From contig NZ_SWKN01000006.1 of assembly GCF_005871185.1 (NCBI RefSeq), positions 1,156,451-1,220,450 on the forward strand: 64,000 bases of DNA, given 5' to 3'. Positions 1 through 64,000 of this stretch are shown piece after piece; the stretch's first letter is position 1; each line of letters starts with the position of its first letter. A program made the translations under genes and the position numbers. The notes below the pieces were generated by a model. It worked only from the letters and a program-made list of their open reading frames with translations. It made no database searches and was not told the DNA's origin. The stretch comes from Limnobacter alexandrii. GTDB lineage: Bacteria; Pseudomonadota; Gammaproteobacteria; Burkholderiales; Burkholderiaceae_B.

Positions 1-457
1 AAAGCACCGAAAATGCGGCTTTCACGGGTTTCACAAATTGAGGGTATTCAATGCCTTGGGGAACCGGGCCGCCGTAGGCTGCATTCAGCCGGGCGAAGGG
101 CAGGTTGGCTTCTGGGGCAACTTGTTGCAAAACCTCGCGGGCATGCAATTTGTGCTGGCAAGCCAGAATTGAATTGACTGGTGTGCCAGGCCAGCCCATT
201 TTTTCAGCGAGCAAGGCTGCACACAGCGCACCAAATTGTTCGTGGCTGGAGGCAACCGCCTTGGCACCATGCAGTTTGGCCAGCACGGCCGCTTTGGCTA
301 CAAAGCGTTCGGTGTCAAACCAGGCTAGGCGCGCATTGCTGGGAAAGGTGAATAAATCAAAGCCCGACACCACACTGGGCCACTGGGTGCGAAGCCGGTT
401 TGCACCTTGCTCATCCCAGTCGTAATTGAACAGCAGCAGAGTTGTTGGGTGAGGCAT
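1..457 (-). CDS. ATP-grasp domain protein, 3' part outside window
   Basis: An open frame reads leftward from an ATG at 457 and is still open at base 1, so about 152 residues of the N-terminal part are visible. It begins MPHPTTLLLFNYDWDEQG and contains a pre-ATP-grasp-like region, followed near residues 135-152 by the pattern FVKPVKAAFS. That pattern matches the first lysine-bearing strand of the ATP-binding lid in ATP-grasp enzymes. Such enzymes join a carboxylate to an amine or thiol at the cost of ATP; the substrate cannot be told from this fragment. The next gene on the same strand (DUF547) starts upstream and ends 18 bases before this start, so the two may be cotranscribed. The family call rests on a short stretch and is moderate. 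Confidence 0.6.
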   Translation of the reverse strand, partial: MPHPTTLLLFNYDWDEQGANRLRTQWPSVVSGFDLFTFPSNARLAWFDTERFVAKAAVLAKLHGAKAVASSHEQFGALCAALLAEKMGWPGTPVNSILACQHKLHAREVLQQVAPEANLPFARLNAAYGGPVPQGIEYPQFVKPVKAAFSVL

Positions 458-474
458 TTGATCGAGAAATAGGG

Positions 475-1281
475 TTAGCGTTTGATGTCGTTGAGTGACC
501 AGTCGTATTCTGTATACGCTAGGGGAAAGGATTTGGATGCGATTTTATCGACTATTTCCGGGCTAGAACTCATGTCTTTGGCCCACTTCGCAAATACATC
601 CTTCACTTCCTTAAAACCTTGATGGCCCTTTTCAAAGTCTTCAGCAAACCATTTGAAAATCGGACTAACCTGCAACTCGCCGTTCTTTACACGGTTGCGG
701 CTTGGGTCGCTTAGAAACCGCCGCATTCCATCGTCAAGCTGGGCATTCAGTTTTGTTGCGGTGAAGGCTTCGTTGCGCAATGCCGGGCAGCCAATGCTGG
801 CGCAGTTCACGGCAGCATGAATGCGGGGTTCTTTGTACCTGGGCCGAAGTTGTTCATGTTCAATCCAGTCCAAGTGGCGCTTTTCTCCCAACAGTGTGAA
901 AAATTCCTGCTTCCAAGGGCTGCCAAACAGCCCACCTATTTCCTTGATGGACTTGATGTTGGGGTATTTGGTCAAAATCAGTTCAATGGTGAAGCCATTG
1001 TAGGCATTGATTAAAAATGCCATTTGCTGGTTTTTCGAGAAGTTATTGAATTCGTTCTGATCAAGCGCAGACCATTCATTCAAGACAGATTTCAGGGCCT
1101 GGCGGTCTTGCTGAAAACCTGCGTAGTCCACAACGGTTTGTTTGTTGCTGGGCAACCACTTCACATGCTTGGCCACAAGGCCATTCCAGGCCGAGTAATT
1201 GTGGTCAAATTCAGCAGCAAAACCAGCGTTGGTCAGTGCCAATGTGGAAACCAGTAAAAGTGTTCTTAAAAATTTCAGCAT
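475..1281 (-). CDS. DUF547 family secreted protein
   Basis: A 268-residue protein starting MLKFLRTLLLVSTLALT, with a clear Sec signal peptide ending near FAA. I chose this ATG over one seven codons upstream because the signal peptide begins here. The mature part carries DUF547 features: a region rich in NAYN (AFLINAYNGFTIELI), a segment IKEIGGLFGSPW, and the paired motif IHAAVNCASIGCPALR with two cysteines. DUF547 proteins are widespread, periplasmic or exported, with a cysteine-protease-like fold suggested but no settled function. It lies 18 bases upstream of the ATP-grasp gene on the same strand. Family assignment is good; function is unknown. Confidence 0.8.
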   Translation of the reverse strand: MLKFLRTLLLVSTLALTNAGFAAEFDHNYSAWNGLVAKHVKWLPSNKQTVVDYAGFQQDRQALKSVLNEWSALDQNEFNNFSKNQQMAFLINAYNGFTIELILTKYPNIKSIKEIGGLFGSPWKQEFFTLLGEKRHLDWIEHEQLRPRYKEPRIHAAVNCASIGCPALRNEAFTATKLNAQLDDGMRRFLSDPSRNRVKNGELQVSPIFKWFAEDFEKGHQGFKEVKDVFAKWAKDMSSSPEIVDKIASKSFPLAYTEYDWSLNDIKR

Positions 1282-1415
1282 GGTTATTTGAATCGCGATC
1301 AATGTCGGTTGGAGTTGAACTGGCTACCACTGGTTCAACCCATTAACGAGAGTATTCGTCCGGTGAGGCAATTTGGTTACACTACCGCAGATTCGTCAAT
1401 TCATTTGGAGTTGCC

Positions 1416-1763
1416 ATGCCCGCTGTGCCGGTCACCATTGCCATGTTGCTGATCAGCAATATTTTCATGACCTTTGCATGGTATGCCCATTTGAAAGACA
1501 TGAGCCAGAAGCCATGGATTATTGCGGCGCTGGTCAGTTGGGGCATTGCCTTGTTTGAGTATCTGTTTCAGGTGCCCGCCAACCGGATCGGTTACACGGT
1601 GCTTTCGGTGGGCCAGTTAAAGGTGATGCAGGAAATCATCACGCTGACGGTGTTTGTGCCTTTTGCTGTGTTTTACATGAAGGAGCCGCTGAAGCTGGAT
1701 TACTTGTGGGCTGGTTTGTGCCTGGTGGGCGCGGCTTATTTTATGTTCAGGGACAAGCTGTAG
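1416..1763 (+). CDS. DUF486 (DMT superfamily) small membrane protein
   Basis: A 115-residue, very hydrophobic protein with four predicted membrane helices (about residues 5-22, 34-51, 70-88 and 95-111). The sequence has typical DUF486 features: ISNIFMTFAWYAHLK near the start, the FQVPANRIGY loop, then QLKVMQEIITL and a final AAYFMFR. DUF486 proteins belong to the drug/metabolite transporter superfamily and are about half the size of an EamA transporter, so they probably work as oligomers. The substrate is unknown. A GGAG-type ribosome site lies a few bases before the ATG. The gene converges on the receiver-domain gene and the two stops are only 14 bases apart, with no obvious terminator hairpin between them. 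Confidence 0.82.
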   Translation: MPAVPVTIAMLLISNIFMTFAWYAHLKDMSQKPWIIAALVSWGIALFEYLFQVPANRIGYTVLSVGQLKVMQEIITLTVFVPFAVFYMKEPLKLDYLWAGLCLVGAAYFMFRDKL

Positions 1764-1776
1764 TGCCACTGGGTGC

Positions 1777-2160
1777 TCACACTGCCTTTTGTTCAAATTG
1801 CGTCATGAAGTGTTCAATGGCCTGCGTAAACATTTGACCTTGACCACCTTTTTCAGCAACCTGAATTCGGCCTGCGGCCTGTTGTTCCAATTGCCTGGGC
1901 AGTTCTTCTTCAGTGGACTGAACAATCACTGGTGTGTGTAGGCAATATTCAAGCAGAAAGCGGGCGGTGTTTTCTGCTTTCGAATCGCTGAGGTTCAGGT
2001 CAGAGATCAGTAGCTGGCAGCTGTCGTGCGAGGCTTGAAGCTGTGTCAAGCTTCTGAAGTATTTCACCTCCACCCGGTCTGCGAGCAGGCGAGTCAAATG
2101 CGTTTCGAGAACGAATCGATGCATTTCAAAGTCCTCGAGGCAGAAAATTACGGGTTTCAT
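1777..2160 (-). CDS. Stand-alone response-regulator receiver domain
   Basis: A 127-residue protein made of a single CheY-like receiver domain. It has the acidic pair in strand one (E9, D10), a phosphoacceptor aspartate at D54 in LLISDLNLS, a hydroxyl residue at about S82 (VIVQST) and the conserved lysine at K104 (VAEKGG). All the residues needed for phosphorylation therefore seem present. No output domain is attached, so it probably passes a signal to a partner protein, as CheY or Spo0F-like proteins do. No histidine kinase lies next to it, so the partner is not visible from context. The domain call is firm, the pathway is not known. Confidence 0.78.
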   Translation of the reverse strand: MKPVIFCLEDFEMHRFVLETHLTRLLADRVEVKYFRSLTQLQASHDSCQLLISDLNLSDSKAENTARFLLEYCLHTPVIVQSTEEELPRQLEQQAAGRIQVAEKGGQGQMFTQAIEHFMTQFEQKAV

Positions 2161-2273
2161 GCGTTTTTAGAATTCAGGCGTTAACATTTACATCGTACGA
2201 GAAATGCATTCGGGGTGAGAAATCGACGGATTTCTTATCCCTCACAATGGGGTTGTTGCACAGGAGAGGGCCA

Positions 2274-3371
2274 ATGCTCACCGACGTATTGTTCTTTGTA
2301 GCGGGACTTGTTTTGCTGGTACTTGGCGCCAATGTGCTGGTTCGCGGTGCATCCAACCTCGCATTCTCGTTTGGTATTTCGCCATTGGTGGTGGGTTTGA
2401 CGGTGGTGGCCTTTGGCACCAGTGCACCTGAAATTGCCGTCTCAGTCGGGGCGGTGATCGCAGGCACCACGGACATTGCCATTGGCAACGTGGTGGGCAG
2501 CAATATTTTCAATGTGCTGTTTATTCTTGGTTTGAGCGCAATGATTACGCCACTGGTGGTGAATCTTCAACTGATTCGTCAAGAGGTGCCGATCATGATT
2601 GGCGCATCGGTGTTGCTGCTTTTATTGAGCCTGGATGGGCAACTGTCCTGGAGTGATGGCGGTATTCTTGCTGTACTCATGGTGGCCTACACTGCATTTT
2701 TGATTGTTCAATCCCGCACACAAGTCAAAGAAGCACAAGCCGAATATGACGAAGAACTTCACCCGGCTGCGCAAGGCAGTTGGGATTCCAAGCTGCCGGT
2801 GCAGCTTGGGCTGATCGTCCTGGGTTTGGGTTTGCTGGTGCTGGGCTCAGAATGGCTGGTGGGGTCCGCAGTTGTATTTGCCAAGGCCATGGGAGTGAGT
2901 GATGTGGTCATTGCGCTGACCATTGTCTCGGCGGGTACGTCCATGCCCGAGGTGGCCACCTCAATTGCAGCAGCGCTGAAAGGCGAGCGCGACATTGCAG
3001 TGGGCAATGTGGTGGGCAGTTCTACATTCAATATTTTTGCCTGTTTGGGTATTTCAAGTTTGGTCGCAGCCCCGCTGGGCCTGCAAGTTGCGCCTTCACT
3101 GTTGGCGTTTGACATGTGGGTGATGTTGGCTGTGGCCTTTGCCTGTTTGCCAATTTTCCTCACAGGCAGAGAAATTGCACGTTGGGAAGGTGGTGTGTTT
3201 TTGGCCTATTACACTGCTTATGTGGTGTATCTGATTCTCGATGCGCAGGGGCATGATGCACTCGACTTTTATTCCAACACCATGTTGAGTTTTGTGGTGC
3301 CCATTACTGTGATTACCCTGGTGGTCAGCGTGTTGCGCAGAAAAAGCGGGGAGGGCAATTCAATCACTTGA
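2274..3371 (+). CDS. Calcium/sodium antiporter (CaCA family)
   Basis: A 365-residue polytopic inner-membrane protein with the internal duplication typical of K+-dependent/independent Na+/Ca2+ exchangers (YrbG-like). Each half carries an alpha-repeat: GTSAPE followed by NVVGSNIFN in the N-terminal half, and GTSMPE followed by NVVGSSTFN in the C-terminal half. The acidic residues in these repeats bind the cation. About ten membrane helices are visible, with a charged cytoplasmic loop near residues 150-175. I chose the ATG at 2274 rather than a codon 27 bases upstream because AGGAG lies at a proper distance before it. It probably exports calcium in exchange for sodium or protons. The family is certain; the ion preference is inferred. 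Confidence 0.93.
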   Translation: MLTDVLFFVAGLVLLVLGANVLVRGASNLAFSFGISPLVVGLTVVAFGTSAPEIAVSVGAVIAGTTDIAIGNVVGSNIFNVLFILGLSAMITPLVVNLQLIRQEVPIMIGASVLLLLLSLDGQLSWSDGGILAVLMVAYTAFLIVQSRTQVKEAQAEYDEELHPAAQGSWDSKLPVQLGLIVLGLGLLVLGSEWLVGSAVVFAKAMGVSDVVIALTIVSAGTSMPEVATSIAAALKGERDIAVGNVVGSSTFNIFACLGISSLVAAPLGLQVAPSLLAFDMWVMLAVAFACLPIFLTGREIARWEGGVFLAYYTAYVVYLILDAQGHDALDFYSNTMLSFVVPITVITLVVSVLRRKSGEGNSIT

Positions 3372-3486
3372 ATTCAATGTGTTTAGCAGCACTGATCACT
3401 GGATTCAGGGACTTACGCCCCCTTCTTTAAAGGCGTACATTGGTATCGTGTATAGACCTGCAGTACAGCTTGATCAGGAGAAGGCT

Positions 3487-4473
3487 TTGAGAATAGCCCC
3501 CGCCGTTGTTGCAGTTGTTTTGAATGTGTTTGCTTTGGGCAATGTGGCCTATGCTGCAAACACCGCCAGTGATTTACCGGTTTGGCTTCAAGAACGTTTT
3601 GAACCAGTGCATTACGACTTGACCGAAATGGTGGATGACACTGCACGCGGTATCGACCAGTTTTTTGGCACCGAAGAAAGCCTGTTTGTTGAAAACCAAT
3701 CCTTTCTCCGGGTGGCGCTGGATACCCGGCTTCAGCCTGGCGAATCCAAACTGGATCCCAGTGTTCGTTTTCGGGTGGACATGCCCACCACCAAAAAACG
3801 ACTGCGCCTGATTATTGAAAGTGACATTGAAGAGCCTTTGAGCCGCCTTTCCGAGCAGGGTATTCGCGAAGTGCGCGGTGGTGAGCGGTTCGATACCAAC
3901 AATTCTGCAGTGGGCCTGGAACAGCGTTCCTCCAAAGACCCCACTCAGGCTTGGGTACAAGGCTTGGGTTTGGGCGTGAAGTTTGGTGCACCACTCGACC
4001 CCTATGTGCGTTATTCCGCCTTGAGGCAGTGGAATTTCAGCGAGAGCAAGTGGCAAGTCAATTCCTCAAGCCGGGTGACTCAATTCAATCAGCGAGGCTT
4101 GCAAGTACGAACCAACTTTGACGTGAACAAACCGCTGGATGAGGAACGAACACTTCGTTTTCAAACCTATGCCGAGTTCGAGGAAATGCGCGACTCCACC
4201 GTGTTTTCGCAAACTGCCGAGTTGAACCGTATTCTGGATTCCCGCACGGCCTTGCGTTATGCGCTGATTATTGTGGGAGAGGACCGAGGCGAAAAAACCA
4301 TCAAGGACTATATTTTGCAGGCCTACTACCGCCGGGACATTCACAAAAACATTCTGTTCATGGATATTATTCCTGAAATTCATTTTCCGACCGAAGGCAA
4401 TCGAGACCCCTATGTGGCCCTGACCTTTCGCCTGGAAGCATTCTTTAGAGGCAACTTCAGCCGTTCTTTATGA
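3487..4473 (+). CDS. Predicted outer-membrane protein, uncharacterised
   Basis: A protein of about 328 residues. The best start is a TTG at 3487: AGGAG at 3476-3480 lies six bases upstream, and the product then begins with a clean signal peptide (LRIAPAVVAVVLNVFALGNV, cut near AYA). An upstream GTG would bury this signal. The mature protein alternates polar and hydrophobic residues in many short stretches (RFRVDMP, LRLIIES, GVKFGAPLDPYVRYSAL) and ends in ALTFRLEAFFRGNFSRSL, which suggests a beta-barrel. I recognise no named family. The gene overlaps the next one by four bases (ATGA), so it is translationally coupled to the hydrolase and, through it, to the glucan synthase. A role in the envelope, perhaps export or attachment of glucan, is only inference. 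Confidence 0.65.
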   Translation: MRIAPAVVAVVLNVFALGNVAYAANTASDLPVWLQERFEPVHYDLTEMVDDTARGIDQFFGTEESLFVENQSFLRVALDTRLQPGESKLDPSVRFRVDMPTTKKRLRLIIESDIEEPLSRLSEQGIREVRGGERFDTNNSAVGLEQRSSKDPTQAWVQGLGLGVKFGAPLDPYVRYSALRQWNFSESKWQVNSSSRVTQFNQRGLQVRTNFDVNKPLDEERTLRFQTYAEFEEMRDSTVFSQTAELNRILDSRTALRYALIIVGEDRGEKTIKDYILQAYYRRDIHKNILFMDIIPEIHFPTEGNRDPYVALTFRLEAFFRGNFSRSL

Positions 4474-5363
4474 CGCATTCCGTTCTTGAATTGCAGAGAG
4501 ACAACTTGCAGCTTAGCGCGATGGCGGAAGGTTCCGAACAAGGGCCTGTTGCCATGCTGGTGCACGGTTTCCCTGATACGCCGCACAGTTGGAACGGCGT
4601 GGCCGAGGGATTGGTGCAGGCAGGCTACTATGTAGTGCGGCCTTGGCTTCGGGGGTACACGCCGGCCTCGGTCAGCCCCAGTGCCGCTTACGATCCGTTC
4701 AATGCCGGGCTTGATTTGTTGGCCTGGCGAAATCTGTTTGAAGGGCGCGAGGTGCACCTGGTGGGGCATGATTGGGGCGCAGTGGCTGGCATGGCCGCGG
4801 CCGCCACCGACCCGCAAGCCTGGAAAACGCTCAGCCTGTTGGCCATACCGCCATTTCAAAAAGTGGAAAGGGCTTGGCGGTTGATGCCAAAGCAGTTGGT
4901 GCTCTCTGCGTACATGCTTGAAATGCAATCGACCAAGGCGCCAGCCAAGTTGGCAGCCAATCAGTGTGGTCGAATTCGGGCTTTCTGGAACAGTTGGTCG
5001 CCTGGCTGGAAATACTCCGAAGCCGAAATTCAGCCTGTGCTTGAAGCTTTTTCCAATCCAGGCGTGGCCTGGGCCGCAACGCGTTACTACCGTTCGCTGT
5101 TCACTTTGCACCGCGCGGCAACCCGCTCTATTTATACCTTGTCCAGAAAACCATTGCATGTACCCACGCTGGCGCTGGCTGGTGAAAACGATGGCTGCAT
5201 GCAGTCGGCATTGCTTGCACCCATGGTTGAACCCCAATATTTTCCGAAAGGAGTAAGAGCCTGTACTTTGTCTGGGTGCGGTCATTTTCTTCAAGCCGAG
5301 CAACCCGGCGCAGTGCTGCAAGAACTGCTTGCGCATCTGCGTGGTCAAGATAGAATTCACTGA
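4470..5363 (+). CDS. Alpha/beta hydrolase, epoxide-hydrolase-like
   Basis: A 297-residue alpha/beta hydrolase. The oxyanion region is LVHGFPDTPHSW near residue 31 and the nucleophile elbow is VGHDWGA with an aspartate at D101, not serine. The catalytic histidine is probably in SGCGHFLQAE near the C-terminus. An aspartate nucleophile with the HGFPD motif is typical of epoxide hydrolases and haloalkane dehalogenases, which form an ester intermediate that water then splits. It has no signal peptide and should be cytoplasmic. It overlaps the preceding outer-membrane gene by four bases and lies 23 bases before the glucan synthase gene. How it relates to glucan synthesis is not evident; it may simply share the promoter. 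The substrate is unknown. Confidence 0.85.
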   Translation: MTHSVLELQRDNLQLSAMAEGSEQGPVAMLVHGFPDTPHSWNGVAEGLVQAGYYVVRPWLRGYTPASVSPSAAYDPFNAGLDLLAWRNLFEGREVHLVGHDWGAVAGMAAAATDPQAWKTLSLLAIPPFQKVERAWRLMPKQLVLSAYMLEMQSTKAPAKLAANQCGRIRAFWNSWSPGWKYSEAEIQPVLEAFSNPGVAWAATRYYRSLFTLHRAATRSIYTLSRKPLHVPTLALAGENDGCMQSALLAPMVEPQYFPKGVRACTLSGCGHFLQAEQPGAVLQELLAHLRGQDRIH

Positions 5364-5386
5364 ATCGATTTTATAGCTGTACGCCC

Positions 5387-7996
5387 ATGCCCTCCGTTTT
5401 TGCGCTGTTTGCTTTTGTGTTGCTGGTAGTCGGGGGTTACGGTTACATCAACCAGCCTGCTCAGGAGCCGCCCTGGAACCAGGTCATTCCGGGCTTCGCA
5501 TTTTCGCCCTACCAGGCCGGGCAAAGCCCAATCGACAACATCGAGCCCAAACGGGAAGACATCAACCGGGATTTGTCCTTGTTGGCGGGCAAAACACTCG
5601 CCATTCGTACCTACACTGTCGCTGGCATATTTGGAGAAATCCCCGCGCTGGCCAAAGCACACAATATCAATGTGGCCTTGGGTGCCTGGTTAAGCCCCGA
5701 CCTGCAGGCCAATGAGAAAGAACTTGAGCGTTTGCTCAGTGTGGCGCATAGCCCCCCTTACAATGTGGTCCGCCTGATTGTGGGCAACGAGGCCTTGTTG
5801 CGTGAAGACCTGAACCTCAAGCAGATGATCGCTTATCTGGACCAAGTACGTTCGGGGACGGATATTCCGGTGAGCACGGCCGAACCCTGGCATGTGTGGT
5901 TGAAAAACCCGGAGCTGGCTGAGCATGTGGATTACCTCGCCGTGCATTTGCTGCCCTTTTGGGAAGGCATCGCACTGAATGATGCGGTTGATTTTTCAAT
6001 CAACACCTACAAGCAATTGCAGCAAACCTTCCCTGGCAAGCCGATTGTGGTCACCGAAGTGGGTTGGCCCAGCAATGGTCGCTCGATCAAGCAAGCCGAT
6101 GCATCACAGGCCAATCAGGCCAAGTTTTTGCGCCGTTTCATTCAGCGTGCCGAGCAAGAGAACATGGTGTTCTATGTGATGGAGGCTTTTGATCAGCCCT
6201 GGAAATCGGACATTGAAGGCAGCGTGGGCGGGCACTGGGGTGTATTCGATTCATTTCGTGAAGCGAAGTTTGAACCAGATCGTCCAATCATTGCCATACC
6301 ACAGTGGAAGTTACTTGCCGCTGCATCCATCGTGGTGGCATTGATGATGACTTTCCTCTTGCTGATCGACAGCAAAGCCCTGCGCGACAGTGGGCGCACA
6401 TTTTTGATCTTCAATGCCTTTGTCATTTCATCTTTGATCATTTATGTAATCTACGACTTCACCTTGCAGTACCACACCTGGGCCAGTGTGGCCATTTCCG
6501 TCTTTCTGTTGCTGGGTGTGGTGGGTGTGTTTGTCATCGTGATGTCAGAAGCCCATGAATGGGCAGAAGCCATGTGGTACAGCAGCCGACGCAGGTTGTT
6601 GACCTTGCCAAAGCGTGCAGATTCGGAGAATACGGGCGCAAGGCATTTTCAGCCTTTTGTGTCCATTCATGTGCCGGCCTACGAGGAACCACCAGAGATG
6701 TTGATGGATACCCTCAATGCCCTGGCCCGACTGGATTATCCGAATTTTGAAGTGATCGTGGTGGACAACAACACGAAAAATGAGGCCACTTGGCGCCCAG
6801 TGCAGGCACATTGCCTGCAACTGGGTGAGCGTTTCCGCTTCTTTCATGTCAGCCCCTTGAGCGGCTACAAGGCGGGTGCCTTGAACTACGCGCTGGAGCG
6901 GACCAGCCCGCAGGCCGAGGTGGTGGCTGTGATTGATGCAGACTACAAGGTGCTGCCACACTGGTTGAAAGACCTGGCCCCCGAATTCGAGAAGCCCGAG
7001 ATTGCGATTGTGCAGGCTCCGCAAGACTATCGCGATGGTTCAGACAGCGCATTCAAATCCCTGTGTTATGCCGAGTACAAGGGTTTTTTTCATCTCGGTA
7101 TGGTGACCCGCAACGAGCGCAATGCAATTATTCAGCACGGCACCATGACCATGGTTCGCAGGTCGGTGCTTGAACAGGTGGGCTGCTGGGGGGTTAGCAC
7201 CATTACCGAAGACACTGAATTGGGGTTGCGAATTTTTGAGCAGGGCCATGAGGCGGTTTACATTGACCAAAGCTACGGGCACGGTTTAATTCCCGACACC
7301 TTTACTGATTACAAAAAACAACGCCACCGCTGGGCCTATGGTGCCATGCAAATTTTGCGCGAACACGCAGCCCAGTTGCTGGGGCTTAAGCCAAGCAAAT
7401 TGACAGCAGGCCAGCGCTATCACTTTGTGTCTGGTTGGTTGCCCTGGATTGCCGATGGCATCAATCTGGTTTTTACCCTGCTGGCTTTAGTGTGGTCGGG
7501 CTTGATGTTGCTTGATCCTTTGGCGTTCAATGCCCCTCCATTGTTGATCAGCATCGTGCCCATCATGTTTTTCACATTCAAAATCACCAAGCTGTTCACT
7601 CTGTACCTGGTGCAGGTCAAGGCCAGTTTTACAACGGCTGTGGCAGCCACTTTGGCAGGCTTGTCACTTAGTTATGCGATAGGGCGCGCCACCTTGTCGG
7701 GTTTGTTTGTGGGGCGAAAAATTCCTTTCATTCGAACTCCGAAAATGGTCAATCGAATGGCAGTGCTGTATGCAATCAATGCAGCCCGGGATGAATCTGT
7801 TTTGGCCTTTGTGTTGTTGTGTGCCGTAGGGCTGATCTATTTTCAATTGGGTTTTGATTCCAAAGAGAACCTGGCCTGGTGCCTGGTATTGGTGTCCCAA
7901 AGTTTGCCTTTCCTTGCGGCGTTTGTCGTTTCCTTACTCAGTGCTGCGCCCACACGGGCTGCGGCGCACAATGAAGTTGGTGTAAAGCAGTCATGA
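5387..7996 (+). CDS. GH17-GT2 fusion, beta-glucan synthase (NdvB-like)
   Basis: An 869-residue two-part membrane enzyme. After an N-terminal membrane anchor, residues about 25-290 form a glycoside hydrolase family 17 domain with the acid/base glutamate in VGNEAL (about 133) and the nucleophile in the signature VTEVGWPSNG (about 221). Helices near 305-395 lead to a family 2 glycosyltransferase domain (about 420-650) with VVDNNT, the metal-binding DAD in VIDADY, the TEDTELG acidic motif and the acceptor motif QRHRW. More helices follow to the end. The same GH17 plus GT2 arrangement occurs in NdvB of Pseudomonas aeruginosa and Bradyrhizobium, which make cyclic beta-1,3-linked periplasmic glucans. 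By analogy this enzyme polymerises glucose from UDP-glucose and the GH17 part remodels or cyclises it. It overlaps the next gene by four bases. Confidence 0.9.
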   Translation: MPSVFALFAFVLLVVGGYGYINQPAQEPPWNQVIPGFAFSPYQAGQSPIDNIEPKREDINRDLSLLAGKTLAIRTYTVAGIFGEIPALAKAHNINVALGAWLSPDLQANEKELERLLSVAHSPPYNVVRLIVGNEALLREDLNLKQMIAYLDQVRSGTDIPVSTAEPWHVWLKNPELAEHVDYLAVHLLPFWEGIALNDAVDFSINTYKQLQQTFPGKPIVVTEVGWPSNGRSIKQADASQANQAKFLRRFIQRAEQENMVFYVMEAFDQPWKSDIEGSVGGHWGVFDSFREAKFEPDRPIIAIPQWKLLAAASIVVALMMTFLLLIDSKALRDSGRTFLIFNAFVISSLIIYVIYDFTLQYHTWASVAISVFLLLGVVGVFVIVMSEAHEWAEAMWYSSRRRLLTLPKRADSENTGARHFQPFVSIHVPAYEEPPEMLMDTLNALARLDYPNFEVIVVDNNTKNEATWRPVQAHCLQLGERFRFFHVSPLSGYKAGALNYALERTSPQAEVVAVIDADYKVLPHWLKDLAPEFEKPEIAIVQAPQDYRDGSDSAFKSLCYAEYKGFFHLGMVTRNERNAIIQHGTMTMVRRSVLEQVGCWGVSTITEDTELGLRIFEQGHEAVYIDQSYGHGLIPDTFTDYKKQRHRWAYGAMQILREHAAQLLGLKPSKLTAGQRYHFVSGWLPWIADGINLVFTLLALVWSGLMLLDPLAFNAPPLLISIVPIMFFTFKITKLFTLYLVQVKASFTTAVAATLAGLSLSYAIGRATLSGLFVGRKIPFIRTPKMVNRMAVLYAINAARDESVLAFVLLCAVGLIYFQLGFDSKENLAWCLVLVSQSLPFLAAFVVSLLSAAPTRAAAHNEVGVKQS

Positions 7997-9675
7997 GTTC
8001 AACAGATACAGCATTGCGAAACAGTCTTGGCCTAAGCGTTGCGAGCCTGCCTGCCGTGTCAAAGTGGCGCTTCAGCGGCCAATTGCTGTTGGCCTTGATT
8101 TTCTTAAACTCCACGCTGTGTTTCTCTGCCATTTGGCCCACTGTGTACGTGTTGCCCGACCTTGGCGTGTCGCCCGAGTTTGTGTGTCTGGTCATGTTGC
8201 TGTCTGCATGGGTGGCTATGTTCGGCAAGCCCTCAGCGCGGGCATTGGGTGTTATTTCTGCGGTGTATTTGTTGATGGCATTTGGTCACTATGCCGATGT
8301 GGTGGTCCCTAACTTATTGGGGCGCCCAGTCAACTTGTACTGGGATGTGCCGCAGCTTCCGCGCTTTGTGTGGGTCACTGTTCAAGGCTTGCCGGTATGG
8401 CTAACAGCCTTGGTTGCGCTTGTGGCTTGCGCGGCAGTGTGGGCTTATTACCGCCTGTTGCTGGTCGCCATGAAAACAGTAAGCCATGCAGTGCAGCCCG
8501 TGGCCAAAACACTGTGGTTGTGGAGTGCCTTGCTTTTGGCTGGCGCCGTTGTGTTGCTCAATTATTCCGAAGACCCAGACAAACCCACCTTTGTGTCCAA
8601 GGCCGTGGTGCCTGTGTACTGGAAAGAGGCCATGAAGCTGCGCGATATTCTGGTGCCCTCGCGTGCGGCGCAATTGTTGCCGGCCACCACGGTAATCGAC
8701 GAGACCTTGGCCAAAACAGACACACCGGCCTTGGCTGCGCTGAACAATCGCGATGTGCACATGATTTTTCTGGAAACCTATGGCGCGGTGCTTTACGACC
8801 AAAAAGATTCCTCAGCCGCTGTTGCACAAACCCGTGCACAACTTGAACAATCCATTCTGGCCAGCGGCCGCAATGTGGTGTCCGCGTTTTATGTGTCGCC
8901 CACCATTGGCGGCGCAAGCGACCTGTCACATTTGTCAGTGTTGTCAGGCATCGATTTGAAAGACTCGCGCAAACACGATGTTTTGCTGACCACCGAGCGG
9001 CCCACTATGCTTGATGTGTTCGAGCGTGAGGGTTACGAAACTTTTGGTCTCTACCACTCTGTGGGTTGGGAGTGGGCTGAGCGAGCTTTTTACAGTTTTG
9101 ACCAATACATTGATGGCCCAGCGCTTGGTTATGAAGGCCCCGCCTTTGGCTTCTGGAAAATTCCAGATCAGTTTGCAGCAGCCCGGGTTGATCAGCTGTA
9201 CCCGCGCGATGAATCGGCCAAGCCGCGCTTTACTTTTTTCCCAACCATTTCAAGCCATTTTCCCTTTCACCAGGTGCCGCCTTATCAGCCCGACTGGAAG
9301 AAACTGCTAGGCCCTCAACCTTTCGATGCGGCTGCGGCGGCCCGCGCACAAGCTGAACCCGTGAACTGGGAATACATGAAACCCGATTACCTGCGCACGA
9401 TCAACTACACCAACACCTGGCTTGCCGGTTATTTCAGCCAGCCAGAGCCCAGAGAAACCGTGTACGTGATGATCGGTGACCATCAGCCCACAGGCAGTGT
9501 GTCGAGAGAACCCACACCGTGGGATGTACCGGTGTTCATCGTGTCAAAAGACAATCGTTTGCTGGATCGCTTCAGGGCGATGGGTTTCACCAATGGATTG
9601 ACACCTCAGAAACGCGTACCCTTGGGGACACTGAATGAACTGACTGCCGTATTGCTGAAAGGCTTTGGCAGCTAG
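7993..9675 (+). CDS. Sulfatase/LTA-synthase-like membrane transferase
   Basis: A 560-residue protein with about four or five membrane helices in the first 195 residues, then a large periplasmic domain of the alkaline phosphatase/sulfatase superfamily. Metal-site motifs are visible: HMIFLETYGA (first acidic ligand), SPTIGGASDLSHLS near residue 300 (likely nucleophile region) and VYVMIGDHQPTG near 495 (the DH pair). This layout is that of LtaS, OpgB and phosphoethanolamine transferases, which move a phospho-group from a phospholipid to a glycan or lipid. It starts inside the stop of the glucan synthase gene (ATGA), so the two are translationally coupled. The likely role is to decorate the glucan made by that enzyme, for example with phosphoglycerol. 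That role is inferred from context. Confidence 0.8.
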   Translation: MSSTDTALRNSLGLSVASLPAVSKWRFSGQLLLALIFLNSTLCFSAIWPTVYVLPDLGVSPEFVCLVMLLSAWVAMFGKPSARALGVISAVYLLMAFGHYADVVVPNLLGRPVNLYWDVPQLPRFVWVTVQGLPVWLTALVALVACAAVWAYYRLLLVAMKTVSHAVQPVAKTLWLWSALLLAGAVVLLNYSEDPDKPTFVSKAVVPVYWKEAMKLRDILVPSRAAQLLPATTVIDETLAKTDTPALAALNNRDVHMIFLETYGAVLYDQKDSSAAVAQTRAQLEQSILASGRNVVSAFYVSPTIGGASDLSHLSVLSGIDLKDSRKHDVLLTTERPTMLDVFEREGYETFGLYHSVGWEWAERAFYSFDQYIDGPALGYEGPAFGFWKIPDQFAAARVDQLYPRDESAKPRFTFFPTISSHFPFHQVPPYQPDWKKLLGPQPFDAAAAARAQAEPVNWEYMKPDYLRTINYTNTWLAGYFSQPEPRETVYVMIGDHQPTGSVSREPTPWDVPVFIVSKDNRLLDRFRAMGFTNGLTPQKRVPLGTLNELTAVLLKGFGS

Positions 9676-9706
9676 TTTCGCGAAACGGCTTAACAAGGAG
9701 ATATCA

Positions 9707-10360
9707 ATGGGTTTAAGAATTAATGATGTGGTGCCTAACCTGAGCCTGGAGACCGACCAGGGAAAATTCATGCTGCATGACTTTATTGGTGACAGCTGGA
9801 CCATTCTTTTCAGTCACCCCAAAGACTTCACACCCGTGTGCACCACCGAGTTTGGTGCCGTGGCGCAGTTGGCTGAGGAGTGGAAAAAACGCGGTACGAA
9901 AGTAATTGGATTGTCTGTTGACGGTGTTGAAGAACACACACAATGGAAAGGTGACATCGAGAAATTTTCTGGTGCAAAGGCGTCTTTCCCTATCATTGCA
10001 GACAAGTCGCTTGAAGTTTCCAAGGCGCTGGATATGTTGCCTGCAAATGCTTACTTGCCCGACGGCAGAACAGCGGCAGACTCGGCCAGTGTTCGTGTTG
10101 TATTCATTTTCAGCCCAGACAAGAAGATGCAGTTGTCCATGACTTACCCTATGTCTGTAGGCCGGAATTTTGCAGAAGTGCTGCGTGCGCTGGATGCGCT
10201 ACAGGCCACCTACGGTAAGCCGATTGCAACGCCCGCAAACTGGGTGCAGGGGCAAGATGTGATTGTTGCTTTGTCACTGAACAATGAACAAGCCACCGAG
10301 AAGTTCGGAAATATTGACATCAAACTGCCGTACCTGCGTACCACCAAGATGCCAGCTTAA
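9707..10360 (+). CDS. 1-Cys peroxiredoxin (Prx6 type)
   Basis: A 217-residue peroxiredoxin. The peroxidatic motif DFTPVCTTEFG places the active cysteine at C45 with T42 beside it, and no second cysteine is visible, so it is a 1-Cys enzyme. The PVCTTE form and the long C-terminal domain are typical of the Prx6 subfamily. It reduces hydrogen peroxide or organic hydroperoxides in the cytoplasm and must be regenerated by an external thiol. The start at 9707 is set by AAGGAG at 9695-9700, six bases before the ATG. The gene follows the sulfatase gene by about 30 bases on the same strand and may be read through from it, though it needs no functional link. Confidence is high. Confidence 0.94.
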   Translation: MGLRINDVVPNLSLETDQGKFMLHDFIGDSWTILFSHPKDFTPVCTTEFGAVAQLAEEWKKRGTKVIGLSVDGVEEHTQWKGDIEKFSGAKASFPIIADKSLEVSKALDMLPANAYLPDGRTAADSASVRVVFIFSPDKKMQLSMTYPMSVGRNFAEVLRALDALQATYGKPIATPANWVQGQDVIVALSLNNEQATEKFGNIDIKLPYLRTTKMPA

Positions 10361-10364
10361 TTGC

Positions 10365-11810
10365 CTAACTTTGCAAGGGCTGTGCCAAAATCCAAAGCCC
10401 CACGCTGGTGAATACCACCATCAGCACCAGCATGGGCAATTGGCTTAAGGTGGCGTGCCTGTTGCTGCGTTCAAGTTGCAAAGCTTGGTGGTGTGCCAGC
10501 CAAACGGCGGCCACATGCCCAGCCAGAATCAGCACCACCTGGCTGGCCCAGATGTTGGCCATGTCCGGCAGCCAGGGCAGACGGCCTGTGATGGCGTTGC
10601 CAAAAATGTTCCAGCCCCAACCGAAGGGGTCTGATACCAAGCCCCGAATTTTCAAACCTTGACTAAACAGCAGGGTGTAGTAGTGCGTCAGGTGGTACAC
10701 CACGGCAATAGGCACTAGGCTGGGTAAGTAGCGGCGCAACAGCAAGCCAATGGGTTGTTGGCCGCCGGTCAGCATGCGACCCAAGGCGATGAAAAGTACG
10801 AAGAGCAGCAGGTAAAAAAACGGGGATACGATCAATAGGACAATCTCCCACGCAATAAACCACGGGCGCACTTGTGGATAAATTTTCAGTGGGTGATCGC
10901 CAAAGGCAGCCGTTAAAATACCCCACGGGTCTTGCCAGAAAATGTTGAAATACACCGCAGTTTCACGCAGACCGTCGTAAGCGGTAGATGACAGCAAGAA
11001 TAAAACAAACAGGCATTGTGCCGGGTGCCACAGGCGAAGGCGGCGAAGGTCGGAGAAGGGCAGGGCAATTCGCCAGCGGTATTTTCCATCGGTGCTGCGT
11101 GTTCTACGCAGCGGCGCACACGCAGCAAACAAGCGAAACAACACGGCAAACAATTCACCACGTTGCAGCCAGCGCCGCGTTCCCCACAACAGCATGCCCG
11201 CGTAATTGAATGCGCCAAACGCAATCAACAGCAAAGCAAGCTTGCGGGGCGTGCTGTGAAAGAACAGTTCAATGGCAATCAAGCAAACCAGTTGCAGCAA
11301 GGCAGGCCAATGGCCCAGCCAGCGTGGATACTTGCGAATTCCGTTCCAGCGGGCGGGCAGTAGAAACCGCCAGGGGTGTTGGTACTTGTACCAGTCGCCA
11401 ATCAACATGGATGCATAGGCGCCACCCAACACAAACAGAATCCAGAAGAAGGTCATGTTGAAGTTGCGGTGGCTGTCGTTGCTGCCCACCAAGCCCGTGA
11501 TGATGCAAAACAGCAAGGCACTTAGCCAGAATAGCGAACCTGCTGCACGTGCTTTGTGAACCCAGCTGGTTGGCCAGGCAGGCAATGGCAATACACGGTG
11601 AGCCTGCAAGCGCCTGGATAACTTGCCGCCGGATTGCTTACTGAATTGACCGCTGAAAGCCAGCAATACGAATGACAACACCAGAGCCAGTACCGAGCCT
11701 GCAATGTAAAGCCCATAGGGCATGGGCAATTGCACAGGTTCACCGAAGGCATGTGCCCAGGCGGTGGCAGGTGCTGCAAGCAGCACCGCGGTCAAGCCAA
11801 GCGATTTCAT
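10365..11810 (-). CDS. Polytopic membrane protein, fenitrothion-hydrolase-like family
   Basis: A protein of about 481 residues with a signal-peptide-like start (MKSLGLTAVLLAAPATAWA) followed by HAFGEPVQLPMPYGLY and ten or more hydrophobic helices. I chose the ATG at 11810, which overlaps the stop of the upstream gene by four bases; a codon 33 bases earlier would precede the signal. The HAFGEP start followed at once by a membrane helix resembles a family of integral membrane proteins some of which are labelled fenitrothion hydrolase; I recall this only in outline and would not infer pesticide hydrolysis. No catalytic motif can be pointed to. Translational coupling to the lipoprotein hydrolase suggests that the two work together at the cell envelope. 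Confidence 0.6.
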   Translation of the reverse strand: MKSLGLTAVLLAAPATAWAHAFGEPVQLPMPYGLYIAGSVLALVLSFVLLAFSGQFSKQSGGKLSRRLQAHRVLPLPAWPTSWVHKARAAGSLFWLSALLFCIITGLVGSNDSHRNFNMTFFWILFVLGGAYASMLIGDWYKYQHPWRFLLPARWNGIRKYPRWLGHWPALLQLVCLIAIELFFHSTPRKLALLLIAFGAFNYAGMLLWGTRRWLQRGELFAVLFRLFAACAPLRRTRSTDGKYRWRIALPFSDLRRLRLWHPAQCLFVLFLLSSTAYDGLRETAVYFNIFWQDPWGILTAAFGDHPLKIYPQVRPWFIAWEIVLLIVSPFFYLLLFVLFIALGRMLTGGQQPIGLLLRRYLPSLVPIAVVYHLTHYYTLLFSQGLKIRGLVSDPFGWGWNIFGNAITGRLPWLPDMANIWASQVVLILAGHVAAVWLAHHQALQLERSNRHATLSQLPMLVLMVVFTSVGLWILAQPLQS

Positions 11811-14014
11811 TTCGGGTTGTTGCGGTAGTACACGTTCTCCCACATGCGCACATAGGCTTCAGCGCTGTTGTACAGGGCATCAATGGCCTCGCCACCACCT
11901 TCAAGGCGTACTTCTTCAACAAAGTCGGCCACCATGCCGTAGTGCGCCATGCCCACTTCGTCGATGTGCCAGAATTTGCCGCTTTCCGGAATGGTCAGCA
12001 AGTTCACCTTCATTTCAGGAAGCGACTGGTAACGCGGGCCCCAGCCCTCACCACGGAACAGAGTAAACGGGTATTGAACGGGCACACTGTCCCCACCGCG
12101 CGGGCCGGGGTGGCCACCAAAGCCATTGCCATCTGCACCATAGCCCAGACCCAGCAGGGTGTTATTCATGCCCGCCTTGTTGCGCCAGAATTTCAACTTC
12201 TCGAGAAACTCCACATGCTTGATGCCGTTGCCTTTGTAGGGGTATATAACGCCGCCACTTTTCAGCATGCGTACAGCCTGGTCGCTGGTCAAGCCACCAT
12301 GGGCATCGTGCGACGAAGCCATGGGGTAGGGCGGGTTCATGGTCTCTGCCAGGTCCAGCATGATGTCTTTGCTGTGGTAGGCCGCATGGTCTATGTCGAT
12401 CACAAAGCCGCGGTTCATCAGTGCGGTTAGTGCGTACTGGCCAAGGTCGGTCACGGTGCGGGCATTACAACGTTTACCATCCGGGTACAGCGGTGTAATA
12501 CCGCCCACAGCCTCAAGTAACATTTTGGTGAGCGCGTTGCCGCTAGTACCGGGTACGGCGGTGGTCATGTTGGTGCCAGGTTCGCGCACTGAAGGTTCAT
12601 TTTCGGGAAAGTCGCGGCATTCCGTGGTTTTCCAGAAAGCACCGGTGTCAAGAAAGTTCAGGAAGTTGATGACATCACCGCTGAAAATACCAGCACCACC
12701 CAGCGAGCTGTCGATGTCGTGGAAGGGGTACACATGGCGTGCGCCCAGGGCCCACAACTTCTCGATTTCGGCGTCAATTTGGGTTTGGTCACATTTGCGA
12801 ATTTCGCCGCCACCGGGCAGCATGGTGACGCCGCAGTTGAACACTTGCGCCACCTCAACACCCAACACCACGGCAAGCTTGCCTTCATTGGCCACTTGGC
12901 GCGCTTCGGCCGGGGTTTTCACAATTCGGTACCAGCCTTTGCCAGGGCCACCAAACTGGGCGTCAACGTAGTCTTGCACGTCATACAGGTATTCCACCTG
13001 TTTTGTAGCCACGCCCATGTCGTTGCAATCTGCCTGTGGATTGCCTGAGTAAGTCTGTCCAACCCGGCACAGCGCAGCAATGTTGGTGCCGTGGTTTACC
13101 ATCACGCGCAGGCCTGCGCGCCAGGCGCGTTCAACCCAGGCGTGGTACATCACCTGGTGGGTCAGGAAGTTGCGGCGAGGCCAGTCCACAAAGGTGGGCC
13201 AGCCTTGTGTGTCGTGTTGTGCGCCGGGCGTGGTTTCCAAAATGTTGTTGGCATCGCGAATGCCATTGGGGCCGTGGAATGCTTCACAACTGCCCAGCGC
13301 ATGGGGAATGCCAAAGCGGTGCACCACTTCCCCGTACAGCACGCCACCAGCGGATGGGCCTACGCTGCCATCCAATGACATTTCGCTGGACATGCCCATG
13401 TGCGTGTGGGTGTCGGCAAAGCCGATGATGGGCTGGTTTTCACCGCGGCCTTTGTAAGGTGTGCCTTCCATGGCGGTGGGCATTTCCGGGTAGGCCGCGC
13501 AATCGCTGCTGGGCATCAGTTTGAACTGAGTGCGTTCGGTTTGTTGGGTGGCGGTGGTTAGCCCGGCTGTTTCATCCAGTGCCAAGAACCTGCCTGCCGC
13601 ATCAGTGAAGCTGAACTGGCTTTTGTTTTTGTCAAAACTGGCTTGCCACACGGCTGCATCCGTGGGTTCTGCGCTGGCCACCAGGGTGTTGCCTTGCGCC
13701 GTGATCATTTGCCGGTCGCTGCCGTAAATCAGGTACTTGCCCAATTCTGTGGGGCGCATGGTGAACTTTTCAGCTTGCGTGGCCGGGCCTGCCGCATAGC
13801 GGGCGGCTGCTGGCTGCACAAACTGCCTGCTGAACGCCGATTGCAAACCAAAGCAGCCATTGGCCACCGAAAATTCTGACAGTTGCAGCGGCGTTTCGCT
13901 GGGGTTTACTGCTTGCCCAGCGCCGCTGGTGTTTGTGGTTGAATCGCCGCTTGAGAGGCAGGCGGAGAGGAGTGCTGCTGTTGCGCCCAAGGCGAGAAGT
14001 GACTTCACATTCAT
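11807..14014 (-). CDS. Lipoprotein with metal-dependent amidohydrolase/M19-like domain
   Basis: A 735-residue lipoprotein. The signal MNVKSLLALGATAALLSAC ends in a lipobox (LSAC), which fixes the start at 14014 rather than an ATG six codons earlier. Residues about 50-180 resemble a beta-trefoil, with repeats such as GKYLIYGSDRQMI and GRFLALDE. The rest is an amidohydrolase-fold domain: the metal pair ADTHTHM near 205, VVLGVEVAQVF with a possible bridging glutamate, a histidine in YPFHDID, a further IDIDHAAYHS and SSHDAHGG near the C-terminus. These features suit a membrane dipeptidase (M19) or related zinc hydrolase acting in the periplasm. The substrate is unknown. It overlaps the next gene by four bases. 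Confidence 0.72.
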   Translation of the reverse strand: MNVKSLLALGATAALLSACLSSGDSTTNTSGAGQAVNPSETPLQLSEFSVANGCFGLQSAFSRQFVQPAAARYAAGPATQAEKFTMRPTELGKYLIYGSDRQMITAQGNTLVASAEPTDAAVWQASFDKNKSQFSFTDAAGRFLALDETAGLTTATQQTERTQFKLMPSSDCAAYPEMPTAMEGTPYKGRGENQPIIGFADTHTHMGMSSEMSLDGSVGPSAGGVLYGEVVHRFGIPHALGSCEAFHGPNGIRDANNILETTPGAQHDTQGWPTFVDWPRRNFLTHQVMYHAWVERAWRAGLRVMVNHGTNIAALCRVGQTYSGNPQADCNDMGVATKQVEYLYDVQDYVDAQFGGPGKGWYRIVKTPAEARQVANEGKLAVVLGVEVAQVFNCGVTMLPGGGEIRKCDQTQIDAEIEKLWALGARHVYPFHDIDSSLGGAGIFSGDVINFLNFLDTGAFWKTTECRDFPENEPSVREPGTNMTTAVPGTSGNALTKMLLEAVGGITPLYPDGKRCNARTVTDLGQYALTALMNRGFVIDIDHAAYHSKDIMLDLAETMNPPYPMASSHDAHGGLTSDQAVRMLKSGGVIYPYKGNGIKHVEFLEKLKFWRNKAGMNNTLLGLGYGADGNGFGGHPGPRGGDSVPVQYPFTLFRGEGWGPRYQSLPEMKVNLLTIPESGKFWHIDEVGMAHYGMVADFVEEVRLEGGGEAIDALYNSAEAYVRMWENVYYRNNPK

Positions 14015-14141
14015 CCGGCAAACCCCGTTCAAAATTTGGTGGTGATTTGCTGTTACTAAGGGTGTGAAAGTTTTAGATGTGTTTGTGACAGTGAGAATGC
14101 CAGTAATGTAAAAAGGGCGACACTTGCCACTTCAATTTAGG

Positions 14142-14405
14142 CTATTCGTAGTGGCTCCACAGGCGCAGCACTTTAACTGTGCGGTCATTGTCGAGCACTT
14201 GATAGACCAAACGATGTTGAATGTTGATTCGCCGCGAATAGGCCCCGGCCAGGTCGCCGACCAGTTTTTCAATGGGGGGTGGTTTGCGGTAGGGGTCTTC
14301 GGCAATGATCGCAAGCAGTTCTTGAGCTTTTGGTTTCAGGCCGCTTGCAGCCAGTTTTTTTGCGTCCTTCTGAGCTTGTTTGGTGTAAACGATTGCCCAA
14401 GTCAC
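14142..14405 (-). CDS. yoeB: YoeB-type mRNA interferase toxin
   Basis: An 87-residue RelE/YoeB-family toxin. Its start is the GTG at 14405, which overlaps the antitoxin stop in the sequence GTGA; a longer frame with an ATG 21 bases upstream would not give the expected MTWAIVYTKQ start. The catalytic residues of E. coli YoeB fall at the same numbers here: E46 in PPIEKL and R65 in NIQHRLVY, with histidine and tyrosine at the end (WSHYE). YoeB cuts mRNA at the ribosomal A site after the second position of the codon when it is free of YefM. The complete active site suggests an active toxin. The pair sits in an accessory patch near tRNA-Lys. Confidence 0.93.
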   Translation of the reverse strand: MTWAIVYTKQAQKDAKKLAASGLKPKAQELLAIIAEDPYRKPPPIEKLVGDLAGAYSRRINIQHRLVYQVLDNDRTVKVLRLWSHYE

Positions 14406-14644
14406 CAGTCCAACTCCTGGTCGCATTCATCCACTGGCGTGTCCATGCCTTCTCGAATGGACTCTCTCATACCCGGAACCGAGAGCAAATAAAGCGTTTC
14501 TTGAATGGCTGACCAATCCTCTTCGGAAACAAGAACCGCGCTATTGCGTTTCCCGGTGATGACGATGGGTTGGTGAGACTCTGCGGTTTCATCAATTAGG
14601 CGATAAAGATTGCTGCGAGCCTCGGTTGCGGTGATTCCAGCCAT
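14402..14644 (-). CDS. yefM: YefM-type antitoxin (Phd/YefM family)
   Basis: An 80-residue antitoxin beginning MAGITATEARSNLYRLIDE, which is the typical Phd/YefM DNA-binding start. The middle has PIVITGKRNSAVLVSEEDW and the C-terminal part is acidic and probably unfolded until it wraps around YoeB. I placed the start at 14644 rather than at an ATG 120 bases further out, because the extra 40 residues have no place in the family and would run through the promoter. It overlaps the toxin by four bases. YefM binds its own promoter alone weakly and more strongly with YoeB, and repeated GTAC-centred sites lie just upstream. Confidence 0.93.
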   Translation of the reverse strand: MAGITATEARSNLYRLIDETAESHQPIVITGKRNSAVLVSEEDWSAIQETLYLLSVPGMRESIREGMDTPVDECDQELDW

Positions 14645-14674
14645 GATGAACCTCAAACTTTTGTAATCGTTTAT

Positions 14675-14708
14675 TGTACGATAAAACGAACGTACGTCAA
14701 TGCGTACA
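14675..14708 (-). promoter_or_regulatory. Candidate YefM/YoeB operator
   Basis: Three GTAC-centred hexamers stand within 34 bases upstream of the antitoxin: TGTACG at 14675, CGTACG at 14691 and CGTACA at 14703. Centres are 16 and 12 bases apart. The E. coli YefM operator is built from palindromes with a TGTACA core, so these are good candidates for autoregulation. The spacing on one DNA face is only roughly helical, and no footprint evidence exists here. Confidence 0.55.
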
Positions 14709-14711
14709 TAA

Positions 14712-15593
14712 TTAAAGGCGTGATTGTGAGCGACTTTGATATTTGGTTTTTTGGAGGTCTTCATACGCCTTTACATGTTGGTTGAACAAGCGCAAGTTGA
14801 GTTTGCGGATCGGGGCGGGAAGGTGGTACTTCACGTAGTCGTGGCGCCAGCGTTTCAGATGTTCCAGACCTTCGATTTCGAATTTTCCCTTATTCAAATA
14901 TCGTTCGATCTGAATAAGCCGAATACCCTCTCCAAACACAAGACCGCAGAGGTAACAAAGAATCATTGAGCATATTCCGAGTAAAGAAATAAGTTTTAGA
15001 TCCTCTTTTAAATCTTCCACCTGGGCGTATTGATTGGCAAACCACATGATATAAAAACCACCCGCCAATACAAGTGGCCAGTAAAGTGTATGAATGATTG
15101 GAAAGTTTTTGCGGCGACTGTACTTTCTGGTTCGAAGATTGATTTGAAAAATGGTCCACTCAAGGCCAGAGCATGTTTCAAGAGATGATTTGTCAGATCT
15201 GGAATACGCAATCGCATAAGCGACAACAGTGGTGATGAGCAGCACACAGACACCAAAAACAAGATTGATGTTTTCATACCAGTGCGAGGTTTGAATTAGC
15301 TCACTGTGGTCAGTCAGTGGGGGCCAATGATGGATTCCAAACACAAACGGATGAACCGCGATCAACAGCGTAGCAAATTCAATGATGGTTGCTTTGATTG
15401 GCCTTTTGCTAACAAAAACCCATTGGTAACACACGACGGATGAGAAGAGAACTATGCTGGCAAACAAACACAGAACTATACCCGTGGTCATCCAGGTGGC
15501 CATGTACAGAGGGGTCGCGGCAATCAGCAGCAAAAATGACAAGCTGAGAATTCCACCAAGGAAATAAAAGTGCAAAGGGGCTGGATTAATCAT
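14712..15593 (-). CDS. Membrane protein of unknown function, possible immunity partner
   Basis: A 293-residue protein I do not recognise. It has about six membrane helices in the first 235 residues (near 8-28, 33-58, 66-86, 105-128, 170-188 and 200-222), then a basic, charged C-terminal tail of about 60 residues that is probably cytoplasmic. Base composition is AT-richer than its neighbours, which hints at transfer. It starts 33 bases after the stop of the 352-residue gene, so the two look cotranscribed. Its stop lies just before the YefM operator. A many-helix membrane protein directly after a protein with a hydrophobic C-terminal hairpin would suit a pore-forming toxin and immunity pair, but this is inference from layout only. 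Confidence 0.6.
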   Translation of the reverse strand: MINPAPLHFYFLGGILSLSFLLLIAATPLYMATWMTTGIVLCLFASIVLFSSVVCYQWVFVSKRPIKATIIEFATLLIAVHPFVFGIHHWPPLTDHSELIQTSHWYENINLVFGVCVLLITTVVAYAIAYSRSDKSSLETCSGLEWTIFQINLRTRKYSRRKNFPIIHTLYWPLVLAGGFYIMWFANQYAQVEDLKEDLKLISLLGICSMILCYLCGLVFGEGIRLIQIERYLNKGKFEIEGLEHLKRWRHDYVKYHLPAPIRKLNLRLFNQHVKAYEDLQKTKYQSRSQSRL

Positions 15594-15626
15594 GGTCGAT
15601 AAAAATAACAGTGCCGTCTGTTTGTT

Positions 15627-16685
15627 TTATTGAAATAGCTTTTTGGCTTTGGCTTCAACAACATCATCAAATCCAAGACGGTCGTAGCCAATTGAAACAG
15701 CAACCCCAATTCCCATTGAGAGCAGAATCAAGGGGGCGCCAGCAACCATTCCACCGGTAAACAGAATAGCTACGCCAAAACCAGCGGCCATACCTAGCGC
15801 ATTGCCAGTTTGATTCTTGGCGCTGTCTACAGCGAACTTCTTGTAGTTGAACTTCTGGTCCAGTTTGGCGTTGTGGTTGTAGTTGGTCATCACGTCGTTG
15901 ATCAAGGTGGGGCCAAACGTTAGAACACCCCCCACTCTTGCGGAGCCCAGGAAAGATGATCCTGTAAGCCTGCGCAACTCCCACATTTCATCTGCCGCCT
16001 GTCGGCTCAAGCTGAGTACTTTGTCATGTTTGAATGCGGCAGGCCCCAAGGACTTGGTGCTCATGTTTTTGCTAATTTGCTGAAACTGGTTTTTCTCCAG
16101 CAAGGTAATTTGCTTGGCATTGGTTTGACGAACCCGGATAAGCACATCGGCGTATTTGCCAAACTGGTTGGGGCCTTTAAGGCCCACGGCTTTCAATTCC
16201 ACACCGTTGCCCAGTTTCACCGTGCGGGATTTTCCGCTGGCCAGTGTGGCTCGTAATTCGGTTTTCATTTTTGAAGTAAAGCGTGCCTTGGCAGCAGCTT
16301 CAATTAAATTGGCCAGGTTACCGGGTAAGTTGGTCGCCCCGAACAACTGACCCAGCAAGGCAGCGTTGAATGTACCTTTTTCAAATGCGGTGACCACGGC
16401 GCTGGTTTGCTGTGTATTCAGTTGGGCTGTCATCAACATGATGCCTGCCATGGGATCTTGCTGCATTACCTCGGGCACCATGGCCAGGCTTACTTGAGCA
16501 TCGGGCTCGAAGTGACCCAGAAAATCCATTTCCTGATGCAGGTAAAGCGGCGCTGAACCGTCGTGGCTGTTCAGTGCACGTGTATAAGCAAGTTGTAGTG
16601 ACTGCGCTTTGCGCTTCAGATGGTCTTCGTGAAATGTGCGGGCTTGGGCATTCATGCAGTTTTGAACGAAAGCAGATCGACCCAT
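15627..16685 (-). CDS. Unknown protein with hydrophobic C-terminal hairpin
   Basis: A 352-residue protein with no family I can name. The first 250 residues are soluble and mixed alpha/beta, with a basic stretch near 115-170 (KARFTSKMKTELRATLASG). Residues about 298-335 are glycine- and alanine-rich and hydrophobic (GMAAGFGVAILFTGG, then LILLSMGIGVAVSIGY), long enough for a membrane hairpin, followed by a short charged tail ending KAKKLFQ. No signal peptide is seen. Neither the ATG at 16685 nor one ten codons later has a convincing ribosome site, and the frame stays open upstream, so the start is uncertain. It is followed by a six-helix membrane protein gene. The C-terminus recalls pore-forming toxin domains, but nothing diagnostic is present. 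Confidence 0.6.
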   Translation of the reverse strand: MGRSAFVQNCMNAQARTFHEDHLKRKAQSLQLAYTRALNSHDGSAPLYLHQEMDFLGHFEPDAQVSLAMVPEVMQQDPMAGIMLMTAQLNTQQTSAVVTAFEKGTFNAALLGQLFGATNLPGNLANLIEAAAKARFTSKMKTELRATLASGKSRTVKLGNGVELKAVGLKGPNQFGKYADVLIRVRQTNAKQITLLEKNQFQQISKNMSTKSLGPAAFKHDKVLSLSRQAADEMWELRRLTGSSFLGSARVGGVLTFGPTLINDVMTNYNHNAKLDQKFNYKKFAVDSAKNQTGNALGMAAGFGVAILFTGGMVAGAPLILLSMGIGVAVSIGYDRLGFDDVVEAKAKKLFQ

Positions 16686-16797
16686 GAGTATGCGGAAAGG
16701 ATCGGGAGGGGTAGAAATTCTCTGTGTGTGTTGCTTGGGTGAGGGATGGCAGTATTGAATTGCATTGGGTACCAGTTTGGTACCAGATCGCCAAAAA

Positions 16798-16833
16798 TGA
16801 AAAAGAACTTAGACGCTTTCGCATCTAAGTCCT
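16798..16833 (-). terminator. Rho-independent terminator after tRNA-Lys
   Basis: On the minus strand, a stem ACTTAGATGC / GCGTCTAAGT with a GAAA loop is followed by TTCTTTTTCATTTTT. One G-T pair interrupts an otherwise perfect ten-pair stem. It begins about ten bases after the tRNA 3' end and should end the tRNA transcript before it reaches the 352-residue gene. Confidence 0.82.
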
Positions 16834-16841
16834 TGAATTTG

Positions 16842-16917
16842 TGGTGGGTCGTGCGAGATTCGAACTCACGACCAAAGGATTAAAAGTCCTCTGCTCTACC
16901 AGCTGAGCTAACGACCC
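16842..16917 (-). tRNA. tRNA-Lys (TTT anticodon)
   Basis: Seventy-six bases including an encoded CCA fold into a standard cloverleaf: acceptor stem GGGTCGT / ACGACCC, D arm with AGCTCAGCTGGTAGAGC, anticodon loop CTTTTAA with anticodon TTT, and T arm GAGTTCGAATCTC. The anticodon reads lysine codons AAA and AAG. The gene is followed by an intrinsic terminator. No copy of its 3' end was noticed elsewhere in the window, so there is no direct sign of an integration event here. Confidence 0.96.
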
Positions 16918-17009
16918 ACATTTCGCTTTTGGGCGTTGGCCCTCAACCGAAGACCGCGATTATGGCCAAGTTTTCAAAAGTGGTCAAGCCCTGTGGGGGC
17001 AAAAAGCCA

Positions 17010-17507
17010 CTATTTTTTGGCTGAAATCACGTAAGGGTTTGAAATCTTGAAACGTTTTAGAATTTCGATTTCGCGGCTTTCCATCAACTCAGCCTGATTG
17101 TCGCTTTCGTGCACGTAGCCCTGGGCGTGCAGGCAGCCATGGATAATCAGGTGGGCCAGATGGTCAATCGGGTCTTTGCTCTGCTCAGCGGCTTCGCGTT
17201 CAACCACGGCGGGGCAAATCACGATGTCGGCCATGAACACGGGCAGGCCCGAGTCGGCACCCAGATCGGGCATGTCCATTGGGAAGGTGAGCACATTGGT
17301 GGCGTAGTCTTTGCCCCGGAAGTCGCGGTTCAGTTGCCGGCCTTCTTCTTCGCCCACCAGGCGAATGGTAATTTCTGCTCGGTCCATAAAACAGGCCTTG
17401 GCCCAGCGGCGAATGCGGCTGTTGTCCACGTCCGAGAAGGGTGGGTGGTCGGCGTGCACTGCCCATTGAATGGCTACGCTGACTGGCGCTGTGGTTTTAC
17501 TCGTCAT
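17010..17507 (-). CDS. ybeY: Endoribonuclease YbeY (rRNA maturation)
   Basis: A 165-residue zinc-dependent endoribonuclease acting in 16S rRNA 3'-end processing and 70S ribosome quality control. The metal site motif HGCLHAQGYVH is present near residues 125-135, preceded by the conserved NVLTFP and followed by MESREIEIL. The third ligand histidine is kept although the usual GYDH reads GYVH. I set the start at the ATG at 17507, where the product begins MTSKTTAP and overlaps the phoH stop by 11 bases; a GTG or ATG 60 bases upstream would add non-family residues. PhoH and YbeY are neighbours in most Proteobacteria, and the coupling here is tight. Confidence 0.93.
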   Translation of the reverse strand: MTSKTTAPVSVAIQWAVHADHPPFSDVDNSRIRRWAKACFMDRAEITIRLVGEEEGRQLNRDFRGKDYATNVLTFPMDMPDLGADSGLPVFMADIVICPAVVEREAAEQSKDPIDHLAHLIIHGCLHAQGYVHESDNQAELMESREIEILKRFKISNPYVISAKK

Positions 17508-18513
17508 TGGTTTCGCCAGCGGTGCCGGTTCGTTCTGGGTTGTGGAAACGCTCGTAGGCCTCAACAATGCGGGCCACCAGCGGGTGGCGCACCACGTCGG
17601 CGCTGGTGAAGTAGGTCATGGCAATGCCTTTCACATTGCGCAGCACATGCTGGGTTTGCACCAGGCCGCTTTGCTGGCCACGTGGCAGGTCAATTTGGGT
17701 TACGTCGCCAGTAATCACTGCCTTGCTGCCAAAGCCGATTCGGGTCAAAAACATTTTCATCTGCTCGGGTGTGGTGTTTTGGGCTTCATCGAGAATCACG
17801 AAAGCATGGCTTAAAGTGCGGCCACGCATGTAGGCCAGCGGTGCAATTTCAATCACATTGCGCTCAAACCATTTTTGTACCCGGTCAAAACCAGCCAAAT
17901 CGTACAGGGCATCGTACAGGGGGCGCAGGTAGGGGTCTACTTTCTGGTTCAGGTCACCCGGCAAAAAGCCCAGCCGTTCGCCAGCCTCCACTGCTGGGCG
18001 GGTCAAAATGATTCGTTTCACGCTGTCGCGCTCTAGTGCGTCCACTGCACAAGCCACTGCCAAATAGGTTTTGCCGGTACCGGCAGGGCCAATGCCAAAG
18101 GTCAGGTCGTGTTCAAGCACGGCTTTCAGGTAGTCTTTCTGGCGGGCGGTGCGGGGCTGTAAGTCGCCCTTCTTGGTTTTCAGAATCACCGGTTCGTCTT
18201 CGCCGGCAATCAGCGGAATTTCTTTTTTAGTGCTGGCCACGGTGTTGGTGTTTTTCAGTTCAACCAGTGCCAGCTGAATTTCATCGGCGGTCACGGGTTT
18301 GTCACTTTTTTCAAAAAAGTGATTGATCAGAATAAAAGCCTGCTTGGCGTTTTCTTTGTCGCCCACCACATTCAATGTACCGTTGCGGCGCGCAATTTTC
18401 ACGTTCAATGCGGCTTCAATTTGACGAAGGTTGGCGTCCACCGGGCCACACAGGTTGGCCAGTTTGTGGTTGTCGTCTTCGGGGGCCTGCCATTCACTGC
18501 CTTTTGCTCTCAT
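17497..18513 (-). CDS. ybeZ: PhoH-like ATPase (YbeZ)
   Basis: A 338-residue PhoH family P-loop ATPase. Residues 1-60 resemble a KH-like RNA-binding region (GPVDANLRQIEAALNVKI). The Walker A motif GPAGTGKT is at about 142-149 and the Walker B motif VILDEAQN near 240; GDVTQIDLP follows as the sensor region. YbeZ is thought to be an RNA helicase-like partner of YbeY in ribosome maturation. It lies first in the visible unit with ybeY, which it overlaps by 11 bases. The upstream two-component genes end 39 bases before it on the same strand, so they may be read together. The family call is firm. Confidence 0.93.
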   Translation of the reverse strand: MRAKGSEWQAPEDDNHKLANLCGPVDANLRQIEAALNVKIARRNGTLNVVGDKENAKQAFILINHFFEKSDKPVTADEIQLALVELKNTNTVASTKKEIPLIAGEDEPVILKTKKGDLQPRTARQKDYLKAVLEHDLTFGIGPAGTGKTYLAVACAVDALERDSVKRIILTRPAVEAGERLGFLPGDLNQKVDPYLRPLYDALYDLAGFDRVQKWFERNVIEIAPLAYMRGRTLSHAFVILDEAQNTTPEQMKMFLTRIGFGSKAVITGDVTQIDLPRGQQSGLVQTQHVLRNVKGIAMTYFTSADVVRHPLVARIVEAYERFHNPERTGTAGETNDE

Positions 18514-18552
18514 CGGGTGCTTCTAAAAAAGTTGAGTTTGTATTTTAAGCAT

Positions 18553-20010
18553 TCAATCTTCCATTTGCCGGTGGCGCGGCGGGAAACTGACGCGCATGAC
18601 TGTACCCGGCCGATCGGCATGGTTCGATTTTGGATTGTCGTGAATGGTCACGTTGGCGTCGTGTTGGTGTGCAGTTTCTTGCACAATGGCCAGCCCAAGG
18701 CCCGAGCCATCTTCGCTGGTGCCCAGCACGCGGTAAAAGCGGTCGAAAACCAGATTGCGTTCGCTTTCGGGAATGCCTGGGCCGTCGTCTTCCACTTCCA
18801 GCACAATCGCTTCGCGTTGGGGGCTGTCGTCTACCCGCACGGTCACGCAGCCTTCTTCAGGGGTGTAGCGCAAGGCGTTTTCCACCAGGTTTTTCATCAT
18901 CTCGGTCAGCATCAGGGTTTGACCGTTCACGTACACGGGGTGGTCAGGCACTTCGACACCCAGGTCGATGTGTTTGTTCATGGCCTCGGGCACGAAATCG
19001 CGGGTCACCGTGCGCGCAATCTGGGTTAAATCAAGTTTCTCAAACTGCAACACTGAGGGCGCCTCGGTGCGCGCCAGCGCCAGCAATTGGTTCACCAGGC
19101 GGGTGGATCGTTCGGTGCCCACTTTCAAGCGGCGCAGGCTGCGCAGTTTGGCGGCTTCGTCAGTTTCATCGCTCAGTAATTCAACTTGCATGCGCAGGCC
19201 CGCCAGGGGCGTTTTCAGCTGGTGGGCGGCATCGGCCACAAATCGTTTTTGAGTGTCGATGGTTTGTTCAAGGCGCTCCAGTTGTTCGTTCAGCGCCGTA
19301 ATGACGGGCAGCAATTCCTCGGGTGTGTCTTTGGTTTGAAGGGCGCTGAGGTCATCGGGTTTGCGGGTGCGAATAATATCCAGCAAACTGTTCAGCGGGG
19401 CGATGCCGCGGGACAGGCCAAACCACACCAGCAATACGGCCAGCGGCAGAATGACGAACTGCGGCAGAATCACGCCCTTGATAATTTCGTTGGCCAAGCC
19501 ATCGCGCTTGCCCAGCGTTTCCGCAACCTGAATCAACATGAAGCGGTTTTCGCCGACGGTGGGCAGTTCAATCCACAGGTGGCCAGCGCGAAAGTCTTCG
19601 CCGTTGACCACAATGTCCCGAAAGTTGACCACGCCAATTTGCCGGGCCTCGCGTTGGGGAATGGGCAAGGTGCGTTCATCTCCCAGCAGAAATTCGCCTG
19701 TTTTGCCCAGCACTTGCACGCGTAGTTGGTCGGTGCCGTCGGCCAGCAAAATTTCCATGGCTTCTTTGGGAATACTGAATTGGTTGCTGGGTGCTTGAGC
19801 CGCCACTTCTTGGGCCAAGGCGGTTATTTTGTCGTCGAGAATGTGGTCGAAGGGGTCGTTGGCAATGGATTTGGCCACAAGGTAGGTCACGCCAATGCTC
19901 ATGGGCCACAAAATAAGCAGTGGGGCCAGCATCCAGTCCAGAATTTCCCCGAAGAGTGAGCGCCGTTGTTGTTGCCCCGAGGCCAGTGGATTGCGTTTGT
20001 ACCAGGCCAA
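18553..20010 (-). CDS. Sensor histidine kinase, TctE-like
   Basis: A 485-residue inner-membrane histidine kinase. The first helix is near residues 28-48 and the second near 180-202, which leaves a periplasmic sensor domain of about 130 residues of the 2CSK_N type found in TctE. The HisKA region has the phosphoacceptor in ADAAHQLKTPLAG (H263), and the ATPase domain has VENALRYTP, DDGPGIP and GSGLGLAIV. TctE kinases respond to tricarboxylates, but many relatives sense other compounds. No tctABC transporter genes lie near it, so the signal is unknown. The regulator gene is directly upstream, 13 bases away, and the two clearly form a pair. Confidence 0.9.
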   Translation of the reverse strand: MAWYKRNPLASGQQQRRSLFGEILDWMLAPLLILWPMSIGVTYLVAKSIANDPFDHILDDKITALAQEVAAQAPSNQFSIPKEAMEILLADGTDQLRVQVLGKTGEFLLGDERTLPIPQREARQIGVVNFRDIVVNGEDFRAGHLWIELPTVGENRFMLIQVAETLGKRDGLANEIIKGVILPQFVILPLAVLLVWFGLSRGIAPLNSLLDIIRTRKPDDLSALQTKDTPEELLPVITALNEQLERLEQTIDTQKRFVADAAHQLKTPLAGLRMQVELLSDETDEAAKLRSLRRLKVGTERSTRLVNQLLALARTEAPSVLQFEKLDLTQIARTVTRDFVPEAMNKHIDLGVEVPDHPVYVNGQTLMLTEMMKNLVENALRYTPEEGCVTVRVDDSPQREAIVLEVEDDGPGIPESERNLVFDRFYRVLGTSEDGSGLGLAIVQETAHQHDANVTIHDNPKSNHADRPGTVMRVSFPPRHRQMED

Positions 20011-20023
20011 TCAGGCACCTGCT

Positions 20024-20728
20024 TTATGTATTGGCATCGGCATTCGGCGCGGCTTCTTTCTCGGTGTATTTTTCAAGGCAATAACCCAAGCCGCGCACGG
20101 TTGCAATGCGCACGCCATTGACTTCAATTTTTTTGCGAAGGCGGTGAATGTAAACCTCAATGGCGTTGTTGCTTACTTCCTCGCCCCATTCGCAAAGGTG
20201 GTCGACAAATTGTTCTTTGCTGACCAGGCGGCCCACGCGCTGAAGCAGAACTTCGAGCAATCCCACTTCACGCGCGGAAAGGTCGAGCATGTCGTCGTTG
20301 ATGTAGGCAATGCGCCCCACTTGGTCGAAGGTCAGTGGCCCGTGTTTCCAAATGCTGGCGCCGCCGCCGGTTCCACGTCGCGCCAGTGCGCGCACCCGGG
20401 CTTCGAGTTCTTTCAGGTCAAAAGGTTTGGCCATGTAGTCGTCAGCCCCGGCATCCAGGCCCTGCACGCGTTGCTCTACGCTGTCAGCCGCAGTGAGGAT
20501 CAGCACAGGCATGTTGTTGCCGCGCGCGCGCAGCCTGCGCAACACTTCAAGCCCGCTCATTTTTGGCAGGCCCAAATCGAGTATCAAAATGTCGTAGTTC
20601 ATGGTGGTCAACGCGGTGTCAGTGTCGCTGCCCTTGAACATGCAATCCACGGCATAGCCGGCTTGCCGCAATGATTGCGACAAACCTTCAGACAACAAGC
20701 TGTCGTCTTCGGCCAGAAGTATTTTCAT
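20024..20728 (-). CDS. OmpR-family response regulator, TctD-like
   Basis: A 234-residue response regulator. The receiver domain has the acidic pair (E7, D8, D9), phosphoacceptor D51 in ILDLGLP and the lysine in YMAKPFD near 101. The C-terminal winged helix of the OmpR/PhoB type spans about 128-222, with LSAREVGLLEVLL and the recognition segment EVYIHRLRKKIE. It is the partner of the kinase that follows. The ATG at 20728 is preceded on its strand by AGGAGAC. It faces pyrF across 74 bases on the same strand. Target genes are unknown; no repeat pair recognisable as a binding site was noted. Confidence 0.92.
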   Translation of the reverse strand: MKILLAEDDSLLSEGLSQSLRQAGYAVDCMFKGSDTDTALTTMNYDILILDLGLPKMSGLEVLRRLRARGNNMPVLILTAADSVEQRVQGLDAGADDYMAKPFDLKELEARVRALARRGTGGGASIWKHGPLTFDQVGRIAYINDDMLDLSAREVGLLEVLLQRVGRLVSKEQFVDHLCEWGEEVSNNAIEVYIHRLRKKIEVNGVRIATVRGLGYCLEKYTEKEAAPNADANT

Positions 20729-20802
20729 CCCTGTCTCCTCAGTGCAGGCCGGCCGGTGTGGCTCTTTTTACCTGAACATGAATGGTGTGTGTTCTGTCGA
20801 TT

Positions 20803-21663
20803 TTAGCCTGAAAGTGCCGCGGCTTTTGCAGCTTGTATGGCGTCACGGGTGTTTCGGGCTTCCTGTGCGGCAGCACTTGCGAAACCGGCTTTGCTGCTGG
20901 CGTACAAAATGGCGCGCGATGAATTGATGAGCAAACCCCAGCCCTGGCTGCACAGGCCGTTTTTCACGGTGTTCAGCAAATCGCCACCTTGTGCGCCAAT
21001 GCCAGGCACCAGCAGTGGTGCGTCGCCCACAATGCTGCGCACGGTTTTAATTTCTTCGGGGTAAGTGGCGCCCACAACCAGGCCAACTTGCTGGTGCGGG
21101 TTCCAGGTGCTTGTGGCCAGTTTGGCGACTGTTTGGTACAGCGGTTCGCTTTTCTCGGTGTTTAAAAATTGAAGGTCGTTGCCACCGGGGTTGGATGTGC
21201 GGCACAACAGAAAAAGACCCCGATCAGGATAGACATGGTAGGGCTCAACCGAGTCGCTGCCCATGTAGGGGCTCAGGGTTACGCTGTCGGCCTTGTAGCG
21301 CTCGAAGGCCTCAATGGCGTATTGCTTGGCGGTGGCACCGATGTCGCCGCGCTTGGCATCCAGAATGGTGGTGGCGTGCGGCGCAATTTCATTGGCGAAG
21401 GCCAAAATGTTTTCCAGCGCAGCCTCAGCCCGGTTCGCAGCGAAATAGGCAATTTGGGGTTTGAAGGAACAGGCGAATTCAGCAGTGGCCTTGATAATTT
21501 CCATGCAGAACCGCTCAATTTCAGCAGGGCTTGTGCCATAGCCTTCAGGCATGCGGGCAATGTCGGGGTCGAGGCCCACACACAACATCGAGTTGCTGTG
21601 TTGCCAACTGTGCGCAAGGCGTTGCGGAAAAGTTTTGAATTCGGTGAAACGGTTGCTGGCCAT
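20803..21663 (-). CDS. pyrF: Orotidine-5'-phosphate decarboxylase, type 2
   Basis: A 286-residue enzyme that converts OMP to UMP, the last step of de novo pyrimidine synthesis. The catalytic motif LDAKRGDIGATA has the Asp-Lys-Asp set of the active site. The longer length and features such as MLCVGLDPD, AYFAANRAEA and VPGIGAQGGD mark the type-2 subfamily found in mycobacteria and Burkholderiales, in contrast to the shorter enterobacterial form. The gene stands alone in orientation with the two-component pair downstream. Confidence is high. Confidence 0.96.
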   Translation of the reverse strand: MASNRFTEFKTFPQRLAHSWQHSNSMLCVGLDPDIARMPEGYGTSPAEIERFCMEIIKATAEFACSFKPQIAYFAANRAEAALENILAFANEIAPHATTILDAKRGDIGATAKQYAIEAFERYKADSVTLSPYMGSDSVEPYHVYPDRGLFLLCRTSNPGGNDLQFLNTEKSEPLYQTVAKLATSTWNPHQQVGLVVGATYPEEIKTVRSIVGDAPLLVPGIGAQGGDLLNTVKNGLCSQGWGLLINSSRAILYASSKAGFASAAAQEARNTRDAIQAAKAAALSG

Positions 21664-21780
21664 TGCGTGCGTGTGCAGTTGGAAAGTGTCGCTATTGTAC
21701 AGGATCAGGGCAAGCCCCTAGGGGCAAGTGTGGGGCGATGCACTACACTCGGGCACCTTACTGAATGATCGTTCACTTTC

Positions 21781-22680
21781 GTGCCTGCAGCAAAATTATC
21801 CTTACCGCAAATCCAGTTGCTCCTCGGAATTACCGCCATTTGGGGGTTGAACTGGCCCGTGATGAAGTATGCGGTAAGCCAGTATCCGCCCCTGCATTTT
21901 CGTGCCCTGTGCATGGTATTTGGCATGGTGGCCATGTGGTTTGTGGCGCGGCAAATGAAAGTGTCGCTGAAGGTACCGCGCGAGATGTGGGGCCGCGTGG
22001 CTTTGTTGTGCATACCCAATATGATCGGCTGGCACCTGTTCTGTATTCTGGCCGTGAAAGAACTGAGTTCGGGGCGCGCTGCCATTTTGGGTTACACCAT
22101 GCCTGTGTGGGTGGTGCTGACTGGTTTGATGTTCGCACACCCGGTAGGGCGACGCGGCTGGATAGGCCTGGCACTGGCCATGGTGGCTGCGATGTTGCTG
22201 CTTTCCTCGGAATTTGCTGCAATTGCGGGCAGCCCGCTGGGCGTGGTGCTGATGCTGATTGCAGCCGCTTGTTGGGGCTTGGGTACCACCTTGATTCGGC
22301 ATTACCCCACGGGCTTGCATGCGCTTACTTTCACGCATGCCATGATGCCGCCCACCATTGTGGCCATGGGTTTGGCCGGGTTTTGGTTTGAGGGAACCGA
22401 TGTGGGTGCCCCGCAGGGTTGGTCACAGTGGTGGCCAATTTTCTACAACGCCTTTGGCGTGTTTGCGTTTTGCCAAGTGGCGTGGTTTAGCTTGGCGAAG
22501 TCGCTGCCGCCGATTGTGTCTAGCCTGTCCATCATGATTATTCCAGTGGTGGGTGTAATGGCGGGCAGCTTCTTTCTGGGTGAAGTGCCGCACTGGCCTG
22601 ATTTCGTTGCCTTGGTGCTGATTCTTTTTGCGATGGCGGTGATTTTGGTGCCAGGGCGGAAGAAGGCGGTAGTTGGCTGA
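21781..22680 (+). CDS. EamA/DMT-family transporter
   Basis: A 299-residue inner-membrane protein with ten predicted helices and the two EamA repeats of the drug/metabolite transporter superfamily. Typical marks are AIWGLNWPVMKYAV at the start and PIVSSLSIMIIPVVGV with the FLGE motif (SFFLGEVPHW) near the end. The start is a GTG at 21781; no strong ribosome site precedes it, so the exact start is less sure. Such proteins usually export amino acids or metabolites; the substrate cannot be told. The gene is directly followed by the first of two long intergenic repeats. Confidence 0.88.
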   Translation: MPAAKLSLPQIQLLLGITAIWGLNWPVMKYAVSQYPPLHFRALCMVFGMVAMWFVARQMKVSLKVPREMWGRVALLCIPNMIGWHLFCILAVKELSSGRAAILGYTMPVWVVLTGLMFAHPVGRRGWIGLALAMVAAMLLLSSEFAAIAGSPLGVVLMLIAAACWGLGTTLIRHYPTGLHALTFTHAMMPPTIVAMGLAGFWFEGTDVGAPQGWSQWWPIFYNAFGVFAFCQVAWFSLAKSLPPIVSSLSIMIIPVVGVMAGSFFLGEVPHWPDFVALVLILFAMAVILVPGRKKAVVG

Positions 22681-22685
22681 AGCGC

Positions 22686-23175
22686 GGGTGACTTTTGATC
22701 TGAACTTGAAGGGTCACTGCTGTAGTTATTTGCCAGCTCGGCATGGGTTACTTGTGTCGCACTGAAAACCGCTTGATCCCTTTTTGACTTTATTCTTGCT
22801 CACCTCGCTCGGCAAAAGGGCGGGCCGAGTCTCGGTGTCGGCGTAACGCCGAACGCTGCGACTAAACTCAAACGGGGCGGTTTTCTTGAAGTGCGTCCCA
22901 AGCAATCCCACTGCCGAGTTGGCTTAAACCTCTCGTGCGCTGCCATTTGCAAGTTCAGCTCTAAGTCACCGCTCGGTTCAACGCCCAATCGGCGGCGGTG
23001 TTTCGATCGCCTCGCCTTCAAGAAAACCTGCCCGACCCGCTTTTTAGGAGGGTCGTTCTCGGGCATCGAAAGGCTCAGCAAGGGGAGTACAGGTTTTCAG
23101 GCGATAGATCGGAATCCCAGCCGATCGGGCGATTAAGAAGCTGCGAGAGATCGAAAATCGCGCCGAGTGGGCTGA
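22686..23175. repeat. Mosaic intergenic repeat, copy 1
   Basis: About 490 non-coding bases before the sulfate-binding-protein gene, made of modules that recur in copy 2 (28861-29356). Module B is 22686-22722, module A 22738-22764, module C 22762-22837, module D 22947-23034, and two tandem E units start at about 23099 and 23141. The last 39 bases of C (22799-22837) are the exact reverse complement of 29206-29244. D is 88 bases long and matches 29083-29170 at most positions with no net length change. The order here is B-A-C-D-E-E. A short palindrome (TCGGCGTAACGCCGA) follows C. No reading frame in it looks like a gene. Its function is unknown. Confidence 0.85.
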
Positions 23176-23272
23176 TCAAGAATCTGATAAGCAAAGAAGT
23201 TTTTCTTCGTTCACAGCGCAAAGCCCGATCCCTAAGATGTGTCCACATCAAGAACACATTGAAGGATTACAA

Positions 23273-24286
23273 ATGAATTTTGCCGCTCTGATTAAAAAAA
23301 CCTTGGGGCTGACTGCGGCCTTGGCGATCTCCTCCACCGCATGGGCCAACGTTGAATTGCTGAACGTGTCCTATGATCCAACCCGCGAGTTGTACCAGGA
23401 GTTCAACCCGGCATTTGCCAAATACTGGAAAGAAAAAACTGGTGAAACCGTAACTATCAAGCAAAGTCATGGCGGTGCCGGCAAGCAGGCCCGGGCTGTG
23501 ATTGATGGTTTGGAGGCGGATGTGGTCACGCTCGCCTTGGCCTATGACATTGACGCGATTGCCGAAAAAACAGGCAAGATCCCAGCCGACTGGCAAAAGA
23601 AGCTGTCTAACAATAGTTCACCCTACACTTCAACCATTGTATTTCTGGTTCGCAAAGGCAACCCCAAGAAAATCAAGGATTGGGATGATTTGGTCAAGCC
23701 AGGCATTCAAGTGATTACGCCCAACCCGAAAACCTCGGGCGGCGCACGTTGGAACTACTTGGCTGCTTGGGGCTATGCCTTGAAAAAGCCGGGCGGTAAT
23801 GAAATCAAAGCCAAAGATTTCGTGACGACACTCTACAAGAATGTGCCGGTGCTAGATTCCGGTGCTCGCGGGTCAACCAATACTTTCGTGCAAAGAAATA
23901 TTGGTGATGTGTTTATTTCCTGGGAAAACGAAGCGTTCCTGGCTATCAATGAATTAGGTAAAGACAAATTCGAAATTATTGTGCCATCGGTATCGATTTT
24001 GGCAGAGCCACCCGTTGCTCTCGTGAAAGGGAATGCCGACAGAAAAGGCACAACAGTGGTTGCGCAAGCCTACCTGGATTACCTCTACTCTCCCATTGGG
24101 CAACAAATAGCAGCGGCAAATTACTATCGCCCCAACAAGCCTGAACTGGTGGCCAACAAAGCCGACTTGAATCGCTTCCCCAAAGTGAAACTATTCACCA
24201 TCGACGAAGTGTTTGGTGGTTGGCAAAAAGCCCAGAAAACCCACTTTGAAGACGGTGGCGTGTTCGATCAAATCTTCAAGCGTTAA
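23273..24286 (+). CDS. sbp: Sulfate/thiosulfate ABC transporter substrate-binding protein
   Basis: A 337-residue periplasmic binding protein that delivers sulfate or thiosulfate to the CysTWA transporter. It has a signal peptide ([20 protein letters not shown], cut near AWA) and family motifs: [40 protein letters not shown] and the C-terminal AEPPVA region. The start at 23273 is preceded by AAGGA; an in-frame codon 36 bases earlier lacks this and would spoil the signal peptide. It is the first gene of a block running to cysB. Whether it prefers sulfate (Sbp) or thiosulfate (CysP) cannot be decided from sequence alone. Confidence 0.95.
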
Positions 24287-24304
24287 TTGTCGGGAGTATC
24301 GATT

Positions 24305-24976
24305 GTGCTTGCGCCCACTTGCATCACCGTACCCGGTTTGAATGGCAGTGGTCCAGACCACTGGCAAACCTGGGCCGAGAAGGAAATTCCAAATTGCCGA
24401 AGGGTGAGCGGGATTGACTTTGACAAACCAGTGATTGCAGCGTGGGCCGATGCCATTCGCAACAACATTCGCGATCAAGCGGGTAGCGTGATCTTGATTG
24501 CACACAGTTTTGGCTCTTTGGCCAGTGTGGTTGCGATTGCAGACAACGAAACCAAGGTGGCCGGGGTTGTTTTGGTGGCGCCTGCTTCTCCGCAACGATT
24601 TAGTGCGACAGGGTTGATCGGTCTTGAGCATGGCGTGTCAACAACATTACTCAGCGCAATTCCAGTCATACCTTTGGGTGTTCCCGGTATGCTAATTGCA
24701 AGTTCAGATGACCCTTGGATGAAGATGACGCACGCTCGATACTGGGCAGAAAACTGGGGTTTGCGTTTTTCGTGTTTGCGCAATGCGGGGCATATCAATA
24801 TGGAATCTGGCTTTGGCCCTTGGCCTGCTTTGCCAAACATTGTTTGCAAATTCCGTGAACAACTGCAGGCCATCCCGCTCGGCCAAATTCAGGCACAAAG
24901 CCAATCCAGCAAAAATCGATTCACGGCCTTGTCGAAGATTAGACTGTTAACACGCAATTCTATCGACCTTCTGTAG
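24305..24976 (+). CDS. RBBP9/YdeN-family serine hydrolase
   Basis: A protein of about 223 residues of the RBBP9/YdeN branch of alpha/beta hydrolases. The start region has VPGLNGSGPDHWQTW, the nucleophile serine is in LIAHSFGSLAS, the acid is probably in SSDDPW, and the histidine is in NAGHINMESGFGPWP; all are typical of the family. I chose the GTG at 24305, eight bases after GGGAG; a TTG 18 bases upstream overlaps no better signal. The last 35 residues are basic and less conserved. It lies between the binding-protein and permease genes of the sulfate operon, which is recurrent in some Burkholderiales as far as I recall, but no role in sulfate uptake is known to me. Confidence 0.82.
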   Translation: MLAPTCITVPGLNGSGPDHWQTWAEKEIPNCRRVSGIDFDKPVIAAWADAIRNNIRDQAGSVILIAHSFGSLASVVAIADNETKVAGVVLVAPASPQRFSATGLIGLEHGVSTTLLSAIPVIPLGVPGMLIASSDDPWMKMTHARYWAENWGLRFSCLRNAGHINMESGFGPWPALPNIVCKFREQLQAIPLGQIQAQSQSSKNRFTALSKIRLLTRNSIDLL

Positions 24977-25093
24977 CCAGACATTGATCATAAGTTTTTC
25001 TTATATCGATCCAATTTTTTAATCGTTCAGTATCTAAAGCCTCTCCAATAGACTGCTTGCTTCGTATTCAAATCGAACTTGCTAAGGTTTATC

Positions 25094-25933
25094 GTGGCTT
25101 CGTCTTCTTCAACCAAACGTGTGCTCCCGGGGTTTCATCTCACCCTGGGTTATGCCATCGTCTATCTTTCTTTGCTCATCCTGATTCCGCTGTCTGCCGT
25201 ATTCATCAAGACCTTTGAGATGAGCTTCGCGGACTTTTGGGCTACCGTGAGCGACCCCCGCGTGGTGGCCACTTACCGTGTTTCATTTGGAATCTCCCTA
25301 TTGGCAGCCAGCATCAATGCCGTGTTTGGTTTGTTGTTGGCCTGTATTCTGGTTCGCTACACCTTCCCTGGTCGAAAAATTGTGGATGCCTTGGTGGACC
25401 TTCCATTTGCCCTTCCTACGGCGGTGGCCGGTATTGCCCTTACCGCCCTGTATGCCGGCAATGGATGGGTGGGCCAATACCTGGAGCCGTTGGGAATTAA
25501 AGTGGCTTTTGCACCCGCCGGCATTTTGGTGGCTTTGGTATTTATCGGTTTGCCTTTTGTGGTGCGCACTGTTCAGCCAGTGTTGGAGGACATGGAAAGT
25601 GAATTGGAAGAGGCCGCAAGCAGCCTGGGTGCCAACCGTTGGCAAACCTTTTTTCATGTCATTTTACCCATCGTATTCCCAGCTCTGTTGACTGGCTTTG
25701 CCTTGGCCTTTGCAAGGGCGGTGGGTGAATACGGTTCAGTCATTTTTATTGCGGGCAATATTCCTTACGTGTCTGAGATTACCCCCTTGATGATCATCAC
25801 CAAGCTCGAGCAATACGACTACACCGGTGCCACAGCAATTGCTTCAGTCATGTTGATCATTTCATTTATCTTATTGCTGGCCATCAATGGCCTGCAAGCC
25901 TGGACTGCCAAACGAACAGGGAGAACTCAATAA
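25094..25933 (+). CDS. cysT: Sulfate ABC transporter permease CysT
   Basis: A 279-residue inner-membrane permease (CysT, also called CysU). It has six predicted helices and the EAA loop [19 protein letters not shown] near residue 180, which contacts the ATPase. Other family features are [13 protein letters not shown] and [14 protein letters not shown]. The start is taken as GTG at 25094 because AAGG lies six bases before it; a TTG 15 bases upstream is the alternative. A 117-base gap separates it from the hydrolase gene, so a second promoter is possible. It ends in TAATG, sharing one base with the start of cysW. Confidence 0.95.
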
Positions 25934-26814
25934 TGTCGGGCGCTGTTGCATTGCATATTCACACCTCGCGCGCAGAAAAGCTGCAAAGCTCGTCCGCAAC
26001 GCGGGAAACGCAATGGGTCAAGTGGGCTCTGATTCTCACCGGAGTGGCCTTCTTTGGTTTCTTTTTGTTGCTGCCTTTGTTCGCTGTATTCGTGGAAGCA
26101 TTCCGCCAGGGAGTGTGGGTGTATTGGGAATCCTTGAAGGAACCCGATGCGGTCTACGCCTTGAAACTGACCTTGTTGGCTGCAGCAATTGCAGTGCCGC
26201 TGAATCTGGTGTTTGGTGTGGCCGCAGCCTGGGCGATTGCCAAGTTTGAGTTTCGAGGCAAGCAAGTTCTGATTACCTTAATTGACTTGCCATTTTCTGT
26301 GAGCCCTGTAATAGCGGGCCTGGTGTATGTGTTGTTGTTTGGCGCGCAGGGCTGGTTTGCACCTCTGTTGGCTGAGTACGAAATTCGTATTATTTTTGCG
26401 GTGCCTGGCATTGTGTTGGCCACGGTGTTTGTCACCGTACCTTTCATCGTTCGCGAGCTGATTCCGTTGATGGAAGCACAGGGCAAAGAGGAAGAAGAGG
26501 CCGCCGTGGTGTTGGGTGCGCGGGGTTGGCAAACTTTCTGGCATGTCACTTTGCCGAACATCAAGTGGGGTTTGTTGTATGGCGTTATTTTGTGTAATGC
26601 CCGCGCCATGGGCGAGTTTGGTGCGGTGTCGGTGGTGTCGGGCCACATTCGCGGTGAAACCAACACGCTGCCCTTGCATGTCGAAATTCTATACAACGAA
26701 TACCAGTTCTCAGCAGCGTTTGCAGTCGCTTCTATTCTCGCGTTTTTAGCCCTGATTACTTTGGGTATTAAAACCTGGGTTGAGCATCAAGTCGCCAAAC
26801 AGGGTGTGCACTAA
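25933..26814 (+). CDS. cysW: Sulfate ABC transporter permease CysW
   Basis: A 293-residue permease, partner of CysT. After a polar N-terminal stretch of about 35 residues it has six helices, the [18 protein letters not shown] region typical of CysW, and the EAA loop [21 protein letters not shown] further hallmark is [19 protein letters not shown]. Together with CysT it forms the membrane channel for sulfate. Its start overlaps the cysT stop (TAATG), and cysA follows after 12 bases with GAAGGA as ribosome site. Confidence 0.96.
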
Positions 26815-26826
26815 GAAGGAATTATC

Positions 26827-27921
26827 ATGAGCATTCAAGTCAAAAACATTCACAAGCAGTTTGGCAATTTCACCGCCCTGAACAATGTCAGCCTGAATTT
26901 CAACAGCGGTGAGTTGGTCGCTTTACTGGGTCCATCGGGCTGCGGTAAAACAACTTTGCTGCGCATCATCGCAGGCCTGGAGCAGGCCGACAGCGGCACT
27001 GTGATTCTGGATGGAGAAGACACCTCTGATACGCATGTACGCGATCGAAATGTGGGTTTTGTGTTTCAGCATTACGCGCTGTTCAAGCACATGACTGTGT
27101 TCGACAATGTGGCCTTTGGCATGCGCATGAAGCCACGCAGTGAGCGGCCCAGCAAAGCAGAAATTGCAGACAAAGTGCACAGCCTGCTGAAGTTGGTCCA
27201 GCTGGATTGGTTGGCGGATCGTTTCCCTTCCCAGTTAAGCGGTGGACAACGCCAGCGCATTGCCTTGGCGCGCGCGTTGGCTGTAGAGCCCAAAGTGCTG
27301 CTGTTGGACGAACCGTTTGGTGCCCTGGATGCCAAGGTGCGCAAGGAGTTGCGTCGATGGTTGCGCCGCCTGCATGATGAACTGCACATCACGTCGATTT
27401 TTGTGACACACGATCAGGAAGAGGCCTTGGAAGTAGCCGACCGGGTTGTCTTGATGAACCAGGGCAATGTAGAGCAAATTGGTACCCCCGAAGAAGTTTA
27501 CCAATACCCGGCTACTCCTTTTGTGTACGGGTTTTTGGGCTCGGTCAATTTGTTCAAGGCACGTCACTTGGGCGATGGTCTTCAGGTTGGCGAGTCGAAC
27601 CTGGCGCATTCCGGTACAGTGTTGAACAGATCGGGCGAGGCAGTGCAGGGTACCGATGTGCTGGCGTTTGCGCGCCCGCATGAAATTGAAATTCACACAG
27701 AGCCTGATTTCTCGTTGGGCGTGCCTGCCAAAGTGGTGCGTGCGTTGCGCTTTGGTTTAAACACACGGATTGAACTGGATTCGGTTGATTTGCAGCCTGC
27801 CCAGCACTTTGATGTTGAAATCAGCGCAGAGCGCGCAGTGCAACTGAACTTGCAGGAAGGCCAGTTGGTTCGGCTTTCAGCCAAAGCTTTGAAGGTATTC
27901 GACTTGGTAGGTGTCGCATGA
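26827..27921 (+). CDS. cysA: Sulfate ABC transporter ATP-binding protein CysA
   Basis: A 364-residue ABC ATPase that drives sulfate import. Walker A is GPSGCGKTT at about 35-43, the Q-loop is in FVFQHYALF, the signature is LSGGQRQR, Walker B is VLLLDEP and the switch histidine is in FVTHDQEEA. The C-terminal 120 residues form a regulatory TOBE-like domain (FARPHEIEI). Its last codons overlap the start of the CysB-type regulator by four bases, so the regulator is cotranslated with the transporter it is expected to control. Confidence 0.97.
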
Positions 27922-28847
27922 ATTTTCAGCAGTTGCGTATTATTCGCGAAACGGTTCGTCAGGGATACAACCTGACCGAAGTGGCCAACAGTTTGTACAC
28001 CTCGCAACCCGGGGTTTCGAAACACATTCGCGATCTTGAAGAAGAGTTGGGTGTGGAATTGTTCATTCGCAAAGGCAAACGCCTGATGGGTTTGACTGAC
28101 CCTGGCAAGGAGTTGCTGGTGCTGGTTGAACGCATGTTGCTGGACGCCAAAAACATCAAGAACCTGGCTGAGCAATACAGCAGCCGCGACGTGGGACAGC
28201 TGACGGTTGTTACCACGCACACGCAGGCCCGCTATTCATTGCCCACGGTGGTGAATGAGTTTAAAAAGATTTTCCCGAAAGTTCACTTGCGCATGCATCA
28301 GGGAAGCCCCAAGGAAATTACGCAGATGCTGCTGGACGGCCAGGCCGACATTGGTATTGCGACGGAGGTGCTCGGTAACGTCGAGGATCTTGTTTCGTTT
28401 CCTTACTACCAGTGGAAGCATCAGGTGGTGGTGCAGCAAGGCCACCCTTTGTTGAAACTGGCCGAGCCTACTTTGCAGGATGTGGCTGAATACCCGATCG
28501 TGACTTATCAAGAGGGTTTCACCGGACGAATCAAGATTGACGAAACTTTCCGCAAACTGGGTTTAACACTGGATGTGGCCATTTCCGCGCTGGATGCGGA
28601 TGTCATTAAAACCTATGTGGAACTGGGCCTTGGTGTGGGCATTATTGCCAGCATGGCCTACAACCCGGTGAAGGACACAGGCCTGGCGGTGCTTGATATT
28701 GAATCGGATTTGCCAATGAACACTACCAGCATTGCGATTCGCAAAGGGCATTATTTGCGCTCGTTTGCATACAAGTTCATCGAGCTGTGTAATGGGGATT
28801 TGACCGAAGCCAGGTTGCTGGCGGCGTTGAATGATTCATTGGCTTAG
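27918..28847 (+). CDS. cysB: CysB-type LysR transcription regulator
   Basis: A 309-residue LysR family regulator of the CysB/Cbl group. Residues 1-60 form the winged helix-turn-helix ([15 protein letters not shown], then [20 protein letters not shown]), and the family's [13 protein letters not shown] and [11 protein letters not shown] segments mark the effector-binding domain. CysB-type proteins bind N-acetylserine or sulfate-related signals and switch on sulfate uptake and assimilation genes. It overlaps cysA by four bases. In many enterobacteria cysB is unlinked, so this arrangement, regulator at the operon end, is a feature of betaproteobacteria. The second mosaic repeat starts 14 bases after its stop. 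Confidence 0.95.
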
Positions 28848-28860
28848 GGGACAAGGTAAC

Positions 28861-29356
28861 TCGGCGTGGGTTACTTGTGTCGTACTGGCCAGGTGACTTG
28901 GGAGCTAAACTTGAAGGGTCACCGCTGCCCGAAAACTTGGCATATCGTCTTGTCTGCTTGAGCCTGCACTAAGCCAAGCCCTCCGAAAGTAACGGTCGGG
29001 TCTTGGCTTTCGCGCCAAGGCGCGATCGCTAGTCTCTGCGCACCAAGCCGGCAAGTTTTCTGACTGGTCATCGTGCGACCCATTGCAAGTTCAGCTCCGA
29101 GTCACCACTGGCTCAACAGCCCAATCGGCGGCGGAGTTTCGATCGCCTCGCCTTCAAGAAAACCTGCCCGTTTGAATTCATCCGCCACGGTCGGCCATGG
29201 GCCGGCACCGAGACTCGGCCCGCCCTTTTGCCGAGCGAGGTGAGTCAGGGTGAATCTCAAAAAGGGAAAACCAGGTTTTCAGGCGAGAGATCGGAACCCA
29301 AGCTGATTGGGCTGTTAACCGGCAGGCGAGAGATCGGAACCCAAGCTGGTTGGGCT
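28861..29356. repeat. Mosaic intergenic repeat, copy 2
   Basis: About 495 non-coding bases between cysB and the flavin reductase gene, sharing modules with copy 1. Module A is 28861-28887 (two mismatches to copy 1), B 28891-28927, D 29083-29170, C 29206-29282 in inverted orientation, and E units start at about 29281 and 29324. The order is A-B-D-C(inverted)-E-E, compared with B-A-C-D-E-E in copy 1. A perfect palindrome TCGCGCC-AA-GGCGCGA lies at 29010-29025. Each E unit contains a CCCAA...TTGGG stem. No gene-like frame is present. The two copies bracket the whole sulfate block. Function and origin are unknown. Confidence 0.85.
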
Positions 29357-29390
29357 AAATAAACCAGCTGTCGAGCAAGCAAGAATTTGA

Positions 29391-29915
29391 TCAGTTCCGG
29401 AAGTACTTCCTCGACCGATACACCAGCGCCTCGCCTTCGCGATAATCGCAGCGCAACACCTCGCCCACCATGATGAAATGATCACCTTCATCGTAGCGGC
29501 TGCGCACTTTGCATTCAAAATGCGCCAAGGCGTGGGGAATCAAAGGCGCGCCACCCAAGCCCTCAATCACCTCCAGGCCAGCAAACCGATCGCCTTTGAA
29601 GGTTGAAAAGTGATGTGACAATTCTTCCTGATCGGCAGACAACACACTCACGCCATAATGCGTGGCGGCTGCAAATGCATCGTGACTGCTGGCTTTCTTC
29701 GACAAGCTCCACAACACCAAAGGCGGGTGTAGCGAGACCGAGTTAAATGAATTGGCCGTCACTCCCACGTATTTGCCCTCGGCATTTTTGGTGGTGATGA
29801 TGGTGATGCCAGTGGCAAACTGGGCCAGCGCTTGCCGAAACATGTGCGCGTCCAGTTCGGCGTCGCCTTCGCGTTTCTCGGCGCGAATGAATTCGGGTTT
29901 GGCAGGTTGTTGCAT
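29391..29915 (-). CDS. Flavin reductase family protein (FMN-binding split barrel)
   Basis: A 174-residue protein of the flavin reductase-like family (HpaC/flavoredoxin type). The pattern FRQALAQFATGITIITT, then GVTANSFNSVSLHPPLVLWSL, is the FMN-binding core; further on GDRFAGLEV and HALAHFECKV are typical. Such enzymes use NAD(P)H to make reduced flavin for a partner monooxygenase, though some bind FMN for other ends. No monooxygenase gene lies nearby. The gene faces tgt head-to-head across about 140 bases. The partner is unknown; the family call is firm. Confidence 0.9.
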   Translation of the reverse strand: MQQPAKPEFIRAEKREGDAELDAHMFRQALAQFATGITIITTKNAEGKYVGVTANSFNSVSLHPPLVLWSLSKKASSHDAFAAATHYGVSVLSADQEELSHHFSTFKGDRFAGLEVIEGLGGAPLIPHALAHFECKVRSRYDEGDHFIMVGEVLRCDYREGEALVYRSRKYFRN

Positions 29916-30025
29916 GGGGTACTTCTAATTTTGTGAATGACTCCATTGTGCCAAACAAGCGCTTGAATTGCTGGAATGGTGACTCAAAACGTGGTTTTCA
30001 GACCCATGTGCTTGAAATGATTTAA

Positions 30026-32722
<2,697 letters not shown>

Positions 32723-32726
<4 letters not shown>

Positions 32727-35542
32727 GCGCTTTTACTGCCGAGATGCTTTTCAAGGCCACCAGTGAGATCCTCAATCAGGCGGTTCACGGCAATGGCCAG
32801 GTCGCGTTGTTGCTCAGCAGAACTTGTAATTTGCTTCACACTTTCACCGGTCTCGGTCACGCTGCTCAAAATTCCTTCAAAGCTTTGTGCAGCGTTCTGG
32901 CTCACTTCAACGCCTTCCTCAACTTGCGCTACCGATTCTTCAATCAGTGTGGCAATTTCGCGCGCAGCGCTTGAACTGCTTTCGGCCAACTTTCGCACCT
33001 CGGCGGCCACCACGGAAAACCCAACGCCATGTTGACCAGCGCGTGCAGCTTCAATTGCAGCATTAAATGCCAGCAAGTTGGTTTGATTGGCAATGTCACC
33101 GATCACTCGCACTATTTCCGACACCTTGCTGGAGCTATTCTGAATGGCATGAATTGCAGCGATGGATCGCTTCAATTCCTTGCTGCCCAGGTTCGCCGCG
33201 TCAAGGCCCTTTTGTGCCAGTTGAGTGGCCGTGGCCGAGTTGCCTGAAATGTCGGTAATGCTCTCGACCAGCTTGGACACACGTTCCCGCATTTCGCCCG
33301 ACTTTTTGTTGATGCCTTGTTCCAACATCACTTCTTTCGTTACGTCGTAAGCGTACTTCACCACCTTCACCACATTGCCGTTCAAATCCAGAATGGGGTT
33401 GTAGGTGGCTTGAATCCACACATCCCGATTGAACTTGCCCACGCGGTGAAAGCGACCGCTGACGAATTTTCCTTCGTTCAGTTTCAACCAGAAGTCGCGG
33501 TACTCTTCGCTTTGTGTGTATTCCAGCGTACAGAAAATGCTGTGGTGCTGGCCCTGAATTTCTCGTGAGGTGTAACCCATGGCATTCAGGAAGTTGCGGT
33601 TGGCATTGAGCACATGGCCATCCAGATCAAACTCAATAACAGCTTGTCCCAAATTGATCGCTTCTACCTTGGCTTCAAATTCCGAGTTTTTCAGCTTGCT
33701 TTGGGTCACATCGCTGGCAAATTTCACCACCTTGACCAGGTTGCCGCGCGGGTCATAAATCGGGTTGTAGGTGGCTTGAATCCACACCTCGCGCCCACCT
33801 TTGGCCACGCGCTTGTATTCACCTGCTTCAAACTGACCGCGGCCCAGGCTTTCCCAAAACGCCTGGTACTGCGGTGTGGCTGCATAGGCGGCATCCACAA
33901 ACATGCGGTGGTGGCGACCTGTAATTTCCTCGGCCGAGTATTCCATCAGCTTCAAAAAGTTACCGTTGGCATAGAGCACCTTGCCTTGCATGTCGAATTC
34001 AATCACTGCCTGCGAACGGTCAATCGCCCCCAGTTTGCCCTCGGCATCCAGACGGGAAAGTTTGGACTCGGTGATGTCTTGCAACATGAGCACCACTTTG
34101 ATCAATTGCCCCTCAAGGCCAATCACCGGGCTGCGTGTGCCTGAAAGCCAAATTTCCTTGCCGCCCACACCCTTGTAGCGGAATTCACCGGCCAGGTTCT
34201 TGCCTTCCCGCAGATCGTTCCAGGTCTTGAAATGGCTGCTGTCGTTGCGTTCTTCATCGAACATCAAAAAGCCCTCAGACTTGTCCACCAAATCGGCTTG
34301 GCTGTAGCCCAGTGATTTCTGCATCAATTCATTGCAGCCAAGAATTTTCCCTTCTGCATTGAATTCAAGAATACAACTGGTGTTGGAGACTGAATCCATG
34401 CGCGCCTGGGTTTCAATGGCCTGCAATTTGGACTGGGTGATGTCGCTGCAAAACTTGATGACCTTCACGGGGTTGCCTTCCAGGTCAAGAATCGGGTTGT
34501 AGCTGGCCTGAATCCAGATTCGCTTGCCGTGGTTGCCCATGCGCAGGTATTCGCCAGAATCAAATTCACCTTGCCCCAGCTTGCGCCAGAAAGCACGGTA
34601 TGCGCCGCTGCTGGCCTCTTCCTTGTCCACAAACATGCTATGGTGCTGACCGACAATGTCGCCCAGCGAATAGCCGGTCAAGCTCAGGAAATTCTCGTTG
34701 GCGCTCAAAATATTGCCACCCAAGTCAAACTCGATAATGCCTTGAGAACGGTTCATGGCGTTTACCTTGCCATCGTCTTCAATTGCCTTGATCTTGGCTG
34801 CGGTAATGTCGCTTGCAAATTTAACCACTTTCACCGGCTTGCCATTCACGCCAAGAATGGGCGTGTAGGTGGCTTGCAGCCACACCGGGCGGCCCTGTCG
34901 GTTAACGCGCATGAATTCGCCAGACCTGAATTCCCCGGCCGCCAGGTCTTTCCAGAAATTGCTGTATTCCTCAGACTCCGCATAGTGTTTTTCGCAAAAC
35001 TGGCGGTGATGCTGCCCCACAATTTCTTGCAGGCGGTAGCCCATGGTGTTCAAGAAATTGTCGTTGGCCGCCAGAATGCGGCCTGTGGTGTCGAACTCAA
35101 TCACAGCCTGGGTTTTGTCAATGGCCGCTACTTTGCCTTCATTTTCAAGTGACTTGCTCTTGGCTTCTGTAATGTTGCTTGCAATCTTGATCACAGATAC
35201 CAAATTGCCGTCGTCGTCCCGCACCGGGTTGTAGCTGGCCTGGATATACACCTCCTGGCCCTGTGAATCCAGTCGCAAAAATTCGCCGCTTTGAAACTCA
35301 CCCTCGCGCAACTTGTTCCAGAACAAGCCGTATTCCTCGGATTCCCTGGTGCTGACCGTGCAAAACAGGCTGTGGTGTTTGCCCAGTATTTCCTCTTCCG
35401 TGTAGCCAAACACACTCAGAAAGTTGGCGTTGGCGTACAGCACATTGCCGTTCAGGTCGAATTCAATGCAGGCTTGGCTCATGGCCAGCGCATTGAACAG
35501 GTGGGTACGGTGATTGTTCAGCTGCTCGGGGTTGGGTGTCAT
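32723..35542 (-). CDS. Soluble chemoreceptor with six PAS domains
   Basis: A 939-residue methyl-accepting chemotaxis protein without membrane helices. Six PAS-PAC units of about 122 residues fill residues 12-745; each has the pattern IEFDxxGxxLxANxNFL, a GY turn, a GxHHxxF motif (absent in unit four) and the segment IWIQATYNPI with a FASDIT end. The last 190 residues form the four-helix signalling hairpin with the conserved tip AFNAAIEAARAGQHGVGFSVVA and EVRKLAESS. The architecture is that of BdlA-type cytoplasmic receptors, which have only two PAS domains, so this is an expanded version. PAS units may bind haem or flavin and sense oxygen or redox state. The triple-CheW gene follows by ATGA overlap. 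Confidence 0.93.
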
Positions 35543-35848
35543 GGGTCGCCTTGCTGGTCAGAATGGGTTGGCTCGATTGGGGTAAATACCATTGTGTGTT
35601 GCGCAGGGCTGGCCAATCAGTCAATAAAACAGGTAATCACGGGTCAATTGCGGTTTTTCGATCCCTGGGAATCGCACATTTGGAGAGGGGGGGTAATGCA
35701 GGGGGAGGGGTTTCAAGGCCTATATGGCAGGCTTTCAGTTTGGCGTAAGTTTTCGCTTTGATACTCGTTCGCAAGCCTAGGCTCGGGAGGGATGTGACCT
35801 CGTATTCCGTGCCTGCGGTTAACAACAACCTTAAAAAGGAGACAAGCG
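35543..35848. promoter_or_regulatory. Intergenic region with G-rich tract
   Basis: About 306 bases between the divergent receptor gene and the DUF4212/symporter operon, expected to hold both promoters. The plus strand has runs of seven, five and four G at 35687-35693, 35701-35705 and 35707-35710, enough in principle for a G-quadruplex. An AAGGAG at about 35835 is the ribosome site of the DUF4212 gene. I could not assign a -10/-35 or sigma-54 site with confidence. Confidence 0.4.
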
Positions 35849-36109
35849 ATGAGCAACCCAAAGGGCGGTGAAGCCTACTGGAAAGCGACACTCGGCCTGT
35901 TGACCAAGATCATGATCGTGTGGTTTTTGGTTTCTTACGGCGCCGGCATTCTGTTTGTTGAGCAACTCAATCAATTCAGCATTGGTGGTTACCCACTGGG
36001 CTTCTGGTTTGCACAACAAGGTTCTATCTACACGTTCATCATTCTTATTTTCTACTATGCGAAGAAAATGGGACAGATTGACCGCGAACACGACGTCCAC
36101 GAAAACTAA
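35849..36109 (+). CDS. DUF4212 small subunit of sodium/solute symporter
   Basis: An 86-residue membrane protein with two helices (about 18-38 and 58-76) and the DUF4212 hallmark residues: YWKATLGLLTKIMIVWFL, SYGAGILF, GGYPLGFWFAQQGS and FYYAKKM. DUF4212 proteins are encoded directly before VC_2705-type sodium/solute symporters and are thought to be a small subunit or stabiliser. AAGGAG precedes the ATG, and the symporter gene follows after 11 bases. Its small size and pairing make the call strong; the exact function is not known. Confidence 0.92.
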   Translation: MSNPKGGEAYWKATLGLLTKIMIVWFLVSYGAGILFVEQLNQFSIGGYPLGFWFAQQGSIYTFIILIFYYAKKMGQIDREHDVHEN

Positions 36110-36120
36110 GGAGATTGCTG

Positions 36121-37926
36121 ATGGATTTGCAAACAATCACCTACGTGATCGTGGGTTTGAGTTTTGCGCTGTACCTCGGTATTGCGTTTTGGGCTCGTGC
36201 TGGCAGCACGGGTGAGTTTTATGTGGCTGGCGGTGGTGTTCACCCCGTGGCCAACGGCATGGCGACTGCGGCGGACTGGATGTCTGCCGCTTCGTTCATT
36301 TCAATGGCCGGTCTGATTGCCAACATGGGTTACGGCGGTTCCGTATTCCTGATGGGCTGGACCGGTGGTTATGTGTTGCTGGCGATGTTGCTGGCCCCCT
36401 ACTTGCGCAAGTTCGGCAAGTTCACGGTACCTCAGTTCATTGGCGATCGTTACTACTCCAACACGGCACGTACAGTGGCTGTGATCTGTTTGCTGGTTGC
36501 TTCCATTACTTACGTAATTGGACAGATGACCGGTGTGGGTGTGGCGTTCTCCCGATTCCTGGGCGTGTCTGCTGAAGTAGGTATTTATGTGGGTATGGGT
36601 ATTGTGTTCATGTACGCTGTGTTTGGCGGCATGAAAGGCATTACCTACACGCAGATCGCACAGTATTGCGTGTTGATCATGGCCTACACCATTCCTGCTA
36701 TCTTCATTTCCCTGAACCTGACAGGCAATCCTTTGCCACAGCTGGGTCTGGGTTCTGACATGTTGGCCAACGGGCAGCCCATGCTGGCTACCTTGGACAA
36801 AGTTGTGACTGACCTTGGCTTTAGCCAATACACCACGACTCCTGCGGGCGGCAGCTACCTGAACACCTTCTTCTACACCGTTAGCTTGATGATTGGTACC
36901 GCGGGCCTTCCCCACGTGATCATTCGCTTCTTCACTGTACCTACAGTGGCTGATGCGCGTTCATCTGCCGGTTGGGCACTGGTTTTCATTGCGATTTTGT
37001 ACACCACAGCACCTGCTGTTGGCGCAATGGCCCGTTACAACCTGCACGCCACGGTCAATACCAGTGTGGCCACAGGCGGCGATTTGTTTGCAGCCGATGC
37101 AGCCTTGCCAATTGACCAGAAACCGGCCTGGATGGGTCGCTGGGAAACCACTGGCCTGTTGAAGTTTGAAGACAAGAACGGCGACGGTCGCATTCAGTAC
37201 TACAACGACAAGTCCAAAGACGAAGCATTCCTGGCCAAAGCAGAAGCTGCTGGCTGGAAAGGCAGTGAAATGACAGTGAACGCCGACATTATGGTGTTGG
37301 CCAACCCTGAAATTGCATTGTTGCCCAACTGGGTGATCGCCTTGGTGGCCGCCGGTGGTTTGGCTGCTGCGTTGTCGACTGCGGCTGGTTTGTTGCTGGC
37401 GATCTCGTCTGCGGTTTCGCATGACTTGATCAAGGGCGTGTTCAATCCAAGTATTTCTGAAAAGAGCGAATTGCTGGCCGGTAAAATTTCCATGGCCTTC
37501 GCGATTGTTCTGGCCGGTTATCTGGGCTTGAACCCACCGGGCTTCGCGGCGGGTACTGTGGCTTTGGCCTTCGGTATTGCGGCATCAAGCCTGTTCCCTG
37601 TGATCATGATGGGCATTTTCTCCAAAACCATGAACTCCACAGGCGCCATCGTGGGTATGTTGACTGGCTTGGCAGTTACCCTGTTCTACGTGTTTGCGCA
37701 CAAGGGTATCTTGTTCGTCAACGGTACGGAGTACCTGCACTTGGTGGGCGGAGCCAACGGCTTCTTCGGCATCACGCCTGAAGCTTTCGGTACCGTGGGT
37801 GCAATCTGTAACTTTGTTGTGGCCTACCTGGTCAGCAAAGTAACTGCACCACCACCCGAGCATATTCAGCACCTGGTTGAAGACGTACGTACCCCGCGTG
37901 GTGCAGGCGTGGCAACTGGTCACTGA
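36121..37926 (+). CDS. Sodium/solute symporter, VC_2705 family
   Basis: A 601-residue sodium:solute symporter with about 13 helices, related to the acetate permease ActP. The start at 36121 is set by AAGGAG seven bases upstream; a TTG six bases earlier is less likely. Typical parts include FYVAGGGVHPVANGMATAAD, DWMSAASFISMAGLI and LAAALSTAAGLLLAISSAVS. Between helices, at about residues 340-390, lies an insert with an EF-hand-like loop DKNGDGRIQ, of the sort known in this family. The substrate is probably a short organic acid such as acetate or a related compound, driven by sodium. A strong terminator follows 57 bases after the stop. Confidence 0.92.
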   Translation: MDLQTITYVIVGLSFALYLGIAFWARAGSTGEFYVAGGGVHPVANGMATAADWMSAASFISMAGLIANMGYGGSVFLMGWTGGYVLLAMLLAPYLRKFGKFTVPQFIGDRYYSNTARTVAVICLLVASITYVIGQMTGVGVAFSRFLGVSAEVGIYVGMGIVFMYAVFGGMKGITYTQIAQYCVLIMAYTIPAIFISLNLTGNPLPQLGLGSDMLANGQPMLATLDKVVTDLGFSQYTTTPAGGSYLNTFFYTVSLMIGTAGLPHVIIRFFTVPTVADARSSAGWALVFIAILYTTAPAVGAMARYNLHATVNTSVATGGDLFAADAALPIDQKPAWMGRWETTGLLKFEDKNGDGRIQYYNDKSKDEAFLAKAEAAGWKGSEMTVNADIMVLANPEIALLPNWVIALVAAGGLAAALSTAAGLLLAISSAVSHDLIKGVFNPSISEKSELLAGKISMAFAIVLAGYLGLNPPGFAAGTVALAFGIAASSLFPVIMMGIFSKTMNSTGAIVGMLTGLAVTLFYVFAHKGILFVNGTEYLHLVGGANGFFGITPEAFGTVGAICNFVVAYLVSKVTAPPPEHIQHLVEDVRTPRGAGVATGH

Positions 37927-37982
37927 TTGATTGTTCAACAATAACCACTGCCTTCACTGAAAGGCAGGGCTTGAGAAGCTTA

Positions 37983-38017
37983 AAAGCCCGGTGAGAAATC
38001 ACCGGGCTTTTTATTTT
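37983..38017 (+). terminator. Rho-independent terminator, bidirectional
   Basis: A perfect 12-pair stem AAAGCCCGGTGA / TCACCGGGCTTT with a GAAA loop, followed by TTATTTTTC. It ends the symporter operon. The stem begins with an A-run on the plus strand, so it can also end transcription from the convergent YkvA-like gene that stops at 38045. Confidence 0.95.
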
Positions 38018-38044
38018 TCTAGAGTAAAACTGTTACTTCCACAC

Positions 38045-38494
38045 TCAAAAAAATGCTCCAATGCTTTGAAATTGAGCCTGTACCCACGGGTGGCTCGCCA
38101 ATGCAGCAATGAGCAAACCCACCAGTAAAACAATCCCGAAAGGCTTTAGGGGGCTTGTTTTGACTGTGTTTGTTGGTGCAGCTTGCGTGTTGCTTTTGGT
38201 GGCTGGTTTGGTCTCGGTTGCTTCCACAGGCAGGCTGTTTTTCACCTTTTCTGGAACAACTTTGCCCAAAAACCACATGGCGGCACTAATCACGACCAGG
38301 TCGTCGGTGATGCCAAAAAGCACCAAAAAGTCGGGAATCAGGTCGATGGGGCTGAACAGGTAAAGCACCACCGCCAACATGAAGCCCTTGATCCATTTGG
38401 GCGTGTCGGCATGCCGAAAAGCGTGCCACAGCATGCGGCCGTGGTTTTTCAGTGCCTTGAGTTTGGTAAGTATCGGAAAAAAACGTGTGATCAT
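38045..38494 (-). CDS. YkvA-like DUF1232 membrane protein
   Basis: A 149-residue membrane protein. Residues about 30-80 form the DUF1232 domain with the family motif YLFSPIDLIPDFLVLFG followed by ITDDLVVISAAMWFL. A linker rich in alanine, threonine and proline (about 95-115) leads to a last membrane helix near 120-138. The family is broad and no function is established. It converges with the symporter operon across the shared terminator, and is head-to-head with the SRPBCC gene across about 33 bases, so their promoters must overlap. Confidence 0.82.
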   Translation of the reverse strand: MITRFFPILTKLKALKNHGRMLWHAFRHADTPKWIKGFMLAVVLYLFSPIDLIPDFLVLFGITDDLVVISAAMWFLGKVVPEKVKNSLPVEATETKPATKSNTQAAPTNTVKTSPLKPFGIVLLVGLLIAALASHPWVQAQFQSIGAFF

Positions 38495-38527
38495 GCGCAG
38501 TACTCAACAACTAAAAGAGGATTCATT

Positions 38528-39046
38528 GTGACCCAAGCACCCTTGATGATCCAGCGTTCATGCCGAATCCCTGTGCCATTGGCAGATTGTTTTGCCATGT
38601 ACACCCGATTGAAAGCGGACGAGTACATTCACAGCGATGCACTGATTGCGCCGATTACACGTATAGAAATGATTCAGGGCAAATCGTTCAATGAGGTGGG
38701 CGATGTACAGCGAATCACCTTCAAGGGCGGTGCGGTGATTGAAGAAGAAGTGCTGGCCTTTGTTCCCAATCGCCAGTTTGTTTACAGGGGTACTGGTTTT
38801 AGCCAACCGCTGTTGAACTGGCTTGACCATGCCAAAGGCTCATTTGAATTTGAGAAGGATGGCGACGGCACCCTGGTGACCTGGCGCTATCTGTTTTATC
38901 TAAAACCAGGCTTGGGCATTGGGCCCAAGCGAATCGTATTCAAGGCGGTGGTGGTCGACTTGATTTGGCACCGGATGATGACCAAAACATTGGTCAACCT
39001 GACCCAAATCATCACACTGCGCGCCTTGCAGACAGGAAAAAAATGA
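38528..39046 (+). CDS. SRPBCC-superfamily protein
   Basis: A 172-residue protein with the START/SRPBCC helix-grip fold pattern: a first strand QRSCRIPVPLADCFAMY, central strands GDVQRITFKGG and RQFVYRGTGF, then ATYR-like TLVTWRYLF and a long C-terminal helix. Proteins of this fold carry hydrophobic ligands in an internal pocket; this one cannot be tied to a ligand. I set the start at the GTG at 38528 after GAGG; longer frames on this strand run antisense to the YkvA gene. Its stop overlaps the start of the solute-binding protein gene (ATGA), which implies a shared task or at least coupled expression. Confidence 0.75.
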   Translation: MTQAPLMIQRSCRIPVPLADCFAMYTRLKADEYIHSDALIAPITRIEMIQGKSFNEVGDVQRITFKGGAVIEEEVLAFVPNRQFVYRGTGFSQPLLNWLDHAKGSFEFEKDGDGTLVTWRYLFYLKPGLGIGPKRIVFKAVVVDLIWHRMMTKTLVNLTQIITLRALQTGKK

Positions 39047-40122
39047 TGAATCCATGTATTAAAAACAGCTTGCGTATCGCGGCCGTTTTCAGTTTGATGA
39101 TGTTGGTTTTCTTGGGCTTCCAGAGTACGGCGCGTGCCCAAACAGTCAGTGGCCAGGAGCCCAATATTTGCGTCTTTGACTTGCTCGGTGCCAAAGGGCC
39201 AATTTTTGGTTTGGCTCAGGAATATGCACTTGAAGGTCGAAAAAACGGCTACGGCTTTAAACCTGTGGTGTACACCAATGAATCGGTTGCAGCCAAAGAC
39301 TTTGAAATTGGTGTGTGCGATGGCCTTGTGGCCACAGGCATTCGAACCCGCAAGTACAACAGCTTCACCGGCAGTCTCGATGCCGTAGGTGGTTTGCCCA
39401 ATTACGATGCAGTGCTGCTGGCCTTGAAGTCAATGGGCAGCCCCCAGCTGCAAAGCGTGATGCAACAGAGTGACTTTGAGGTGGGTGGTGTATTGCCCTT
39501 CGGCACCGCCTATGTGTTTGTGCGTGACCGTGAAATCAATTCACTGGCCAAAGCCGCAGGCAAGCGTGTGGCAGCGTTGTCGCACGATGAATCCCAGCGC
39601 AGGCTGATTGAACAGGTTGGAGCCCAACCCGTGGCCGCCGATGTCTCGAATTATGGCTCCATGTTCAACAATGGCGCCGTGGATATTATTGTGGCGCCGT
39701 CCATTGCCTATTCACCCCTGGAGCTGTACAAAGGCCTTGGCAAGCGCGGTGCAATTATTCAGTTGCCTGTGGCCATGGTCACCTACCAAATCATTTTGCG
39801 GAAGTCGAAGTTTCAGCCAGGTTCAGGGCAGAAATTGCGGGCTTTTGTGGCGCAGGAAATGCCCAAGGCTTTGGACGCGGTAAAGAAGATTGACCGTCAG
39901 ATTCCTGACAAAGCCTGGCTGAAAATGACCGATGCCGACAAGGTGGAATACACCACCATGATGCGCGAAGCCCGCATCAGCCTGAGCAAAGATGGCGTGT
40001 ACGATGGTTGCGCCATGCGCTTGCTGAAAAAAGTGCGGTGCTCAATTGATGGCAAAGCCTCGGAATGCAGTCTGCCAGAGGGCTACACCGTGCCTAAAAG
40101 TTGCCCTATACAGCCCATGTAA
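39043..40122 (+). CDS. Putative periplasmic solute-binding protein
   Basis: A 359-residue exported protein. The signal peptide (KNSLRIAAVFSLMMLVFLGF, cut near ARA) sets the start at the ATG at 39043, which overlaps the stop of the previous gene; an ATG at 39046 is the other option. The mature part looks like a two-lobed binding protein: ICVFDLLGAKGPIF at the start, GVCDGLVATGIRTRKY, AGKRVAALSHDESQRR and DIIVAPSIAYSPLELYKGLG. Four cysteines near the C-terminus (ending SCPIQPM) may form disulfides. It resembles a set of proteins annotated only as putative solute-binding proteins. No transporter genes are attached; the ligand is unknown. Confidence 0.7.
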   Translation: MMNPCIKNSLRIAAVFSLMMLVFLGFQSTARAQTVSGQEPNICVFDLLGAKGPIFGLAQEYALEGRKNGYGFKPVVYTNESVAAKDFEIGVCDGLVATGIRTRKYNSFTGSLDAVGGLPNYDAVLLALKSMGSPQLQSVMQQSDFEVGGVLPFGTAYVFVRDREINSLAKAAGKRVAALSHDESQRRLIEQVGAQPVAADVSNYGSMFNNGAVDIIVAPSIAYSPLELYKGLGKRGAIIQLPVAMVTYQIILRKSKFQPGSGQKLRAFVAQEMPKALDAVKKIDRQIPDKAWLKMTDADKVEYTTMMREARISLSKDGVYDGCAMRLLKKVRCSIDGKASECSLPEGYTVPKSCPIQPM

Positions 40123-40134
40123 TCGGGTGTTGTA

Positions 40135-40635
40135 TTAACCAATGACCACCGGGGCGTCCGGAAGCTCGTTCTTGCCGCCCCCGTCGTGAGGAAAGTGTTC
40201 TATCAATTTCTCGCTCACGGCTTCAATTCCGCGAATTGCACCCTCGGCGTAATGCCCAGCGGCAAATTCAGCCTGAATGGTGCGGCACAGTGCTTCCCAG
40301 TATTGGCTGCCCACTTTGTGATGAATTCCCCGATCAGCCACTATTTCAATGGCGTGGTCGGCCAACAGCACATAAATCAGCACGCCGTTGTTCAACTCGG
40401 TGTCCCAGACATGCAATTCACTGAACACCTCAATGGCGCGTTCGCGAGGTGTTTGGTGTTGCAACAGTGGTCGAAGTTCAAGCGAACTTTCCACGGCGAA
40501 TCGAATTTCTCCGGAGTGCTTTGTTTCGCTGGCCTTGATGGTTTGTGCAATGCATTCCAGCTGCGTCGGTGAGAAAATTTGCCGCACGTGACGCTCAGCT
40601 GTCATCAGGTGTTTCAGAATGCGTTGGGTGCTCAT
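40135..40635 (-). CDS. TPM-domain protein, cytoplasmic
   Basis: A 166-residue protein with a TPM (TLP18.3/Psb32/MOLO-1) domain: HSGEIRFAVESSLELRPLL, RERAIEVFSELHVWDTELNNGVLIYVLLADHAIEIVADRGI and the EFAAGHYAEGAIRGIEAV end. There is no signal peptide or membrane segment. I placed the start at the ATG at 40635, two bases after the stop of the preceding gene; three codons upstream lies another possible start. It forms the third gene of a LemA-TPM-TPM unit. TPM proteins are linked to membrane and photosystem repair in other groups; the role here is unknown. Confidence 0.85.
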   Translation of the reverse strand: MSTQRILKHLMTAERHVRQIFSPTQLECIAQTIKASETKHSGEIRFAVESSLELRPLLQHQTPRERAIEVFSELHVWDTELNNGVLIYVLLADHAIEIVADRGIHHKVGSQYWEALCRTIQAEFAAGHYAEGAIRGIEAVSEKLIEHFPHDGGGKNELPDAPVVIG

Positions 40636-40637
40636 GC

Positions 40638-41507
40638 TTACCACCTTCCCGAGGCACCACCGCCTCCAAAACCGCCGCCGCCACCACTGAAGCCACCACC
40701 CCCGCCAAAGCCACCGCCGCCGCGGCTGAATCCGCCACGGCCACCACCAATGCCGCCCACTGAGTTGCCAAACAAGGTTAGTAATGCAGCCGCCGCTGCT
40801 GCAAGCAGTGCAAAAATAACAGCGCCGGCAAAAAGCCAGGCCACCACAAACACCAATCCACCAGTGGCCACGGCGGCTGGCAGTTTTCCGATGGCTTTGC
40901 GCAAAAATCCACCAATGAACAGGGTTCCCATGAACAGCAGTGGTGCAATGTCTTCAATGGTGCTGGAGGAACGGGTTGTGCCAGTGGCAACGGGGGCGGG
41001 CAAGGGTTCGCCTTCAATCACCTTGATTATTTGATCCACGCCAGCCGCTACACCGCCCGCAAAGTCGCCCTGGCGAAACTGCGGCACAATAATTTCATCA
41101 ATAATGCGTTTCGAGGTGAGGTCCGTGAGTGCACCCTCCAAGCCGTAACCAACCTCAATACGCAGGGCCCTGTCTTGAAGGGCCACAACCAGAATGGCGC
41201 CATCGTCTGTATTCTTGCGACCAATTTTCCAGTTTTCGGCAACCCGCAATGCATATTGTTCAATGGTTTCAGGCTGCGTGGTTTGAACAAGCAGCACAGC
41301 AATCTGGCTGCCTTTCGTCGCTTCAAATGCCTGTAGTTTTTGAATTAATGCAGCTTGCTGTTCCGGGCTTAGCGTACCCGTTGTGTCCACCACCTGTGCG
41401 GTAAGCGGTGGAACAGGCACTTCTTGTGCCCACAGCAAGCCCGGCGCAAAAAGCAAAATTGTGCATAGCCAGAATTGACTGAAGAGATTGCGCAGGCCGA
41501 CCATCAC
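40638..41507 (-). CDS. TPM-domain membrane protein with Gly-rich tail (YgcG-like)
   Basis: A 289-residue protein. A signal peptide (residues 1-27, cut near LWA) precedes a periplasmic TPM domain (about 35-165) with VVDTTGTLSPEQQAAL, GSQIAVLLVQTTQPE and IGRKNTDDGAILVVALQDRALRIEVGYGLEGALTD. Two hydrophobic segments near 185-245 are followed by a tail of glycine, phenylalanine, serine and arginine (runs such as GGGGFGGGGGFSGG). This layout is typical of YgcG proteins encoded after lemA. The tail is low in complexity and gives a proline-rich false frame on the other strand. It overlaps the lemA gene by four bases. Confidence 0.9.
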   Translation of the reverse strand: MMVGLRNLFSQFWLCTILLFAPGLLWAQEVPVPPLTAQVVDTTGTLSPEQQAALIQKLQAFEATKGSQIAVLLVQTTQPETIEQYALRVAENWKIGRKNTDDGAILVVALQDRALRIEVGYGLEGALTDLTSKRIIDEIIVPQFRQGDFAGGVAAGVDQIIKVIEGEPLPAPVATGTTRSSSTIEDIAPLLFMGTLFIGGFLRKAIGKLPAAVATGGLVFVVAWLFAGAVIFALLAAAAAALLTLFGNSVGGIGGGRGGFSRGGGGFGGGGGFSGGGGGFGGGGASGRW

Positions 41508-42097
41508 TTGGTACCGAAGTCCACAGTGGGTGGGCGTGATATTTCAGCTTCGTTTTCAACGGTGAAGTTGGGTTTTACTGCATAGCCCATCACCATGGCA
41601 GTCAGGTTGTTGGGGAAAGATCGAACCGTGACGTTGTAGTCCTGAACCGATTTGATGTAGCGATTGCGTGCCACCGTAATCCGGTTTTCAGTTCCTTCAA
41701 GCTGTGTTTGCAAATCCCTGAAGCCCTGATTGGCCTTCAGGTTGGGGTAGTTCTCAGTAATCAGCAACAAGCGCGACAAGGCACCGCTGAGTTCACCCTG
41801 CGCCTGCTGAAATTTGTTGAAGGCTTCCGGGTCGTTGATCAATTCGGGCGTGGCTTGGATGGATGTGGCTTTCGAACGTGCCTCAACCACTTGAGTCAGC
41901 GTTTCCTGCTCAAAGTTGGCCTCGGCTTTCACCACGTTCACCAGGTTGGGCACCAGGTCGGCCCTGCGCTGGTATTGGTTCAACACCTCGGCCCATGCTG
42001 CTTTCACTTGTTCATCCGTGGTTTGAATGGTGTTGTAACCGCAGCCGCTGAGAACCAGCGCGAACATCAGAGTGAGCAGAGAGAAAACGCGATTCAT
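41504..42097 (-). CDS. lemA: LemA family lipoprotein
   Basis: A 197-residue protein with a lipoprotein signal (MNRVFSLLTLMFALVLSGC), so it is anchored to the outer face of a membrane. The LemA core follows: VKAAWAEVLNQYQRRADLVPNLVN, then QETLTQVVEARSKA, LLLITENYPNLKANQGF and the RNRYIKSVQDYN segment. LemA forms long helices and is often encoded with TPM proteins, as here (ATGA overlap to the next gene). Its role is unknown in most bacteria. A terminator for rho lies upstream. Confidence 0.93.
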   Translation of the reverse strand: MNRVFSLLTLMFALVLSGCGYNTIQTTDEQVKAAWAEVLNQYQRRADLVPNLVNVVKAEANFEQETLTQVVEARSKATSIQATPELINDPEAFNKFQQAQGELSGALSRLLLITENYPNLKANQGFRDLQTQLEGTENRITVARNRYIKSVQDYNVTVRSFPNNLTAMVMGYAVKPNFTVENEAEISRPPTVDFGTK

Positions 42098-42141
42098 TGG
42101 AAGGCTCCTTGGTGGGTGGTTGCCTGATTGTGCAATTAAAA

Positions 42142-42171
42142 AAGCCCATGGTGCAACAGCAGCATGGGCTT
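42142..42171 (-). terminator. Rho-independent terminator after rho
   Basis: On the minus strand the nine-base stem AAGCCCATG / CATGGGCTT encloses a 12-base loop and is followed by TTTTTAATTG. It lies about 22 bases after the stop of rho and 45 bases before the lemA start, and separates the two units. Confidence 0.85.
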
Positions 42172-42193
42172 AGTTTTAAAAATATGATTTGGT

Positions 42194-43450
42194 TTACTTT
42201 TTCATCATCTCGAAAAACTCTGCGTTGTTCTTGGTCTGACGAATCTTGTCCATCAGGAATTCCATCGCAGCGATTTCGTCCATGTCGTGCAGCAGGCGGC
42301 GCAGCACCCAAATCTTTTGCAGCAAATCGGGCTTGATCAACAATTCTTCGCGACGTGTGGAAGAGCGGTTGATGTTGATGGCTGGGTACACACGCTTTTC
42401 CGCCATGCGGCGTTCCATGTGGATTTCCATGTTGCCGGTGCCCTTGAATTCTTCGTAAATCACTTCATCCATGCGGCTACCAGTGTCGACCAGTGCAGTC
42501 GCGATGATGGTCAGTGAACCACCTTCTTCAATGTTACGGGCAGCACCAAAGAAACGCTTGGGGCGGTGCAACGCGTTGGCGTCTACACCACCGGTGAGCA
42601 CCTTGCCGGAAGAGGGCACCACGGTGTTGTAAGCACGAGCCAGGCGGGTAATCGAGTCGAGCAGAATAACCACGTCGCGTTTGTGCTCAACCAGGCGCTT
42701 GGCCTTTTCAATCACCATTTCAGCCACTTGCACGTGGCGGGTTGCCGGTTCGTCGAATGTGGAGGCAATCACTTCGCCACGCACTGAACGCATCATTTCT
42801 GTCACTTCTTCGGGACGTTCGTCGATCAGCAACACGATCAAGGTGATGTCGGGGTGGTTGGCTGTAATGGCGTGCGCAATGTGCTGCAGCATGACGGTTT
42901 TACCCGACTTGGGTGGCGCCACCAGCAAGCCACGCTGGCCTTTGCCAATTGGGGCCACCAGGTCGATGATACGGCCGGTGTTGTTTTCTTCACCGCGCAT
43001 GTCGCGTTCCAGCTTCAAAGGCTGGTTGGGGTGCAGCGGGGTCAGGTTTTCAAACAGAATTTTGTGCTTGCTGGCCTCGGGCGCTTCGCCGTTGACCTTG
43101 TCTACTTTCACCAGCGCGAAGTAACGCTCGCCGTCTTTCGGGGTGCGCACCTCACCTTCAATGCTGTCACCCGTGTGCAGGTTGAAACGGCGAATCTGGC
43201 TGGGGGAAATGTAAATGTCGTCCGGGCTGGCCAAGTACGATGTTTCGGGCGAGCGCAGGAAGCCAAAGCCGTCGGGCAGCACTTCGAGCACACCATCACC
43301 AAAAATTTGCTCGCCGTTTTTGGCGCGTTTCTTCAGGATGGCGAACATCAATTCCTGTTTGCGCATGCGGTTGGCATTTTCAATTTCAAGGCCACCAGCC
43401 ACTTCAAGCAGGGCAGAGACGTGTTGCGTTTTTAGTTCAGATAGATACAT
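42194..43450 (-). CDS. rho: Transcription termination factor Rho
   Basis: A 418-residue hexameric RNA helicase that ends transcripts. The N-terminal part (1-45) has [18 protein letters not shown], the cold-shock-like RNA-binding domain covers about 50-125 ([20 protein letters not shown]), and the ATPase has Walker [12 protein letters not shown], Walker [17 protein letters not shown] and the Q-loop [20 protein letters not shown]. The length is as usual for betaproteobacteria. It follows trxA by 122 bases on the same strand, an order also found in E. coli, where the rho leader is autoregulated by Rho itself. Confidence 0.98.
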
Positions 43451-43536
43451 GTTTGGCTATTTGTGTAGGTGGCGAACGCCGCGAGGTAAACAGGTTAACG
43501 AAGGGTGGGGGTTTTGCTGCAGTGAGGGGGTTCGAT

Positions 43537-43554
43537 GCCCGGCACATGCCGGGC
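43537..43554 (-). other. Hairpin in rho leader
   Basis: A GC-rich inverted repeat GCCCGGCACATGCCGGGC with a seven-pair stem lies between trxA and rho, 19 bases after the trxA stop on the transcribed strand. It has no U-run, so it is not a standard terminator. It may protect the trxA mRNA end or take part in rho leader control. Confidence 0.5.
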
Positions 43555-43572
43555 TACTCAATCAATATTGTA

Positions 43573-43902
43573 TTACAGGTGGCTGTCGATAAAGGCGGCC
43601 AACTGTGATTTGGACAGGGCACCCACTTTCGTGGCCACCACGGCACCATTCTTGAACAACATCAAGGTTGGAATGCCGCGAATGCCATATTTGGCAGGCG
43701 TTTCAGAATTCTCGTCCACGTTCATCTTGGCGATTTGCAGCTTGCCTTTGTATTCCGAGGACAAATCATCAAGAATCGGCGCGATCATTTTACAAGGGCC
43801 ACACCATTCAGCCCAGTAATCCACCAGCACAGGGCCGTCGGTTTTCAAAACATCGCTGTCGAAAGATGCGTCACTGACGTGTTTGATCAGGTCACTGCTC
43901 AT
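43573..43902 (-). CDS. trxA: Thioredoxin
   Basis: A 109-residue thioredoxin with the active site WCGPCK (C34, C37), preceded by [10 protein letters not shown] and followed by [15 protein letters not shown] with the cis-proline. It is the general cytoplasmic disulfide reductant fed by thioredoxin reductase. It lies upstream of rho on the same strand and faces the AddB-like gene across 183 bases, in which no further gene or clear regulatory site was seen. Confidence 0.97.
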
Positions 43903-44085
43903 TTAAATCCTCAAGTGGGTAATTGCTTTGGAGGGTGTTCACAAAGCGGATCCGGGTGATTAAAGCACACGCGCAGACCATGAAAGTTCTTCATTTAAGA
44001 AAATGCTATTCTGAATGGTACAGCGAAATCGAACTGAAACACAAACCCGCGCTCGTTTTAATCGACTTAACAACACATACACGTT

Positions 44086-46602
44086 TTGACCCAACACCCT
44101 GTCTCCGTTGATTCTTCTTACGCCAACCCGTTCGCGGCGGCATTTGAGTGGCTAAGCCAAGCGGGCTTGGACGCCAGTCAGGTGTTGTGGGTCATGCCCC
44201 GAATCGAGACTGTGGGCAGCTTCAAGCGGCACTGGGCGCAACACCACACAGGCGCAGCCACACTGGGGCCGTGGGTTCAAACCGCTGACCGGTTAAGCCA
44301 ACCTGCCGCCATGGGCCCCTGGCTGGCCCTGCAAGCTGACCTGGTTGGTGTGCTGCGTGAATTGCCCTTGCTGGGGGGCGGTTCATCGCCTTCGCAATTG
44401 TGGGGTTTGGCTCAGGAATACCTGGAGCTGGCCTTGCGACAGGTGTTGGTGCAAAAACGCAACACAAGTGCGCTTGCAACCTACTCCGAGAACAACACTT
44501 TTGCTGCCGAAGAGACCCAGGTGGTGGCAACCTTGGCACAAACTTACGCGGCCGAGTTAATGGACCTGTTGCCAAAACCAGCCGAACCCCGGGGCAAGCC
44601 GCCCGTGCAGGTGGTGTGGTTTGATGACGGCGAAACCGTGCCAGGCCTTTGGCTGGATCTGTTTTACCCCGAAGTGCCAGTGCAGGTGTTCAAACTTCCA
44701 GTCATTGAGGGTCCCCAGCCCTGGCAAATCTTAGGCATGAAGCGTTTCAACACCCAGGTCAGCCCGGTGGTGTTGCAGGTGGCACCCGACGAAACCACGC
44801 AGGCCCAGCAAGCCGCACATCAAATTCTGGAATGGCTGCGCGCAGACCCCACCACTGAAATTGCTGTGGCTGTGCTTGATCGCCTGGCGGCGCGCCGCAT
44901 GGTGGGGTTGTTGGCGGACATGGGCGTGTTGGTGGATGACCGCACTGGTTGGCGTTTGTCCACATCGAATGTGGCGGGCTGGTTCGACCACTTGTTGCAA
45001 CAGTTTGTAGAGCATGGCCAGCTCACCACCATTGCCCAACCTTTTAGTGGCCTTCCAATTGAGCATCTTGAGCCTTGGGCTTTCGGTAAAACAGGCGGCC
45101 GTTACACGCTGGCGCAATGGGCAACTGCTTTTCTGGCCCTGTTTGAAAAGCATGGTTTGGATACAGCTTTGCAGCCGGATGAGGCGGGGCAACAATTGTT
45201 GACCGTGCTGGGGTTGATGCGGCAAGTGCCTGCCCACACTGAATTTGATGTGCAGGAATTTGTAGCTGCCTGGCGCAGTTGGGCTGAATCGCAACGTTTT
45301 CGCCCTTTGGACATTGAAAGCCCGGTGCGCATGGTGCCCTTGTTGAGCACGCGGATGCGGCAGTTCAAGCGCGTGTTGGTGTTGGGTTGTGCGCAGTCGC
45401 ATTTTCAGGAAAGCCCGCCCGGTTTGTTGCCACCCGCTGTGGCGCAGGAATTGGGTTTTCCGGGGCCTCGTCTGGCGCGCATTCAAAAAATAGCTGCACT
45501 GTATGAACTGCTGTTGCACAGCAATGAAATAACCTTGGTGCACAGCGCGCAAGTGGCGGGCAAACCTGAAATGTTGTTGCCTGAACTGACCTGGCTGGAC
45601 ATTGTGTTGCGAGACCCTGCAAGCCTTGCCCAGCCGTGGTCGGGCAAATGGTACCGCGCGCCTTCCAGCCTTGAAATTGAAGTGCGGGAAGCGCCCGAAC
45701 AAGCCTTGCAATTGACCGCTTTGAGCGACTCGGCATCCATGCCCGATTCACTGCGGGTGACCGCGCTGGATGACTGGGTGGCGTGTCGTCTTCGCTTTGG
45801 CTTGAAGCATGCCTTGCCTTGGCCGCCGCAGCGTGATGAGGGTGCCATGCGCTATGAACAACTGCGCGGTATTTTTGTGCACAAAGTGCTTGAGAAAACT
45901 GCGCAGCACATGGCCTTGCCTGGAAAGGCTGTGAATGAATTGCAGGTGTGGAAAGAGACATTGCTGAATCAGGCCGAGTTGGTGTGGAGCAAGATGGAGC
46001 TACCAGACCAAGCCATGGTTTATCCCTTCCTGAAATTTTTTGACCAAATTGTGCCGCGCCTGGCTGGCAAATTGATGGAGCGTCAAATTCAGGGTTGGCA
46101 ATTCAAGAGTGCAGAGCAGCAGCTAAGCCACACCTTGGTGCTTCAACCCAGCGGTGTGTCGCTGGAACTGAAAGGCCGAATCGATCGGCTTGACACACGC
46201 GGCGATGCACTGGCCATATCCGACATCAAATTCACCAACCCCACGGTGTTGAAAAAAAGATTGTCGGAACCCTTAAGCCAACCTCAACTGCCCGCCTACC
46301 AGGCCATGTTGAATAGTCCCAGTGCGCAACTGGATTTCCTGGGGCTGCACAAGGACAAGGTGGACTGGGTCAGTTTTCCACCCTTGAGCGATGAGTATCG
46401 TGAGCAGGGGTTTCAGTCGTGGGGCGAGGTGTTGCTCAGTGAATTAAGCTGTGAATTGAATTCGTTTTTTGAAGGCAAGGCAGTGTGGCAAGCCAACCCG
46501 GGTGATGCCTGTGAATACTGCGCAGTGCGTGGCGTGTGCAGACCAGAAACTCACCCCACATTCAACGAGGCCATGGCAGGCGAGGAGGGTGGCGATGAGT
46601 GA
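44086..46602 (+). CDS. AddB-like nuclease subunit (PD-(D/E)XK, Fe-S)
   Basis: An 838-residue protein that pairs with the helicase-nuclease encoded next. The N-terminal half resembles an inactive UvrD-type helicase fold. The C-terminal nuclease domain has GRIDRLDTRGDALAISDIKF, with the D-x(n)-D-x-K catalytic pattern, then QPQLPAYQAML. Cysteines in DDWVACRLR and in CEYCAVRGVC are placed as the four ligands of the iron-sulfur cluster found in AddB nuclease domains. By analogy it processes double-strand DNA ends for RecA repair. The start is a TTG at 44086 without a clear ribosome site, so the first residues are uncertain. It overlaps the next gene by eight bases. Confidence 0.85.
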   Translation: MTQHPVSVDSSYANPFAAAFEWLSQAGLDASQVLWVMPRIETVGSFKRHWAQHHTGAATLGPWVQTADRLSQPAAMGPWLALQADLVGVLRELPLLGGGSSPSQLWGLAQEYLELALRQVLVQKRNTSALATYSENNTFAAEETQVVATLAQTYAAELMDLLPKPAEPRGKPPVQVVWFDDGETVPGLWLDLFYPEVPVQVFKLPVIEGPQPWQILGMKRFNTQVSPVVLQVAPDETTQAQQAAHQILEWLRADPTTEIAVAVLDRLAARRMVGLLADMGVLVDDRTGWRLSTSNVAGWFDHLLQQFVEHGQLTTIAQPFSGLPIEHLEPWAFGKTGGRYTLAQWATAFLALFEKHGLDTALQPDEAGQQLLTVLGLMRQVPAHTEFDVQEFVAAWRSWAESQRFRPLDIESPVRMVPLLSTRMRQFKRVLVLGCAQSHFQESPPGLLPPAVAQELGFPGPRLARIQKIAALYELLLHSNEITLVHSAQVAGKPEMLLPELTWLDIVLRDPASLAQPWSGKWYRAPSSLEIEVREAPEQALQLTALSDSASMPDSLRVTALDDWVACRLRFGLKHALPWPPQRDEGAMRYEQLRGIFVHKVLEKTAQHMALPGKAVNELQVWKETLLNQAELVWSKMELPDQAMVYPFLKFFDQIVPRLAGKLMERQIQGWQFKSAEQQLSHTLVLQPSGVSLELKGRIDRLDTRGDALAISDIKFTNPTVLKKRLSEPLSQPQLPAYQAMLNSPSAQLDFLGLHKDKVDWVSFPPLSDEYREQGFQSWGEVLLSELSCELNSFFEGKAVWQANPGDACEYCAVRGVCRPETHPTFNEAMAGEEGGDE

Positions 46603-49600
46603 TTCATCCACCAACTTCACCGCGATTGCCTGCAAGCCTGCCAATAGTGTGGTGGTTGAAGCGTGCGCAGGCAGCGGAAAAACCTGGTTACTCACTGCAC
46701 GCCTGTTTCGCTTGTTGCTTGACGGTGCGCGACCCGATCAAATTCTGGCCATCACTTTTACACGCAAGGCTGCGCAGGAAATGCAGGAACGTCTGTTTGG
46801 TTTGTTGCGTGACTGCGCCTTGTTCAGTGATGACAAACTAAGCGATTTGTTGCTAGAGCGCGGTGCCGTCGCCAGTGAAGCAAACCTGAAAAAAGCACGC
46901 GCACTGGCTGGCGAAGTGTTGACCAATTCGCGCGGTGTAACGATTGACACCTTTCACGGCTGGTTTGCATCGTTGTGTCAAATGGCGCCGTTGGCCAGTG
47001 GTTTTTCAAGACAAAGCGAACCCACGGATCAAACCCTGTTCTGGATGGACAAGGCCATTGATGTATTCACCGCCAATTTGCTGAATGATCAATCGGAATT
47101 GCTGCCAGCCTTTGACACCCTGGCTTCGCAAATGGACCGTGCCGTGGTGCGCCAAGTGTTGCAGCATGCGCTGACCAATCGCGTAGCCTGCAGCCTGTGG
47201 TTGAACAACAGTGAAGCGCCGCCTTTGAGCATGGTGTTTGGTATTGATGAGGGCGAGTCGTGGCCTGTCGAGGTGTTGAACAATCGACATTATTTGGACC
47301 AATGGCAACAGGCTGCACGCTGGTTGGCTTTGGGCACTGCCAAGCAACAAGGCAATGCCGTGGAAATTGAAAAAGCGTTGGGCACTTTGCAAGAAGGTGG
47401 CGATGCCGGGCATGTGTTTGATCTGTTGAAAGCAGTTTGTTTGACCTCCAAAGAAGAGCCCAGCAAAACCTTCAGCAAACCCACAGCAGGGCAACTGAAG
47501 GCGGGGTTAGATGAAACGGAATATGTGCAAACCCTCGAGGGTTTGGCCCTGCAAACTGCACAGGCTTTGCAACTTGAAAAAGACCAGCTCGACATGCAGG
47601 CCACAGCCGCTTTGGCGCAATTGATTGAGCCTTTGTTTGACACCTACAAATCAATCAAGCTTGAGCAAGGTTTGTGCGATTTCGATGACCTTGAAGCCAC
47701 CGCACTGCGTATGTTGATGAATGATGATCAGCGAGCCTACATGCAGCAGAAACTGGACACGCGCGTTCGCCATTTGTTGGTCGATGAATTTCAAGACACC
47801 AACCCGGTGCAGTGGAACATTCTGAAACTGTGGTTGCAGGATTACAGTGGCGACGACAAGCCCAGCGTTTTTTTGGTGGGCGATCCCAAGCAATCGATTT
47901 ACCGTTTTCGCCGTGCTGAAGCACGATTGTTCAACCACGCGCGTACCTGGTTGGTTGTCAATTTTGCAGCCAAAACTTTGGAATCGGATTCGACACGGCG
48001 TTGTGCGCAGTCTGTGGTTGATGTGGTCAACCACGTATTTGAGTCGGGGCAAACCCGGGGGCAAACTGCCTTTCGCGCGCACACCAGTTTGGCCGGAGAT
48101 GGCGAGTCTAGGCTGAGCGGTTTGAATGTTTACCCCAAGCTGCTGAATGAAGATGAAGGCCCTGATGAAGCACAGCGCGTGGTGCACACCCTGCAACAGT
48201 GGTTGACGAACGGCAGTATCAAGAATTTGAGTCAGGTGATGGTGCTGGTGCGTGCTCACAAAAGCGGTGTGCCCCTGATGGCCGCTTTGCGTGAAGCCGG
48301 TTTGGCCTACACCATCAAAGACAAAGGCGAGCGCTACACCTCGCAGGTGTGGGCGGACACCATTGCGCTTTTGGGCTTTTTGAACGACCCGCATGCGAAC
48401 TTGCACCTGTTGCAACTGTTGCGTTGCCCCCTCATTGGGCTTTCTTCCGCGCAGTTTCAAACGTTGATTGGCGCGGGCCAATCAACCCAGACCACTACGG
48501 TGTGGCGCACGCTAGATGTGTTGGCTAAACAGGGTGAAACGCCTTGGGCTAACTTACACGCGCAGTTGTCCGAATGGCTGCGCATGGCGCGTGCACTGCC
48601 CTTGTTTGAAACCCTGTCGAAGGTGGTGAATGATACAAAGGCATCCGAAAAATATTTGAATTCGGCTTCACCGCGCCAGCGGGTCATGATGGCCGAGCAC
48701 TGGGATTGGTTGAAGGCTTGGGCCTTGGGTTTGAACAAAGGCCGTTTTCCGAGTTTGCAGCAGGCCTTCGATGAGGCGGTGAAGTTGCAAACCTACGCCA
48801 GTTCAGACAGCGAAGGTGCTGCCAACAACCCCGATGTGTTGCGCATCATGACCGTGCATTCTGCCAAGGGCCTGGAGGCTGATCATGTGTGGCTGTTCGA
48901 TGCCAATTCATCGCCCAAACCCGGTGGCAGCAATGCGGGTTTGCTGATTGATTGGGCCTTGGGTGAATCGCATCCCAACTCAGTCACGGTGATGGGCAAT
49001 TTGAGCAACCCAAGCCCGGGCCGTGCCGCCGCCCAAACCATTGAACAGCAAGCCTACGCCGACGAAGAAGATCACTTGTTGTATGTGGCGCTGACCCGCG
49101 CCCGGTATTCCATTCATATGAGCGGCAGTGAAAAACGCGGGGCCAGCAAGGGTTGGTATGAACGTTTGCTGCCTTTTGCCACGCAGGTGCATGACACATG
49201 GCCAATGACTGAAAGCGCCGCGCACACCACCGTGTCGGAGCCCGCACAAATTGAACTGGCTGGTTTGTTTGATCCACCCGCAGTGTGGGTTCGCCCACAG
49301 TTTCCGGTGCTGAACGCATTGAATGCGCCGGTGGGCAAGGTGGTACCTCGCATTACCTCGCCTGAGTTGCGCAAAGGCACCGCCTGGCATGCTGCGCTTG
49401 AATGGGTGGATGAACTGCATGAGGTGCCATTCGACACATGGTGGGCACGGGTGCAGGTGCGCTGCGAGGCGGTATTTCGGCCCTTGCGGGACGATGAATT
49501 GCAGCATGTGCAGCAAGCTTGCCAATTGCTGGTGAACAAAACCGATTTGCAGCCCTGGTTGCAGGGGGCGAAGGCCAGCAACAACCGGGTGTTCAATGAA

Positions 49601-49846
49601 CTGGAGTGGGTGTTGGGCGATGGTCGATCTTTGCGGGCCGACCGGGTGCTTGGCTTGCCCGATCGTTTTCTGGTACTGGACTACAAATGGGCCGTTAATT
49701 CGGACAATTTACAGGGCTATACCCAGCAAGTGCTTGAATACGTGGGTTTAGTTGACATGACGCTGAACAAGGGCGAAAAGCCGGCCCCTACACAAGCTGC
49801 ACTGATTGACCGGCACGGCGAAGTTCACTGGCTCACTTCGGTGTAG
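46595..49846 (+). CDS. AddA-like UvrD-type helicase/nuclease
   Basis: A 1,083-residue superfamily 1 helicase with a C-terminal nuclease domain. Motifs in order: Walker A ACAGSGKTWLL, Ia LAITFTRKAAQEM, II HLLVDEFQDTNPVQW, III FLVGDPKQSIYRFR, V IMTVHSAKGLEADHVWL and VI LLYVALTRARYS. Near the end, LRADRVLGLPDRFLVLDYKW gives the nuclease pattern. AddA with AddB unwinds and trims broken DNA ends and does the job of RecBCD. The start at 46595 follows GGAGG by six bases and overlaps the upstream stop; an upstream in-frame ATG lies within the previous gene. The 4.5S RNA gene follows. Confidence 0.9.
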   Translation: MSDSSTNFTAIACKPANSVVVEACAGSGKTWLLTARLFRLLLDGARPDQILAITFTRKAAQEMQERLFGLLRDCALFSDDKLSDLLLERGAVASEANLKKARALAGEVLTNSRGVTIDTFHGWFASLCQMAPLASGFSRQSEPTDQTLFWMDKAIDVFTANLLNDQSELLPAFDTLASQMDRAVVRQVLQHALTNRVACSLWLNNSEAPPLSMVFGIDEGESWPVEVLNNRHYLDQWQQAARWLALGTAKQQGNAVEIEKALGTLQEGGDAGHVFDLLKAVCLTSKEEPSKTFSKPTAGQLKAGLDETEYVQTLEGLALQTAQALQLEKDQLDMQATAALAQLIEPLFDTYKSIKLEQGLCDFDDLEATALRMLMNDDQRAYMQQKLDTRVRHLLVDEFQDTNPVQWNILKLWLQDYSGDDKPSVFLVGDPKQSIYRFRRAEARLFNHARTWLVVNFAAKTLESDSTRRCAQSVVDVVNHVFESGQTRGQTAFRAHTSLAGDGESRLSGLNVYPKLLNEDEGPDEAQRVVHTLQQWLTNGSIKNLSQVMVLVRAHKSGVPLMAALREAGLAYTIKDKGERYTSQVWADTIALLGFLNDPHANLHLLQLLRCPLIGLSSAQFQTLIGAGQSTQTTTVWRTLDVLAKQGETPWANLHAQLSEWLRMARALPLFETLSKVVNDTKASEKYLNSASPRQRVMMAEHWDWLKAWALGLNKGRFPSLQQAFDEAVKLQTYASSDSEGAANNPDVLRIMTVHSAKGLEADHVWLFDANSSPKPGGSNAGLLIDWALGESHPNSVTVMGNLSNPSPGRAAAQTIEQQAYADEEDHLLYVALTRARYSIHMSGSEKRGASKGWYERLLPFATQVHDTWPMTESAAHTTVSEPAQIELAGLFDPPAVWVRPQFPVLNALNAPVGKVVPRITSPELRKGTAWHAALEWVDELHEVPFDTWWARVQVRCEAVFRPLRDDELQHVQQACQLLVNKTDLQPWLQGAKASNNRVFNELEWVLGDGRSLRADRVLGLPDRFLVLDYKWAVNSDNLQGYTQQVLEYVGLVDMTLNKGEKPAPTQAALIDRHGEVHWLTSV

Positions 49847-49856
49847 AATTCAACCT

Positions 49857-49952
49857 GGCGGGCCTCCCCGCATGGCGTAGCGGCCAACCTGGTCAGGTCC
49901 GGAAGGAAGCAGCCACAACCGTGAAGTCAGTGCCGGGGTTCTGGCTCGCCTC
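49857..49952 (+). ncRNA. ffs: 4.5S RNA of signal recognition particle
   Basis: About 96 bases with the invariant SRP apical hairpin GGTCAGGTCCGGAAGGAAGC and AGCC at its foot. Ends GGCGGGCC and GGCTCGCC pair to close the long hairpin, which sets the limits to within a few bases. The RNA binds Ffh and targets membrane proteins. Its place just before dnaX is common in Proteobacteria. Confidence 0.93.
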
Positions 49953-49988
49953 TTAATTTGTTGGACCCAACTGCTGGACCCAATCTGA

Positions 49989-51755
49989 ATGAATCAAACC
50001 GTATCTCAGGCTTTGGCACGAAAATGGCGACCGCGAGACTTTGATTCGCTGGTGGGCCAAGCCCATGTGGTCAAAGCGCTTTCCCATGCGCTTGATAATC
50101 AACGCCTCCATCACGCCTATTTGTTTACCGGCACTCGGGGTGTGGGTAAAACCACCATTGCCCGAATTTTGGCTCGCGCCGTGAATTGCGAGCAAGGCAT
50201 TAGCCGCACACCTTGTGGCAAGTGCCAGGCCTGCGTCGAGATCAGCCAGGGCCGTTTTGTCGATTTGCTGGAAGTGGATGCGGCCACCAACACCCGTGTG
50301 GATGAAATGCGCGCCCTGCTTGAAAACGCCATGTACGCGCCCACGGCTGGCCGCTACAAGGTGTATGTCATCGACGAAGTGCACATGCTGTCCACCAGCG
50401 CGTTCAATGCCATGCTGAAAACGCTGGAAGAGCCGCCGGGCCATGTGTTGTTTATTTTGGCCACCACCGATCCCCAAAAAATTCCGGCCACGGTGTTGTC
50501 GCGTTGTCTGCAATTTGCCTTGCGCCAATTGCCACCCGACCAGCTTGCAGACCACTTGGCCCACATTCTTTCTGAAGAACAAATCGCTTTTGAGCCCGGC
50601 GCTTTGCGCCTGCTGGCCAAGGCCGCGCGCGGCAGTGTGCGCGATGCGCTTTCTTTGACTGACCAGGCCATTGCCTATAGTGCAGGCCATGTGGGCGAGG
50701 AAACCGTACGAACCATGCTGGGCGCAGTCGACCAGCAAGTGGTGCATCAACTGCTGCAAGCCTTGGCCCAAGGTGATGGCAAAGCCCTTCTGGAGTTGAG
50801 CAATGCGCTGGCCACAGCCAGTGCACCTTTTGGTGCCATTCTTGACGAACTGGCCGCCATTGCCTACCGGCTTTCTGTTGCGCACTTTGCGGGTGGGCTT
50901 GATGCCGATGATCCTGACCAGGCGGCACTACAAAACTTGCAAGGTGCTTTCGGTGCAGAAGATTTGCAACTGATTTACCAAATTGCCACGCATGCTCGCG
51001 CTGAATTGCATTTGGCCCCTGAGGAGTCCATCGGGTTTTCCATGGCGCTGGTGCGCATGCTGGCCTTCAAGCCGGGTGGGCAAGGCGCAGTTAGTCGCAC
51101 CATGCCCTTGGCTCCAGCTTCTGTAAAAGCAACGGTGCCCCTGCCTGTGGCCAAGCCTACCGCTTTGCCTTCAGTGCCTGTTACGCCGGTCGCGCCTGTT
51201 GCCGCATCGCCCGCACCCAAAGCTGCGCCTGCCCCCGTTGCAGATGAATTCGATGAATCACCGCCTTGGGACACAGCCGATGATTTGCCCGTGGCCCAAT
51301 CGCAAGCATCCAAGCCAGCGCCGGTTCAATCCGCCAGCGGCGATTTGCCCAGTGCAGCCAACTGGCCACAAGTTTCTCAGGAAGTGCCGGCCAAGGGCTT
51401 GACCCGCCAAGCGCTGGTGCAGGCCGAGCTGGTTGAAGCCAGTCGCGAGGGCGATGTGCTCCAAATTGTGTTGCGCACAGCGATCAAGGCTTACACTGAA
51501 CCTACCATGGTGACTCGTCTGGAAAGTGCGTTGGGCCAGTACTATGGAAGCACTGTGCGTTTGCAAATGCAGTTCGGCGAAGCGCAGCAAACCGCGCATG
51601 CGGTGCAAAGCGAAACCCGCAGGCAAGCCCTTGAGGGGGCCAAGCAGGCTTTGCAGGAAGATCCGTTTTTAAAAGACATTCAGAACTTGATGGGTGCAAC
51701 CGTGGTCTCAGGTTCTGAACGCACGCTGAGCAACACGGGCCCAGCCGACATTTGA
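49989..51755 (+). CDS. dnaX: DNA polymerase III subunit gamma/tau
   Basis: A 588-residue clamp-loader ATPase. The first 370 residues hold the AAA+ module: [17 protein letters not shown], Walker [10 protein letters not shown], the zinc cysteines [16 protein letters not shown], Walker [11 protein letters not shown] and the arginine-finger region. Next is a proline- and alanine-rich linker (about 375-460), then the C-terminal tau part that binds the polymerase ([20 protein letters not shown]). I saw no A-AAA-AAG slippery heptamer at the linker, so no gamma form by frameshift is claimed. It is followed by ybaB and recR. Confidence 0.96.
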
Positions 51756-51771
51756 CAGGAGAGAATTCGAG

Positions 51772-52104
51772 ATGAACATGATGAAAGGCCAACTGGCCGG
51801 CTTGATGAAACAAGCGCAGCAGATGCAAGACAAAATGGCCAAAATGCAGGCCGAGATTGGTGCCTTGGAAGTAGAGGGACAATCAGGCGGTGGCATGGTG
51901 AAAGTAGTGATGACCTGCAAGCACGACTGCAAGCGCATCAACATTGACCCATCGCTGTTGGGCGAAGACAAAGACATGCTGGAAGACCTGGTGGCTGCTG
52001 CGTTCAATGACGCGGTGCGCAAGGCTGAAGCCACGATGACTGAGAAAATGTCTTCAGTCACCGCTGGTTTCCCCATGCCTCCCGGCTTCAAAATGCCATT
52101 CTGA
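51772..52104 (+). CDS. ybaB: YbaB/EbfC nucleoid-associated protein
   Basis: A 110-residue DNA-binding protein of the YbaB/EbfC family. It starts [20 protein letters not shown] with a coiled-coil-forming helix, then the strand region [19 protein letters not shown] and a last helix with [14 protein letters not shown]. It forms dimers like tweezers around DNA. It lies 16 bases after dnaX and nine before recR, the usual order. Confidence 0.96.
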
Positions 52105-52113
52105 TACTCACCC

Positions 52114-52749
52114 ATGAGCCGTTCCGCGTTTGACGCCTTCGATGGCCTCGACCCCTTGGTTGATCTGGTGCAGGCGCTGAAACGCTTGCCCGGAGTGGGG
52201 CCAAAGTCGGCGCAGCGCCTGGCTTTTCACTTGCTCCAAAACGATCGTCAGGCTGCAACCGCTTTGGGCGAATCGCTGTTGAAAGCGGTGGCAGAAATTC
52301 GCCACTGCAGCATGTGCAACAACTTTTGCCATGCCGATGTGTGTTCCATTTGCAGTGACACCCGCCGCAACCCTGGTTTGCTGTGTGTGGTTGAAACACC
52401 AGCCGATTTGGCTGCCATTGAAGCCACCCAAACCTATCGCGGTTATTACTACGTGTTGATGGGCCGAGCCTCGCCACTGGATGGTGTTCGCCCCGAGTCG
52501 CTGGACTGGCCCAAGCTAAGCCAACGCCTTGACGACAGCGAGGTGAAAGAAGTGATTCTGGCCACCAACTTCACCAATGAAGGCGAGGCCACTGCCGTGT
52601 TTCTTACTGACCGCATTCGCCGCATGGCACTGAAGGTGAGTCGCCTTGCCCGTGGTGTGCCAATTGGTGGGGAACTTGAATACACCGACCCCAGCACCGT
52701 GGCGCGGGCTTTGTTGGACCGTCGCCAGTTGGGTTCTGACCCGGAATAA
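52114..52749 (+). CDS. recR: Recombination protein RecR
   Basis: A 211-residue DNA repair protein of the RecFOR pathway. The helix-hairpin-helix [17 protein letters not shown], the zinc finger [16 protein letters not shown] and the Toprim domain ([15 protein letters not shown], then [15 protein letters not shown]) are complete. It loads RecA at gaps with RecO. The last part of the gene is overlapped by no real gene; a longer in-frame start for the CoA-transferase inside recR is not needed. Confidence 0.97.
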
Positions 52750-52771
52750 TTACACCTTCTTGCTTGTTGCC

Positions 52772-53992
52772 ATGACGAACCAATCTGAGCAATCTACACC
52801 CACCAACAACGGTCCATTGACGGGCATCCGCGTGCTCGAGTTGGGCTCACTAATTGCAGGGCCTTTTGCCAGCCGAATGCTGGGTGAATTTGGCGCGGAA
52901 GTGATCAAGGTTGAAACGCCCGGCACCGGTGACCCCATTCGCAAATGGCGTGTGCTGCACGAAGGCAATTCATTGTGGTGGGCTGTGCAGGCCCGCAACA
53001 AAAAATCGATCACGCTGAATTTGAAAGCCGAAGAAGGCCTTGCCGTATTGCGCAAGCTGATTGAAAGTGCCGACATGCTGGTGGAAAACTTTCGGCCAGG
53101 TCAACTTGAAAAATGGGGCTTAAGCCCTGAGCAACTTCAGTCCTTGAACCCCGGCCTGATTGTGGTGCGCTTGAGTGGCTATGGGCAAACCGGCCCCTAC
53201 AAAGACCGCCCGGGTTTCGGTGCCATTGCGGAATCGATTGGGGGCATGCGGTTTTTAAGTGGTGACACCGATCGCCCACCTGTGCGAGTGGGCGTTTCAA
53301 TTGGCGATTCTTTGGCTGGTTTGCATGCAGTCATCGGTGCGCTGATGGCTTTGCAGCACCGCCACAAAACAGGCAAGGGCCAAGTGGTGGATGTGGCGCT
53401 GTATGAGTCGGTGTTCAACATGATGGAGAGCTTGCTGCCCGAATATGATTTTGCGGGCGTGGTACGAAAGCGTTCAGGCGCCAGTTTGCCGGGCATTGTG
53501 CCGTCGAACACTTACACCTGCGGCTGTGGTGGATTCATCGTGATTGGTGGCAATGGCGATGCCATTTTCAAGCGTTTGATGGTGGCGATTGGTCGAAGCG
53601 ATTTTGCAGAAAACCCCGACATGGCCAGCAACGATGGCCGGGTTCGCCACACTGAATTGATTGACGACACCATTGCCCAATGGTGCAAGCAACGCAGCAT
53701 TGACGAGGCACTAGAAGTGCTTGAACAAGCGGATGTGCCGGTCAGCAAAATTTACAGCATTGAAGACATTGTGCGCGACCCACAGTTTGCCGCGCGCGGC
53801 ATGATCGAAGAACATGCTTTTGGCGAAGACCGCACCTTGAGGGTGCCGGGCATTGTGCCCAAGTTAAGTGATACCCCGGGGCAAACCCGTTGGTTGGGGC
53901 CCAAGCTGGGTGAGCACAATGCGCAGGTGTTGGCGGGGCTCGGTTATTCGGCTGAAGAGATTCAGCGCATGGCAGCTGATGGGGTTATTTAA
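52772..53992 (+). CDS. CaiB/BaiF family CoA-transferase
   Basis: A 406-residue class III CoA-transferase. Family features are [20 protein letters not shown], the GDPIRKW segment, [44 protein letters not shown] and [20 protein letters not shown], in which an aspartate of the region forms the enzyme-bound thioester intermediate. The start is the ATG at 52772, 23 bases after recR; earlier codons lie within recR. These enzymes move CoA between two carboxylic acids; the acid here is unknown. Its 3' end overlaps that of the transaldolase gene by eight bases in convergent orientation. Confidence 0.92.
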
Positions 53993-54935
53993 GCAACAAC
54001 CCGTCCAGTGTCATCGAGTCTTTCACAAACGCCCGAATACCTTCGGCCAGTTTCTCGGTGCCCATGGCATCAGCATTCAATTCAAAACGAAACGCCGCTT
54101 CGCCATCCGGGAAAGTTTCGCGCGTTTGGCCAAGCGCCCATTCAGGGGTCAATTCCACGTTTAAGGCCATGTCATCGGCTTTCAGCTCGGCCAGCAGTTC
54201 TGGGCTGATAGTCAGCAGGTCGCAGCCCGCCAGTGCCTTGATTTGCCCTGCATTGCGAAAGCTTGCGCCCATCACTTCAGTGCGAATGCCGTTTTGTTTG
54301 TAATAGGCATAAATGCGCCGCACGGATTTCACACCTGGGTCGTTCACCCCCGCATTGGCTGCCTCATCCCAAGTGCTGCCTGCCGATTTTTTGTACCAGT
54401 CGTAAATTCGGCCAACGAAAGGCGAAATCAGTTGGACACCGGCCTGCGCGCAGGCATGTGCCTGAATGGGTGAAAACAGCAAAGTGAGATTACAGTGAAT
54501 GCCTTCGGCTTCCAGCGCTTTTGCAGCCTGAATGCCTTCCCAAGTTGATGCAATTTTGATCAACAGGCGCTTTTCGGTGTCAATGCCTTCGGCTTTGTAC
54601 AGGGACACAATGCGTTTGGCGCGGGCAATGGTGGCCTCGGTGTCGAAGCTTAGCCGTGCATCCACTTCAGTGGAAACTCGACCTGGAATGATTTTCAGAA
54701 TTTCAGTGCCAAACGTAACCAGCAGGCGATCCGTTTGCAGTTCAAGCGGCTCATGGCCGTATTTGACCTTGATTTGTTCAAGCAAAGGCAAGTACTGCGG
54801 TTTTTGAACAGCCTTTAGAATCAGTGACGGATTGGTGGTGGCGTCTTGGGGCAGAAAGGCTGCAATGGTTTGAAAGTCGCCTGTGTCGGCCACTACGGTG
54901 GTGGCTTGTTTCAGTTGTTCTAATGCGTTGTTCAT
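53985..54935 (-). CDS. tal: Transaldolase
   Basis: A 316-residue enzyme of the pentose phosphate pathway that moves a dihydroxyacetone unit between sugar phosphates. The Schiff-base lysine is in [20 protein letters not shown]; further marks are [12 protein letters not shown] near the start, [12 protein letters not shown] and [13 protein letters not shown]. The start at 54935 ([10 protein letters not shown]) is preferred to one eight codons earlier, in accord with family length. The subfamily is the E. coli TalB-like class. Function is certain. Confidence 0.97.
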
Positions 54936-55063
54936 GTCTTGATGGTGGTGAAAATTCAACGAAGTACAACCCAGTATAGGGGTTTAAGGCATTTATTTGA
55001 TGAATGAAATAGTATCCTTTAAGCAGGAATTAAAAAAAACACAACAAACGATGAGTATCCGCC

Positions 55064-55414
55064 ATGTATTCTGAACAAGAACTTGAACAACAACCCTTGA
55101 TTGATTTTGATCAGTGGGGACGTTTGGAAAATGAACTGGGGCTTGAAATGCTTCAGGAGTTTGCGCAGGAGTTTTTCGAGGAAACCCGGGAAATCTGGTT
55201 CGCCGAAGGTTTTGATCCTTTTTCAATGGAAGAGAAGGCCTTTAAATCGATGGCTCATCGAAGTGCCGGTGCAGCAGGCACCATCGGTTTCAAAAAACTG
55301 CGGTTTGTTTTTCTGTGTATGGAACACAATCCATTGGGTGAGGAAACCAAGCAGTATTTGTCTGCGATGAGTGCTATTTTTCAATCAACCCAGGACTGGG
55401 TGCAAAGCAAGTAA
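55064..55414 (+). CDS. HPt-domain phosphotransfer protein
   Basis: A 116-residue all-helical protein with a histidine phosphotransfer motif: FKSMAHRSAGAAGTIGFKKL, in which H65 is the likely phosphoacceptor and AAGTIGF matches the GAAxxxGA turn of HPt domains. The preceding acidic helix (MLQEFAQEFFEETREIW) is also typical. Such proteins relay phosphate between receiver domains and hybrid kinases. No hybrid kinase lies next to it, though a histidine kinase and an HD-GYP-like protein lie 1.3 kb away. It is followed after six bases by dsbB, which may be chance. Confidence 0.75.
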   Translation: MYSEQELEQQPLIDFDQWGRLENELGLEMLQEFAQEFFEETREIWFAEGFDPFSMEEKAFKSMAHRSAGAAGTIGFKKLRFVFLCMEHNPLGEETKQYLSAMSAIFQSTQDWVQSK

Positions 55415-55420
55415 TCAACC

Positions 55421-55924
55421 ATGCAATATTCTTCCGCGCGGCCTTGGGCCATACTCGGTCTTTCCATCAGTCTGGGTGCATTGGCTGCGGCACTGTTTCT
55501 TCAAATCAGCAAAGAATGGTTTCCGTGCCCGCTGTGTATTATTCAGCGCTATGCCTACATGGCAACCGCTTTGGGGTTTTTGGGCATTGGTTTGACCACC
55601 AGAAAAAGTATGTGGTCAGCCCTGTTTGTGATAGTCACGCTGACGGGTTTTTTGGCGGGTGCCGGCGTGGCGTTTTACCACGTCTGGGTGTTGGCCAATC
55701 CCGCGCAAACCTGTGGGGTCGATCCACTTCAGAACACTTTGAATGCCTTGCCGTGGGCGCAATATTGGCCCGACATGTTTGTTGCAGATGGATTGTGCAC
55801 CGATGAGTTTCCACCCCTGTGGGGTTTGTCATTGCCCATGTGGAGCGGGCTTGGTTTTCTGGCGCAAGGTGTGGTGTTGTTGCTGACCGTTCGTGGTCGT
55901 CAATACGTTAAAGGCTCATGGTAA
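55421..55924 (+). CDS. dsbB: Disulfide bond formation protein DsbB
   Basis: A 167-residue inner-membrane protein with four helices that reoxidises DsbA and passes electrons to quinone. The first periplasmic loop has the CPLC pair (C36, C39), and the second loop has C98 in QTCGVD and C126 in GLCTDEF. The loop between them has the expected length. It overlaps the small convergent gene downstream by 17 bases. No dsbA lies close by. Confidence 0.95.
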   Translation: MQYSSARPWAILGLSISLGALAAALFLQISKEWFPCPLCIIQRYAYMATALGFLGIGLTTRKSMWSALFVIVTLTGFLAGAGVAFYHVWVLANPAQTCGVDPLQNTLNALPWAQYWPDMFVADGLCTDEFPPLWGLSLPMWSGLGFLAQGVVLLLTVRGRQYVKGSW

Positions 55925-56186
55925 TGGGGTTGGCCAGGGTCACCCAGTTCTGGGTACTTTGGCTGACCAGCTGTTTTCTTTCCAGGGTTTCCATATAGCC
56001 CAGCAAGGCGCCCAGGGCGTCCATGGCTTGCGGGTTTTTGCTCTGCCTGACCGCATGCAAAATAACAGCCAATGCGTCATCCAGATTGGCATCATTGTCC
56101 TGTAAGGGAGCAGCCATTTGGAGTTCAACGGTTTCCGGAAAACGGAAGTCGTGCTTGGGTGTGGCTTGCAGTTGTATGGTTTGCAT
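55908..56186 (-). CDS. Small conserved-looking hypothetical protein
   Basis: A 92-residue protein starting MQTIQLQATPKHDF at 56186. It is probably soluble, with an acidic centre (NDANLDDALAVILHAV) and a helical second half rich in leucine and alanine (AMDALGALLGYMETLERKQL). I recognise no family. A longer frame reaching 56474 runs antisense through the promoter and start of the HD-GYP-like gene, so I trimmed it. Its stop overlaps the end of dsbB by 17 bases. It is divergent from the HD-GYP-like gene with 178 bases between, so a shared regulatory role is possible. Confidence is moderate because no strong ribosome site is seen. Confidence 0.5.
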   Translation of the reverse strand: MQTIQLQATPKHDFRFPETVELQMAAPLQDNDANLDDALAVILHAVRQSKNPQAMDALGALLGYMETLERKQLVSQSTQNWVTLANPITMSL

Positions 56187-56364
56187 GGTGATGAACCTGT
56201 ATCTGACTTGTTCCAAGAATCTCACCTTTGCTGTTTCAGACACTTTTCGAATAAAGCACTTTTTTTGATCCAGTTCAGCAGATCCCCGAAGTGGACTGCA
56301 CCGATTGGGCGATCTTCCTTTTGACGGCCCGGACGTTATCAACAGGACGAACAGGAGTATGCCC

Positions 56365-57450
56365 ATGTTGATCAATATTTCAGATGTCCAGGTGGTGCAA
56401 CCTTTGTTGCAGCGAAAGTCACTGTCACCGGAGCATTTGTACCTTTCATCCGGCAAGCAATTCAGCCCGGGCAACCATGCCGCCGGGGAAAGTCTTGTGG
56501 CGCTTGAAACTGAACTCAGTCAGTCCACCCTTCTTTATCTTCAAGCCCAGGATTTGTTCGAAGAACTGGATTGCTGTTACAAGGTGCTGTCAAAGGCGTT
56601 GATGGATGAGGAGCCCGAGACCTTTGTCGAGGTGCTGGAGGAGTTGGCCGCGCGCTTCAGGCACATGGCCATTCATCATTTCGATTTGGCCTATGCCTAT
56701 TTGGCCTGGCACACCGCCGATGACTACCCGGTGATGCACCACATGCTGGTGGCCTTGACCCTGTTTCGGGTGGGGCTGTGCAGCAATCGTTTTTCTGACG
56801 AGGCGTTGAATTCGCACCTCAAAGCGGCCTTGACCATGAACATCAGCATGCTGACTTTGCAGGCTCGCTTGCGGGCGCAAACAGAACCGCTTTCGAGAGA
56901 TCAACGCGAAACCATTCGCAAGCATCCCGAACAAAGTGCGAACAAACTGAAATTGCTGGGCGTCAAGGATGAGGTCTGGATTGAATCGGTGCGCATGCAC
57001 CATGAGCTGCCCGATGGCTCGGGTTATCCCAACCAGCTGCCCAACAACAATGAGGGCTCAGTGTTGTTGGGGGTTTGTGATTCTTTCAATGCAAGAATGG
57101 CCCAGCGTGACTACCGCAGTAATTTTACGGCCGAGCAGGCTGTGAAGGATCTGTTTTCCCATGCTGATCCCTTGTACAGCAGCTTCACTGCCATCATTCT
57201 GGAAGAGTTGGGCATTTACCCGGCGGGCAGCCTGGTGCAACTGACAGGCAGTGAAATTGGCTGCAGCTTGATTCGGGGTGAAACCGCGATTAGCCCGGTG
57301 GTGCTTGTGTTCCGGAATTTGCGCACACCGGGCCCGGGCGCTGCGTTGGTGGACACTTCCTCCGATGGAAACAAGGTGCGCAATGCCTTGCCCAGGCGAG
57401 ATTTGGGCAAACTGCCAAGTCTGCTGGAATTGCTGTCCAAGGTGGTTTAG
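56365..57450 (+). CDS. Degenerate HD-GYP-like domain protein
   Basis: A 361-residue soluble protein. The start at 56365 follows AGGAG by seven bases; an ATG six bases earlier is too close to it. Residues about 90-280 resemble an HD-GYP cyclic-di-GMP phosphodiesterase: TIRKHPEQSANKLKLLG, then VRMHHELPDGSGYPNQL with the GYP motif intact, and GVCDSFNARMAQRDYR. The expected early HD pair (usually LLHDIGK) reads as ALTMNISML, so metal ligands are missing and catalysis is doubtful. It may bind cyclic-di-GMP or a GGDEF partner instead. The C-terminal 80 residues are a beta-rich region seen in other such proteins. It overlaps the histidine kinase gene by four bases in convergent orientation. Confidence 0.75.
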   Translation: MLINISDVQVVQPLLQRKSLSPEHLYLSSGKQFSPGNHAAGESLVALETELSQSTLLYLQAQDLFEELDCCYKVLSKALMDEEPETFVEVLEELAARFRHMAIHHFDLAYAYLAWHTADDYPVMHHMLVALTLFRVGLCSNRFSDEALNSHLKAALTMNISMLTLQARLRAQTEPLSRDQRETIRKHPEQSANKLKLLGVKDEVWIESVRMHHELPDGSGYPNQLPNNNEGSVLLGVCDSFNARMAQRDYRSNFTAEQAVKDLFSHADPLYSSFTAIILEELGIYPAGSLVQLTGSEIGCSLIRGETAISPVVLVFRNLRTPGPGAALVDTSSDGNKVRNALPRRDLGKLPSLLELLSKVV

Positions 57451-58430
57451 TGCAAATCGTACTCTGGCAATTGCAGGCTGGCGATGGTTTGGTTGCCCAC
57501 GCGGTTCAAGTGCAGCTTGATGTGGTGGCGTGACGCAATGCGCTCGGCCGTGGCCAGGCCAATGCCTTCACCCTCGAATTCGTCGTTGCCGTGCATGCGG
57601 TGAAACAGCTGAAATTTCTGGGCATCGTGTGTGTCTGAAAACCCCACGCCGTTGTCGATAATTTCAAGGGTGCCCGGGCTGCTTTGCCGAATGGTGATTT
57701 TGGGCGATTCAACGGGTCTGGAAAATTTCACGGCATTGTCGATGAGTTCTTTGAATGCTTTCATCATCATGGCTTTGTCAAAACGCCATTTGCCATGTAC
57801 CTGAATTTCAATTGGCACCGGTGAAAAGTCAAAATGCTCGTTGACCACCTGAACCAGTGTTTCATTCAGGTCGTGAAGTTGAACATTCAATGGGCACACA
57901 CCCAAGCGCAAATATTCAATCAAGGCATCGAGAAGTACGCCCATGCGCTTGCCGTTGCGGCGAATTTCTTCCAGTGATTTGCTGGCCTCGGGCGGTGCAT
58001 TCTCGCCCAGGTCATCGGCCAGGAAAAATGAATAGGCATCAATTGCACGCAACGGTGCCCGGAAATCATGGGCAATGGTGCCGGACAACCAGTTCAACTG
58101 GCTGAGCAAATCGTTGTTCTCTTTCAGTTGTCGCTGGGTTTCAATGTCCACACTTTGGTTCAGTTGACCCAGCGATTCCTTCAGGCTGTCGATTTCGGAT
58201 TGCTTGGCGAGCAGCGCCTGCTCATGAGCGCTTTGCTTTTCCTTGAGTTGCTCGCGCGCCAATGCTTGCTGGCGCTTCATCTCGCTGCGCAGTTTGCTTG
58301 ACAAAGATTCTAGCGCGGCCTGTTTGGCACGCAGGTCATTCAACTCGATTTCTTGGTTTTTGGCCTGCTCAGGTGTCAATAGCCGTTGGCCGGTGACAAA
58401 AGACAGCAATTTGAGCAGCAGGCGCAGCAC
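57447..58430 (-). CDS. Soluble sensor histidine kinase with coiled-coil
   Basis: A 327-residue histidine kinase. A short hydrophobic start (MLRLLLKLLSFVTG) may touch the membrane. Residues about 22-110 form a long coiled coil rich in Q, E and K. The HisKA motif WLSGTIAHDFRAPLRAID resembles phytochrome-type kinases, and the ATPase has FKELIDNAVKFSRP, EIIDNGVGF and GEGIGLATAERIASRHH. No sensor domain is present, so the coiled coil may receive the signal from a partner. It is the last gene before the pilus cluster on the same strand. No response regulator lies next to it. The nearby HPt protein could be its target, though this is a guess. Confidence 0.87.
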   Translation of the reverse strand: MLRLLLKLLSFVTGQRLLTPEQAKNQEIELNDLRAKQAALESLSSKLRSEMKRQQALAREQLKEKQSAHEQALLAKQSEIDSLKESLGQLNQSVDIETQRQLKENNDLLSQLNWLSGTIAHDFRAPLRAIDAYSFFLADDLGENAPPEASKSLEEIRRNGKRMGVLLDALIEYLRLGVCPLNVQLHDLNETLVQVVNEHFDFSPVPIEIQVHGKWRFDKAMMMKAFKELIDNAVKFSRPVESPKITIRQSSPGTLEIIDNGVGFSDTHDAQKFQLFHRMHGNDEFEGEGIGLATAERIASRHHIKLHLNRVGNQTIASLQLPEYDLH

Positions 58431-58438
58431 GTGAAAAT

Positions 58439-58741
58439 TTAGTTGGTCTTGATGGTTGAAACTTGAGACACCGGTGCTTTCTGGTCTTTGGCACCAATCG
58501 AATCGGAGTAGGCGCGGTAGGCTTTGCCTGCCGATTCCGCCCTGTAGGCTTCGACTTCTCCGCGATTAATGCCCTCGGCCTGTTCTTTCAGCCATGTGCG
58601 GGTACTTAAGCCGGTTTCGGCATCGGTGGTACCCGAAATGGCGTTTGAGCCTTGATTCGTGTTGCCGGTTTCCTGTGCGCTGGCCAGCAAGGGGGCTGCG
58701 CTGATCAAGGCAGCCAATATCCAGGGAGTGCTTGAGTTCAT
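58439..58741 (-). CDS. Small secreted protein of the tad cluster
   Basis: A 100-residue protein with a signal peptide (MNSSTPWILAALISAAPLLA, cut near ASA). The mature part is polar, with TRTWLKEQAEGINRGEVEAY followed by GKAYRAYSDSIG. Small exported proteins with a W-L-x-x-Q start and an AYRAY-like end are found at the ends of betaproteobacterial tad loci (DUF3613-like); the match is by eye. It overlaps tadD by four bases, so it belongs to the pilus operon. Confidence 0.6.
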   Translation of the reverse strand: MNSSTPWILAALISAAPLLASAQETGNTNQGSNAISGTTDAETGLSTRTWLKEQAEGINRGEVEAYRAESAGKAYRAYSDSIGAKDQKAPVSQVSTIKTN

Positions 58742-59574
58742 TGGGTGTTTCCTTTGGCGTCAAAACGCCTTTTGATGGAATTGGCTTGCGACATCACTTG
58801 GTTGCGGGTGTTGTCAGACCACTGTAGCCGGTCTGCGATGTCCATGGCCATATTGAAGTCGTCAAACACCAAGCCCCACAGGGCAAGATTGGCCATGATT
58901 TTCGAATCGCCACTGGCCAACTGATTGGCTTTCATCAGTGTGTTGTACGCGGGTTCTTTCTGGCCTTCGAGCAGATAAACAAGGCCGAGGTCGGAGTAGG
59001 CATTGATGTTCAAGGGGTCGGCTTGAACGGATTTCTCCAGCCGGACAGCTGCGGATTTCAGGTCGCCGCGCTCAATGGCCACTTTGCCCAAGCCATACCA
59101 GATTGGACCGTTCTTCTGTTGCCCTTGCCCACTGAGCAACGATTTGTAAACCAGTTCAGCCTGGTCCAGCTGGCTGGTTTTGCGCAGTGAATCGGCGCGC
59201 AACTGCTTGCTTTGCCGGTCCGCTCCCCATTTCTGGTCATAAGCATCCAGGTGGGCCAATGCTGCGTAGGCGTTGTCTTGTTCAATCATGGTTTGAACAA
59301 GTTTCAGGTGCAGGTTTTTCTCGCGTTCAGCACGTGCTTTTTTTGTTTCTTCGTCTTCGCGGTCAAGTTCTTTGCGTTCGGCTTCAATCAGCGCATCCTG
59401 TGTGGGGCTGGTCGCGCTGATATTCGGCACGCCGGGTGTTGTTGCCGGGTCCGCTGGGGGTGTTTGCCCATTGGGTGCCTGCTGTGGCGTTGCACAGGCA
59501 AGCAAGATGAGGGGCAATGCCAACATGGCAAATTGCCGATAAAATTGCCCTGAAGTTACACGACTGCTTAACAC
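58738..59574 (-). CDS. tadD: Pilus assembly lipoprotein TadD (TPR)
   Basis: A 278-residue lipoprotein with tetratricopeptide repeats. The GTG start at 59574 is supported by GGAGG seven bases upstream. The signal has an extended N-region and a lipobox ending ILLAC. A proline/threonine linker and a charged helix (EAERKELDREDEETKKA) precede about five TPR helices pairs, for example YAALAHLDAYDQKWG, GLGKVAIERGDLKSAAVRLEKS and NAYSDLGLVYLLEGQ. TadD is needed for assembly of Flp pili, probably as a pilotin-like factor. It starts three bases after the stop of tadC. Confidence 0.85.
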   Translation of the reverse strand: MLSSRVTSGQFYRQFAMLALPLILLACATPQQAPNGQTPPADPATTPGVPNISATSPTQDALIEAERKELDREDEETKKARAEREKNLHLKLVQTMIEQDNAYAALAHLDAYDQKWGADRQSKQLRADSLRKTSQLDQAELVYKSLLSGQGQQKNGPIWYGLGKVAIERGDLKSAAVRLEKSVQADPLNINAYSDLGLVYLLEGQKEPAYNTLMKANQLASGDSKIMANLALWGLVFDDFNMAMDIADRLQWSDNTRNQVMSQANSIKRRFDAKGNTQ

Positions 59575-59577
59575 GCT

Positions 59578-60531
59578 TTAGCCTCCGACCCGTTCAAATG
59601 CACGAATAATGGAGATGATACCGGGGCCGCCCGTCATGATCAGCAGGGCCGGCAGCATGGTAATCACCATCACACCGGTCAGTTTAACAGTCAGCTTGCC
59701 CATTGTTTCTTTGGCATTGGCTCTTTCTTTCTCAACCAGTCGATCTGAAAACTGTTTCAGGGGTTCCTGAACGGCACCACCAAATTTCTCAATCTGCTCC
59801 AGAACCTGCACAAATGATTTGAATTCGTCGCTGGAATACATGCTGCTCATTCGTTTCAGCATGACAATCCATGGCACACCAGACTTCACCTGGGCGCGCG
59901 ATCTGCGCAGCATGCGCCCGGTGATGGGTACAAGATCGTACAGCTGCGAGGTCATGACTTCGATGGACTGGTCGACGCTGAGGCCCACACCCTGCAACAG
60001 GCGCATCACATCGACCACAGCAACCAGTTCGCGCTCGAACGCGGCTTCCCGGCCTTCGCCAACCGCCTTCAGGTACCACTTGGGCGCCATGAAGCCGATG
60101 CCTGTCACGGCAACCACTTGAATCATGGAGATGGGGCCAAAACCGGCGTCCCAGTTCAAGAAAAGTCCAATGGCCAAGCCGAGCAGCGCAAGCGCAATTC
60201 GCATCAGTACAAAGCGGCTCAGGTCCTCTTCACGTCCAAAGCCAGCCCGTCCCAGTAGTTTTTTGTCCTCGTCTTCAACAAAGTAGGTGAATGCCTTGGT
60301 TTTGCTGAACTGTTCTCCAAGCCGTTCGATTCTTCCGGTCAGTACGCTGGTGGGCACCTGGTTGCGCACCGCGGCAGAACTTTGAACCCGGCGACGCAGT
60401 TCGGTGTACTCATCAATTCGGGCCAGTGCTTTTTCTTTGCGGCTGCTTTGGCTTAACAAGCTCCAGGCCAAGCCGATAAAACCCAGGCCCAGCAGGAAGA
60501 TTCCAATCGCCAAAAATGTGTTCATGTCCAT
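59578..60531 (-). CDS. tadC: Tad pilus inner-membrane protein TadC
   Basis: A 317-residue inner-membrane protein of the type II secretion F family. It has a first helix (residues 6-26), a cytoplasmic part with RIDEYTELRRRV, a middle pair of helices near 110-165 and a last helix near 290-308. The GspF-like domain carries LQGVGLSVDQSIEVM and FVQVLEQIEKFGGAVQEPLKQFSD. With TadB it forms the platform for pilus assembly. It lies 12 bases after tadB. Confidence 0.93.
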   Translation of the reverse strand: MDMNTFLAIGIFLLGLGFIGLAWSLLSQSSRKEKALARIDEYTELRRRVQSSAAVRNQVPTSVLTGRIERLGEQFSKTKAFTYFVEDEDKKLLGRAGFGREEDLSRFVLMRIALALLGLAIGLFLNWDAGFGPISMIQVVAVTGIGFMAPKWYLKAVGEGREAAFERELVAVVDVMRLLQGVGLSVDQSIEVMTSQLYDLVPITGRMLRRSRAQVKSGVPWIVMLKRMSSMYSSDEFKSFVQVLEQIEKFGGAVQEPLKQFSDRLVEKERANAKETMGKLTVKLTGVMVITMLPALLIMTGGPGIISIIRAFERVGG

Positions 60532-60543
60532 GGTGGCGCGCCC

Positions 60544-61452
60544 TTAAATACTCTTGACCATGCGATAGATGATCGCAGCGCCAGCGATTTGCAGAATACC
60601 CGCGACAAACAACAGCATGCGGCCCGTGTCGTCATTCCACATGGTGCCCAGGTAAGCCGGGTTCAATGTCAAAATGATTCCGGCCAGCGCCGGTGTTAAG
60701 CAGCACATGAACACCGCCGACATGCGAGCCTCCGATGACATCGCAAGCATTTCCTGATGGTGTTGTTCGCGGTCGCGCAGGTATTGCGCCAAACGGCCCA
60801 GCAAAATATCGCTTTTGCCGCCGTAGTTCAGCGCCAGCGCCACCACAGAGGCAATCAGTTTGAACTCGGACAATCCATACACACGCGCCAGGCGATGCAT
60901 GGCCTGGTCCAGTTCAAGGCCGGCATACTGCATTTGAACGGCCAGCCCCAACGCTTCTTTCAGGGGTTGTTCGGCATTTTCCAGCGCAGTGTTGAACGAC
61001 ACGGTGAGGCTGTAACCCACCGCACTCACACGCACCACGCCGTCCAGAAAGTTGGGCAACTGGCTGAGCATTTGCAGCCGCCGTTTGCGTTGCCGGTAAA
61101 GGATGTATGCAGCGATCGCCAGCAAAGCAAGAATGAGTGCACCAGCGGCACTGGCTGCGCCGCGAAACACGAACGCTGCAAGGGCCGGGATCAGCAGGAT
61201 CATGGCCACACGGATGCCCAAGGCGCGGTCAATCGTCAAACCCGCTGAGATCAGGCTGTCGGTGATCCACTGTGGAATGTATTTTTTTCGAAGCGGATCT
61301 TTCTCGAGCGCCAGTGGGTCTCGGGATTTGCTCAACGCCACATCCAGGCGGCTTTCCGCCAGTTTGCGGTTTTGTTCTTCAGCCCCCCGGCTCATCAGCA
61401 GCAGGGCCAGAGAAATGAATACCAAGGCAGCGGCGATCAGTCCGAATGTCAT
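60544..61452 (-). CDS. tadB: Tad pilus inner-membrane protein TadB
   Basis: A 302-residue protein of the GspF-like family: first helix at 3-20, a pair near 85-125, the domain LPNFLDGVVRVSAVGYSLTVSFNTALEN and LARVYGLSEFKLIASVVALALNYGGKSDILL, and a C-terminal helix. It is the partner of TadC in the platform. Its start overlaps the stop of tadA (ATGA). Confidence 0.93.
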   Translation of the reverse strand: MTFGLIAAALVFISLALLLMSRGAEEQNRKLAESRLDVALSKSRDPLALEKDPLRKKYIPQWITDSLISAGLTIDRALGIRVAMILLIPALAAFVFRGAASAAGALILALLAIAAYILYRQRKRRLQMLSQLPNFLDGVVRVSAVGYSLTVSFNTALENAEQPLKEALGLAVQMQYAGLELDQAMHRLARVYGLSEFKLIASVVALALNYGGKSDILLGRLAQYLRDREQHHQEMLAMSSEARMSAVFMCCLTPALAGIILTLNPAYLGTMWNDDTGRMLLFVAGILQIAGAAIIYRMVKSI

Positions 61453-62822
61453 GTCAGGCGAATGTGCGAGATTTTCGGGTTTTTGGGGTAGGGCACCACG
61501 GGCACCCAGTTGTCCAGTTCCTGGCCGTCGGGGCCGAGTCGGCTTTCATGGCGGTACAGGTCTTGCAACAAAATATTGTCGTCCACAATACCAGCCACTT
61601 CCGTGATGCTGTAAATGCGGCGCTTGCCCGACGGCAGACGAACAATTTGAACAATCAAATCAAGCGCCGAGGCGATTTGCCGGCGCAAACTCATTTCATT
61701 GCCGGTGAAGCCGGCAAAGCCCGACAGCATTTCAAGGCGATGCAGGCAATCTCGTGGCGTTGAGGCGTGAATGGTACCCATGGAACCATCGTGACCCGTG
61801 CTCATGGCCTGCAGCATGTCCAATACTTCCGCACCACGCACCTCACCCACCACTACACGGTCGGGACGCATGCGCAGGCTGTTTTTAACCAGGTCGCGAA
61901 TTGAAATGGCGCCCGCGCCTTCATGACCACCCGGGCGGCTTTCAAGGCGTACCACGTGGTGGTGGTTCAGTTGCAATTCTGCAGTGTCTTCAATCGTAAT
62001 CAAACGTTCGCCAGGCGGAATGAATTCAGCCAGTACGTTCAGCATGGATGTTTTGCCGGTGGATGTTGCGCCGCTGACCACAAGGTTGCAGCGTTTGCGA
62101 ACAGCCTCTTGCATCAATTCGTACACCCGCGAATCGAAGGTGCCCAAACCCATCAGGTCTTCCGCACGCAGGGGGGTGCTTCTGAACTTACGGATGGACA
62201 CCACCACGCCATCGCGGGCCAGTGGGGAAATGATCACGTTGATCCGGCTGCCATCGGGCAGGCGGGCGTCCACCATGGGGCTGGATTCATCGAGCCGGCG
62301 ACCCAGTGGCGCCAGAATGCGGCGAACGATACGCAAAAGGTGGGCATTGTCCACGAAGCGGGCCTGAACGCGTTCCATGCGGCCCATTTTGGACACGTAA
62401 ACGTCCTTGTAGCCGTTGATCATCACGTCTTCAACATTGGGATCGGCCAGCAGGTCTTCCAGCGGGCCAAAGCCTGCAATTTCCTTGTACAGCGAGTCGG
62501 CCACGAAGGCCACCTCGGAATCGTTCAGCGGAATCTGTTTGCCATAAATCAGGCTCTGCACTTCACCTTGAATGAATTTCTCAAGGGCGCTGTTGTCCAT
62601 TTTGGCAAAGGTGGCGCCTTTCTTTTCAATGATGGCCAAAATATGCTCATGGGCCATTTCCTTCACATCGGCCAGCACCGAAGAGTCCATTTCGCTGACT
62701 TTCACGGTGGCGAATTGCAAGTCCTCAGCTGAATTGGCTGCATTGGATGCAGCGCCTTCAATGTGTTCAGGCTCCGTGGGCTTGGGGGGCGGCGCTTCCT
62801 GGCCGAAAATGATCTCACTCAT
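61449..62822 (-). CDS. tadA: Tad pilus assembly ATPase TadA/CpaF
   Basis: A 457-residue hexameric ATPase of the CpaF group in the type II/IV secretion ATPase superfamily. Walker A is SGATSTGKTSML, the Asp box RLITIEDTAELQLNHHHVVRLE, Walker B DRVVVGEVRGAEVLDML and the His box GHDGSMGTIHA. The N-terminal 90 residues are an acidic, helix-rich region. It powers assembly of Flp pilin into the pilus. It overlaps both neighbours by four bases. Confidence 0.96.
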   Translation of the reverse strand: MSEIIFGQEAPPPKPTEPEHIEGAASNAANSAEDLQFATVKVSEMDSSVLADVKEMAHEHILAIIEKKGATFAKMDNSALEKFIQGEVQSLIYGKQIPLNDSEVAFVADSLYKEIAGFGPLEDLLADPNVEDVMINGYKDVYVSKMGRMERVQARFVDNAHLLRIVRRILAPLGRRLDESSPMVDARLPDGSRINVIISPLARDGVVVSIRKFRSTPLRAEDLMGLGTFDSRVYELMQEAVRKRCNLVVSGATSTGKTSMLNVLAEFIPPGERLITIEDTAELQLNHHHVVRLESRPGGHEGAGAISIRDLVKNSLRMRPDRVVVGEVRGAEVLDMLQAMSTGHDGSMGTIHASTPRDCLHRLEMLSGFAGFTGNEMSLRRQIASALDLIVQIVRLPSGKRRIYSITEVAGIVDDNILLQDLYRHESRLGPDGQELDNWVPVVPYPKNPKISHIRLT

Positions 62823-64000
62823 TTGTTAAACCATTTTTTGAATGTACTTGACAGGCCACCGTGGCCCTCAAGGTGTTTGCGGTTGGCGTTCACTTTGCCG
62901 AGCAGTTGTGCAACTGCTTTGGCATATGGATCTTTGGAATCGGCAGCAGACAACACCTGGCCACCATTGACCGCATTGATGAGGGGCGCACGACGGTCAG
63001 GCAAAGTGTGCACGGTTTCAATGTTGAGTTTCTTGGCGATCGATTCTGCGTCCAGCGCAACATCCTTGTGATAAGGCGTGACCACCAGGTCAAATGTCTG
63101 GGTTGCGATGCCTTTGTCGTTCAGGCCTTTGATCAATTCAGCCGCAGTCACAATTCCGGGTACGGATTGTGGGGTCAATACCATCGTGGCGTCTGCGCTG
63201 CGCAGAAGGCTGGCCACGAATTCAATGTTGGAGAAGCCGCACAAATCAATCACGATGTTCTCGAAGAAGGATTTGATCAGGTTCAAAAATTTCAGTGCAT
63301 CGGATGCGGAAATGTCACGCAAGTCCGCGAGGTTTCTGGGCAGTGAAAGTATGGCCACGCCCGTTGCATTGTTTCGGCGAAATGCAGTTTTTGCCAGTGT
63401 TGCATCAAAGCGCTTCAGGTTGCGCACGCATTCCACAAAGTCCATGGCACCTTGCTTGTCTTCGGCGGGTAGGTGTACCAGGCCATCGCCCAGGGGCAAG
63501 CCAAAATCGAGCAGCAGGGTGCTGTCTTTGTTTTGTTTGGCCAATTGCACCGCCAGGTTGACTGCCAGTGTGGTGGAGCCCACGCCTTGCCGTCCGCCTA
63601 GTACCACCAAGGCATAGCCTTTGCGCTCATTGCTTTGTTTGGGCGCTTTTTCAACCACGCCCGTCAGAATTTTTGTCACTTCGCCAGCACTTGAATCAAG
63701 GCTTAAAAAGTCTTTGACACCGGAGCGCAGTGCATTGACCACGTCTTCGGTCGAGTCCTTCGAACCCATCGCCACCACAGGCAGGTCGGGTGCCAGTTCT
63801 CGAAGTTCTTTCACGATCAGGCTGGCATCCAGGCCCACTTGTGGCGAGTAATCCACCACCGCCATGCTGGGCGATACCAAGCCTACACGTTTGGTGATTT
63901 CACTGAATGTGCCAGATTCGCGCACCAGCATGAAACGGTCACCCACTGCATCTGACAACCAAAGCCAATTGGCATCAGACCCACTGATGAACAGTATTCG
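62819..64000 (-). CDS. tadZ: TadZ/CpaE-like pilus localisation protein, 5' end outside window
   Basis: At least 393 residues, still open at base 64000; a TTG at 63958 is not the likely start because codons beyond it read RILFISGSDANWLW, a good first strand. Residues up to about 130 form a receiver-like domain (MAVVDYSP, VVAMGSKDS). A ParA/MinD-like ATPase follows, with the P-loop GGRQGVGSTTLAVNLA, in which the usual lysine of GKT is serine, and ENIVIDLCGFS as the second motif. TadZ/CpaE proteins place the Tad machine at the cell pole. The altered P-loop is known in this family. It overlaps tadA by four bases. Confidence 0.88.
   Translation of the reverse strand, partial: RILFISGSDANWLWLSDAVGDRFMLVRESGTFSEITKRVGLVSPSMAVVDYSPQVGLDASLIVKELRELAPDLPVVAMGSKDSTEDVVNALRSGVKDFLSLDSSAGEVTKILTGVVEKAPKQSNERKGYALVVLGGRQGVGSTTLAVNLAVQLAKQNKDSTLLLDFGLPLGDGLVHLPAEDKQGAMDFVECVRNLKRFDATLAKTAFRRNNATGVAILSLPRNLADLRDISASDALKFLNLIKSFFENIVIDLCGFSNIEFVASLLRSADATMVLTPQSVPGIVTAAELIKGLNDKGIATQTFDLVVTPYHKDVALDAESIAKKLNIETVHTLPDRRAPLINAVNGGQVLSAADSKDPYAKAVAQLLGKVNANRKHLEGHGGLSSTFKKWFNK

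What the first reader, a model, noticed from the sequence alone, without database searches (positions are those of the whole stretch)
22686..29356. Two mosaic non-coding repeats bracket the sulfate uptake block
Seen: about 490 bases before sbp and about 495 bases after cysB share five modules. Order is B-A-C-D-E-E at 22.7-23.2 kb and A-B-D-C(inverted)-E-E at 28.9-29.4 kb. Part of C (22799-22837) is the exact reverse complement of 29206-29244, and D (88 bases) is conserved with no length change. Shuffling plus inversion of modules, with conservation inside modules, is not what a simple duplication gives. Known REP or BOX elements are shorter; this could be an undescribed modular repeat family, a remnant of a mobile unit that carried the cys block, or a structured RNA family. 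Inference: recombination between the copies could excise or invert the 6 kb cys segment.
Basis: seen in the sequence. Interest (0 to 1): 0.72.

Follow-up and report, generated by a model that had tools for sequence, protein, structure and literature searches.

The report
Paired hairpin repeats in Limnobacter
The two odd repeats belong to a family of paired DNA hairpins that the bacterium Limnobacter carries at gene ends around its chromosome, so they are real and unusual but have nothing special to do with sulfate uptake.

Summary
In detail: both copies, with shuffled modules and an exact 39-nt inverted match, are there. They are two of at least 33 sites in this Limnobacter genome. By covariance model the family is in 13 of 16 genomes of the genus and 0 of 198 others of an order sample. 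The modules are arms and loops of a ~131-nt palindrome that can fold as a three-way junction. Units pair head-to-head at gene 3' ends: 19 of 33 own sites lie between convergent genes against 33 of 196 background pairs. Sites are shared between species (21 of 21 fetched G008 loci, 17 of 19 G010), but units resemble same-genome paralogs (21 of 22, 16 of 19), so exchange between copies explains the mosaic. Two-sided changes keep pairing, yet G-T is not commoner than A-C, which argues for DNA-level pairing. Class II orientation follows the replichore in 20 of 21 G008 units, more weakly elsewhere. The cys block is not their cargo. Best reading: a BIME-like DNA boundary family; function is inferred, not shown.

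The parts
22683..23178 (+). element 1: unit I forward + short unit II reverse, between the EamA transporter gene (stop 22680) and sbp
22752..22901 (+). unit of class I (arms GAAAACCGC / GCGGTTTTC), can fold as a three-way junction; holds module C
   Evidence: 123.2 bits; 134.3 bits with model R2
23006..23110 (-). short unit of class II (arm CAGGTTTTCTTGAAG); its arm is part of module D
   Evidence: 59.2 bits; 26.6 bits with R2
23098..23173 (+). two tail repeats E
28858..29382 (+). element 2: unit III forward + unit II reverse, between convergent cysB (stop 28847) and flavin reductase (ORF 29391-29915, minus strand)
28920..29075 (+). unit of class III (arms GAAAACTTG / CAAGTTTTC), diverged
   Evidence: 27.7 bits; 31.6 bits with R2
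29142..29292 (-). full unit of class II (arms GAAAACCTG / CAGGTTTTC); holds part of module D and inverted C
   Evidence: 167 bits; 101.7 bits with R2
29280..29356 (+). two tail repeats E
22687..22722 (+). outer arm GGTGAC...GGGTCAC, complementary to the start of module D (about 22947-22970) around unit I
   Evidence: by eye; fold

Best explanation
A family of interspersed, non-coding palindromic DNA elements found so far only in Limnobacter. Each unit is a ~131-nt (or ~101-nt) imperfect palindrome that can fold as a three-way junction. Units, usually of different arm classes (I or III with II), mostly lie head-to-head about 65-275 nt apart and occupy the space between gene 3' ends, most often of convergent genes (shown). 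Sites are old and inherited vertically (shown for three genomes). Pairing is maintained at the level of DNA rather than of one RNA strand (inferred from G-T versus A-C counts). The likeliest function is a DNA boundary at the ends of transcription units, as proposed for REP/BIME repeats: a hairpin or cruciform that absorbs or marks supercoiling, or blocks read-through from both sides (inferred, not tested).
For: Copies. Genus limit: 12 of 30 genomes by DNA, all 12 in the genus; 13 of 16 in the genus by model; 0 of 198 others of the order sample; 68 of 68 pattern stretches from records named Limnobacter or from uncultured bins. Pairing: class II 95.0% of cells paired against 88.7% shuffled, 84 two-sided changes against 25.5; class I 84.9% against 77.5%, 110 against 42.2. 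G-T against A-C: 8 against 17 and 30 against 49. Placement: 19 of 33 own, 10 of 21 G008, 16 of 21 G010 convergent against 33 of 196; median 14 nt from own element edges to neighbouring stop codons (n=51) against 76 nt to start codons (n=15). Orthology and same-genome similarity. In 10 orthologous pairs linkers have 0.25-0.62 identity (shuffled 0.27-0.50), units 0.57-0.83 (shuffled 0.48-0.51).
Against: No transcription, supercoiling or protein-binding data. Template-switch repair or conversion between arms could keep the palindromes without any function. Replichore polarity is not explained by a symmetric boundary. 3 of 16 genomes of the genus show no unit (G002, G011, G015; G002 85% and G011 65% complete), so the family is dispensable or lost there. 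The measure 'further pair types' did not exceed shuffles for class I (296 of 500), and for class I a slide by -1 column also gives 48 two-sided cells. The structures were hand-drawn on single rows, which favours them. No control of G-T against A-C on a known RNA was run.
Confidence: 0.5

Rival explanations
1. Fossil non-autonomous mobile elements (MITE-like) whose ancestor inserted behind genes, perhaps by a strand-biased route coupled to replication. They now stay in place without function, and their palindromes persist by arm-to-arm repair and exchange between copies.
For: Inverted units, genus limit, different copy numbers between species (1 to 86 units in the 13 genomes with any), replichore polarity, same-genome similarity.
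Against: Sites shared by species whose flanking DNA is 73-89% identical; no Y1/RAYT transposase in the own genome (other transposase families and other genomes not searched); no target duplication or empty site demonstrated here.
Confidence: 0.3
2. 3'-UTR RNA elements or large bidirectional intrinsic terminators: each convergent gene reads a forward unit first, and the A-tract / T-tract arms (AAAACC...GGTTTT) end transcription.
For: Stop-codon proximity, head-to-head arrangement, near absence between divergent genes (1 of 33 own sites, 1 of 4 further own units, 0 of 21 G008, 0 of 21 G010).
Against: No G-T excess over A-C; three of the four own single units between tandem genes are reversed relative to the upstream gene (L026, L031, L037 against L155); no Rfam match at the elements. 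The terminator scan found none, but it only allows loops of 3-8 nt and so cannot see a hairpin of this size.
Confidence: 0.15
3. Two survivors of one duplication around the cys block.
For: They bracket a 6 kb block in this genome.
Against: At least 33 sites genome-wide; bracketing not kept in G007 and G003.
Confidence: 0.01

Closest known systems
REP / BIME repeats (PMC3733652 and PMC1525189, passages seen)
   Same: Palindromic intergenic units, pairs in opposite orientation, mostly between convergent or unidirectional genes, close to stop codons
   Different: REPs are 20-40 bp, tagged GTAG or CGTC, often with RAYT transposases, and PMC3733652 takes frequent GT pairing as support for an RNA role; here units are 101-131 nt, GTAG is near an end in 1 of 138 units, there is no G-T excess, and the own genome has no Y1 transposase match
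ERIC (127 bp; passages seen in PMC2267715)
   Same: Similar unit length, stem-loop, intergenic
   Different: A single long stem-loop in the passage seen; the window's class II unit has no match in the E. coli genome collection; head-to-head pairing and arm classes are not mentioned in the passages seen
BRE, beta-proteobacterial repeat element (PMC3110155, section 14 read)
   Same: Repeats mostly in intergenic regions of Betaproteobacteria, up to 29 copies
   Different: ~90 bp, tandem, spread over several genera, stated not to be co-orientated with the replication fork, context only moderately conserved
MITEs (PMC10969869, search listing with start of abstract only)
   Same: Short, non-coding, inverted repeats (recalled)
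   Different: No target duplication or transposase shown here; sites shared across species

Membership tests
REP/BIME | 20-40 bp palindromic unit | tested here: not met
   units 86, 101 or about 130-133 nt
REP/BIME | GTAG or CGTC tag at one end | tested here: not met
   GTAG near an end in 1 of 138 units, CTAC 0, CGTC 10, GACG 9 (crude string check)
REP/BIME | RAYT (Y1) transposase in the genome | tested here: not met
   PF01797: 0 matches in the own genome; control rings in 5 of 14 genomes; relatives not searched
REP/BIME | opposite-orientation pairs at gene 3' ends | tested here: met
   25 of 33 own sites are '+-' pairs, 8 single units
REP/BIME | bound and cut by DNA gyrase | not testable with these tools
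   needs ChIP or cleavage mapping
ERIC | sequence homology to ERIC of E. coli | tested here: not met
   window 29142-29292 has no match in the E. coli collection (20,395 records) at E 0.1
BRE | presence across Betaproteobacteria genera | tested here: not met
   0 of 198 non-genus genomes of the order sample match model R1 (stricter filters)
BRE | sequence identity to BRE | not tested
   the section read gives no sequence
MITE | terminal inverted repeats with target-site duplication | not tested
   element ends not defined to the base; no empty site pinned down
structured RNA family | covariation with tolerance of G-U over A-C | tested here: not met
   G-T 8 against A-C 17 of 1360 cells; 30 against 49 of 1298; no control on a known RNA
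Rfam families | score above gathering cut-off | tested here: not met
   window: only a tRNA and SRP RNA elsewhere; copy 1 with E up to 10: none; four relatives' or own loci: none over cut-off

The most novel reading that the evidence does not exclude
A chromosome-wide set of DNA hairpin pairs whose unit classes are oriented by replichore, and whose inter-unit linker serves as a docking place for small toxin-immunity-like gene pairs exchanged through recombination in the hairpins: a structural analogue of an integron array built from convergent-gene ends.
Probability: 0.1. Interest if true: 0.8.

Novelty: new variant of a known kind. Interest (0 to 1): 0.48.

Why it matters
It adds a large, class-structured, head-to-head palindrome family to the REP/ERIC kind of bacterial repeats. 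Its sites are shared across species while its sequences evolve in concert, and in at least one complete genome its orientation follows the replication fork. That makes a long-standing question, whether such repeats work as DNA or as RNA and why they sit at the ends of convergent genes, testable in an environmental genus.

Tried and rejected
Cys block as cargo: rejected. RAYT/REP origin: no Y1 transposase in the own genome. Known RNA family: none at the elements (the six E<=5 matches are below cut-off and outside the units). Phage, plasmid or viral source: no BLAST match (plasmids; phages). Exact short-pattern matches in viral contigs (2 and 9 stretches) hold no unit by R1 or R2, so they are taken as chance. 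The 3.9-4.0 kb '+ -' pairs in G010 and G009 looked like cargo but hold ordinary genes between single units. RNAalifold on class I found 21 pairs, only part of the stems; hand-drawn structures were used instead.

Choices: A3 holds 29 of the 45 class II candidates and A2 28 of 32 class I, chosen by hand for diversity; two of the 45 were the same unit listed in the wrong orientation. A1 had one row in the wrong orientation (L121) and was replaced by A3. Gene context uses a crude ORF caller (110 aa minimum), not an annotation; the 'divergent' L024 may be a miscall. Class assignment for polarity is by arm sequence only, and of the own genome only contig 1 was tested. Wide gaps between units were looked for by script in G000 and G010 and by eye in the hit lists of G007, G009, G001, G003, G006 and G012; full lists of G005, G008 and G013 were not examined. 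A note I wrote during the work gave '12 of 15' for the genus by DNA; the correct figure is 12 of 16 with the own genome.
Full report
OBSERVATION. Both copies are as described: the 88-nt block at 89%, two E repeats in each, and a 127-nt inverted match whose 39-nt core is an exact reverse complement. Folded as single strands, copy 1 (+), copy 2 (+) and copy 2 (-) each beat all of their 100 dinucleotide shuffles.

A GENOME-WIDE FAMILY. The first copy gives 95 BLAST pieces in the own genome, the second 59. Comparison of the 32 stretches fetched around them gives 33 sites, about 200-660 nt each. A covariance model built later from class II units (R1) counts 50 units at E<=1e-5 in the own genome, among them four not in the first list (L154 two, L155, L156). 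By DNA, 12 of 30 searched genomes match, all 12 of the same genus, that is 12 of its 16 with the own one. By model, 13 of 16 match: G004 has 3 units, G014 one weak one, and G002, G011 and G015 none. In a 200-genome sample of the order only G000 and G004, both of the genus, match (stricter filters). A 23-nt pattern scan of one genome each for 84,980 species gave 68 stretches, all from records named Limnobacter or from uncultured bins; contig lengths equal those of handles G001, G003, G005, G006, G007 and G012.

ANATOMY. The modules are pieces of one palindromic unit of very constant length: mostly 130-133 nt, with 101-nt and 86-nt short forms. It has paired arms GAAAACC...GGTTTTC, a loop that begins CAAAA, a TTGA bulge on the 3' arm, and two inner hairpins that make a three-way junction. 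Arm classes: I (GAAAACCGC), II (GAAAACCTG) and III (GAAAACTTG). The window holds four units by both models: I + short II in copy 1, III + II in copy 2. Model hits with a gap under 400 nt are all head-to-head: 13 of 13 in G000 and 25 of 25 paired by the script in G010. With weaker partners included, 25 of 33 own sites are '+-' pairs and 8 are single units.

PAIRING IS KEPT, BUT NOT RNA-LIKE. Class II (29 of 45 candidates aligned): 95.0% of cells pair against 88.7% after shuffling, and 84 cells have two-sided changes against 25.5. Class I (28 of 32): 84.9% against 77.5%, and 110 against 42.2; further pair types did not exceed shuffles there (296 of 500), and a slide by -1 still gave 48 two-sided cells. 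If one RNA strand were selected, G-U should be tolerated more than A-C. Observed G-T against A-C is 8 against 17 of 1360 cells, and 30 against 49 of 1298. PMC3733652 takes frequent GT pairing in REP stems as support for an RNA role (passages); here there is no such excess. I ran no control on a known RNA. Pairing thus appears to be kept in DNA, by selection or by template-switch repair; these data do not separate the two. No Rfam family matches at the elements.

PLACEMENT. With a crude ORF caller, sites lie between convergent genes in 19 of 33 (own), 10 of 21 (G008) and 16 of 21 (G010), against 33 of 196 adjacent ORF pairs in 240 kb of G008 (Fisher p 2e-6, 0.002, 4e-8). Divergent: 1 of 75 against 31 of 196. 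Of the four extra own units, 2 are convergent, 1 tandem, 1 divergent. In the own genome the median distance from element edge to a neighbouring stop codon is 14 nt (n=51), to a start codon 76 nt (n=15).

OLD SITES, YOUNG SEQUENCES. Flanking DNA shows that 21 of 21 fetched G008 loci (22 sites) and 17 of 19 fetched G010 loci are orthologous to own sites. The cysB-flavin reductase junction carries an element in G000, G003, G005, G007, G008, G009 and G010, with differing unit content. Yet a class II unit's nearest relative is a same-genome paralog in 21 of 22 (G000) and 16 of 19 (G010) cases, and nine ortholog pairs (mean 0.81) are hardly closer than any two units of the two genomes (0.785). In ten ortholog pairs the linker between units has 0.25-0.62 identity (shuffled 0.27-0.50), the units 0.57-0.83 (shuffled 0.48-0.51). 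At two sites the element is reversed relative to its flanks between species (own L027 against G010 L113; L046 against L122). Exchange between copies is the simplest source of the mosaic.

REPLICHORE POLARITY. In G008 dnaA lies at 1.1 kb; 12-kb samples have positive GC skew to 1.50 Mb and mostly negative from 1.65 Mb (one sample at 1.98 Mb is +0.009). Class II units follow the replichore in 20 of 21 (p 2e-5). On own contig 1, 18 of 22 (p 0.004). In G010 skew changes sign between 1.63 and 1.74 Mb (one earlier sample, at 0.62 Mb, is -0.009), and with a cut at 1.768 Mb the result depends on the set: 13 of 19 fetched units (p 0.17), 18 of 25 DNA hits (p 0.04), 32 of 44 strong model hits (p 0.004). 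The sites are orthologous, so the genomes are not independent tests. The effect is strong in G008, weaker in G010, and unexplained.

THE CYS BLOCK. sbp, cysTWA, cysB and the flavin reductase keep their order in G003, G005, G007 and G014 (in G010 sbp was not found in the 12 kb fetched). Model R1 finds no unit in the 18 kb of G014, and only the cysB-side pair in the 12 kb of G007; in G003 the other unit sits just behind the EamA transporter gene. The bracketing is incidental.

GENES BETWEEN UNITS. In five cases at three sites, head-to-head units lie 1.06-1.5 kb apart: G010 L131, G007 L153 and G001 L237 (one site, judged by neighbouring ORFs), G010 L128, and G004 L164. They enclose an NlpC/P60 protein (PF00877, E 4e-16 in L131 and 2e-16 in L153) with a lipoprotein-like one, a Peptidase_C92 protein (1e-7) with a signal-peptide-like one, and a weakly M15-like one (0.17, below cut-off) with a small signal-peptide-like ORF. 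In L237 I saw an ORF like the lipoprotein but no intact hydrolase ORF (by eye). The own sites orthologous to L131 and L128 have linkers of 109 and 150 nt. These look like antibacterial effector-immunity pairs; that reading is recalled knowledge, and signal peptides were judged by eye. Three sites are too few to claim a cassette system.

LITERATURE. None of the papers listed by the searches is, by title or start of abstract, about such a family in Limnobacter; the lists were capped and only open-licence papers are held. REP/BIME is the nearest functional analogue (passages), but its unit size, tag and transposase tests are not met. BRE (PMC3110155, section 14) differs in size, tandem arrangement, range and lack of co-orientation with replication.

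VERDICT. A real repeat family of the REP/ERIC kind, apparently undescribed and limited to one genus in what I searched, with unusual features. Likely a DNA-level boundary element at gene ends (inferred), with a domesticated or fossil mobile origin as the main rival.

Noticed in passing
L131 2500-3725 (G010), L153 2158-3376 (G007), L237 2521-3589 (G001): NlpC/P60 protein plus lipoprotein-like gene between two inverted units at one site in G010 and G007; the G001 copy seems degraded; the orthologous own site (L028) is empty.
   Followed up: partly
L128 985-2496 (G010): Peptidase_C92 protein plus signal-peptide-like protein between two inverted units; orthologous own site L034 is empty.
   Followed up: partly
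L164 2017-3072 (G004): Diverged unit pair around a weakly M15-like ORF, in a species with only three detectable units.
   Followed up: partly
L154 2272-6746 (own genome C1 360.8-365.2 kb): Two similar-scoring single units (81.8 and 81.7 bits) in outward orientation with three long ORFs between them.
   Followed up: no
L027 against L113; L046 against L122: Whole element reversed relative to the same flanking genes in two species.
   Followed up: partly
window 16845-16917 and 49857-49953: A tRNA gene and a small SRP RNA gene (Rfam).
   Followed up: no
L160 2889-4406 (G010) and L238 2753-4039 (G006): A transporter gene (MFS by Pfam in L160; L238 similar by eye) enclosed by a unit pair and a further unit.
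   Followed up: partly
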